Source: a bacterium (GTDB lineage: Bacteria; Verrucomicrobiota; Verrucomicrobiia; Opitutales; Opitutaceae). Taken from it: a DNA stretch of 33,949 nucleotides. Below, piece after piece: positions 1 through 33,949 of this stretch; position 1 is the first letter of the stretch, and each line of letters opens with the position of its first letter. The notes below the pieces were generated by a model. It was given only the letters and a program-made list of their open reading frames with translations, did no database searches and had not been told where the DNA came from. The position numbers and the translations under genes were made by a program. Location of the stretch: NCBI GenBank assembly GCA_021782105.1, contig JAJXVO010000009.1:1-33949 (forward strand), given 5' to 3'.

Positions 1-2
1 AC

Positions 3-602
3 GCTCAAAACGTCTTGGTCCCCGTCACCGTGGTCGAAGCCGGACCCTGTTCTGTGGTCCAGGTCAAGACCGTTGAATCCGACGGCTACAACGCCGTCCA
101 GCTCGGCTTCGACAAACAGAAGCAAAGGAATGCTTCCAAGCCCGAGCTCAATCACGCGAAGAAGGCCGGCCTCGAGCAGGCTCCTCGCGTCCTCAGCGAG
201 GTCCGCCTCGCCGAAGCTCCCACCCTGAAGGCCGGTGACGTCGTCACCGTCGAGGCCTTCAAGGAAGGCCAGATCGTCGACGTCATCGGCGTCACGAAGG
301 GCAAGGGCTTCCAAGGCGTCGTCCGCCGCTTCCGCGTCGCGGGCGGTCCCGCCGCTCACGGCTCCATGTTCCACCGCCGTATCGGTTCCATCGGCATGCG
401 CCAGACTCCTGGCCGTACCTGGAAGAATCAGGCGATGCCCGGTCACATGGGCGCCACCAGCCGCACCGTGCAAAACCTCACGATCGTGAAGGTGATCGCC
501 GACAAGAATCTGCTCCTCGTCAAGGGAGCCATCCCGGGCGCCAACGGCGAGAACGTCATCGTTCGCACCGCCATCAAGGGCCAGCCCAGGGGCCAGAAAT
601 AA
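3..602 (+). CDS. rplC: 50S ribosomal protein L3 (5'-truncated)
   Basis: L3 is an early-assembling 23S rRNA-binding protein near the peptidyl-transferase centre. The window cuts off its N-terminus. The reading frame stays open to the window edge, and residues AQNV precede the tracked TTG, so that TTG is an internal Leu codon and not the start. Recognisable L3 features are VPVTVVEAGPC at the visible N-terminus, the central VIGVTKGKGFQGV segment, and the HGSMFHRRIGSIGMRQTPGR loop that reaches toward the catalytic centre. The C-terminus ends in GQPRGQK. It lies 19 bp upstream of rplD on the same strand, as in the S10 operon. About 10 to 15 N-terminal residues are probably missing, judged from the usual L3 start. 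Confidence 0.97.
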   Translation, partial: AQNVLVPVTVVEAGPCSVVQVKTVESDGYNAVQLGFDKQKQRNASKPELNHAKKAGLEQAPRVLSEVRLAEAPTLKAGDVVTVEAFKEGQIVDVIGVTKGKGFQGVVRRFRVAGGPAAHGSMFHRRIGSIGMRQTPGRTWKNQAMPGHMGATSRTVQNLTIVKVIADKNLLLVKGAIPGANGENVIVRTAIKGQPRGQK

Positions 603-621
603 TCCGGAGGACTAAATCGTC

Positions 622-1257
622 ATGAAACTCAAAGTTTACAGTCCCGACGGTAAGACCTCTCGCGAAGAGGAGTTCCCGAATCTCCCCGTCTTCGAAGGCG
701 AGAAGGGTCTTCAAACCCTCAAGGAAGTCATCGTCGCCATCCGCGCCAACCAGCGCCTCGGCACGCACTCCACCAAGACCCGCGGCGAAGTCCGCGGCGG
801 TGGCAAGAAGCCCTGGCGCCAGAAGGGCACCGGCCGCGCTCGCGCCGGTTCCAATCGCTCCCCCTTGTGGGGCGGTGGCGGCGTCGTCTTCGGCCCCAAG
901 CCCCGCGACTACTCGAAGAAGATCAACGCCAAGGTGAGAATGCTCGCCCTGCGCCGCGCCCTCTTCGATCGCGCTTCGGCCGGCGATATCGATGTCATCG
1001 AGGCCTGGCTGTCCGCGACCGCCAAGACCAAGGAGATCAATCAGATCATCGCCCGCATCGCCCCCAAGGGCAAGGTGCTCATCGTCGACGCCCCGTTCTC
1101 CACGGAGGCCGCCCGCGCCGCACGCAATATCGAGCGCGTCTCCCTCCAGGAGGCTTCCAAGCTCAACCCGCTCGATCTCGCTCAGTACAAGCGAATCATC
1201 GTCAGCTCGAAGGCGCTCGACACCATCCTCACCCGCGTGAACGGAGGAAAGAACTAA
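622..1257 (+). CDS. rplD: 50S ribosomal protein L4
   Basis: L4 binds 23S rRNA and helps form the constriction of the peptide exit tunnel. In some bacteria it also represses its own S10 operon. The 211-residue product has the expected basic loop ([25 protein letters not shown], roughly residues 50 to 75), followed by [18 protein letters not shown]. The globular C-terminal part carries the family segment IVDAPF. Length is normal. A GGAGGA Shine-Dalgarno sequence lies about 10 bases before the ATG. The stop codon overlaps the rplW start (TAATG), which implies translational coupling. An E. coli-type L4 autoregulation leader would lie upstream of the window and cannot be judged here. Confidence 0.98.
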
Positions 1258-1538
1258 TGAACGCCATCCACGTCCTCAAATCCGCCCGGCTCACCGAAAA
1301 GGCCAACCTGCTGTCCGCCGAATTCGGTCAGTACACCTTCGAGGTTTTCCCGAACGCCAGCAAACACGCCATCCGCGAGGCGGTCGAAAAGACCTTCAAG
1401 GTCACCGTCACCCGCGTCAACGTCATCATCCAGCGCGGCAAAAACAAGCGCTCCCGCCAGGGGCGTCCCAGCATGACCTCCGAATTCAAGAAGGCCATCG
1501 TGACGCTCAAGGCTGGCGACAAGATCGAGCTGCTCTAA
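1257..1538 (+). CDS. rplW: 50S ribosomal protein L23
   Basis: L23 sits at the tunnel exit and docks trigger factor and SRP. The start chosen is the ATG that overlaps the rplD stop, giving 93 residues ([16 protein letters not shown]...). The 223-residue entry in the ORF track merely extends the frame upstream through rplD and is not real. A GGAGGA motif in the end of rplD lies 8 bases before this ATG. Family features are the N-terminal LTEKA helix, YTFEVFPNASKHAIREAVE, and the extended basic loop with KNKRSRQGR. The C-terminus ends DKIELL. Length is normal for a bacterial L23. Confidence 0.97.
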   Translation: MNAIHVLKSARLTEKANLLSAEFGQYTFEVFPNASKHAIREAVEKTFKVTVTRVNVIIQRGKNKRSRQGRPSMTSEFKKAIVTLKAGDKIELL

Positions 1539-1566
1539 GCGCCCGACCCATTCAGGAGACACAACC

Positions 1567-2436
1567 ATGGCTCTCAAGTCCTTCCGTCCGCTCACTCCCA
1601 CGCTTCGCTTCGCCCAACTCAACACTGAGGAAGGGTTGTCCAGCAAGCGCCCGGAGCGCGCCCTCACCGAGTTCATCAAGAAATCCGGCGGTCGCAACTG
1701 CTACGGCCGCCTCACCTCCCGCCATCGCGGCGGCGGGCACAAGCGCCTCTATCGCAAGATCGATTTCAAGCGCTTCGACAAGGTCGACGTCGCCTGCACG
1801 GTCGTCGCCATCGAGTACGATCCCAACCGCAGCGCCAATATCGCCCTCGTGCAGTACGCCGATGGCGACAAGCGCTACATCATCGCCCCCAAGGGGCTGA
1901 AGACCGGCGATGCCATCCTTACCGCCAGCAAATCGGTGTCCAACGACTTCCAGGTCGGTAACAACTTCCCCCTGCATCAGATCCCGCCGGCCACCAAGGT
2001 CCACTGCGTGGAGCTGTTCCCGGGACGCGGCGCCCAGCTGGGCCGCTCGGCCGGCGTTGCCCTCGAATTGATCGCCGTCGAAAACGGCAAGGCTCAGCTC
2101 AAGTTGCCCTCCGGAGAAATCCGCCTGGTCAACCCGGACTGCCGCGCCACCATCGGTGAAGTCGGCAACGGCGACCACGGCAACGCGAAGCTCGGCAAGG
2201 CCGGACGCAGCCGCTGGCTCGGCAAGCGCCCCCACGTCCGCGGTGTTGCGATGAACCCCGTCGACCACCCCAACGGTGGCGGCCAGGGCAAGTCCAAGGG
2301 CGGTGGCGGCCGTCAGCAGCTCGTGTCCCCCTGGGGCCAGCTCGCCAAGGGTTTCCCGACCCGCCGTCGCTCCAAGACCTCCAGCAGCCTCATCCTCGTC
2401 CGCCACAACGGCCGTCCGCCGCGCGGCAAGAAATAA
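1567..2436 (+). CDS. rplB: 50S ribosomal protein L2
   Basis: L2 is one of the most conserved large-subunit proteins and is needed for subunit joining and peptidyl-transferase activity. The 289-residue product has the RNA-binding OB-like and SH3-like domains: GRNCYGRLTSRHRGGGHKR near residue 50, VHCVELFPGRGAQLGRSAG in the middle, and the C-terminal VRGVAMNPVDHPNGGG. The latter contains the His of the conserved loop near the peptidyl-transferase centre. It is slightly longer than the roughly 275-residue norm because of small loop insertions. An AGGAGA Shine-Dalgarno sequence lies 7 bases before the ATG. It is followed 18 bp later by rpsS. Confidence 0.98.
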   Translation: MALKSFRPLTPTLRFAQLNTEEGLSSKRPERALTEFIKKSGGRNCYGRLTSRHRGGGHKRLYRKIDFKRFDKVDVACTVVAIEYDPNRSANIALVQYADGDKRYIIAPKGLKTGDAILTASKSVSNDFQVGNNFPLHQIPPATKVHCVELFPGRGAQLGRSAGVALELIAVENGKAQLKLPSGEIRLVNPDCRATIGEVGNGDHGNAKLGKAGRSRWLGKRPHVRGVAMNPVDHPNGGGQGKSKGGGGRQQLVSPWGQLAKGFPTRRRSKTSSSLILVRHNGRPPRGKK

Positions 2437-2454
2437 CCTCAGTCTTCTCGCACC

Positions 2455-2733
2455 ATGGCTCGTTCGATCAAAAAAGGGTTCTTCGTCGACTATCACTTGC
2501 TCGAGAAGATCGAGAAGTCGGTCAAGACCAACAACCGCAAGCCCATCCAAACCTGGTCGCGTCGCTCGACCATCACGCCCGACTTCATCGGCCAGACTTT
2601 CAACGTGCACAACGGCAAGGCCTTCGTCTCCGTTTATGTCACCGAGAATATGGTCGGCCACAAGCTCGGCGAATTCGCTCCTACTCGCATCTTCAAGTCG
2701 CACGGCGGCATGACGCGTAAGGAACTCGCTTAA
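2455..2733 (+). CDS. rpsS: 30S ribosomal protein S19
   Basis: S19 forms part of the head of the small subunit and pairs with S13 near the A site. The 92-residue sequence begins [20 protein letters not shown] and contains the family blocks [22 protein letters not shown] and [11 protein letters not shown]. It ends [13 protein letters not shown]. Length is standard. The start has no Shine-Dalgarno sequence; the leader is pyrimidine-rich (cttctcgcacc). It is separated from rplV by an 81-bp spacer that contains a GC-rich palindrome, annotated separately. Confidence 0.98.
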
Positions 2734-2761
2734 ACCAAGTCTCAGTAACCAAAAGGGTAGA

Positions 2762-2782
2762 GTGCGGGCTCCGCGCCCGCAC
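2762..2782. repeat. REP-like GC palindrome between rpsS and rplV
   Basis: GTGCGGGC and GCCCGCAC form a perfect 8-bp stem around the 5-base loop TCCGC. It sits inside an 81-bp gap in an otherwise compact operon. No T-run follows, so it is not an intrinsic terminator. The form resembles dispersed palindromic (REP-like) elements, but only one copy is visible in this window. It could alternatively be an mRNA-stabilising or processing hairpin. Confidence 0.5.
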
Positions 2783-2814
2783 CGCTATCGCCGAATACCG
2801 GAATCCCAACCAAC

Positions 2815-3159
2815 ATGGAAGTCCACGCAATCACCCGCTACGCGCGCATGTCTCCCAAGAAGATGCGCGAGTTGTCCAACACCATCAAGGGCCGCAAGGC
2901 TCCTGAGGCCGTCGAATACCTCGCGCTCATCCCGCGCAAGTCCGCCCGCCTCGTCGCCAAGACCCTCAAGAGCGCAATCGCCAACGCCGAGAACAATAAC
3001 AACCTCTCGGCCGACTCGCTCACCGTGAAGAACGCCGTCATCGAAATGGGCCCCGTGCTCAAGCGCTTCAAGGCCGGAGCCCGCGGCTCCGCAATGCCCC
3101 GCCGCAAGAAGATGTCGCACATCCGTATCGTCCTCACGGACGGCAAAGACAACAACTGA
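2815..3159 (+). CDS. rplV: 50S ribosomal protein L22
   Basis: L22 lines the nascent peptide tunnel with a long beta-hairpin and is a known site of macrolide-resistance changes. The 114-residue product starts [20 protein letters not shown], the typical L22 opening. It ends in the hairpin region [23 protein letters not shown]. Length is typical (about 110). No clear Shine-Dalgarno sequence precedes the ATG. It is followed by rpsC after 13 bp. Confidence 0.97.
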
Positions 3160-3172
3160 TCCCCTTCGCATC

Positions 3173-3805
3173 ATGGGCCAAAAGACTCACCCGATCGGCT
3201 TCCGCCTCGCCGTCCGTCGCAACTGGCAGTCCCGCTGGTTCGCCTCGAAAAAAGACTTCCCCGGGCTTCTCGCAGAGGATTACAGGATCCGCGAGCACCT
3301 GATGGCCAAGCTTAAGCAGGCTGCAGTGCCGCGCATCTTCATTGAGCGCGCCGGCAACCGCGTCCGCGTCAAAATTTATACCGCCCGTCCGGGCGTCGTC
3401 ATCGGCCGCAAGGGTGCCGAGGTCGAGAATATCAAGGCCGAGCTCGCCAAGCTCACGGGCAAGGAGGTCCTCCTCGACATTCAGGAGGTCAAGAAGCCCG
3501 AGATCGAGGCCCAGCTCGTTGCCGAAAACGTCGCGCTCCAGCTCGAACGCCGCGTGGCTTTCCGCCGCGCAATCAAGAAGGCGATCGAGATGGCCATGGC
3601 GCTCGGCGCCGAGGGCATTCGTATCCAGTGCTCCGGCCGACTTGGCGGCGCCGAAATCGCCCGCCGCGAATGGCAGCGCAAGGGCCGCGTTCCACTTCAT
3701 ACGCTCCGCGAGAACATCGATTACGGTTTCTCCGAGGCTCACACCGTCTACGGCAAGATCGGCGTCAAGTGCTGGATCTGCAAAAAGGACGCCGACGCCG
3801 CCTAA
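3173..3805 (+). CDS. rpsC: 30S ribosomal protein S3
   Basis: S3 forms the mRNA entry pore with S4 and S5 and contributes to helicase activity. The 210-residue product starts [19 protein letters not shown] type II KH domain covers roughly residues 40 to 110, with the loop [15 protein letters not shown]. The C-terminal domain ([30 protein letters not shown]) follows, ending in [10 protein letters not shown]. Length is within the family range. No Shine-Dalgarno sequence is evident at the start. Confidence 0.98.
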
Positions 3806-3841
3806 GGCGCGGCCCAACCCTATAGCAAGGAGACACCCAAC

Positions 3842-4264
3842 ATGGCTCTCGCTCCCGCACGTACCAAATATCGCAAATCCCAGAAGGGCTCCCGCGCCGG
3901 CAACGCCAAGCGCGGCAATACGCTCGCTTTCGGTGAATTCGGCCTGCAGTCCCTCAGCCGCGGCCCGATGACCGGCCAGCAGATCGAGGCGGCTCGCGTC
4001 ACGATCTCCCGCCACCTCAAGCGCAAGGGCAAACTCTGGATCCGCGTGTTCCCGCACAAGCCCATCACCAAAAAGCCCGCCGAAGTCCGAATGGGCCAAG
4101 GCAAAGGCCCCGTCGAATACTATGTCGCCCAGATCAAGCCGGGCGCCATCCTCTTCGAACTCGCCGGCGTCCCCGCCACCATCGCCAAGGAGGCCTTCCG
4201 CCTCGCTGATGCCAAGCTGCCGTTCCGCTGCCGCTTCATCATGCGCGAAGGCACGGTCGAATAA
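3842..4264 (+). CDS. rplP: 50S ribosomal protein L16
   Basis: L16 is a late-assembling protein contacting the A-site tRNA and helping organise the peptidyl-transferase centre. The 140-residue product begins [20 protein letters not shown]. It carries the conserved segments [23 protein letters not shown] and [19 protein letters not shown]. Length is standard. A good AAGGAGA Shine-Dalgarno sequence lies shortly before the ATG. The gap to rpmC is 29 bp. Confidence 0.98.
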
Positions 4265-4293
4265 CCCTAAGCCGTCAACCGAGACGTCCCTCC

Positions 4294-4494
4294 ATGACTT
4301 CCAAAGAAATCCGCGAATCCACCGTGGCTGAGATCGAGAACAAGCTCCGCGAAGTGCGTGAAGCGCTCGTTCAGCTCCGCATCAAGAAACACACCGGGCA
4401 GGTCGAGAAGCCCCATCTCCTTCGTAGCTATCGCAAGGACATCGCCCGCCTCGAGACCATCCTCAATCAGAAGAAGGCGACCAAAGCCGCTTAA
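4294..4494 (+). CDS. rpmC: 50S ribosomal protein L29
   Basis: L29 is a small two-helix protein at the tunnel exit beside L23. The 66-residue product ([18 protein letters not shown]...) shows the family pattern: a first helix ending in [11 protein letters not shown]-like sequence, [11 protein letters not shown] in the turn, then [19 protein letters not shown]. Length is normal. No Shine-Dalgarno sequence is seen; the bases before the ATG are pyrimidine-rich. It lies between rplP and rpsQ as expected. Confidence 0.95.
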
Positions 4495-4508
4495 CCTCCG
4501 AGATCATC

Positions 4509-4874
4509 ATGTCTACCGCCACTCCCGGTGCGCGCTCCGCGCGCAAGACCCTCATCGGCTTTGTCACCAGCCGAATGGGCGCCAAGTCCATCAAGGTCAC
4601 CATTCCGTACAAGACTCCCCACGCCCTCTATCACAAGGTCATCAATCGTAAGACCGTCGTGCATGTTCACGACGAGAAGAACGAAGCTGGCCTGGGCGAC
4701 AAGGTGGAGATCATGGAGACCCGTCCCGTCTCGCGCCTCAAGCGCTGGCGCATCGTCTCCATCATTGAACGCGCCAAGCTCGCGACCTCCGAGGCCATTT
4801 CCGAGGCCGATGTCGCTGCTGCCGTGCCGACCAAAACCACCGCCAAGGCCGCCGAAAGCGCGCCCCAGGCCTAA
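4509..4874 (+). CDS. rpsQ: 30S ribosomal protein S17 with C-terminal extension
   Basis: S17 is an OB-fold primary binder of 16S rRNA. The core occupies about residues 8 to 90, with ARKTLIGFVTSRMGAKSIKV and the DEKNEAGLGDKVEIMETRPVS region followed by LKRWRIVSIIERAK. The protein is 121 residues against about 84 to 90 for most bacteria. The last 30 residues are an Ala/Thr/Lys-rich, probably disordered tail (AAAVPTKTTAKAAESAPQA). The frame is clean and the stop is followed by rplN after 28 bp, so the tail belongs to the protein and is not a frameshift artefact. The start has no obvious Shine-Dalgarno sequence. Confidence 0.96.
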   Translation: MSTATPGARSARKTLIGFVTSRMGAKSIKVTIPYKTPHALYHKVINRKTVVHVHDEKNEAGLGDKVEIMETRPVSRLKRWRIVSIIERAKLATSEAISEADVAAAVPTKTTAKAAESAPQA

Positions 4875-4902
4875 CCCTTAACCTACTCTTCGGAGGCACG
4901 CC

Positions 4903-5268
4903 ATGATTCAACTGCGCTCCATTCTGGAAGTCGCCGATAACACCGGCGCCCGCAAAGCTTCGATGATCGCCCGCAAGGGTCAGAACACCGACGTCGCTGC
5001 GGTCGGTGATATCATCACCGTCAATATCAAGGAAAGCACCACCGACGCTACTGTGAAGAAGGGCGAGGTCGCCAAGGCTGTCGTCGTTCGCACCAAGCAC
5101 GCGATCCGTCGCGCCGATGGCAGCTACCTTCGCTTCGATTCCAACGCGATCGTCATCATCGGTGCCGACGGGAACCCCAAGGGCACCCGTATCTTCGGCC
5201 CCGTCGCCCGCGAACTGCGCGCGAAAAACTTCATGAAGATCATCTCGCTCGCTCCGGAGGTTCTCTGA
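4903..5268 (+). CDS. rplN: 50S ribosomal protein L14
   Basis: L14 lies at the subunit interface, forms intersubunit bridges and is the docking site of the silencing factor RsfS. The 121-residue product starts [19 protein letters not shown]. It contains [43 protein letters not shown] and [13 protein letters not shown]. Length matches the family (about 122). A CGGAGG Shine-Dalgarno sequence lies 6 bases before the ATG. The stop is followed by the rplX ATG after 2 bp, so coupling is likely. Confidence 0.98.
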
Positions 5269-5270
5269 TC

Positions 5271-5525
5271 ATGCAAAAGATCCACGTCAAACGCGGCGAC
5301 GAAGTCGTCGTCATCGCCGGCTCCCACAAGGGCAAGTCCGGCAAGGTCCTGGAGATTCTCCCGGCCAAGCTGCGCGCCCGCATCGAGGGCGTCGCCATGA
5401 TCAAGCGCCACCTGCGCAAGTCCCAGGATCATCCCCAGGGCGCAATCGTCGAACGCGAGGGCACCGTCCACGTCTCTAATCTCCGCCTCAAGTCAGTGGC
5501 TGAGGCGAAGAAGGCCAAGAGCTGA
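5271..5525 (+). CDS. rplX: 50S ribosomal protein L24
   Basis: L24 is an assembly initiator of the large subunit. The 84-residue product begins MQKIHVKRGDEVVVIAGSHKGKSGKVLEILP, a KOW motif. The later segment IEGVAMIKRHLRKSQDHPQGAIVEREGTVHVSNL is typical of L24. The protein is on the short side of the family range. The GGAGG inside the end of rplN probably serves as its Shine-Dalgarno sequence. It is followed by a 127-bp structured gap before rplE. Confidence 0.97.
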   Translation: MQKIHVKRGDEVVVIAGSHKGKSGKVLEILPAKLRARIEGVAMIKRHLRKSQDHPQGAIVEREGTVHVSNLRLKSVAEAKKAKS

Positions 5526-5526
5526 T

Positions 5527-5557
5527 CCGCTTCGGCGGCATGCGCCAAATTCGGCGC
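5527..5557 (+). other. tandem hairpins in the rplX–rplE spacer
   Basis: Directly after the rplX stop, CCGC-TTCG-GCGG forms a UUCG tetraloop hairpin. It is followed by GCGCC and GGCGC around a 6-base loop. No T-run follows, so termination is unlikely. The remaining spacer to the rplE ATG contains no coding region I can support. The hairpins may mark an mRNA processing or stability element, but that is inference from structure only. Confidence 0.4.
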
Positions 5558-5652
5558 TTGCCAAGCCGAGCCAGCTCCTGCGTAACTCGTCGTTTTTCCA
5601 AACACACTCATTCATTCACGCCGTCCGGGTCGGTAATCCGGCGGTTCTTCAC

Positions 5653-6231
5653 ATGAGCAAGTACATTCCCTCCCTCAAAAAGCACTACACCGAGGTCGTT
5701 GTCCCCGGGCTTCTCAAGAGCCGCGGCTACAAGAATACCCACGAGGTGCCCAAGATCGTCAAGGTCGTGCTTAACACCGGCATCGATGCCGAGGCCGATA
5801 AGAACGCCATCGCCGACATCCAACGCGATATGAACGCCATCGCAGGACAGAAGACCGTCCTCGCGAAGTCCCGCAAGGCGATCGCCAATTTCAAGCTCCG
5901 TCAGGGCCAGGTCGTCGGCTGCCACGTCACCCTCCGCGGCGACTCGATGTGGGAGTTCCTCTACCGCCTCATCGCCGTCGCACTCCCGACCATTCGCGAT
6001 TTCCGCGGTATCGGCACCAAGCTCGACGGCCAGGGCAATTATAACCTCGGTATCACGGACCACACCATTTTCCCCGAGATTTCCCTGGAGGGTGTGAAGA
6101 AGCACATCGGTCTGGATCTCACGATCGTCACGAGCGCCAATTCCGACGACGAGGGCCGTGAACTGCTCCGCCTGCTCGGAATGCCATTCCGCCGCAGCGC
6201 CGAGACCCCGAAGCCCGCCACCGCAGCTTAA
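5653..6231 (+). CDS. rplE: 50S ribosomal protein L5
   Basis: L5 binds 5S rRNA in the central protuberance and contacts P-site tRNA. The 192-residue product starts MSKYIPSLKKHYTEVVVPGL. It has VPKIVKVVLNTGID, the KAIANFKLRQGQVVGCHVTL block and the RDFRGIGTKLDGQGNYNLGI signature, ending in a short Pro/Ala-rich tail. It is slightly longer than the roughly 180-residue norm. It begins the second half of the spc cluster after a 127-bp gap. No Shine-Dalgarno sequence is obvious. Confidence 0.98.
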   Translation: MSKYIPSLKKHYTEVVVPGLLKSRGYKNTHEVPKIVKVVLNTGIDAEADKNAIADIQRDMNAIAGQKTVLAKSRKAIANFKLRQGQVVGCHVTLRGDSMWEFLYRLIAVALPTIRDFRGIGTKLDGQGNYNLGITDHTIFPEISLEGVKKHIGLDLTIVTSANSDDEGRELLRLLGMPFRRSAETPKPATAA

Positions 6232-6252
6232 TTCCTTCGACCTCCTCCGACC

Positions 6253-6558
6253 ATGCCGAAAACGTCCGCCATCGAGCGCAACAAGAAGCGCATCCAGCTC
6301 ACAGCCAAGTTCGCCGGCAAGCGCGCTGAGCTGAAAGCCATCTTGGCCAACCCGGCCACTTCCGACGACGAATTTTTCGCCGCCCAGAAGAAGCTCCAGA
6401 AGCTTCCCCGCAACTCTTCCAAGGTGCGCATCCGCAACCGCTGCGCCCTGAGCGGCCGCCCGCGCGCCTACATCGGCCGCTTTGGCCTCTCGCGTATCCA
6501 ATTCCGCGAGCTCGCCCTGGCCGGCAAGATCCCCGGAGTGATCAAATCCTCCTGGTGA
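6253..6558 (+). CDS. rpsN: 30S ribosomal protein S14, zinc-free long form
   Basis: S14 is a head protein of the small subunit. The 101-residue length and the C-terminal block [28 protein letters not shown] identify the long, zinc-independent (C-minus) type: only one Cys is present where the zinc form has CxxC pairs. The N-terminus is [20 protein letters not shown]. The leader before the ATG is cctcctccgacc, with no Shine-Dalgarno sequence. It is separated from rpsH by a 159-bp gap, unusually long for this cluster. Confidence 0.97.
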
Positions 6559-6567
6559 TCTAGTTTA

Positions 6568-6585
6568 CCGGAGCCTGTTCTCCGG
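6568..6585 (+). other. hairpin in the rpsN–rpsH spacer
   Basis: CCGGAG and CTCCGG form a perfect 6-bp stem around the loop CCTGTT, 10 bases after the rpsN stop. The next bases are GGACC, not a T-run, so it is not a canonical terminator, though it could be a weak or processed 3' end. It opens one of the longest gaps in the cluster. Confidence 0.35.
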
Positions 6586-6680
6586 GGACCGCGTGGGCCG
6601 GACGATATCCGCCAGCCTTCCACCGCGAAACCCCTCGAGCCTCACTCCAGACCGCCCCCCTTTTGCCCGGCGGAAGTAGG

Positions 6681-6686
6681 ATATGA
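6681..6686 (+). promoter_or_regulatory. possible internal promoter (-10) before rpsH
   Basis: The spacer contains agtaggaTATGATcc, a 5/6 match to a sigma-70 -10 hexamer about 30 bases before the rpsH ATG. A convincing -35 is lacking; cctttt stands about 17 bases upstream. The position after the gap and hairpin would suit an internal promoter for rpsH onward. This is a weak, motif-only call. Confidence 0.2.
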
Positions 6687-6717
6687 TCCACCGGCGAAAC
6701 TAAAAAACATCCATTCC

Positions 6718-7110
6718 ATGACCGATCCGATCTCTGATTTCCTGACGCGCCTTCGCAATGCGAGCAAAGCGCGTCTCGACGAGTGCGTTTCCCCGCACTC
6801 CGTGCTCAAGGAAGGCATCGCTGCCATCCTCAAAGCCGAGGGCTATGTCATCGACTTCTCCTCGAGCCAGGACGCCCTGGGGCACAAGACCCTCGTCGTC
6901 AAACTCAAGTACGTCGATGGCACTCCCGCCATCACCGGCATCACCCGCGTCTCCACGCCGGGCCGCCGCCTTTACTATCGCTGCTCCGAGATTCCGCGCG
7001 TGCTCAACGGTATGGGCATTGCAATCGTCTCGACGTCCAGGGGTCTCATGAAGGACCAGGACTGCCGCCGCAACAAAGCGGGTGGTGAGCTCATCTGCAA
7101 CGTTTGGTAA
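6718..7110 (+). CDS. rpsH: 30S ribosomal protein S8
   Basis: S8 binds the central domain of 16S rRNA and in enterobacteria represses the spc operon through a mimic site near rplE. The 130-residue product begins MTDPISDFLTRLRNASKA and contains VLKEGIAAILKAEGYV. It ends with GMGIAIVSTSRGLMKDQDCRRNKAGGELICNVW. The C-terminal ST(S/P)xGxM(T/K)DxxxRxxxxGGE pattern is diagnostic. Length is standard. The start lacks a Shine-Dalgarno sequence. No S8 mimic hairpin was identified with confidence. Confidence 0.98.
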   Translation: MTDPISDFLTRLRNASKARLDECVSPHSVLKEGIAAILKAEGYVIDFSSSQDALGHKTLVVKLKYVDGTPAITGITRVSTPGRRLYYRCSEIPRVLNGMGIAIVSTSRGLMKDQDCRRNKAGGELICNVW

Positions 7111-7123
7111 GGAGGCCCGCACC

Positions 7124-7663
7124 ATGAGTCGCATTGGCAAACAACCCGTTTCAATCCCCGAGAAGGTCAAAATCGACGTCAAGCCCGGCAATGTTGTGCT
7201 CGTCGAAGGCCCCAAGGGCAAAGTCCAGAAGTCCTTCGCCGATGTCGTCAAAATCGACATCACCGGCAAGACCCTGCAGGTCTCGCCCACGGCTGAGTCC
7301 CGCTTCGCCAAAGCCATGTACGGCACGACGCGTTCCGTCATCGCCGGTATGGTCAAGGGCGTCGTCGAAGGCTATATGAAGGAGCTCGAGATCCAGGGCG
7401 TCGGCTTCAAGGCCGCGCTCAAGGGCAAGCAGCTCGATCTCGCCCTCGGCTATTCTCACCAGATCCTTCACGACATCCCGGAGGGTATCAAGATTACGGT
7501 GACGGATGGCACGAAGCTCAAGGTCGAGGGCTGCGACAAGCAGCTCGTTGGCCAGGTCACGGCCGAAATCCGCGCCTACTACAAACCCGAGCCTTACAAG
7601 GGCAAGGGCGTGCGTATCGTCGGCGAGCGCGTCCGCCGCAAGGAGGGCAAGACGGTCGCCTAA
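7124..7663 (+). CDS. rplF: 50S ribosomal protein L6
   Basis: L6 lies near the GTPase-associated centre at the base of the L7/L12 stalk. The start chosen is the ATG of MSRIGKQPVSIPEKV, 179 residues, preceded by a strong AAGGAGG. The tracked upstream start overlaps rpsH and is not supported. Two homologous L6 domains are visible. The C-terminal signature PEPYKGKGVRIVGERVRRKEGKTV is intact. It follows rpsH by 13 bp. Length matches the family. Confidence 0.97.
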   Translation: MSRIGKQPVSIPEKVKIDVKPGNVVLVEGPKGKVQKSFADVVKIDITGKTLQVSPTAESRFAKAMYGTTRSVIAGMVKGVVEGYMKELEIQGVGFKAALKGKQLDLALGYSHQILHDIPEGIKITVTDGTKLKVEGCDKQLVGQVTAEIRAYYKPEPYKGKGVRIVGERVRRKEGKTVA

Positions 7664-7731
7664 TAGGAAGCTTCCGGTCCCCGCATCCGGTATCCCGGGT
7701 GCATCCGCCGGACACCAACCCATTCAAGAAA

Positions 7732-8094
7732 ATGAACACGATTCAGAAAGCCACGCTGCTCCAGAAGCGCAAGTGGCGCATCCGCAAGAAGGTCAATGGC
7801 ACCTCCGCGCGCCCCCGCCTCAGCGTCAAGTTCAGCTCGAAGCACATCTACGCCCAGGCCATCAACGACGACGCCGCACAGACGCTCGCCTTTGTCTCCA
7901 GCCTCGACGAGACCCTGCGCAAGCAGAACGTGAAGGCCAACCTCGCTGGAGCCAAGGCTCTCGGCGTCGCCTTCGCCGCCAAGGCCAAGGCCATCGGTAT
8001 CGAGGCGGTCGTTTTCGACCGCAACGGCCGTCCGTTCCACGGCAAGGTCAAGGCCTTCGCCGACGCCGCCCGCGAGGCGGGTCTCAAATTCTAA
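7732..8094 (+). CDS. rplR: 50S ribosomal protein L18
   Basis: L18 binds 5S rRNA together with L5. The start chosen is the ATG of MNTIQKATLLQKRKWRIRKK, giving 120 residues, the family length. The tracked ORF adds 11 residues from the spacer (MHPPDTNPFKK) that have no counterpart in L18. Family segments are RPRLSVKFSSKHIYAQAIND and the C-terminal VVFDRNGRPFHGKVKAFADAAREAGLKF, closely matching the usual FDRGGYxYHGRVKALADAAREAGL block. The start lacks a clear Shine-Dalgarno sequence. Confidence 0.96.
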   Translation: MNTIQKATLLQKRKWRIRKKVNGTSARPRLSVKFSSKHIYAQAINDDAAQTLAFVSSLDETLRKQNVKANLAGAKALGVAFAAKAKAIGIEAVVFDRNGRPFHGKVKAFADAAREAGLKF

Positions 8095-8103
8095 GCCGCG
8101 CCC

Positions 8104-8715
8104 ATGAGCACCGAAAATCTCGCCCCCACCAGTCACGAGGCCCCGACCCCGACCCCGGCTCCCTCGCCGTCGCCTTCGCCCTCCCGGTCTTACGATAGTC
8201 ACCGCCGCGGCCCCCGCCGCGATCGCCGGGACAACACCCCGTCGCAGTCCGACGGTCCCTCGCTGATCGAGAAGGTCGTCTTCATCAACCGCTGCGCCAA
8301 GGTCGTCAAGGGCGGCCGTCGCTTCAGCTTCGCCGCTCTCGCCGTCGTCGGCGACGGCAAGGGCAAGGTCGGCATCGGCTATGGCAAGGCCAATGAGGTT
8401 CCCGATGCGATCAGGAAGAGCACCGAGAACGCCAAGAAGCACATGGTCTCCGTCAAGCTCAAGGGAGACTCCATCCCTCACGCCGTCACGGGTCAGGCCG
8501 ATGGCGGCCGCGTCCTCCTTCGTCCGGCTTCGGCCGGTACCGGCCTGATCGCCGGTGGTGGCGTTCGAGCAGTCCTCGAGGCTGCCGGCGTCAAGAACGT
8601 GCTGACCAAGTCGATGGGTTCGAATAACCACATCGCCGTGGTGCATGCGACGCTCGATGGCCTGCGCCAGCTGCGCCTCAGCGAAGACATCACTGCGCTC
8701 CGCAAGATCACCTGA
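8104..8715 (+). CDS. rpsE: 30S ribosomal protein S5 with N-terminal extension
   Basis: S5 affects decoding fidelity and forms the mRNA entry tunnel. The conserved part begins near residue 53 ([23 protein letters not shown]). It contains [23 protein letters not shown] and the C-terminal [23 protein letters not shown]. Before it is a roughly 45-residue low-complexity segment: Pro-Thr and Pro-Ser repeats ([14 protein letters not shown]) then an Arg-rich stretch ([11 protein letters not shown]). The ATG lies 9 bp after the rplR stop with no in-frame alternative that improves the fit, though an internal start cannot be excluded. The gene that normally follows, rpmD, is absent. Confidence 0.96.
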
Positions 8716-8786
8716 TCCGCTGTTCCATCATCCGAGTCCCGTCCTGCAGGGCAGGGCGGGGCGACCCAATTAATGAGGACCCATTC

Positions 8787-9233
8787 ATGAAACTTCACGA
8801 ACTTACCAACGTCCAGGGCGCCGTTCACCGTCGCAAACGCGTCGGCTGCGGAGAGAGCTCCGGCCACGGCAAGACCAGCTGCAAGGGAGGCAAGGGCCAG
8901 AAAGGCCGCTCCGGCGCCTCGATCCGCCCCGGTTTCGAAGGCGGCCAGATGCCCCTTTACCGCAAGCTTCCGCACCGCGGATTCAACCAGGCCGCCTTCC
9001 GCGTCGAGCCCGTCATCGTCAATGTCGGCGATCTCGAGCGCCTGCCCGCCGGTGTCACCGAGGTGAACGCCGAAGTGCTCGCCGAAAACGGTCTCATCCG
9101 TGCTGACGAGTCCTATCTCAAGGTGCTCGGATCCGGCGACCTCAAGCGTGCCTTCAAGGTCACCGCTTCCAAGTTCTCCGAGTCCGCCAAGGTGAAGATC
9201 GAACAGGCCGGCGGCCAGACGGTCGTTGCCTAA
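8787..9233 (+). CDS. rplO: 50S ribosomal protein L15
   Basis: L15 is a late-assembly large-subunit protein. The 148-residue product begins MKLHELTNVQGAVHRRKRVGCG and has the glycine-rich SSGHGKTSCKGGKGQKGRSG extension. It then contains FEGGQMPLYRKLPHRGF and a C-terminal domain ending AGGQTVVA. Length is standard. AGGA lies 7 bases before the ATG. It follows rpsE after a 71-bp gap in which no L30 gene can be found, and precedes secY. Confidence 0.98.
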   Translation: MKLHELTNVQGAVHRRKRVGCGESSGHGKTSCKGGKGQKGRSGASIRPGFEGGQMPLYRKLPHRGFNQAAFRVEPVIVNVGDLERLPAGVTEVNAEVLAENGLIRADESYLKVLGSGDLKRAFKVTASKFSESAKVKIEQAGGQTVVA

Positions 9234-9260
9234 GGTCGTTTTCGGTTTTTCAAGCCGAAT

Positions 9261-9298
9261 TTCGATTGCGCGATCCCCAGGGATCGCGCTTCATCGAA
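9261..9298 (+). promoter_or_regulatory. long hairpin in the secY leader
   Basis: A perfect 10-bp inverted repeat, GCGCGATCCC and GGGATCGCGC, is separated only by CA. It is extended by a second stem TTCGAT/ATCGAA across a small internal loop. A smaller hairpin, TTCGG/CCGAA, lies just upstream at 9241–9259. The element is in the 140-bp gap between rplO and secY, about 75 bases before the chosen secY start. No T-run follows, so it is not a classic terminator. It may control secY expression or mRNA processing; that role is inference. Confidence 0.5.
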
Positions 9299-9373
9299 AA
9301 TTTCCAGCCCCGCGGTCCGCCTCTGTGGGCGCGGAGTGAAACCGAGAGCTCAAATCCGAAACGCCAAATCCCC

Positions 9374-10882
9374 GTGTTTTCCGCCTTTACGAACTCGCTG
9401 AAGATTCCGGAACTCCGTTCCAGGATCTTCTACACCTTAGCGTTGTTGTTCGCCGCGCGCGTGGGTGCCCACATCCCCCTTCCGGGCATCGATCCGAAGC
9501 CGCTCGAGCACTTCTTTAACGATCAGTCGGCCACCGCCGGCGGCGCCTTGGTGAGCTTGTACAACATGTTCACCGGCGGCGCGCTCGTCAAAGGCGCGGT
9601 CTGCGCACTGGGCATCATGCCCTACATCAGTGCGTCGATCATTTTCCAGCTGATGCAGGCCGTCGTGCCTTCACTCAGCCGCCTTCAGAACGAAGGCGAC
9701 GTGGGCCGTCAGAAGCTCACCCAGTACACCCGCTACGCCACAGTGCTCATCTGTATCGTACAAGGCACCCTTCTGATTCTTGCCCTGCTTCATCCAGGAC
9801 GCCTGTTCTACGGCTACGATGTATCGGTTTACGGCAACATCGTTATCGTCAATAGTGGCTTCTTCCTGGTCACCTCGGTGATCTACATGACCGCCGGCAC
9901 GATGATCCTGATGTGGCTGGGCGAACAGATTACCCAGCGCGGCATCGGAAACGGCGTCTCGCTGCTCATCACGGTCGGCATTCTCGCGGACATCCCGGGC
10001 GCGGCCCAGCAGGGGTACCACATGTTTTTCCATCCGGTGGGCACCGGGTCTTCGATCGGACTCCCCCAGGCGGCGTTGATGCTCGCGTTCTTCGTGGCGG
10101 TCACGACGGGCATCGTACTCATGGTTCGTGGCCAGCGTAAGATTCCTGTCCAGTACGCCAAACGCGTGATCGGCAATCGTGTCATGGGAGGTCAGAGCTC
10201 CTTTCTCCCCCTGATGATCAATTACTCGGGCGTCATGCCCGTGATCTTCGCCTCTGCCATCCTGCTTTTCCCCCAACAAATCATCTCCCAGATCGGTGCG
10301 GCGTTTAATCTGAAGTTTCTCGTCGAGTTCGCGTCGAATCTGACGCGCGGGCATTGGATCTACTACTCGTCGTACGCCTTCCTGATTCTGTTCTTCAGCT
10401 ATTTCTGGGTGTCGGTCATGTTCAAGCCGATCCAAATCGCCGACGACCTTAAAAAGTACGGTGGTTACATCCCCGGTGTTCGCCCGGGCGAGCCCACGGC
10501 CAAGTTCCTCGACTTTGTGATGACCCGTATCACTCTGGCCGGCGCCATTTTCCTGACGATTATCGCGGTCATCCCTGACGTGATGTACTGGGAGCTCAAT
10601 GTTCCCCAGCGCATCGCCTACTTCTTTGGTGGCACTGGAATGCTCATCACCGTTGGCGTCATCCTCGAGACGATGAAACAGGTGGAGACCTTCCTGCTGC
10701 AACGCCACTACGACGGCTTTCTCAAGAAAGGGCGCGTCCGCGCCCGCGCCAGCGGCGGCGCTGCCGCAATGTCCAGCGACGCTCTGAGCAACGAGGCGGT
10801 CATGAAGATCGTCTGGCCGATGCTGGGTCTGTTTCTGCTGGGTCTGGGCATCTGGGCTTACAAGGCCTTCTTGATGAAATAA
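9374..10882 (+). CDS. secY: preprotein translocase subunit SecY
   Basis: SecY is the channel of the Sec translocon. The start chosen is GTG, giving (M)FSAFTNSLKIPELRSRIFYTL, the usual opening of SecY in this group, and 502 residues. The tracked start (TTG at 9266) would translate through a strong hairpin. Family marks include the plug-domain region GGALVSLYNMFTGGALVKG, GIMPYISASIIFQLM, GEQITQRGIGNGVSLLI, PVQYAKRVIGNRVMGGQSSFLPL and LKKYGGYIPGVRPGEPT. After the usual end near RHYDGFLKKGRVRAR there are about 50 more residues, including a hydrophobic helix (IVWPMLGLFLLGLGIWAY) not found in the ten-helix model. No Shine-Dalgarno sequence is seen. Confidence 0.95.
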   Translation: MFSAFTNSLKIPELRSRIFYTLALLFAARVGAHIPLPGIDPKPLEHFFNDQSATAGGALVSLYNMFTGGALVKGAVCALGIMPYISASIIFQLMQAVVPSLSRLQNEGDVGRQKLTQYTRYATVLICIVQGTLLILALLHPGRLFYGYDVSVYGNIVIVNSGFFLVTSVIYMTAGTMILMWLGEQITQRGIGNGVSLLITVGILADIPGAAQQGYHMFFHPVGTGSSIGLPQAALMLAFFVAVTTGIVLMVRGQRKIPVQYAKRVIGNRVMGGQSSFLPLMINYSGVMPVIFASAILLFPQQIISQIGAAFNLKFLVEFASNLTRGHWIYYSSYAFLILFFSYFWVSVMFKPIQIADDLKKYGGYIPGVRPGEPTAKFLDFVMTRITLAGAIFLTIIAVIPDVMYWELNVPQRIAYFFGGTGMLITVGVILETMKQVETFLLQRHYDGFLKKGRVRARASGGAAAMSSDALSNEAVMKIVWPMLGLFLLGLGIWAYKAFLMK

Positions 10883-10948
10883 TGCTTTACATTGGTCGCG
10901 ACGCATCCAAGCTCCGACCTCTTTTCTCGTGCGATCAACCCCGCGCGA

Positions 10949-11329
10949 GTGAAGGTCATTCTCCTCGGTTCATCGGATTTACTGTCAGAAAGCCTCATGA
11001 ACCGTCTGCGTTCTTTGCACATTGAGCACGTCTCTCCCGCTTCGCTGATGCGACAGGAGATTTGGCGTCGTGCCTCCCAAGCCCGCAAGGCGGAGGAGGC
11101 AGTGCTGGCGGCCATGCGCCGCTGGTTCTGGACGCGCAAACCCGATGCGGGGTTCCTCCTCAGGGAATTCCCGGCTACGCTGCTCCAAGCCCAAGTGTTC
11201 GACGAATGGATGGAGGCTCGTTCCGAGTCGCTCTCCGCAGTCTGTGCCGCCCCTGGCGTACCCGAAGGCATCGTCGACTACTACCGCAACCAAGGCCTTC
11301 TCGAAGAGGGCTGCCTGGTCTCAGCATAA
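10949..11329 (+). CDS. degenerate adenylate-kinase-like protein
   Basis: The gene occupies the usual place of adk between secY and map. From a GTG start the product is (M)KVILLGSS..., 126 residues; the tracked TTG at 10892 would add 19 residues with no match to the family. The order of adenylate kinase segments is recognisable: VILLG, then HVSPASLMR (like QISTGDMLR), GFLLREFPATLLQAQ (like GFLLDGFPRTIPQAD), and a C-terminal VDYYRNQGLL. The P-loop GxPGxGKGT is replaced by GSSDLLSES, the FPRT arginine is lost, and the LID and most of the CORE C-terminal half are missing. It therefore should not bind ATP like Adk. The frame is intact and couples to map by TAATG. It could be a pseudoenzyme or a decaying gene kept for coupling. 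Confidence 0.7.
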   Translation: MKVILLGSSDLLSESLMNRLRSLHIEHVSPASLMRQEIWRRASQARKAEEAVLAAMRRWFWTRKPDAGFLLREFPATLLQAQVFDEWMEARSESLSAVCAAPGVPEGIVDYYRNQGLLEEGCLVSA

Positions 11330-12129
11330 TGATCACGATCAAGAACGAACGTCAGATCGTTAAAATGCGCGAGGCCTGCGCGGCTGCGGCGACCGTCCTT
11401 CAGGAAACGAAGGCATTGGTCAGGCCTGGCATCAGTACGCAGGACCTCGAGGAAGTGGCACTTGCCGCGATGAAGCGGCTGGGCGCAACGAGCGCCTGTT
11501 TCGGCTATCAACTGGCCAATCGCCGCTACCCCGCACACACCTGTATCTCCGTCAATGAGGAGGTAGTCCACGGCATCCCGTCCATCCGCCGAATCCTTCG
11601 CGACGGCGACGTCGTTGCAGTCGATATCGTGGTGAATCACGACGGCTACATCGGCGACAATGCGGCCACTGTCCCGGTGGGCGCGATCAGCCCCACGCTC
11701 CAGAAGCTTCTCCAAGTCACGGAGGAGGCACTGCGAATCGGAATTTCGAAGGCACAGGTCGGAAACCGCATTGGCGACATCTCCCATGCGATCCAGACCC
11801 ACGTCGAATCCAACGGCTTCAGCGTCGTTCGCGACATGGTCGGCCACGGGGTCGGCCTATCGATGCACGAGGAACCCCAGATACCGAACTTTGGACGCAA
11901 GGGGACCCTCGAGAAGATCCGCGCCGGCATGACGCTTGCGATCGAGCCCATGGTGAATCTCGGCGCGTATCGGACCAAGACGCTCTCCGATGGCTGGACG
12001 GTCGTCACTTCCGACGGCTCACCCTCGGCTCACTTCGAGCACACGGTGCTCACGACCGATAAGGGACCCGAGGTTCTTACGATTCCCCGGCCCGTGATCG
12101 GCCACGTTCACTCCCTTCCGGCGGCCTGA
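11329..12129 (+). CDS. map: methionine aminopeptidase type I
   Basis: This enzyme removes the initiator Met from nascent proteins using two divalent metal ions. The start ATG overlaps the stop of the preceding gene and gives [21 protein letters not shown], 266 residues. The tracked longer ORF is an upstream frame extension. The pita-bread fold motifs are present: [14 protein letters not shown], the metal-binding [19 protein letters not shown] (two Asp), [17 protein letters not shown] (His and neighbouring residues), and the Glu of AIEPMV. The second metal Glu lies in the final FEHTVLTT block. The gene order secY-x-map-rpsM is classic, but infA and rpmJ are missing downstream. Confidence 0.97.
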
Positions 12130-12184
12130 CCGCTGTTTCTCGTCTCCATTTTTTAACTACCAACCCTCCTTTCCACACAACCAT

Positions 12185-12562
12185 ATGCCTCGTCTACTCG
12201 GTGTAGAAATTCCCGCGAAGAAGAAGGTCTCCTTCTCCCTTCGCTACATCTATGGAATCGGCCCGCAGCGCGCCGACCTGATCGTCAAGGAAGCCGGCAT
12301 TTCCGCCGACCTCCGTGCGCAGGACCTCACGGAGGAGCAGCTCAACAAGATCCTCCACGTCATCACTGAGCACAAGTGGGTCGTTGAAGGTGATCTGCGT
12401 CGTGAGATCGCCGGCAACCTCAAGCGTCTTCAGGCGATCAACAGCTACCGTGGCTCCCGCCACCGCAAGGGCCTCCCGGTTCGAGGCCAGCGCACCAGCA
12501 CCAATGCCCGCACGCGCAAGGGCCCCCGCAAGACCGTGGGTGTTACCAAATCCGCAGAATAA
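12185..12562 (+). CDS. rpsM: 30S ribosomal protein S13
   Basis: S13 contacts P-site tRNA and forms intersubunit bridges from the head. The 125-residue product starts [26 protein letters not shown]. It carries [37 protein letters not shown] followed by the basic tail [15 protein letters not shown]. Length is standard. No Shine-Dalgarno sequence is present; the leader is pyrimidine- and A-rich. It follows map directly (55-bp gap), without rpmJ or infA in between. Confidence 0.98.
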
Positions 12563-12574
12563 ACCTTTACTACC

Positions 12575-13219
12575 ATGGCCGAAGAGAAGTCCGCTCCCAA
12601 GAAAGAGAAGGCTCCCAAGAAGGAAGCCGCCCCCGCCGTTGCTGGTGCCGAAGCCAAGGCTCCCGCTGCCGACAAGCCCTTGAAGGAAAAAGCTCCGAAA
12701 GCTGCCAAACCCGTCGAGGGCGCCGCTGCCCCCGCGGAAGCCGCCCCGGCCGCCGAAAAACCCGCCAAGCCCGTCGAACTCGTTGGCGGTGTTGCGCGCC
12801 AACCCACGGCTGAAGAACTCCTCAAGGAGGAGCTCGGCGAGATCAAGATCCGCAAGGCCAAGGGCTCCAAAAACGTCACCTCAGGCTTCGTAAACGTTCT
12901 CGCCTCCTTTAACAATACGATCGTCTCGATCACCGACGCCCGCGGGCAGGTCATCGCCTGGTCCAGCGCTGGCAAGTGCGGCTTCCGCGGTTCCCGCAAG
13001 TCCACCGCCTACGCCGCCCAGGTCGTCGCCCAGGACGCCGCACGTAACGCCATGTCGCACGGTCTCAAGGACGTCGTCATCCGCGTCTCAGGCCCCGGCC
13101 TCGGCCGCGATAGCGCGGTGCGTGCCCTCCAGGCCATCGGCCTGGAAATCAGCTCGATCGTCGATGTCACCCCGATCCCGCACAACGGCTGCCGTCCGCG
13201 CAAGCGTCGTCGCGTCTGA
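12575..13219 (+). CDS. rpsK: 30S ribosomal protein S11 with long N-terminal extension
   Basis: S11 sits on the platform of the small subunit near the E-site mRNA. The conserved S11 core starts at about residue 91 ([24 protein letters not shown]). It continues through [21 protein letters not shown] to the terminal [14 protein letters not shown]. The preceding 90 or so residues are an Ala/Lys/Pro/Glu-rich low-complexity region beginning [20 protein letters not shown], then [24 protein letters not shown]. The total is 214 residues against about 128 in most bacteria. The ATG is 12 bp after the rpsM stop with no in-frame stop between, so the extension looks translated. No Met or clear alternative start was seen at the core boundary. 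Confidence 0.95.
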
Positions 13220-13272
13220 GACTCACGCACGGATAACCGCATCAAGGTAACCACTTTTAACTTCTTTCAACA

Positions 13273-13884
13273 ATGGCTCGTTATATCGGACCCTCCACCC
13301 GCGTCAGTCGCCGGTTCGGACAGCAGATTCTTGGTTCGCCCAAGGCGCTGGAGCGCCGCAACTATCCTCCAGGGCAACACGGCCCCAAGAGCCGCCGCAA
13401 ACTCTCCGAGTACGGCGTGGGCTTGGCTGAAAAACAGAAGCTCCGCTTCATTTACGGTCTTCTGGAGCGCCAGTTCCGCCGCGTGTTCGAGATCGCCAAG
13501 CGTGAGCGCGGCGTCACCGGCGAGCGCTTCATGCAGCTGCTCGAAACCCGCCTCGACAGCGTGGTCTATCTGCTCGGTTTCGCGAAATCCCGCGCCGCCG
13601 CTCGCCAGATCGTCAACCACGGCCATATCCGCGTCAATGGCCACAAGGTCGACATTTCCAGTTACACGGTGGTGGCTGGCGACGAGGTCGAGGTGAAAAA
13701 CACCCCGGCATCCCGCCAACTTGTCACCCGGAACCTCGAGGAAAACCGGATCCGTAACGTTCCCGGTTGGCTCACCCTCCAGGCCGACCAGTTCAAGGGC
13801 GTCGTCAACCGTCTCCCCACGCGCGATGAAATGGATCCCAGCGTCAACGAACAGTTGATCGTGGAATTCTACTCGCGCATGTAA
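13273..13884 (+). CDS. rpsD: 30S ribosomal protein S4, zinc-free form
   Basis: S4 is a primary assembly protein that binds the five-way junction of 16S rRNA. The 203-residue product starts MARYIGPSTRVSRRFGQQIL. The N-terminal domain contains NYPPGQHGPKSRRKLSEYG and has no cysteines, so it is the zinc-independent type. The S4 RNA-binding domain follows: FMQLLETRLDSVVYLLGFAKSRAAARQIVNHGHIRVNGHKV. It ends in VNEQLIVEFYSRM, the usual ending. The start has no Shine-Dalgarno sequence. It is 43 bp upstream of rpoA, as in most alpha operons. Confidence 0.98.
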   Translation: MARYIGPSTRVSRRFGQQILGSPKALERRNYPPGQHGPKSRRKLSEYGVGLAEKQKLRFIYGLLERQFRRVFEIAKRERGVTGERFMQLLETRLDSVVYLLGFAKSRAAARQIVNHGHIRVNGHKVDISSYTVVAGDEVEVKNTPASRQLVTRNLEENRIRNVPGWLTLQADQFKGVVNRLPTRDEMDPSVNEQLIVEFYSRM

Positions 13885-13927
13885 CGTATCTTCCGTTTGT
13901 TCGAGCAACCAACAACCATCCACTGTC

Positions 13928-14932
13928 ATGCCAAAACGTCTCGGTAAGTTCGAACTGCCCAACAAGCTCACCAAGGTGGAGGAGGGCGCCACGCCGACCT
14001 ACGCCAAGTTCATCGCCGAGCCTTTCGAAGCCGGCTATGGCCACACGATCGGCAATTCCCTGCGCCGCGTGCTCCTCAGTTCGATCGAGGGCGCAGCGAT
14101 TTCCTCCATCAAGGTCGAGGGCGTTCAGCACGAGTTTCAGAGCATTGATGGGGTGGTGGAAGATGTCACCGACATCGTCCTCAACCTCAAGAAGGTGCTC
14201 ATCCTCTCGCAAAAGCGCGAGACCCTCTCACTCCAGATCAAGGTCAGCGGACGCCAGGGGCCCGTGACCGCCGCCGACATCCAGGCCGACGCCGCCATCA
14301 CGATCGTCAATCCCGACCAAGTCATCTGCACGCTCGACACCAAGCGCGCCTTCGAGGCCGAGATCGAGATCAAGACCGGTCGTGGCTACTACCCGGGCGA
14401 GCTCAACAAAAAGGAAGAACAGGCGATCGGCGTCATTGCCATCGATTCGCTCTTCTCCCCCGTGAGGCTCGTCAAGTACGCCGTCGAAAACACCCGCGTC
14501 GGCCAGATCACCGACTACGACAAGCTCATCCTCGAAGTCTGGACTGACGGCCGCATCTCTCCTGATGATGCGCTCAAGCAATCCAGCTCGATCCTGAAGC
14601 ACCACCTCGACGTCTTCGACCGCGTCAGCAACGAGCAGTACGAGTTTGAGAACCAGCAGAGCGCCGTCTCCGAAGAGGAGAACAAGCTGCGCAAGCTGCT
14701 CAACATGTCGGTCAACGAGATCGAGCTTTCGGTCCGTGCCGCCAACTGCCTCAACAACGCCAACATCACGACCGTTGGCGAACTGGCGATGAAGACCGAG
14801 CAGGAGATGCTCAAATACCGCAACTTCGGCAAGAAGTCGCTCAACGAGATCAAGGAAAAGCTCGAGGCCCTCGGCCTGTCTCTGGGTATGAAGTTCGACG
14901 AGCGCCTCCTCGACAACAAGAAGGAAGCCTAA
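13928..14932 (+). CDS. rpoA: DNA-directed RNA polymerase subunit alpha
   Basis: The alpha subunit dimerises to start RNA polymerase assembly, and its C-terminal domain contacts UP elements and activators. The product has 334 residues. The N-terminal domain (about 1 to 230) contains FEAGYGHTIGNSLRRVLLSSIEGAAISSIKVEGVQHEF and KTGRGYYPG. After a linker with NQQSAVSEEENKLRKLL, the C-terminal domain shows ELSVRAANCLNNANITTVGEL and YRNFGKKSLNEIKEKLEALGLSLGMKF. Both domains look complete and length is standard. The start lacks a Shine-Dalgarno sequence. It is followed by a 99-bp structured spacer and rplQ. Confidence 0.98.
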   Translation: MPKRLGKFELPNKLTKVEEGATPTYAKFIAEPFEAGYGHTIGNSLRRVLLSSIEGAAISSIKVEGVQHEFQSIDGVVEDVTDIVLNLKKVLILSQKRETLSLQIKVSGRQGPVTAADIQADAAITIVNPDQVICTLDTKRAFEAEIEIKTGRGYYPGELNKKEEQAIGVIAIDSLFSPVRLVKYAVENTRVGQITDYDKLILEVWTDGRISPDDALKQSSSILKHHLDVFDRVSNEQYEFENQQSAVSEEENKLRKLLNMSVNEIELSVRAANCLNNANITTVGELAMKTEQEMLKYRNFGKKSLNEIKEKLEALGLSLGMKFDERLLDNKKEA

Positions 14933-14937
14933 AGCCC

Positions 14938-15011
14938 TTTTCGGATATCGTTCCGCGCACCGGACCGAGTCGCCCTCCGACACGGTCCCCGCTCCGGTCC
15001 AATTCCGAAAA
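14938..15011 (+). other. structured rpoA–rplQ intercistronic region
   Basis: TTTTCGGA just after the rpoA stop pairs exactly with TCCGAAAA 20 bases before the rplQ start, enclosing about 58 bases. Inside, CCGGACCG can pair with either CGGTCC or with the later CCGGTCC. The arrangement suggests a folded leader with alternative pairing. No T-run terminator is present. The function is unknown. Confidence 0.4.
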
Positions 15012-15031
15012 TCGAGAATCGATCATTTAAA

Positions 15032-15505
15032 ATGCGTCACAACAAACACCGTTCCTCCCTGGGCGTGAGCCGCGAGCACCGCGAGGCGATGCTGTCCAAC
15101 CTCGCTGTTGGCCTCATCCAGCACGGCCGCATCGAGACCACCCTTACCAAGGCCAAGGCACTCCGCCCCTTCATCGAGAAGGTCATCACCAAGGCCAAGC
15201 AGGCCGCGTCGGCCAAGGAAAAGAAGGATTCGCTGCACCTGCGCCGTCTCGCCATGCGCGACGTTCGCGACAAGGATGCCGTGGCCCTTCTGTTCAACGA
15301 GAAGGTCAAGGAGTTCTCCGCCCGTGCCGGAGGCTACACCCGCATCTATAAGCTCGCCCCCCGCCGCGTGGGCGACGCCGCCGAGATGGCGCTCGTCGAG
15401 TTCGTGAAGGCCGACGACGTGGGCTATAAGAAGTCCAAGGGCAAGAAGGCCGCCGAGCCGAAGTCCGAAGCCAAGGCCGACGCCGCTCCCGCGGCCGCCA
15501 CCTAA
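15032..15505 (+). CDS. rplQ: 50S ribosomal protein L17 with C-terminal tail
   Basis: L17 lies near the tunnel exit and is the last gene of the cluster. The product starts MRHNKHRSSLGVSREHREAML, close to the family MRHxKxxxxLxRxxxHRxAML pattern. It has HGRIETTLTKAKALRPFIEKVIT and, around residues 95 to 127, the GGYTRIYKLAPRRVGDAAEMALVEFV block. The last 30 residues are a Lys/Ala/Glu-rich tail (KKSKGKKAAEPKSEAKADAA). The total of 157 residues compares with about 120 to 130 in many bacteria. A strong terminator follows. Confidence 0.97.
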   Translation: MRHNKHRSSLGVSREHREAMLSNLAVGLIQHGRIETTLTKAKALRPFIEKVITKAKQAASAKEKKDSLHLRRLAMRDVRDKDAVALLFNEKVKEFSARAGGYTRIYKLAPRRVGDAAEMALVEFVKADDVGYKKSKGKKAAEPKSEAKADAAPAAAT

Positions 15506-15542
15506 GCCAAGGCCTGAGGCCCTTTCTCGTCTCATTTCTTTC

Positions 15543-15580
15543 GAGCGCCGGGATCCGCGAGGACCCGGCGCTCTTTTTTT
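15543..15580 (+). terminator. intrinsic terminator of the ribosomal protein cluster
   Basis: GAGCGCCGGG and CCCGGCGCTC form a 10-bp GC-rich stem. The inner bases TCC-GCGA-GGA add a further stem closed by a GNRA-type tetraloop, with one bulged A. Seven Ts follow directly. It stands 37 bases after the rplQ stop and marks the end of the cluster. Confidence 0.93.
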
Positions 15581-15651
15581 CCCCGATGAAGGGGCTCGGG
15601 TGCGTCTGCGGTATTGAGGAGCAACGCGACTTGGGTTCATGATCGTGGGGA

Positions 15652-16416
15652 ATGGATCTTTCCCCCTACCGTGACTTCATGATCGAGCTCGCCCAGCGCA
15701 GCGGCGAACGGATCAAGCCGTACTTCGCCAATCCGGAACTGGTCGTGGAGACGAAGAGCGATGCGACGCCAGTGACGCTGGCCGACAAGGGCGCCGAGGA
15801 GCTCATGCGCCACATGATCCACGAACGGTTTCCACTGCACGGAGTCATGGGCGAGGAGTATGGCTCGGAAGATCTGGACGCCGAATGGGTGTGGGTGCTC
15901 GACCCCATCGACGGCACCAAGGCATTTGCCAGCGCCTGCCCTCTTTTTGGCACCTTGATCGCGCTCCAACACCGGGGCAATCCGGTGCTCGGCGCCATTC
16001 ACCAGCCCCTCCTCGGACAGCTGGTGATCGGGGACGGATTCCGCACCGAACTCAACGGGCGTCCCGTGCGCTGTCGTCCCACGCGTACCGTGGAACACGC
16101 GACGCTCCTGACGAGCGATCCCTTGAACCCGGCCAAATACCAGGACGGTCGCGCCTTCGATCAGCTGGCCGGACGCGCCAAGCTCGTGCGTACCTGGGGC
16201 GATTGTTACGGCTACCTGCTGGTCGCGACCGGTTGGGCCGATGTGATGTGCGATCCGGTGATGAATCCCTGGGACATCGCCGCACTGATTCCCGTGATCC
16301 GGGGGGCGGGGGGCGTCATCACGGATTGGCAGGGCAGGGATCCGGTGGGAGCGGGGTCGATCATCGCCAGCGCGACGCCCGAATTGCATCGGGAAGTGCT
16401 GGCCGCGCTCGGGTGA
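15652..16416 (+). CDS. inositol monophosphatase family phosphatase (histidinol-phosphatase-like)
   Basis: This is a Mg-dependent phosphatase of the IMPase/FBPase/CysQ superfamily. The 254-residue product shows the metal-site motifs in order: GEEYG (about residues 66 to 70), WVLDPIDGTKAF (about 82 to 93) and NPWDIAALIPVIRGAGG near residue 204. The block WGDCYGYLLVATGWADVMCDP is characteristic of the HisN-type histidinol-phosphatases, which hydrolyse L-histidinol phosphate in histidine synthesis. No other his gene is nearby, so the substrate stays open (inositol phosphate, or 3'-phosphoadenosine phosphate). The ATG at the ORF start gives MDLSPYRDFMIELAQRSGE, a natural N-terminus. It is likely transcribed independently after the rplQ terminator. 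Confidence 0.88.
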   Translation: MDLSPYRDFMIELAQRSGERIKPYFANPELVVETKSDATPVTLADKGAEELMRHMIHERFPLHGVMGEEYGSEDLDAEWVWVLDPIDGTKAFASACPLFGTLIALQHRGNPVLGAIHQPLLGQLVIGDGFRTELNGRPVRCRPTRTVEHATLLTSDPLNPAKYQDGRAFDQLAGRAKLVRTWGDCYGYLLVATGWADVMCDPVMNPWDIAALIPVIRGAGGVITDWQGRDPVGAGSIIASATPELHREVLAALG

Positions 16417-16538
16417 GCCCGGACGCGATGCGCGTATCCGCGCCTGAATCACGTCGTCGCGCCAGGCTCAGGGTCCGGCGTGCATAACTTTTCCCTTCCA
16501 AGGCCAGTCGACGGACGCTTTAGTTGCCGACTCCCGCC

Positions 16539-17735
16539 ATGGCGCTCCCGTTTTTCCATTCCGACAAGAAGCCTATCCTGGCTCGCTGCAGGGACGATCA
16601 TGCCACGAAGATGCGCCTGCGGTACGCCCCATACTATCATGCGATCGGGCAGCAGGCGGGGACCAGCATTCAGCTGGACGGTAGAGAGATGATCATGCTT
16701 TCCAGCAACGATTACCTGGGGCTTTCGTTTCATCCCAAGGTCATCGAGGCGGGGCGCGAAGCGGTGGCGAAGTGGGGCACCTCGACGACGGGCGCGCGTC
16801 CTTCGAACGGATCGCGCACCTACCATCTCGAGCTCGAGGAGAAGTTGGCCGCATTTTTGGGACGCGAGGCCTGTCACGTGCACGCGGCGGGTTACCTGTC
16901 CTGCATGTCGAGCATCGCGACTTTTGCCCAGAAGGGCGACGTGGTGTTTGCGGACAAGAACCTTCATTCCTGCCTTTGGGACGGCATTCGCCTTTCGATG
17001 GCGACCGTGGAACGCTTCTCGCACAACAATCCGGCCGACCTGAAGGAGGTCATGGCGAGCGTGGGCGGCAGTGCACCGAGGATGGTCGCTGTGGAGGGAG
17101 TTTACTCGATGGAGGGGCATATCTGCCGCCTTCCGGAGATTGCCAAGGTCGCGGATGATCATGGGGCGTTTCTGGTGGTCGACGACGCGCACGGATTCGG
17201 TGTATTGGGCAGGCAGGGACGGGGCACGGTCGATCACTTCGGGCTCAACGACAAAGTGGATCTGATCTGCGGGTCTCTCTCCAAATCGCTCGCGAGCACC
17301 GGAGGTTTTGTCTCGGGGACCCACGAGGCGATCGAGTACCTTCGCACGAATTCGAAGCAGACGATTTTTTCGGCGGCGCTGGCACCTTCGCAGGCAGCGG
17401 CCGCGATGAAGGCGCTGGAAATCAGCCAGAACGAGCCCGAGTATTTCGAGCGCTTGTGGAGCAACACCCGGAAATATCGCGCCATGCTTCTGGGCCTGGG
17501 ACTCGACATCTGGGAGAGCGAGACTCCGGCGGTTCCCATCGTGCTGGGATCGAGGGAGCGGGTTTATCTGTTTTGGAAGGCGCTGATGGAGAAAGGTGTT
17601 TTCACAGTGATGTCGATCGCTCCCGCGGTGCCTCCGGGGAAGGATCTGATCCGGACCGCTGTCTCGGCGATGCATTCGGACGAGCAGCTTGAGCGGATTG
17701 CGGAGGCAATGGCCTACGCGCTTAAGAAGCTCTAA
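16539..17735 (+). CDS. alpha-oxoamine synthase family aminotransferase (SPT/AONS/KBL-like)
   Basis: This is a PLP enzyme of fold type I that condenses an amino acid with an acyl-CoA (or cleaves the reverse). The ATG at 16539 gives MALPFFHSDKKP and 398 residues; the tracked TTG 15 bases upstream is less likely. Family motifs are MIMLSSNDYLGLSFHPKV, STTGARPSNGSRTYHLELE, VEGVYSMEGHICRLPEI, VVDDAHGFGVLG, and the PLP lysine in GSLSKSLASTGGFVSG near residue 247. SKS at the lysine and the absence of the GTLGKA form favour serine-palmitoyltransferase-like members over 8-amino-7-oxononanoate synthase or KBL. No biotin gene is nearby. The substrate cannot be fixed from sequence alone. Neighbours are glycosyltransferases, which would fit a lipid role. 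Confidence 0.85.
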   Translation: MALPFFHSDKKPILARCRDDHATKMRLRYAPYYHAIGQQAGTSIQLDGREMIMLSSNDYLGLSFHPKVIEAGREAVAKWGTSTTGARPSNGSRTYHLELEEKLAAFLGREACHVHAAGYLSCMSSIATFAQKGDVVFADKNLHSCLWDGIRLSMATVERFSHNNPADLKEVMASVGGSAPRMVAVEGVYSMEGHICRLPEIAKVADDHGAFLVVDDAHGFGVLGRQGRGTVDHFGLNDKVDLICGSLSKSLASTGGFVSGTHEAIEYLRTNSKQTIFSAALAPSQAAAAMKALEISQNEPEYFERLWSNTRKYRAMLLGLGLDIWESETPAVPIVLGSRERVYLFWKALMEKGVFTVMSIAPAVPPGKDLIRTAVSAMHSDEQLERIAEAMAYALKKL

Positions 17736-17836
17736 GCCGACTGACCATCCTTTGGGATTGAGGGAGGTAAATTGTATCGCGTCCCCGGGGAGGGATCGTG
17801 CTAAGTCTCCTGCGTTTCGAGGATTCAACCAGCCCC

Positions 17837-19030
17837 ATGTCGTCCCAATCCGAAGTGCGCACGACCACGCCCGAGCTCGAGCTGACGGTGGTGATGCCAT
17901 GCCTCAACGAGGTGGCGACGGTCGGCCTGTGTGTGACCGACGCCTGGCGCGCTTTTGCGAACGAAGGGATCAACGGCGAGGTGATCGTGGCCGACAACGG
18001 AAGCACGGACGGATCCCAAGTTGCCGCGGAGCGGGCGGGGGCGCGGGTGGTGACGGTCTCGGCGAAGGGCTACGGTAGTGCGCTGCGTGGTGGAATTGCG
18101 GCGGCCCGCGGGCGTTGGGTGGTGATGGGTGACGCGGATGCCAGCTACGATTTCGGCGAGCTCGGAGGCATCCTGGCGAAACTTCGAGAGGGTAACGACC
18201 TCGTGATGGGGAACCGATTTCGGGGACGGATTCTTCCGGGGGCCATGCCGTGGAAGAATCGCCACGTGGGAAACCCGGTGCTTTCATTGATCGGACGGGT
18301 GCTGTTTCGCGTGCCTGCGGGCGATTTTCACTGCGGGCTGCGCGGGTTCTCTGTCGAGGCGTACCAACGTATGGGACTGTGCACGACGGGCATGGAGTTT
18401 GCGTCGGAGATGGTGATCAAGGCCTGCAAGCTGGGACAACGCATCTCCGAAGTGCCGGTGACGCTCCGACCCGATGGCCGCGGAAGGCCGCCACACCTGC
18501 GGCCGTGGCGCGATGGCTGGAGGCACCTGCGTTTCATGCTGCTGTTCAGTCCGCGATGGCTCTTTTTGTATCCCGGGCTGGCCGCGATTGTGTTGGGCGG
18601 TGTGCTCGGCGTGCGCCTGCTGATGGGGCCGTTGATGATCGGACGCGTGGCGCTGGACGTGCACACGCTCGTGTACGCGACCGCGGCGATGATGCTAGGC
18701 GTGCAATCGGTCGGCTTTGGCCTTTGTGCCAAGGCCTTTGCGGTAAATTCGGGGCTGGTGAAGGCGGAGCGCGGCTATCCGCGTTTTCTGGAGCATCCGT
18801 CGCTTGAGGGCGGCTTGATTGCGGGTGGCCTGCTCATGCTCGCAGGATTCGCGCTGTCTGTGGCGGCCGTATGGCAGTGGCTGCAGCGCGGGTTTGGACC
18901 CCTCGATCCGCGCGAGATGTTGCGTTGGGTGATCCCGGCGGCGATGTGCCTCATGCTGGGGGGGCAGGTGATCCTGTTCAGTTTTTTCCTCGGAGTGCTC
19001 GGTCTGAAGCTCGATCGGAGTCGGGATTGA
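17837..19030 (+). CDS. membrane-anchored family 2 glycosyltransferase
   Basis: The N-terminal GT-A domain (about residues 15 to 240) resembles dolichol-phosphate or undecaprenyl-phosphate sugar transferases. It contains LTVVMPCLNEVATVG, VIVADNGSTDGS, a GDADASYDF metal-binding region, and DFHCGLRGFSVEAYQRM in place of the usual GCGFR block. Four hydrophobic segments follow at the C-terminus (FLYPGLAAIVLGGVLGV, TAAMMLGVQSVGFGLC, GGLLMLAGFALSVAAVW, AAMCLMLGGQVILFSFFLG). It probably loads a sugar on a polyprenyl carrier at the inner membrane. The tracked GTG at 17798 has GGGGAGGG close by and would add 13 residues, so the start is uncertain. The stop overlaps the next gene (TGATG). Confidence 0.85.
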   Translation: MSSQSEVRTTTPELELTVVMPCLNEVATVGLCVTDAWRAFANEGINGEVIVADNGSTDGSQVAAERAGARVVTVSAKGYGSALRGGIAAARGRWVVMGDADASYDFGELGGILAKLREGNDLVMGNRFRGRILPGAMPWKNRHVGNPVLSLIGRVLFRVPAGDFHCGLRGFSVEAYQRMGLCTTGMEFASEMVIKACKLGQRISEVPVTLRPDGRGRPPHLRPWRDGWRHLRFMLLFSPRWLFLYPGLAAIVLGGVLGVRLLMGPLMIGRVALDVHTLVYATAAMMLGVQSVGFGLCAKAFAVNSGLVKAERGYPRFLEHPSLEGGLIAGGLLMLAGFALSVAAVWQWLQRGFGPLDPREMLRWVIPAAMCLMLGGQVILFSFFLGVLGLKLDRSRD

Positions 19031-20754
19031 TGATGGCGCTATTCGAAAAGAGGACATGGCGCTGGAGCGCGTGGATCCTGGTGCTGCTGAAGCTCTGGCT
19101 CGCGGAGACGCTGCACATCCTCGCGATCGGGGCGGCGTCGATCGACGACCGGCTTTTTGTGACCCTCGCGGATTATCTGGCGAAGGGGCAGTGGCTCGGA
19201 CCCTACACCTACCTCACGCTGGCGAAGGGGCCCGTGTATCCGATGTTCATCGCGGGCAGCTTCCTGCTGGGGCTGCCGCTGGGGTTCTCGCAACAGGTGG
19301 CCTATGCCGCGGCATGCTGGCTCGTCGTGAAGGCGCTCAAGCCTGCCATCGCGCGCGAGAGCGCGCTGTTCCTGGTGTTCGCTCTGTTGCTGTGGAACCC
19401 GATGAGCTACGAAGTCATGGTATTGGGTCGGGTATTACGGCAGAACATCGGAACGCCGCTGGCGTTGGCCGTGTTTGCCGGGGTGGCGGGTCTTGCGCTC
19501 CGCTCGGACCGGCCCCTTGGGAAACAGGTGGGCTGGGGCCTGCTGCTGGGGTTTTCGTTCGGCCTGTTCTGGCTGACGAGGGAGGAAGGCGTGTGGATTC
19601 TTCCGCTCGGTGTGATCGTGGCGGTGGGCGTCGCACTTCGCCGGATATTCACGGGAGGGTTTTCCGGCCTGCGAGGGCTGGCGGGAGCGGCCTTGCTGGC
19701 CACGGGCGCAGCCTGGGCCGTGATCGCCGGGGTGAGCGCGATGAACCTGAAACATTACGGCTGGTATGGGACCGTGGAATTTCGAGCTCCGGAATTTCTC
19801 GATGCTTATGGCGCCCTGCAGCGTGTGTATCCTAGAGGGCAGATCCCGATGGTGCCGGTTAGCCGGGCGGCCAGGGAACGGATCTATGCCGTGAGCCCGG
19901 CGTTCACTGCGCTGAAGCCCTGGATCGACGGTCCCGACGGCGAGGCGATGGCGGCCGGTTGCACTTACCTCACTGGACGGCCCAAGCAGGAACGCGAGGT
20001 CGCCGGTGGCTGGTTCGTATGGCTGCTTCGGGAAGCCGTGTGGCGTTCGGGAAATGCCCCTGATGCGCACACCGAACTGAATTTCTACGCAAGGCTCGCT
20101 CGGGAGGTGAACACGGCCTGCGAAAGCGGAAAGCTGAAGGCCGGCGCGCCTCGCAGCGGAATGATGCCCGTGTGGCAGAACGGCTACACGGCGCGCCTGC
20201 CGGGCACTTTCCTGCGGTACGCGGACTATTTCACCTCTTTCCGTGGCTTCAACGTCGGCCCCGGCTTCAGTTCGGGTACGGCCGGGCAACTGACGCTCTT
20301 CCGCGACATGACCCGCGACCGTCTCTATCCGGTACAAGGCCAGCAGACACAGGTGCTGTCTCTTCGGGAGGAGGGCGATCGCACGCGGCGCGCCATTCTC
20401 TACTACATCGGAAAGTCGATGCGCTGGGTCCTTTGGATAGGCGGTTGGAGCGCCGCTGCGCTATGGCTCTATTGGGGATTGATCCTACGGAAGAGTCGAC
20501 CCCTGGGGGAGATGTGGCTGCTCGCGTCGGGCTTGCTGGTCTCCTGTGCATCGCTCCTCGCCATCGACGCCATGATCGAAGTGAGTTCGTTTCCGCTGAT
20601 GAGTCCGGGCTCCCTGGCCGAAGCGTACCCGCTGTGGATCGTCTTCGTTGCGCTGACGTGGATCGGCTTCCTCGAAGCGCGGTCAACGGCCGTCGCCAAG
20701 GGCAGCCGCAAGAACTCCGGCGCTGTCGGCCCAAGTCGTCAGGGCACGGCTTGA
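19030..20754 (+). CDS. polytopic membrane protein, GT-C-like
   Basis: The ATG overlaps the stop of the preceding glycosyltransferase and gives a 574-residue protein (MMALFEKRTWRWSAWILVLLK...). The tracked longer frame runs back into that gene. About nine or ten hydrophobic segments are visible in the N-terminal 280 residues and again near residues 455 to 550, with a soluble stretch of about 190 residues between. The first extracytoplasmic loop has IDDRLFVTLADYLAKG with an Asp pair, as in lipid-linked-sugar-dependent GT-C transferases. I do not recognise a named family. Coupling to a GT2 enzyme that may make the lipid-linked sugar supports a transferase role. Its last 72 bases overlap a converging gene. 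Confidence 0.65.
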   Translation: MMALFEKRTWRWSAWILVLLKLWLAETLHILAIGAASIDDRLFVTLADYLAKGQWLGPYTYLTLAKGPVYPMFIAGSFLLGLPLGFSQQVAYAAACWLVVKALKPAIARESALFLVFALLLWNPMSYEVMVLGRVLRQNIGTPLALAVFAGVAGLALRSDRPLGKQVGWGLLLGFSFGLFWLTREEGVWILPLGVIVAVGVALRRIFTGGFSGLRGLAGAALLATGAAWAVIAGVSAMNLKHYGWYGTVEFRAPEFLDAYGALQRVYPRGQIPMVPVSRAARERIYAVSPAFTALKPWIDGPDGEAMAAGCTYLTGRPKQEREVAGGWFVWLLREAVWRSGNAPDAHTELNFYARLAREVNTACESGKLKAGAPRSGMMPVWQNGYTARLPGTFLRYADYFTSFRGFNVGPGFSSGTAGQLTLFRDMTRDRLYPVQGQQTQVLSLREEGDRTRRAILYYIGKSMRWVLWIGGWSAAALWLYWGLILRKSRPLGEMWLLASGLLVSCASLLAIDAMIEVSSFPLMSPGSLAEAYPLWIVFVALTWIGFLEARSTAVAKGSRKNSGAVGPSRQGTA

Positions 20755-21708
20755 CGCGTCGCCCGCGAGCCTGCGCCAGACTTCGTCGTCGGTGAGCAGT
20801 CGCGACAGCGCGAAGGACCAGGAATCGGCGTCGCCGGCCTTCACGCAGAGACACCCGCCGCCGACCGCATTTTCCCGGATGGGAGGGAGGTCGCTGGCCA
20901 GGCAGGGCACGCCGCGCCAAAGCGATTCGAGCACGGGAAGTCCGCAACCTTCGGCGATCGTGGGCAACGCCATCACGCGGGTCCGCTCAATCAGGGTCGC
21001 GAGCTCGTCGTCAGGTGGAGATTCGTGGAAGTGAAGGTCCGGATACCTGCGTTGCAGCGCCCGGATCTTTGCGAGCACCGGCGCGCCGAAATGCGGGTTG
21101 ACCCGCCCTGCGAGATGGAGCTCGAAGCGGAGGCCCGACTCCCAGAGCTGGCGACAGACATCGAGCAGAAAGTCCTGGTTTTTCCTCGGTTCGAGGATTC
21201 CCACGCTGAGCACGAGCGGGCGTGGCGGGAGCGAAGGGGCGAACCTGCGGGAAGCTCCGTCGAAATCCGCTCCCAACGGCAGCACTTCGACCAGGGGGAC
21301 CCGGTCAATGCGCTGCCAGCGCCAGAATCCGAGCAATTCTTCGCGGCTTGCCGCGGAGACGGCCCAGACCCGGTCGAAGCGCGAGAGGAGCTTCAGGTAA
21401 TCGGGATGGCGCGCGACGCTCTGCGGCCAGGTGATGTGAGGAAGCCGCAGGGGAATGGCGTCGTGAAACAGGGCGGCCATCCGGCATGGCCGCTGGTCGA
21501 GAAGGGCTCGAAAACCTGGCCGCTCGCGCTCGCAGAAAAGTTCGGCTGTGAAAAACCAGTCCTCGGGAGCAGGTTTGGCTTCACGCAGGGTCTCCCACGA
21601 AACGGCGCGCGCGCGGTCGCCAAGCGCCTGGCCGAGCCGCCCCGTCACCCGCGTCAGGCCCGAGCGGTGTCCGGCCCGGCCGGTCCTGGTCGTATCCAAA
21701 AAAATCAT
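20683..21708 (-). CDS. GT4 family glycosyltransferase
   Basis: This is a soluble or peripheral GT-B fold enzyme. The start chosen is the ATG of MIFLDTTRTGRAGHRSGLTRV, typical of GT4 enzymes that open with an xIFLDxTR-x-GxG segment, and gives 341 residues. The tracked longer frame lies antisense to nothing conserved and was rejected. Motifs are FHDAIPLRLP, VWAVSAASREEL, PLVLSVGILEPRKNQDFLLD (sugar-nucleotide domain start) and the EGCGLPVLE donor-binding E-x7-E. It starts inside the stop of the upstream GT4 gene (ATGA overlap), so the pair is translationally coupled. Its 3' end overlaps the converging membrane protein gene by 72 bp. Likely role: polysaccharide or glycan assembly; acceptor unknown. 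Confidence 0.85.
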   Translation of the reverse strand: MIFLDTTRTGRAGHRSGLTRVTGRLGQALGDRARAVSWETLREAKPAPEDWFFTAELFCERERPGFRALLDQRPCRMAALFHDAIPLRLPHITWPQSVARHPDYLKLLSRFDRVWAVSAASREELLGFWRWQRIDRVPLVEVLPLGADFDGASRRFAPSLPPRPLVLSVGILEPRKNQDFLLDVCRQLWESGLRFELHLAGRVNPHFGAPVLAKIRALQRRYPDLHFHESPPDDELATLIERTRVMALPTIAEGCGLPVLESLWRGVPCLASDLPPIRENAVGGGCLCVKAGDADSWSFALSRLLTDDEVWRRLAGDASSRALTTWADSAGVLAAALGDGR

Positions 21709-22988
21709 TCGAAGGAGCGTGCCGTCGCTGCCGCGGGCTCGCCCTGAGGCAGGGGCTCCGCTCCGGAGATCGCCTGGGTGAAGAGTGCGTGCAGCCGGGC
21801 TGCGTTGGCGTGGGCATTGTAGTTGGTCTCCACCCACACGCGGGCCGCGGCGCGCAGGCGCTCGCAAAACTCCGGGTCCTCCTGGATGAGACGGAACGCT
21901 TCGAGCCACGCGGGGGGATTTTCGACCGGCGCAACCAGGCCCGAGACGCGATCCGTGACGGCCTCGGTGGTGGCGGCGGCAGGAGAAGTCACGACCAGCA
22001 CTCCGGCGGCCATGGCTTCGGGAATCACGTTGGGAAGGCCGTCCCTGTCCCCGTTGGGGGCAATGACGCCGGTGTGCACCAGCAGATCGGCCCAGGCAAA
22101 TTGGTCCCACACTGCGGGCTGGGAAAGGTGGCCCGTGAGGGTCACGCGCTCGCCGAGCCTGAGTTCGCCGATCATTCGGGTGAGTTCGCCGCGCAGGTCA
22201 CCTTCGCCCACGATGCGCGCCTCGAAACGCAATCCGGAATCGCGGAGCGCCGCGTAGATGCGGAGCTGATGCCGCAGACCCTTTTTCGGCACGAGGCGTG
22301 CGACGCAGAGTATGCGGAGGTCGGAGCGGTCTTGGCGGAGTTCCTTGAAGGCGGGCCATTGCGGGAGGCCGCGGCGCACGCAGGCGACGCTCCTTGCGGG
22401 CAGGCCGCGCCGGATGAGGGCGGAGCGTCCCATCTCGGTGGAGGTGTGCACAAATGCGGCGTGCTCCAGCTTCTCGACGAGCCACCAGTCGCCGCCGTGC
22501 TCAAAAAGATCATACGCGTGCGCCGCGGCGCTGAAGCGGTGTCCGTCCAACCTCCACAGCAGCCACGCGGCCGTGGCGGGGGCTCCACCCCAGGCTGCGT
22601 GGACGAGGTCGGGCCGCTCGCGCCTGAACCGGCCGGCGTAAAGGCAGGCGAAGCCGGCCCCGAGCATGTTCTCCCAGAAATTGAGCCAGGAAGGGGCCTT
22701 GCGGGTGGCCAGGCCGTGCAGGAGCTGGCCCAGCACCCCGGGCCGTCGTGCTGCCTCATAGGGGATCATCCATGGCAGGGTGAGCAGCTTCCATTTGGAA
22801 AATCGTTCCACTCGGATCCCTTGAAAATCCCCGCCGCCGCCCCACAGGGAGAAAATGCGCAGGCGCAGGCCGCGCGCCTGCATCGCGATTATCTCGCGTT
22901 GAAGGAAGGTCTCCGTGGACTTTGGGAAGGTCGTGAAGAGATAGGTGACGCGTTGGGAGGACGGGCTCAAAGGAGAGGAAGCGCTCAT
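21705..22988 (-). CDS. GT4 family glycosyltransferase
   Basis: The ATG of MSASSPLSPSSQRVTYLFTTFP was chosen (427 residues). Upstream residues in the tracked ORF show no family match. The N-terminal domain opens with VTYLFTTFPKSTETFLQREI, common to colanic-acid and exopolysaccharide GT4 enzymes. It is followed by HAAWGGAPATAAWLLWRLDG and SAAAHAYDLFEHG. The C-terminal domain begins ILCVARLVPKKGLRHQL and has the donor site DGLPNVIPEAMAAGVLVVTS with E-x7-E-type spacing. There is no signal peptide or membrane segment. It overlaps the next GT4 gene and lies 114 bp downstream of the sensor kinase on the same strand, so the three may be one transcription unit. Confidence 0.86.
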   Translation of the reverse strand: MSASSPLSPSSQRVTYLFTTFPKSTETFLQREIIAMQARGLRLRIFSLWGGGGDFQGIRVERFSKWKLLTLPWMIPYEAARRPGVLGQLLHGLATRKAPSWLNFWENMLGAGFACLYAGRFRRERPDLVHAAWGGAPATAAWLLWRLDGHRFSAAAHAYDLFEHGGDWWLVEKLEHAAFVHTSTEMGRSALIRRGLPARSVACVRRGLPQWPAFKELRQDRSDLRILCVARLVPKKGLRHQLRIYAALRDSGLRFEARIVGEGDLRGELTRMIGELRLGERVTLTGHLSQPAVWDQFAWADLLVHTGVIAPNGDRDGLPNVIPEAMAAGVLVVTSPAAATTEAVTDRVSGLVAPVENPPAWLEAFRLIQEDPEFCERLRAAARVWVETNYNAHANAARLHALFTQAISGAEPLPQGEPAAATARSFE

Positions 22989-23102
22989 GCCTTGCTGAGC
23001 CGGGAGTGCGAAAAATCCTGCGGTTGGCATGGCGGACCTGAGCGAGACCAAACCAGCGCATCGCGTGCGCCCAGGCAATCCCCGTTTGCCTGGGGAATCG
23101 AC

Positions 23103-25544
23103 TCAGGCTGCGGGGAGCTCCAGGACAAACCGCGCTCCCTTGCCGTGGCCTGCGCTGAACGCCTTCAGCGAGCCGCCCATTTCCCGGGCCGCGAGGGCCG
23201 CATTGTGGAGGCCGTAGCCGTGCCCACCCTTCTTGGTTGTGAACCCGAAATTGAAGATGCGGACGAGATTCTCGGCGGCGATGCCGGGGCCGCTGTCCTC
23301 GACGGATACCTCGACGAAACCACTGCGGCCGGGTTTAACGCTGAGTTGCAGCTGGCGTCCAGCCTCGGGGATATCGTCGAGCGCCTCCTTTGCGTTGCGG
23401 ATCAGATTCGTGAGGATCTGCACGGCCTTTTGCCGCTGGGCGCGCACGTTGGCGGCTTGGGCGTAGTCTCGGGTGACGCGTATGCGGTGGCGCGCGAGCG
23501 AGGCCTCGGCGAGGCGCAGCGAGAACTCAAGCAGCTCAAGGGGGGACAGCTCCTCGACGAGCGTCGATACCTGAGCGTGGCTTTGCTGCGCAGCCACAAT
23601 CTCGTTGATGTGTTCGATCATGCCGCGAAGCCCCTCGAGTTCGGCGAGCATGCGTTTCTGTTCGTCCTCGAGGTGTGTCCCAAGCTGGGCGAGATAGGGG
23701 ACGACTTGGGCGCCTTTCGGATCCTCGGTCAGGAAACGCGGGAGATCGGCTGCGTGTTCGCCGAGCGTCCGCGCGATCCGTGACACGCCGGGGAGTTTGG
23801 AGCCGCGAGCGACGTCGATGGCGAGGCTGCAGGAGGTGTTCACGCTGTTCAGCGCATTGCCGATATTGTGCAGCACACCGGTTGCCATCTCGGCGAGGCC
23901 CGCGAGGCGGGAGGTTTCGACCAACTCCGCGTTGGCTGTCGAGAGTGCGCCTTGCAGGCGGGCGGCGCGCAGGGCGACGGTGAACTGGCGCACCAGATCG
24001 ATCGCGTGGGGAAGAAATTCGGATTCTGCGTCGAACACGGCGATACCAAGGGTCTCCTGCCCGTGCATCATGGGGAGCGTAAGCCACGAGCGTTGCGGAT
24101 GGCTGGCCTCCACGAGTTCCGGGGTGTAGCGGTCGCACGCACGGCCGCCGGCTGCCGCACCGCCCGGCGCAGGGGGCCAATCGTACCAGAGGCCCTGAAC
24201 CTCGCCGCCCTGTTCGTCGGGGGCGTGAAGATAGAGGCCCGCTCGGAGCACGCCCAGATTGCGCAGCGTGCCCTGCATGGTTTCGAGAATGGTTTCCTCT
24301 TTTGCCTCGGCAAATGGCAACTCCCGCAAATGCACTGTCGCGCCGTGGTAGCGAAGCGCCGTGTCGGCCTCCCGTGTATGTTCGTTGAAAAATGCCGTCG
24401 TCAGCAGCCCCAGCGTGGCGTCGATCGTGGCGGGTGGGGCCAGTCTGAGCCCGTCATCCGCCCCGGTTCCGGGCAAATTGTCCCTGGTCAATAGCGAATA
24501 AAGACATCCCGGGCTGAGTCCCATGTGCTCCACTTCAAAAAGCAGCTCGCGCATGGTTTGGAGGAAGGACTCGTGCGAAGTGGAGGTCTGGCCGAGTCTC
24601 GACAGGAGTTCGGCCGCGTGGGCATCGCCGCGGAGCAGGTCGAGCTGACTGTCGTACAAGAAGCGGTGTTCGAGGTAATCGGATCCCAGGGGATGGGACC
24701 GGCTGGAATCGCCCTCGCTTTCCCAAGTGCTCAGCCGCGGGACGAAGCGGGCGGGCACAATGCTTTCGGATTGAAAAGGCTCCTTGCGCACGATGTGGCC
24801 CAGCGCGGTGCAGGCCTGATAGCCCATCTGGTAGAGCCCTGTGTCGAAGGTGGAGAGCGGAGGCTGGCTCCAATGCGTGGCTGGGATGTTGTCGAATCCC
24901 GACACCTCGACATCGGCTCCAGGGCTCAACCCGGCCTCAGCCAGGGCGCGCATGGCCCCGAGGGCGCTCAGGTCGTTTGCTGCGATCAGAGCGGTAAAAT
25001 GCACCTCGCGGGCAAGTGCGTCCCGAACGGCCTCATAGGCCACGCGCTCTGTGTAGTCGCCGCGGATCAGAAGCGATTCTTCGATCTCCAGACCACATTC
25101 GTCGAGTCCCTGCCAGTAGCCGGACATGCGTTCCTCTCCGACGATGCTCTCGACGGTGCCCGCGAGGAAGGCGATGGACCGGTGTCCCTTTTCAACGTGG
25201 CTATGGACGAGCTCGCAGATCGCGTCGGTGTTGTTGTTGATGACGCAGGGAACGTCTCCGACTTTGCGCGCGACCAGGACCACGGGTCGGCCCTCGTCGT
25301 GAAGCTGCTTGCCGAGATTCTGAAGCAATCGACCGGGCGATGCAAAAATGAGGCCATCGCACTCCAAGGCGCTTTTCCCGAAGTAGTTGAAGATCAGGTC
25401 ATCACTGAGAGAGGCGTAGGCCTCTTCGCTGGGAAATCCGAGGATGCGAAGGGAGACTTGCTGGCGGCGTGCGGCGTCGAGGGCGCCGCGGGCTACGAGC
25501 CACATCTTGGGATCCTCGAGTTGGATAACAAGGGCTAGCGTCAT
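23103..25544 (-). CDS. LacI-type sensor domain / GAF-like / histidine kinase fusion
   Basis: The start chosen is the ATG of MTLALVIQLEDPKMW (813 residues). Residues 1 to about 285 match the effector-binding fold of LacI/XylR regulators: KGHRSIAFLAGTVES, ERMSGYWQGLDECGLEIEE, FTALIAANDLSALGAMRAL, VEVSGFDNIPATHWSQPPLST. No helix-turn-helix precedes it and no signal peptide or membrane segment is present, so it should be cytoplasmic. Residues about 310 to 520 hold a GAF-like region (SWLTLPMMHGQETLGIAVFD). The kinase follows with an atypical H-box EMATGVLHNIGNALNSV (His near 557), N-box NLIRNAKEAL (about 713), DSGPGIAAENL and GHGYGLHNAALAAREMGG. No receiver domain or partner regulator gene is seen in the window. 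It is divergent from the ECF sigma gene. Confidence 0.85.
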   Translation of the reverse strand: MTLALVIQLEDPKMWLVARGALDAARRQQVSLRILGFPSEEAYASLSDDLIFNYFGKSALECDGLIFASPGRLLQNLGKQLHDEGRPVVLVARKVGDVPCVINNNTDAICELVHSHVEKGHRSIAFLAGTVESIVGEERMSGYWQGLDECGLEIEESLLIRGDYTERVAYEAVRDALAREVHFTALIAANDLSALGAMRALAEAGLSPGADVEVSGFDNIPATHWSQPPLSTFDTGLYQMGYQACTALGHIVRKEPFQSESIVPARFVPRLSTWESEGDSSRSHPLGSDYLEHRFLYDSQLDLLRGDAHAAELLSRLGQTSTSHESFLQTMRELLFEVEHMGLSPGCLYSLLTRDNLPGTGADDGLRLAPPATIDATLGLLTTAFFNEHTREADTALRYHGATVHLRELPFAEAKEETILETMQGTLRNLGVLRAGLYLHAPDEQGGEVQGLWYDWPPAPGGAAAGGRACDRYTPELVEASHPQRSWLTLPMMHGQETLGIAVFDAESEFLPHAIDLVRQFTVALRAARLQGALSTANAELVETSRLAGLAEMATGVLHNIGNALNSVNTSCSLAIDVARGSKLPGVSRIARTLGEHAADLPRFLTEDPKGAQVVPYLAQLGTHLEDEQKRMLAELEGLRGMIEHINEIVAAQQSHAQVSTLVEELSPLELLEFSLRLAEASLARHRIRVTRDYAQAANVRAQRQKAVQILTNLIRNAKEALDDIPEAGRQLQLSVKPGRSGFVEVSVEDSGPGIAAENLVRIFNFGFTTKKGGHGYGLHNAALAAREMGGSLKAFSAGHGKGARFVLELPAA

Positions 25545-25682
25545 GTGCGGGTGGAGGAGGCGCGTTGGATGCGTCGAAGAACAAAGAAATAAAAAAGACC
25601 GGAAGGCGACGGGGAAATACCCCAAAAAGGAGACGAAAGCCGCTTGCTCTGAGTTGGGATGCGCTTTTACTGAAGATCGACT

Positions 25683-26318
25683 ATGAGCCTAACGAAAGTC
25701 CTGGGGAAAGTGCTCGTCGCTTCGCCGGAACGGCGCCACGAGGCCGATGCCGACTGGTCGCTCGTCCAGAGGGTTCAATCCGGTGATATCGATGCCTACG
25801 ACCACCTGGTACTGAAGTATCGGGAACGCCTCTACGCGGTCATCTACAATCTGGTCGGCAACCGTGAGGATGCGGCGGACCTCACGCAGGATTCCTTCAT
25901 CAAGGCTTTTCAGGCGATCCATCGTTTTGCGGGCGACGCGTCGTTTTTCACCTGGATCTACCGCATCGGCATTAATACGGCGCTTGGTCACCTACGCAAA
26001 AATCGACTACGCAGCTTTTTCAGCATCGATAAGATCGACGAGAATGATCGCCCGTCCGCTGAGGTAATTGCTGCTCTTACGGATGAACGGGGGGCTGATC
26101 GCGACGCATTTGTCGCAGAGCTTCAGGAGAAATTGAACGAAGCGATGCAGAAGTTATCTATCAAGCATCGTACCGTGGTGACCCTTTTCGAAATCGACGG
26201 CCTCAGCCATCAGGAAATTGCCGAGATCATGGATTGTTCGGAGGGCACCGTGCGTTCGCGCCTGCACTACGCAAAGCAGCTGTTGCAGGCTGAGCTCCAA
26301 CCTTACGTCAAACGCTGA
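25683..26318 (+). CDS. ECF RNA polymerase sigma factor
   Basis: This is an extracytoplasmic-function sigma factor of the RpoE-like type, which directs RNA polymerase to a stress or envelope regulon. The 211-residue product has region 2 (YDHLVLKYRERLYAVIYNLVGNREDAADLTQDSFIKAFQAI, then FTWIYRIGINTALGHLRKNR). Region 4 carries the helix-turn-helix LSHQEIAEIMDCSEGTVRSRLHYAKQLL, and the two are joined by a linker of about 45 residues. There is no region 1 or 3. It is coupled by TGATG to a membrane protein that probably serves as its anti-sigma partner. The 138-bp divergent spacer toward the sensor kinase contains a small GGGG-AAATA-CCCC hairpin but no ECF promoter I can defend. Confidence 0.93.
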   Translation: MSLTKVLGKVLVASPERRHEADADWSLVQRVQSGDIDAYDHLVLKYRERLYAVIYNLVGNREDAADLTQDSFIKAFQAIHRFAGDASFFTWIYRIGINTALGHLRKNRLRSFFSIDKIDENDRPSAEVIAALTDERGADRDAFVAELQEKLNEAMQKLSIKHRTVVTLFEIDGLSHQEIAEIMDCSEGTVRSRLHYAKQLLQAELQPYVKR

Positions 26319-27100
26319 TGAACAAGCACGAAGAACCGCGCAGGCCGATTTCAGTCGAAGAACTTCTTCGGGTAAAAAAATCGGAACGTCCGTCAAGCGA
26401 GTTCTGGGGAGCATGGCAGGGCCAGATGCATTCCCGTGTGCGCGACGTGGCGGCGACGAAGCGCTCGTGGTGGAAGGATGCCCTTCCTCGGCTGGGGATC
26501 ACGGTCGCACGCTGGCATGTAGTCGTGGGCGCGACGGCCCTTGCGAGCTTGGTGATCGTTGCGATTGAGGAGTATCAACCTGCCTTGTCGAGTCTTCCGG
26601 TGGCAGCGGCGACGGCATCGGCGAATGATTCTTCGCTAGCTCGCAAGTCTTCGGTTCCCGCGGTTCGGGTTACGGGATCAGGGAGTGTGGCAATGGTGCA
26701 GATGCCGAGGCGCGAGCTTCGGGCGTATGCCCCTGGCGAACTTTCCAGTGCGGTGGCGATGATTCTCACTCCCGAGCGGGGTGCGCCCGTGCATCGTGTC
26801 GAGGCCCGGCTTGGATCTTCGCTTCAGGCGAGTCTTGGGCTTGAGCAGCCGCTCCCAACTTCCGTGGCGATGACTTCCCTTCGCATGGAACAGGAGAAGG
26901 TCGCCTCGATGAAACAGCCCTCCGAGGCGCGCAGGTCGCATTATCTTCGTTATACCTACAATCCGTCGGATCGTTCGGACATGGTTGCTGCGAATCATTC
27001 GATCGGGCCGCTTCCGAGCCGTCTGAATGATGACGAGCTTTACGAGACGGCCTCGAGCCGGATCGGCGCCCGGGGCGACCGCGTCTCGCTGCGCTTCTGA
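26318..27100 (+). CDS. probable single-pass membrane anti-sigma partner
   Basis: The 260-residue product starts in the stop codon of the sigma gene. The cytoplasmic N-terminal part (about residues 1 to 65) contains ISVEELLRVKKSERPSSEFW, a short motif I have seen beside ECF sigma genes in related bacteria (recollection, not a search). One hydrophobic helix follows (WHVVVGATALASLVIVAI, about 67 to 85), then a roughly 175-residue Ser/Ala-rich exported region without recognisable domain. There is no HxxxCxxC zinc anti-sigma motif. The position strongly suggests that it restrains the sigma factor. An alternative is an unrelated envelope protein of the same operon. It ends 7 bp before the converging gene. 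Confidence 0.6.
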   Translation: MNKHEEPRRPISVEELLRVKKSERPSSEFWGAWQGQMHSRVRDVAATKRSWWKDALPRLGITVARWHVVVGATALASLVIVAIEEYQPALSSLPVAAATASANDSSLARKSSVPAVRVTGSGSVAMVQMPRRELRAYAPGELSSAVAMILTPERGAPVHRVEARLGSSLQASLGLEQPLPTSVAMTSLRMEQEKVASMKQPSEARRSHYLRYTYNPSDRSDMVAANHSIGPLPSRLNDDELYETASSRIGARGDRVSLRF

Positions 27101-27107
27101 GCCTGGT

Positions 27108-27800
27108 TCAGGCGGTGCGGGTGCGCCGCATCAGGTGGGCGAGGATGAGCGTGAAGAACACGAGCACGAGATTCTGCATGGGCAGCTGCAGGGCGGGAGG
27201 CAGCGAATAGATGATCGTCACCGCGGGCAGCCAGACGGCCAGGTTAGAGATCAACGGGGTGAGCACGCGACGGCTGTACCAGCGTCCGGAGCGGAGATCG
27301 GCGGAGACGGCTGACAAGCTGAATCCCGATTCGCACCAGAAATAGACGAGGACGGTCAGGGGAATTGCCAGGATCGGGCTGTAGAGGAATTGATCGGCGA
27401 GCGTCTTGAGGGCGACGGTGGCGGGGCTGTGTCCCTGGCCGAAGAGGATTCCGACCGTGCGATACCACAGATCGACCTCTATGCCCTTGTAGGCCCAGAA
27501 GGCGGTGATGACGGAGCCGAAAGCGACGGAGGGTCGATATGCGGCGGGGGCAAAGGTGCGGAGGTAGAGAAAGGGGATCACGCCGCCGCAGAGGGCGGTG
27601 GAGACCATGCTGAAGCGCAGGCCGGTGGCGGAGCGAAATTCGGCCAGGTGTTCGAGGGCCTGGTTGACCGGCGGGGAGAAGTAGAAGGCGTAGACAATTG
27701 CGAGGGCGGAGGCCTGAAGGATGAGTCCGGGCACGAGATTGGCCCGCGCGGCGTGGAGGCCTTCGCGAAGGGCGTTGGTGAGGGTTCTCGACAAGGACAC
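27108..27800 (-). CDS. small polytopic membrane protein, Mpv17/PMP22-like
   Basis: The tracked ORF begins inside the upstream reductase gene and reads through its terminator, so a downstream start is needed. The first in-frame start after the terminator is GTG at 27800, giving (M)SLSRTLTNALREGLHAARA and 230 residues. Four or five hydrophobic segments are present. The C-terminal half, VALKTLADQFLYSPI ... ISNLAVWLPAVTIIYSLP ... LPMQNLVLVFFTLILAHL, follows the order of Mpv17/PMP22 proteins (LK..DQ...P, then N...WPAVQ..NF..VP, then N/Q L..V.W...L). Similarity was judged by eye. The role is unknown. It is separated from the reductase by a terminator and faces the sigma operon. Confidence 0.6.
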   Translation of the reverse strand: MSLSRTLTNALREGLHAARANLVPGLILQASALAIVYAFYFSPPVNQALEHLAEFRSATGLRFSMVSTALCGGVIPFLYLRTFAPAAYRPSVAFGSVITAFWAYKGIEVDLWYRTVGILFGQGHSPATVALKTLADQFLYSPILAIPLTVLVYFWCESGFSLSAVSADLRSGRWYSRRVLTPLISNLAVWLPAVTIIYSLPPALQLPMQNLVLVFFTLILAHLMRRTRTA

Positions 27801-27862
27801 GTATCCAGCGGAGAGGCGCGCGGGGGCGGTCGCAAAGCAAATCGGGCATAATGGCTGAGGAC

Positions 27863-27895
27863 AAAAAAGGCCGGCCTCTCTACAGGGCCGGCCTT
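27863..27895 (-). terminator. intrinsic terminator after the ribonucleotide reductase
   Basis: Read on the minus strand, AAGGCCGGCC and GGCCGGCCTT form a 10-bp stem around a 9-base loop. It is followed by TTTT and GT. It lies about 20 bases after the reductase stop, which fits termination of that gene. The downstream membrane protein then needs its own promoter or read-through. Confidence 0.88.
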
Positions 27896-27916
27896 GCAGG
27901 ATGAAGAAAAGAGGTT

Positions 27917-30412
27917 TCAGCCCGAGTGGATGATCTCGCAGGCGCCGCCGGCGCAGGCGACGGCCTCCTTGAGTTTGGTCTCGTCGGACTTCTCGCTGAG
28001 CTGCGTGTAGTCGATTTCGACATACTTCAGGCGGTTCCACTTCACGATATCGTCCTCGGTGGTGACCTCCTCGCGGGGGGCCTGTGCGTAGCGCTTGTCG
28101 CCGTCGTGGGCGAGCAGCGAGATGCCTGTGAAGAATTCGCGATTAGTCCAGATGAAGCTGCCGACCTGGTCCCACTCGTCTGGGCGCACCGTGCAGGTGT
28201 TGGATACGTTGTGGTGGAGGCCGGGGGAGCGGCTTTCATCGGCGGTGCCGATCTGGACCCAGTGCTGCTGAACAAGCTTTACGAACTCGAGGAAATCGAG
28301 GGCGGAGAGTTCGTCGCGGAGGATGGCTTCCTTGGGGGCTTCCACGGGGAAGGTGATGACATCGTCGGCATCCGGGTTATAGACCGAGGATTCGGTCATG
28401 TGCGGATTGTTGTTCCGGAAGTGCAGGTAGACCGGATCCTTTCGGTTGGCCTGGACGCGGCGGAAGTAGCGGCGGGCGTGGTGCGGGTGGATGCCGGAGC
28501 CGGCGCCGAGGAGGAGGGACGCGGTGCCTTCCGGTTTGACGCAGGTGAGGCGGGCCGCGGAGCGGATGCCGAGGAGGTGGGCGACGAGGCAGTTGGCGAC
28601 GCGCACGAGGAGGGCGCCGCGTTCGAGGGTGGCCGGGTTAAAGAGCACCTCCGGGTTGTCCATCATGCCGCAGATGGAGACGCCCAGGAGGGCGTCGCGT
28701 TCATTGAGGAAGCGGGTGACGGGCCCGAGGTAGGGCATCTTCGTGTAGGCGGCCTGGAGGGTGCCGATGATGGCGGCGTGCAGGCAGGCGTCGAGGAAGA
28801 GCTCATCGTTGGTGGCGATGGCACCATTGATCGTGGTGAGGTTGCACATCTGCCAGCCGGACAGGCGGGTGTCGGGTCCGAGTTCGCCCTCGTAGCCGAT
28901 GGAGCGGAGATGTTGGGCGTCCTGTTCGGAGATGGGGCCCTGGACGACGGGGTGCAGGCCGATTTCGCAGCAGGGATTGCAGCCGAACTCGAGGTCGTTG
29001 GTGAAGTAGAAGCCGGGCTCTCCGAATTCCTTCTGGGCCTGGAAAAGCTTGCGGAAAGTCTCCTCGTCGTTGGAGCCGCGCAGGATGATTGCGGAGTTGT
29101 TGGAGGCGGAACGCTGCGGGTGCTTGGCGAACCAGTCGCCTGTCTTGGCGGTCATCATCTCCTCATCGTCGGAGGAGAAAAGGCAGATCGTCGCCGAGCG
29201 GCGGATACCGCCGGAGAGCACGGAGCGTGCGACATGCATGCAGATGTCGTAGACCTCGATGGGCCGGAGCTTGCGGCCGCCGGCGCCGGCGAGGATACGC
29301 TCGGTTTCAGCGAGGGCCTGCTTGAAGGGGAGGTGGCCGGGGGCCTTGCCGCCGGAGGTTTTGAGCGCACTGCCGCGCGGGCGGATCTTGGAGAAATTGA
29401 ATTCGACCTTGTAGCCCTCGATGTAGCTCTTGAAGAGCTCGATGAGGCCGTCCGACCAGCCCTCGATGGTATCGGCGACCTCGAAATGCTTGACGGTGAG
29501 GTCGAGTTCCCGGCCGCGGACGGGAAGGGAGGGCAGGCGGCCGACGTGTTGCTTCTGGACGGAGAAGCCGCAACCGGTGCCGGAGAGCAGGAGGAAATAG
29601 TATTCGCCAAAAAACTCCACGCGGTCGGCTGGGCTGTAGGCGCAGTTGAACATGCGCGAATGGTTGCGGAGGATCGCGATGCCGCCGAACTGCAGCGAGC
29701 GCATCGAGGGGAGGACCTTGCGGGCGCGGACGGCGTCGAAGGAGCGGGTGATCAGGTTGCCCAGGGACTGTCCGAGGAGCCACTCGCCGATGCGCTGGCG
29801 GTCGGCGCCGGTTATGAGGCTGGAGAGTTCGGGCGGGAGGATCTCGGGGATCTTGGTGTCGAGTTTGTCGTAGAAGTGGTCGAGGTGCATCTGGGCTACG
29901 CGGGCGACGGCCTCACCATAGGTTTCGCGGCGCAGGAGCTCGGGGCGGTAGCGGGCGTACTTGGAAACGGCGATGTAATCGGCGAGGCCGTTGTCCTCGT
30001 ACTTGGCGAGGCGGCGCTCGGCCTGACGCTGGCGGTAAATGATGTAGCTCTTGGCGACCTCGAGTTCGCTCTCGGTGGCGATGGCTTTTTCGACGATGTC
30101 CTGGATCTGCTCGATCGAGGGGTAGCGATTGGCGCGGTAGACGAGTTCGATCATCTGCTTGGCGCGCTCGGTGATCGCCATGGCCTTCATGAAGGTGGCG
30201 GTGTCGACGCCGTAACGTTTGGTGACGTCGTCGCGGTCGGGATTGGGGGCGCCATTGGTCTGGACGTCGTAGTAGGCGAGTACGATGGCGCGCGTGATTT
30301 TGGCGGCGTCCCAGGGAACGAGACGGCCATCACGTTTGACGACGAGCCGCTCGCGAGGAGCGGAGGGAGGAGCGAAACGACGGAGGAGGGCGGATGCTGG
30401 AGAGGCGTTCAT
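27917..30412 (-). CDS. adenosylcobalamin-dependent (class II) ribonucleotide reductase
   Basis: The enzyme makes deoxyribonucleotides using the adenosylcobalamin radical and needs no oxygen. The 831-residue product has an N-terminal ATP-cone (RLVVKRDGRLVPWDAAKITRAI..., about residues 22 to 120) that provides allosteric dATP/ATP control. The catalytic barrel contains MRSLQFGG, MFNCAYS (Cys near 257), LLSGTGCGFSVQ, SGGIRRSATICLF, and NPCCEIGLHP near residue 480, which supplies the radical-site Cys and Glu. VKPEGTASLLLGAGSGIHPHHARRYFRR comes later, and the C-terminus has CAGGAC, probably the redox-active cysteine pair. These residues fit the monomeric RTPR-like branch of class II. No small-subunit or nrdG gene is adjacent. 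Two NrdR-like boxes precede it. Confidence 0.9.
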   Translation of the reverse strand: MNASPASALLRRFAPPSAPRERLVVKRDGRLVPWDAAKITRAIVLAYYDVQTNGAPNPDRDDVTKRYGVDTATFMKAMAITERAKQMIELVYRANRYPSIEQIQDIVEKAIATESELEVAKSYIIYRQRQAERRLAKYEDNGLADYIAVSKYARYRPELLRRETYGEAVARVAQMHLDHFYDKLDTKIPEILPPELSSLITGADRQRIGEWLLGQSLGNLITRSFDAVRARKVLPSMRSLQFGGIAILRNHSRMFNCAYSPADRVEFFGEYYFLLLSGTGCGFSVQKQHVGRLPSLPVRGRELDLTVKHFEVADTIEGWSDGLIELFKSYIEGYKVEFNFSKIRPRGSALKTSGGKAPGHLPFKQALAETERILAGAGGRKLRPIEVYDICMHVARSVLSGGIRRSATICLFSSDDEEMMTAKTGDWFAKHPQRSASNNSAIILRGSNDEETFRKLFQAQKEFGEPGFYFTNDLEFGCNPCCEIGLHPVVQGPISEQDAQHLRSIGYEGELGPDTRLSGWQMCNLTTINGAIATNDELFLDACLHAAIIGTLQAAYTKMPYLGPVTRFLNERDALLGVSICGMMDNPEVLFNPATLERGALLVRVANCLVAHLLGIRSAARLTCVKPEGTASLLLGAGSGIHPHHARRYFRRVQANRKDPVYLHFRNNNPHMTESSVYNPDADDVITFPVEAPKEAILRDELSALDFLEFVKLVQQHWVQIGTADESRSPGLHHNVSNTCTVRPDEWDQVGSFIWTNREFFTGISLLAHDGDKRYAQAPREEVTTEDDIVKWNRLKYVEIDYTQLSEKSDETKLKEAVACAGGACEIIHSG

Positions 30413-30521
30413 TTTCTAACGGAAACGAAGAGTGAAGTAAGGCTGGATCGGGGAGTCCGGCGGTCGGGGAGGCCGTAGGAGAAAAACCGGGAGAAAGTAA
30501 GGACGGATTTCGGGGTGAAGA

Positions 30522-30537
30522 CCACAATTAGTTGTGG
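30522..30537 (-). promoter_or_regulatory. NrdR box 1 upstream of the ribonucleotide reductase
   Basis: CCACAATTAGTTGTGG matches the NrdR consensus ACACWATATMTWGTGT closely. It lies in a longer palindrome, GACCACAA-TTAG-TTGTGGTC. It is about 110 bp before the reductase start and 16 bp from the second box. NrdR would repress the reductase when dATP is abundant. Confidence 0.75.
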
Positions 30538-30553
30538 TCGCTGTCCGCCCTGA

Positions 30554-30569
30554 CCCCAATTAGTAGGGT
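30554..30569 (-). promoter_or_regulatory. NrdR box 2, overlapping the -10 region
   Basis: CCCCAATTAGTAGGGT is a second NrdR-like palindrome. Its centre is 32 bp from that of box 1, about three helical turns, the usual arrangement for cooperative NrdR binding. It covers the predicted -10 of the promoter, so bound repressor would block polymerase. Confidence 0.72.
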
Positions 30570-30586
30570 CTCTATTGAATCGTCAA
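30558..30586 (-). promoter_or_regulatory. predicted sigma-70 promoter of the ribonucleotide reductase
   Basis: On the minus strand, TTGACG (30586–30581) serves as -35. It is followed after 16 to 17 bases by ACTAAT or CTAATT (about 30564–30558) as -10. Transcription would begin near 30550, between the two NrdR boxes, giving a leader of roughly 135 bases. No cobalamin riboswitch was recognised in that leader. Confidence 0.55.
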
Positions 30587-30830
30587 TAAACGCTCATTTG
30601 TCTCTGATGCCATGGGAGGGAGGGCTGAAAAAGGGCTTTAGAGGTTCTAATTCTGAGGCAAAAAATGGGTCGAAATCGAGTCACGAAAGGGGGGTGGAGG
30701 GCAAGCGGGAGTTTGTAACAACTTACTCTCCGGCGGTCGTGAATAACCGGGGTTTGGCGGGGTTTTGTTTCGACCTGCTCGGGGCGGCTGGGGCATAAAA
30801 GTGACACGCCGACCGAACCAGCGCGCCGAC
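30587..30830. other. divergent intergenic region upstream of the FAH-family gene
   Basis: This 244-bp stretch completes the 418-bp gap between the reductase start and the FAH-family gene. It contains purine-rich runs (ggggggtggagggc) and no coding region I can support; the tracked 88-residue ORF here resembles nothing known. No promoter for the + strand genes could be placed with confidence. Confidence 0.4.
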
Positions 30831-31754
30831 ATGCGTTTTGCAACCATTTTGCCCCGTGCGAGCGTGGAACCCGTGGCTGTGGCCTCGGCGCCGGATGGGA
30901 CGTGGATTGAGCTGGCGGCGCTCACGTTGCGGCGCGAGCGGCGTCTGGAGGAGACGTTGCCATGGGTGATGAGCCATTTGGAGCAATTGAGGGAGCGAGC
31001 GGCGGGCTGGAGGGGGCCTCGGTATCGGGAGAGTGAATTCGAGTTTCTTCCGCCGGTGGTGCGGCCGGCGGCGTTTCGGGATTTCGACGCTTTCGAGGAA
31101 CACGTGGGCGCGGTGCGTCGGAGGGTCGGGCAGGTGATCCCCGGAGCCTGGTACGAGGCGCCGGCGTTTGCCTTCGCGAACCGGCTGGCGCTGGTGGGGC
31201 ATGGGGCGAGCGTGCGGTACCCGGCGGAGGCCCGGGAGCTTGATTTCGGGCTGGCGCTCGGGATTGTGATCGGGCGGCGGGGCAGGGACATCTCGCCCGA
31301 GCGGGCCTGGGAGCATGTGGCGGGGTTCACGATCGTGAACGACCTGAGCGCGCGAGACCTCGAGCAACGCGCGCTGCCTGCGGGCCTGGGGCCCTCGAAG
31401 GGCAAGGACTTTGCGACGGCGGTCGGACCCTGGCTCGTGCTTCGCAGGGAGCTGGAGGCGAGAATCGAGGGCGAGCGTATCCATCTTAAAATGACCGCAC
31501 GGATGAACGGCGCGGTGGTGGGCGGCGGCTCGACCGGGAGCCTTTACCACACCGTGCCGCGGATGATTTCGCACGCCTCTCAGGACGCCGAGCTGTTCCC
31601 GGGCGACCTGTTAAGCACCGGGGCTGTGGGCGGGGGTTGCCTGCTCGAGGCCGGGGCGAACGGCGAGGGATGGCTGAAGGCGGGGGACGAGGTGGAGCTG
31701 GAGGTGGAGTGTATTGGAACTTTGGCGACGCGGGTCGCCGGGCGTGCCGGCTGA
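30831..31754 (+). CDS. fumarylacetoacetate hydrolase family protein
   Basis: The FAH family contains metal-dependent C–C bond hydrolases and related isomerases/decarboxylases acting on small oxo-acids. The start ATG gives MRFATILPRASVEPVAVASA and 307 residues; the tracked upstream residues are spacer. The catalytic FAH domain, from about residue 90, includes ELDFGLALGIVIGRRGRDIS (metal-ligand Glu), GFTIVNDLSARDLE, PSKGKDFATAVGPWLV and the C-terminal PGDLLSTGAVGGGC segment. The N-terminal 90 residues form the small accessory domain seen in longer members. It is 25 bp upstream of a flavin-reductase-like gene, a pairing known from aromatic-acid (homogentisate-type) degradation gene sets. The substrate is not certain. 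Confidence 0.87.
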   Translation: MRFATILPRASVEPVAVASAPDGTWIELAALTLRRERRLEETLPWVMSHLEQLRERAAGWRGPRYRESEFEFLPPVVRPAAFRDFDAFEEHVGAVRRRVGQVIPGAWYEAPAFAFANRLALVGHGASVRYPAEARELDFGLALGIVIGRRGRDISPERAWEHVAGFTIVNDLSARDLEQRALPAGLGPSKGKDFATAVGPWLVLRRELEARIEGERIHLKMTARMNGAVVGGGSTGSLYHTVPRMISHASQDAELFPGDLLSTGAVGGGCLLEAGANGEGWLKAGDEVELEVECIGTLATRVAGRAG

Positions 31755-31779
31755 GGTGCGGGCGGCGGACTTTCAACTC

Positions 31780-32385
31780 ATGACGATCGATTTTGCCAAC
31801 CTTCCGCCGCGCAGCGCGTACGCTTGGATGAGCTCCCTGATCATGCCGAGGCCCGTGGCCTGGGTGTCGACCCTTTCGCCGGAGGGCGCGACCAACCTCG
31901 CGCCGTTCTCGTTTTTCTCGGGGGTGACGGCGAATCCGCCGACGCTGATGTTCGTGCCGGTGAACGACCGTGAGGGCAGGCCGAAGCACACGTTGCGGAA
32001 CATCGAACTAGTCCCGGAATTCGTGGTGAACGTCGTGCCGCAGCACCTGGCCGCGGTGATGAACGCGTGTTCGGCTCCGCTGCCCTACGGCGAGAGCGAG
32101 TTTGGCGCCTTTGGTGTGGGGGCGGCCCCCAGCTTGCGCGTGCGGCCTCCGCGGGTGCAGGATGCGCCGGCGGCCTTCGAATGTTGCCTTCACCAGATCG
32201 TGCGGGTGGGCGAGGGACCCATGGCGGGAAACATCGTCATCGGCCGGATACTTGCCGTGCACGTGCTTGATTCGGTCCTGGGCGAAGAGGGCCTGCCCGA
32301 CCCGGCGAAACTGGATCTGATAGGTCGCCTGGGTGGTGACGGCTATACGACGACCCGTGATCGGTTCGATTTGGAAAGGCCTTAG
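31780..32385 (+). CDS. flavin reductase-like domain protein
   Basis: This is an FMN-binding split-barrel protein of the flavoredoxin/flavin-reductase-like family. The start ATG gives MTIDFANLPPRSAYAWMSSL and 201 residues; the tracked ORF includes upstream spacer. Typical segments are the FMN site IMPRPVAWVSTLSPEGATNLAPFSFFSGVTANPPTLMF, KHTLRNIELVPEFVVNVV and the later ECCLHQIVRVGEGPMAGNIVIGRI, which lies at the dimer interface. Length is normal for the family. It lies in one transcription unit with the FAH-family gene and may supply reduced flavin to an oxygenase, but none is in view. A candidate terminator is found about 150 bp downstream. Confidence 0.86.
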   Translation: MTIDFANLPPRSAYAWMSSLIMPRPVAWVSTLSPEGATNLAPFSFFSGVTANPPTLMFVPVNDREGRPKHTLRNIELVPEFVVNVVPQHLAAVMNACSAPLPYGESEFGAFGVGAAPSLRVRPPRVQDAPAAFECCLHQIVRVGEGPMAGNIVIGRILAVHVLDSVLGEEGLPDPAKLDLIGRLGGDGYTTTRDRFDLERP

Positions 32386-32535
32386 TCGGTGGTATGCAAC
32401 GACTAAAAAAACACGGAAAATATTCGTCGGAATTTTGAGCGTTTTGAGGCCGGTCGCATCTATCTGGGTGTAGTCAATAACGTCCGAAAAGGACGGCTAC
32501 GTTTGTAGTTCTTACGGTTTGCTTGGTGTTAGGTC
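32386..32535. other. intergenic region with small hairpin
   Basis: Between the flavin reductase gene and the candidate terminator lie 150 bases without a supported ORF. CGTCC-GAAAA-GGACG forms a small hairpin at 32481–32495, enclosed by GTAG/CTAC (32470 and 32497). With the hairpin that follows, the stretch could be a long 3' UTR or an independent small RNA of about 100 bases; I recognise no RNA family. Confidence 0.25.
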
Positions 32536-32575
32536 ACACGGGCCGCCTCTCAAAAGGGGCGGCCCTTGTGTTTCT
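32536..32575 (+). terminator. candidate terminator of the FAH/flavin reductase unit
   Basis: GGGCCGCC and GGCGGCCC form an 8-bp stem around TCTCAAAAGG. ACAC before and GTGT after can extend it. The tail is TTGTGTTTC, poorer in T than a classic terminator. Between it and the valS terminator (32576–32733) I see no supported gene. Confidence 0.5.
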
Positions 32576-32733
32576 GGGGAGACGTTGCCCCATGTCGACC
32601 TGAAGGAGTTGGCCAGGAGAAACACGAAAAGGCGCCGGAGTTGCCGGCATTGTCGTGGGAGCTCTTATAGGTGCGCGCACCCAGAATCCGTAGATCCTGG
32701 AATTTTCTCGTGGCCAATCCACTTCGGAAAACG

Positions 32734-32760
32734 AAAAAGCCCCGCGGGGTGGCGGGGCTT
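32734..32760 (-). terminator. intrinsic terminator after valS
   Basis: On the minus strand, AAGCCCCGC and GCGGGGCTT form a 9-bp stem with a 6-base loop. It is followed by TTTCGTTTT. It lies about 27 bases after the valS stop. Confidence 0.9.
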
Positions 32761-32786
32761 GAAGATGAACGGAAGTGCGTGACCGC

Positions 32787-33949
32787 TTAGCCTAGGGCGG
32801 CGAGGAGGCGTTCGAGTTCGGTTCGTTTGGCCTGCTGGTCGGCGAGTTGCTTGCGGGCTCCCTCGATAACGGCGGGTGGGGCCTTGCCGACGAAGGCGGG
32901 GTTCGAGAGGCGGGCCTCGGTGCCGGCGATGTGCTGAGAGAGTTTTTCCAGTTCCTTGGCGATGCGTTGTTTCTCGGCGCCGGCGTCGACGCTGCTGGCA
33001 AGGTCCAGGTAGACGGTGCCGAGCGGGGTGACGACCGCGGGGGCGCCGTCGACCTTTTCGCGGCGCTCGATGGATGCGGCGCCGCACATGCGGGCGAGTT
33101 TGGCGAGGTTGGCCTGGAGAACGGCCCATTCGGCGTCGCCTGCGGTGACGAGCAGGAGTGAGTCGCGGCGGCTGGCCTGGTTGTGCTCGGCCTTGAGGGC
33201 GCGGGCCTGGGAGACGACCTGCTTGAGCTTCTCTACGGAGTCGGCGAGGGCACGGTTGATGGGAAGGGCCCGGGCGTCGAGCGCGGCGGTGAAGGCGGCG
33301 GCAGTCTCCAGGCGGACGTCGCACATGAGGAATTCGCCGCTGCGGCCGTAGCCGAGCTGCCCCCAGAGTTCCTCGGTGATGAAGGGAGTGACGGGGTGGA
33401 GCAGCAGGAGGGTCTGACGCAGGACGAGGTCCTGGATTGCGAGGCAGTTGAGCTTGGTGGACTCGTCCTGGAGCTTGGCCTTGGAGACCTCGACGTACCA
33501 GTCGCAGAAATCGCCCCAGAAGAAAGCGTAGAGGGCCTGGACGGCGGCGCTGAACTCGAACTCGCGGAAACAGCGCTCGACCTCGGCCATCGTGGAGACG
33601 AGGCGTTGGAGGATGGCGTGGTCGTCGGCGTCGAACTGGGAGGCCTCGAGGCGGACGAGGATGGCAGCGAGGGAGGAGTTGTCGCCGGCGGGGCCGCTCA
33701 TCTGGCGGAAGCGGCAGGCGTTCCAGAGCTTGTTGCAGAAGTTCTTGCCGCCCTCGATACGCTCCTCCTGGAAGCGGATGTCCTGGCCCTGGGGGGCGAT
33801 GGAAATGATGCCGAAGCGCAGGCCATCGGCGCCGTACTTCTCGATGAGGTCGAGAGGGTCGGGCGAATTGCCGAGGGACTTCGACATCTTGCGGCCCTGG
33901 TTGTCGCGGATGATGCCGGTGAAATAAACGTTGCGGAAGGGGATGCGCT
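32787..33949 (-). CDS. valS: valine–tRNA ligase, C-terminal part (cut by the window edge)
   Basis: ValS charges tRNA-Val. The frame is open to the window end; 20 codons before the tracked Met read VYFTGIIRDNQGRK and continue into MSKSLGN, the KMSKS ATP-binding loop of class I synthetases. DPLDLIEKYGADGLRF and IAPQGQDIRFQEERIEGGKNFCNKLWNACRF are typical of ValS. The anticodon-binding domain includes HPVTPFITEELWGQL. The C-terminus is the arm coiled coil rich in Lys/Glu/Arg (SVDAGAEKQRIAKELEKL...), usual for ValS and absent from IleS and LeuS. About 387 residues are visible; the catalytic Rossmann domain lies outside. Confidence 0.96.
   Translation of the reverse strand, partial: RIPFRNVYFTGIIRDNQGRKMSKSLGNSPDPLDLIEKYGADGLRFGIISIAPQGQDIRFQEERIEGGKNFCNKLWNACRFRQMSGPAGDNSSLAAILVRLEASQFDADDHAILQRLVSTMAEVERCFREFEFSAAVQALYAFFWGDFCDWYVEVSKAKLQDESTKLNCLAIQDLVLRQTLLLLHPVTPFITEELWGQLGYGRSGEFLMCDVRLETAAAFTAALDARALPINRALADSVEKLKQVVSQARALKAEHNQASRRDSLLLVTAGDAEWAVLQANLAKLARMCGAASIERREKVDGAPAVVTPLGTVYLDLASSVDAGAEKQRIAKELEKLSQHIAGTEARLSNPAFVGKAPPAVIEGARKQLADQQAKRTELERLLAALG

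Follow-up and report, generated by a model that had tools for sequence, protein, structure and literature searches.

Mpv17-like membrane proteins of Verrucomicrobiota and their linkage to dsbD in Opitutaceae

The 33,949-nucleotide stretch of Opitutaceae DNA analysed here (hereafter the window) carries a gene for a polytopic membrane protein that, judged from profile comparisons, is very probably a distant homologue of the Mpv17/PMP22/Sym1 family, and whose relatives in Opitutaceae recurrently stand next to dsbD. Our overall explanation, in which this homologue would act as an inner-membrane channel or gate for small solutes and be coupled to DsbD in Opitutaceae, has in our estimate a probability of about 45%. 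MPV17 is a human disease gene with a mitochondrial product, the loss of which causes an mtDNA depletion disease; it is usually treated as a eukaryotic, organellar protein, and its function in eukaryotes is itself disputed. The view taken in a first-pass annotation of this DNA, that Mpv17 proteins are known mainly from mitochondria and peroxisomes, holds for the literature that we searched, where no paper on bacterial Mpv17 proteins was found (most subscription papers and TCDB lay outside the search, and earlier notice is possible). The string 'MpV17', which occurs together with Verrucomicrobia in PMC4602308, proved misleading: it is the name of a Micromonas virus fused to a reference number.

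Gene and genomic context

The Mpv17-like gene occupies positions 27108–27800 on the minus strand, starts with GTG and encodes 230 amino acids. It is a real gene, because GC content by codon position in its frame is of the coding type (0.60/0.48/0.84, similar to 0.63/0.43/0.87 in the gene upstream) and homologues are found in 25 of the 61 genomes sampled from its own family, Opitutaceae. The upstream gene (27917–30412, minus strand) encodes a ribonucleotide reductase (RNR) with an ATP cone and barrel, for which the best full-length Pfam/NCBIfam model is the adenosylcobalamin (B12)-dependent RTPR. As the first-pass annotation had described, the two genes adjoin on the same strand with a terminator-like hairpin between them (27867–27895, minus strand). 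This GC-rich hairpin, followed by six T residues, has a predicted folding energy of −23 kcal/mol (z −2.7; 3 of 200 shuffles equally stable), and it is absent from the list of a consensus terminator scan, probably because of the loop-size limit of that scan.

Two plus-strand genes converge on the Mpv17-like gene from the other side. An ECF sigma factor gene (25683–26318) is directly followed by a gene for a 260 aa protein (26318–27100) that has no Pfam match and is presumably the anti-sigma factor of the adjoining ECF sigma factor. Further away, 23103–25625 (minus strand) encodes an unusual sensor kinase that combines a LacI-type sugar-binding domain with GAF and histidine-kinase ATPase domains in one protein and has no Pfam match to a DNA-binding domain. 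On the far side of the RNR gene, 30765–32385 (plus strand) holds a fumarylacetoacetate hydrolase-family gene and then a flavin-reductase-like gene; three other loci also have a gene of the latter type in the vicinity of the Mpv17-like gene, with varying distance and orientation.

Conserved residues and predicted structure

The motifs that had led the first-pass annotation to Mpv17 are all present in the protein, in the order ALKTLADQFLYSP, then N-LAVWLPAVTIIYSLP, then QNLVLVFFTLIL. On the alignment evidence this pattern is no chance string, because homologues recur among the Opitutaceae genomes and because residues are invariant in an alignment of 63 members. The segment KTLADQFLYSP (residues 132–142; 27375–27407, minus strand) is the counterpart of the K/R-x3-DQ....P motif in the third Mpv17 helix. 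Within the bacterial family K132 and D136 are kept in 63/63 members, Q137 in 53/63 and P142 in 38/63; the K132-x3-D136-Q137 block aligns with R94-x3-D98-Q99 of yeast Sym1, and P142 with Sym1 P104. Sym1 P104L is equivalent to human P98L, a disease mutation (PMC6166979). The C-terminal Mpv17_PMP22-like region, delimited by alignment to PF04117, spans residues 178–230 (27111–27269, minus strand) and reads N-x3-W-x-P...IYxLPxxLQ...NLV...F/W. Eight residues (G121, K132, D136, W190, P192, P201, L204 and Q205) are invariant both in the first 41 members collected and in all 63. No cysteine is invariant across the 63 members, the best column being C214 (49/63; V in the window protein), and redox coupling via conserved cysteines was rejected on this ground.

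The AlphaFold2 model of the window protein is all helical (pLDDT 93.8, pTM 0.89), with long helices at residues 22–41, 61–83, 92–120, 126–157, 174–197 and 202–229. Judged by model and hydropathy together, the 230 aa contain about six helices that are long and hydrophobic, compared with the four spans and ~20 kDa typical of Mpv17/PMP22; the additional N-terminal hydrophobic helix (residues 22–41) precedes the Sym1-aligned region.

Kinship with Mpv17/PMP22

The window protein on its own scores 9.1 bits against PF04117 (E=1.8), below the curated cut-off of 27 bits, with model positions 18–61 aligned to residues 178–220, the expected C-terminal region. When 41 orthologues were scanned singly, 34 matched PF04117 at E<=1; 12 of the 41 did so at E<=0.01, and the lowest E-value was 7.3e-7. 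PF04117 is the sole Pfam family that recurs among them, and the bacterial family has no recurring NCBIfam model. A PF04117 search of 388 Verrucomicrobiota genomes gave 22 matches, with four genomes over the cut-off, and the four proteins concerned are members of the window family by its own profile. As a eukaryotic reference we used a yeast Sym1 sequence (197 aa), checked by its score of 98 bits against PF04117 and by its agreement with PMC6166979 at six residues (G24, R51, P104, A168, N172, S176). The bacterial profile ranks Sym1 top among non-members (19.6 bits, E=5e-5; best of 200 shuffles 7.8 bits). Profile–profile alignment by hhalign (63 members) matches Sym1 with a probability of 90.1 and E=1.6e-6 over 156 columns, profile columns 53–221 being aligned to Sym1 11–179; the score is 45.0, and none of 100 shuffles exceeded 22.2. 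The match strengthens when two planctomycete Mpv17 domains are added to Sym1 (probability 96.6, E=5.8e-10). A phmmer search of 4756 ORFs with Sym1 as the single query recovered L073, a planctomycete member of the family, at E=5.2e-8. Alignment of the K/R-x3-DQ block with Sym1 is independent of the PF04117 model, which does not cover this block.

The opposing reading is that the similarity arose by convergence and that the window protein comes from an unrelated, uncharacterized polytopic membrane family. The insignificance of its own Pfam score would fit this, as would the result of Foldseek, which returned no match for the model at E<=0.001 in PDB and BFVD, although neither library is known to include an Mpv17-type structure; the bacterial family profile likewise matched no PDB sequence. 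Against convergence stand the PF04117 matches of the orthologues, the four Verrucomicrobiota genomes over the cut-off, the hhalign and phmmer matches to Sym1, and the far lower scores of shuffled and reversed Sym1, and we consider it very improbable. The orthologue matches, the shuffle-controlled profile–profile alignment and the direct pairwise match therefore argue for kinship at the superfamily level. The resemblance first proposed for this protein thus holds at that level, whereas membership in PF04117 does not follow from its own score; for that reason we do not file it there and assign it, by sequence, to a bacterial sister family that belongs to the Mpv17 superfamily.

Distribution of the bacterial family

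This sister family is sparse in Verrucomicrobiota and Planctomycetota and rare in Spirochaetota and Myxococcota. Homologues were found in 39/195 Verrucomicrobiota genomes sampled, and in 11/199, 3/149 and 1/189 genomes of the Planctomycetota, Spirochaetota and Myxococcota samples, respectively, each of these three counts including the seed genome. In a maximum-likelihood tree of the 63 members, the window protein falls among those from Opitutaceae. A search of plasmids returned no match, and in viral contigs the Sym1 patterns matched nothing, while the DNA pattern gave two chance matches. One match in Desulfotomaculaceae (L046) was dropped, as the whole-genome profile search was empty there.

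Some planctomycetes carry two Mpv17-like copies (L066/L076 in G855 and L073/L077 in G808), and the G855 pair is adjacent on the same strand. In each of two loci, L067 (G916) and G977:C316, the matched region is interrupted by a single in-frame stop codon (TAA and TGA, respectively); these may represent pseudogenes or sequencing errors. On a contig titled Akkermansia muciniphila (CAMDHP010000005.1), the Mpv17-like protein and its flanking genes group with Opitutaceae; the contig is probably a mislabelled bin.

Linkage to dsbD

The recurrent neighbour of the Mpv17-like gene is dsbD, encoding a protein with DsbD_N, DsbD_TM and thioredoxin domains, which lies downstream on the same strand. The gaps between the two genes are often as short as 4–91 bp, suggesting an operon. 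By whole-genome coordinates, 24 Opitutaceae genomes have both genes; dsbD immediately follows the Mpv17-like gene in 11 of them, in the same orientation, and 13 have the two genes co-oriented and no more than 2 kb apart. This arrangement persists among orthologues that are only about 45–60% identical to the window protein, which suggests selection for linkage, and the position of the Mpv17-like gene directly upstream of dsbD points to a role in envelope redox homeostasis. Among the loci surveyed outside Opitutaceae, no DsbD was found in the flanks, and the linkage is confined to that family. The genome from which the window comes gave no DsbD match either (the assembly is 91% complete, leaving absence unproven, and two congeners have DsbD). 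Since the linkage is restricted to Opitutaceae and this genome lacks a match, redox coupling of the Mpv17-like protein cannot be general.

Possible function

Pxmp2 and MPV17 behave as channels with regulated opening. By analogy with them, we propose that the bacterial protein, all helical and polytopic, would reside in the inner membrane and form a channel or gate that passes small solutes and is normally closed. Its Mpv17-type helices, in the C-terminal two thirds, bear the invariant K132/D136 pair and the WxP...P region, and such a Lys/Asp pair with proline-rich helices is compatible with a gated pore. Through its opening the cell could regulate its membrane potential or the balance of solutes, and in Opitutaceae the channel may be coupled to the thiol-disulfide state of the envelope via co-expression with DsbD. 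Channel formation has been reported for Pxmp2 (PMC2662417), and we hold the channel mechanism in the bacterial protein to be a tentative proposal, somewhat short of even odds.

Other functional readings share parts of this evidence. It is somewhat unlikely, in our view, that the protein is an Mpv17-type solute channel without any redox role, serving for instance for the relief of osmotic pressure or membrane potential, and that its linkage to dsbD in Opitutaceae is a mere operon convenience; the patchy distribution and the varied neighbours outside Opitutaceae would be expected for such a stress-relief accessory gene, but the survival of the linkage at 45–60% identity, with the selection that it suggests, speaks against convenience. 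The same immediate linkage and operon-like gaps could mean instead that the Mpv17 homologue forms no channel but partners DsbD, or other envelope proteins, in a structural or assembly role, stabilizing or regulating electron transfer to periplasmic thiols. Precedents for a role of this kind are the reported protection of SLC25A10 from degradation by MPV17 (PMC11476822) and the failure of Sym1 disease variants to join a high-molecular-weight complex (PMC6166979). However, most loci outside Opitutaceae have no dsbD nearby, 34 of the 58 dsbD-bearing Opitutaceae genomes have no Mpv17-like gene, and the family has no invariant cysteine, and we regard such a partnership as unlikely.

The least credible of these readings ties the protein to nucleotide supply. 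The first-pass annotation had set the nucleotide-related role of organellar Mpv17 beside the adjacent RNR gene, and a protein supplying nucleotides or precursors in functional connection with that RNR would fit both the same-strand adjacency in the window and the mitochondrial deoxynucleotide insufficiency that MPV17 loss is reported to cause (PMC4711891). This link was not borne out by a neighbourhood survey of 35 loci with flanks (window included): an RNR gene lies near the Mpv17-like gene at just one of the 34 other loci, where it is on the opposite strand with one gene between. In the window the terminator-like hairpin separates the two genes, and a free-living bacterium makes its dNTPs in the same compartment as its DNA. 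The RNR adjacency is incidental, the RNR is probably functionally unlinked to the Mpv17-like gene, and a nucleotide-supply role appears highly improbable. The DsbD-coupled channel is the reading that we prefer.

Significance and comparison with known systems

A branch of the superfamily in bacteria, with an operon partner that recurs, would offer a genetically simple, single-compartment setting in which to ask what the Mpv17 fold does, and it would broaden the range of sequences available for predicting structure. Mutagenesis could be aimed directly at the invariant K/D pair and at the P142/P98 site, and with the dsbD linkage the focus moves away from the supply of nucleotides and towards redox and membrane homeostasis. 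A wider proposition, speculative and in our judgement improbable, is that bacteria hold an old and diverse Mpv17 superfamily (the window family, another one in Verrucomicrobiota and the canonical domains of one planctomycete), that the organellar Mpv17/PMP22 proteins descend from or share a bacterial ancestor with it, and that its ancestral role, as the dsbD linkage might indicate, was envelope redox or membrane-potential homeostasis and not nucleotide import.

The canonical domains came from a PF04117 search of Planctomycetota, which found two tandem intronless genes on contig C388 of genome G847 (locus L133; 6513–7907 and 8099–9793, minus strand; 48.5 and 37.8 bits). They adjoin asparagine synthase and glycosyltransferase genes, and the contig therefore looks bacterial and not like eukaryotic contamination. 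Like the window family, these proteins have W-x-P where Sym1 has W-P; unlike it, they exceed the PF04117 cut-off with a full Mpv17 domain, are far nearer to Sym1 (phmmer 2.5e-15) and bear a long Gly/Ala-rich N-terminal extension. In PDB a stretch of this extension has a weak similarity to Tse5 (E=0.057), possibly a chance low-complexity match. The second divergent Verrucomicrobiota family (L100–L123, f19/f38) occurs in 34/120 genomes of the order and shows the motif FWIPAHTVTF.LPP.YRVLMSA. It resembles the window family in its weak PF04117 matches (to 9.5e-5) and aligns with it by hhalign (probability 81, E=1.2e-5), but it is without the K-x3-DQ block and hhalign gives no match to Sym1, and its kinship is less certain.

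DsbD (PF11412 + PF02683 + thioredoxin) is a genomic partner in Opitutaceae and is not homologous to the Mpv17-like protein. The closest known system is the Mpv17/PMP22 family itself (PF04117; yeast Sym1, human MPV17, PXMP2 and fungal Pex37/Wsc), which has in common with the bacterial protein the K/R-x3-DQ....P block and, in the same order over 122–156 aligned columns, the C-terminal core N-x3-W-(x)-P...LxP...N-V-x3-W/F. The window protein differs in its length (230 aa versus 197 aa in Sym1), in having W-x-P in place of W-P, and in the additional hydrophobic helix at its N-terminus, where N21..P24 is conserved, and its family is bacterial whereas Mpv17/PMP22 proteins are organellar.

Follow-up and report, generated by a model that had tools for sequence, protein, structure and literature searches.

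The described systems closest to the locus considered here are operators of the repressor NrdR. Loaded with ATP and dATP, NrdR assembles into a tetramer, which kinks the DNA on binding a pair of boxes spaced by about three turns, and with ATP alone it adopts nonbinding forms (PMC9110341, PMC12051234, PMC12176259). The NrdRs of four species bound best in vitro at spacers of 15-17 bp (PMC12051234), and in the Streptomyces NrdR-DNA complex the bend falls at weakly stacking A-T bases (PMC9110341). How does a candidate operator from the Opitutaceae, a family of the Verrucomicrobiota, compare with these systems? It consists of two boxes upstream of an nrdJ-type ribonucleotide reductase (RNR) gene, in a stretch of 33,949 nucleotides (the window) that makes up contig C86 of a 4.04-Mb assembly (431 contigs, ~91% complete). 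We assign it to this family because its closest named relatives are an Opitutaceae bacterium and further Verrucomicrobia/Opitutae genomes.

Like nrdRJ of Streptomyces coelicolor, known from cryo-EM (PMC9110341), the locus has a class II RNR preceded by a pair of palindromic 16-bp boxes lying about three turns from each other, boxes placed at the transcription start (a predicted one here), conserved G-C pairs in the box arms, and a regulator with the same contact residues. Unlike in nrdRJ, the box center is not ATAT-like, and nrdR—the first gene of the operon in S. coelicolor—lies elsewhere in this genome, without a pair of its own that we could find. With nrdHIEF, nrdDG, and nrdAB of Escherichia coli (PMC12176259) the locus shares a pair of 16-bp boxes, separated by 15-16 bp, and an NrdR made of a Zn-ribbon and an ATP-cone, whereas E. 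coli has class I and class III RNRs, encoded in three operons, where we find a single class II-type gene. The spacing (16 bp here) also resembles that of Listeria and Streptococcus NrdR sites, but the central A-A/T of the pattern used in that study (PMC12051234) is absent from the window pair and from most of the Opitutaceae boxes. The arrangement as such is already known from other bacteria, and what is new is a modest point, an Opitutaceae-specific variant of the box; full-text searches of the papers accessible to us found no study of NrdR boxes in Verrucomicrobiota. We read the two boxes as a predicted NrdR operator at the promoter of the only RNR detected in the genome, and we put the probability of this reading at about 0.92.

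The reductase, the boxes, and the predicted promoter

Table 1. Features of the predicted operator and its target gene (window coordinates)
Feature	Position	Strand	Description
NrdR box A, proximal to gene	30522-30537		CCACAATTAGTTGTGG; minus strand CCACAACTAATTGTGG; predicted site
NrdR box B, distal	30554-30569		CCCCAATTAGTAGGGT; minus strand ACCCTACTAATTGGGG; 32 bp from box A; predicted site
16-bp spacer between boxes A and B	30538-30553		read from the sequence
Predicted -35 element TTGACG	30581-30586	minus	TTGACC at the same place in G014; degenerate TTGCAC in G058
Predicted -10 element ACTAAT, weak	30559-30564	minus	inside box B; 16-nt spacer; 4/6 consensus match; identical in G014 and G058
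nrdJ-type ribonucleotide reductase (RNR), 831 aa	27917-30412	minus	RTPR-like, N-terminal ATP-cone; predicted target gene
ATP-cone domain of reductase, residues 23-131	30020-30346	minus	PF03477, E=6.1e-14

The reductase gene lies close to the right end of the window. An earlier note on this DNA had called its product a class II RNR, and by homology this assignment is sound: the protein aligns to the RTPR structure 1L1L in three stretches (E=1.8e-28), with its C-terminal CxxxxC (CAGGAC) paired with CEGGAC of 1L1L. It does carry an ATP-cone, and its match to TIGR02505 of NCBIfam (E=4.5e-61, 206.9 bits) falls below the equivalog cutoff of 340.05, so we class it as RTPR-like and not as RTPR. A search of the whole genome for large subunits of class I (TIGR02506) and of class III (TIGR02487) had no match. 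The reductase thus appears to be the sole RNR of the organism, which, given the incomplete assembly, is likely but not certain; homology, together with the lack of a detected class I or III enzyme, suggests dependence on adenosylcobalamin. In a related Opitutaceae subclade the PF03477-bearing region is apparently absent from the reductase, with matches only from residue ~130, and the NrdR boxes are kept.

Two other genes of the window deserve mention. An 840-aa protein (23103-25625, minus strand) combines a GAF domain and a histidine-kinase ATPase domain with sugar-binding domains of the LacI type, and no LacI DNA-binding domain was matched in it with Pfam or NCBIfam; by its domains it is predicted to be a sensor kinase whose ligand-binding part resembles that of a repressor. 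At its 3' end the reductase gene is overlapped, in a different frame, by a 310-aa ORF (27108-28040, minus strand) for which Pfam and NCBIfam gave no match; the true start of this ORF is probably further downstream.

The boxes lie 110-157 bp upstream of the reductase start. Their starts and their centers are both 32 bp apart, as the earlier note had it, and the spacer falls within the range preferred by all four tested NrdRs and within the 14-17 bp typical of operators. The description of both boxes as palindromes suits box A, with 14 of 16 positions symmetrical (18 of 20 when extended to GACCACAATTAGTTGTGGTC), better than box B, whose palindromy is weak (10 of 16). Their proposed match to the NrdR consensus likewise stands for the outer arms, including C4 and G13, which are present in both boxes, and fails at the center, which reads TTAG where the canonical box is ATAT-like. 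Because of this center, the canonical ACACAATATATTGTGT pattern finds no match in the window at three mismatches.

Is the pair unique? For scans of the window and the genome we used a pair pattern in which the four central bases of each box were free. This pattern matches once in the window, with no mismatches, and has no match in 100 shuffles at up to three mismatches. Across the 4.04-Mb genome, again at up to three mismatches, there is one match, a perfect one at the reductase, and one match for the reversed control. The genome scan for boxes that had been proposed thus places the sole pair upstream of the only detected RNR. Scanning for single boxes gave 36/42 matches vs. 108/106 for the control and is uninformative, which leaves the pair alone as diagnostic.

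How does the pair sit relative to the promoter? NrdR operators stand in front of RNR operons and often cover the RNA polymerase site. A -10 element under a box, following a TTGACG -35, had been suggested from the sequence. TTGACG is present, separated by 11 nt from box B, and ACTAAT lies inside that box, but this -10 is weak and was missed by a consensus promoter scan requiring A at position 2, which reported no promoter. The spacing from TTGAC to the box is repeated in the sister genome G014 and, in a weaker form, in G058, and TTGACG stands 12-14 nt before box 1 at 15/15 nrdB promoters of relatives; all three comparisons support the overlap of pair and promoter. Since both the genus and the nrdB promoters repeat a -35 before the first box, we expect the two boxes to lie on either side of the transcription start. 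At most other Opitutaceae nrdJ promoters, TTGAC follows the first box by 0-1 nt (29/37), which would put the -10 under the second box. Judged by these predicted elements, the window's genus shares its promoter arrangement with the nrdB promoters, and it is speculation on our part that promoter exchange was the cause.

Most nrdJ promoters of the family also have an AT hexamer (~TWATWA) at a fixed distance, 9-14 nt before box 1 (e.g., L022, L073, L031, and L071). Its conservation reaches 1.4 bits per position, with weaker conservation further upstream, and it is not evident in the window's genus. This hexamer may serve as a second -10, as an upstream element of the promoter, or as a binding site for an activator.

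Conservation of the pair and its center

How widespread is the pair among Opitutaceae reductase genes? An earlier core pattern was too strict and missed most relatives; the scan reported here uses a matrix built from the first sites, combined with the spacing. It covered 68 nrdJ upstream regions of the Opitutaceae and found a pair in 37 of them, with scores from 23.4 for the weakest accepted pair to 42.7, compared with a best score of 15.0 among 680 shuffled upstream regions. Since the matrix was partly trained on the sites it scored, we base our reading on how far the scores exceed those of the shuffles and on independent lines of evidence, namely the spacing, TTGAC, and the nrdB pairs. The centers are 32 bp apart (a 16-bp spacer) in 32 of these pairs and 31 bp apart (a 15-bp spacer) in the other 5. 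C4 and G13—which we equate with the conserved G-C pairs described in PMC9110341—are invariant, in 68/68 tabulated nrdJ sites and 30/30 nrdB sites.

Within the window's genus the pair is found in all three testable members. The minus-strand sequence of box A is identical in the congeners G058 and G014, and the counterpart of box B is CCACTACTAATAGTGG in G058 and ACCCTACTAATAGGGG in G014, whose operator region reads ACCCTACTAATAGGGG-N16-CCACAACTAATTGTGG. Across the three congeners the box arms are kept and the spacers between the boxes have changed. The earlier note had held that its reading would fall if the boxes were not conserved at orthologous reductase promoters; they are conserved in 3/3 cases in the genus and, as above, in 37/68 in the family.

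What sets the Opitutaceae boxes apart is their center. The family consensus is ~CCACWACCRGTWGTGG, and A-T occupies the two central positions in 4 of 68 tabulated nrdJ sites. The GTDB-wide search pattern of PMC12051234 demands a central A followed by A or T; it does not match the window pair, nor any of the 37 nrdJ or 15 nrdB pairs (0/52 together), and it matches 8/18 pairs from other families of the phylum. We treat this central A-(A/T) step as a search convenience and not as a defining feature of an NrdR box. It is possible, and we offer it tentatively, that the Opitutaceae NrdR reads operators with a non-A-T, often G/C, center (~CCACWACCRGTWGTGG). If true, either a central A-T step is not needed for the sharp bend of the Streptomyces complex or the Opitutaceae NrdR bends DNA differently; because that bend lies at A-T bases, the Opitutaceae boxes are natural operator variants for testing what bending requires. 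It would also mean that published box counts overlook whole families, since a GC-tolerant center escapes the published pattern and surveys of boxes may therefore undercount. An earlier profile-based survey (935 sequences) may include such sites.

Boxes, nrdR, and class I operons

Does the genome encode a regulator that could bind the boxes? Lack of nrdR was the other outcome that the earlier note had set against its own proposal, and the gene is present (L001, C207:16398-16832), with 176.8 bits vs. a cutoff of 124.65. Its product has the CxxC motifs CPKC and CSEC and retains D15, R17, R26-R29, and R37 intact—residues that reportedly contact DNA in the Streptomyces structure (PMC9110341) and lie on the exposed outer face of E. 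coli NrdR (PMC12176259). The solved structures closest to the G000 NrdR protein are NrdR repressor entries. Autoregulation of nrdR was considered and rejected, as neither the genome pair scan nor the nrdR locus yielded a pair at the gene, which sits directly after an unrelated upstream gene.

Across the family, nrdR was found in 133 of 150 Opitutaceae genomes. In a tree of 67 reductases, the genera g3 and g46 (seven genomes) fall into a single clade surrounded by box-bearing ones, and both nrdR and the boxes are absent in 7/7 of them; G009 also has neither. Exceptions occur on both sides. G123 and G139 have clear boxes at nrdJ and no detected nrdR, but these are multi-contig assemblies whose congeners have the gene, which makes a missing piece of assembly likely; the absence is probably an assembly gap, and otherwise the two are counterexamples. 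Boxes were not found in the scans so far of the nrdR-bearing G037, G132, G056, G069, and G113, and gaps in the assemblies or in the scanning may account for the exceptions on both sides. A Fisher test of nrdR against boxes gives P = 0.017, a rough guide only, as it ignores relatedness.

Where, then, do the boxes lie in nrdR-bearing genomes whose nrdJ is box-free? These genomes include most of a 14-row clade near the window's protein, and most of them carry a class I RNR. A 32-bp pair is found upstream of nrdB in 15/15 of those scanned, with scores of 18.0-32.8 vs. a shuffled maximum of 17.5; the lowest score is near that maximum, so the weakest pair rests on its position and shared flanks. G004 also has a pair at this place. 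In the nrdR-less G046, a class I RNR is present and boxes were not found there. Many genomes with a box-bearing nrdJ also have class I, so there is no simple either/or. An Rfam scan of 19 RNR and nrdR loci found no match to a cobalamin or other riboswitch. The box-free nrdJ clade (L004-L014, L016, L017, and L019) has a shared upstream element, ~ATGGTTAGCG, followed in several loci by TATNNT 17-18 nt later, and many of its members have a ATTTATGCGCA-like stretch upstream. These shared elements suggest that the class II RNR is under some other control where the NrdR boxes lie on class I.

Could the boxes instead be the operator of another repressor of Opitutaceae RNR genes, with NrdR acting elsewhere or only in part? 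The departure from the canonical center, the failure of the published pattern on all 52 pairs, and the two box-bearing genomes with no detected nrdR would fit such a repressor. We nevertheless consider it unlikely, because the 16-bp size, the invariant C4 and G13, the 15-16 bp spacer, and the association with RNR operons are NrdR traits, the boxes are absent from the nrdR-less clade, and related pairs with canonical centers occur in other families of the phylum. Control of the divergent fumarylacetoacetate-hydrolase-family gene (plus strand, from 30765), instead of or besides the reductase, is highly improbable. The boxes do lie in the intergenic region that the two genes share, ~110 bp away from the start of the reductase and with the other gene at ~200-260 bp, but across genera the pair lies upstream of nrdJ or nrdB, and the predicted -35/-10 faces the reductase and is repeated in congeners. 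The weak palindromy of box B and the weak -10 might suggest a palindrome that arose by chance, or a relic without a regulatory role. This is hardly credible given that the only pair in the genome is a perfect one, that three congeners have kept the arms despite changed spacers, and that box presence clusters on the reductase tree in a way far from random (8 changes vs. 22.2 in shuffles).

Proposed mechanism and meaning

How would an NrdR operator work at this promoter? By analogy with the described systems, we infer NrdR binding, repression, the start site, and dATP control here. At high dATP, an NrdR tetramer carrying ATP and dATP would, as in Streptomyces and E. coli, bind both boxes together. 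It would bend the DNA and lie over the -10 and the start of transcription; judged from the predicted -35 and -10, this start would fall between the boxes at ~30551-30552. As dATP falls, a change in its oligomeric state would release NrdR from the boxes and allow transcription of nrdJ; the ATP-cone of the reductase itself may provide further feedback, acting on the protein.

For the Verrucomicrobiota, these results provide a well-supported predicted regulatory link from NrdR to the only RNR detected in the genome. More is gained from the pattern across the family than from this one locus: in Opitutaceae the predicted operator pair stands at the class I operon, at the class II gene, or possibly at both, and it is gone in a clade without nrdR.
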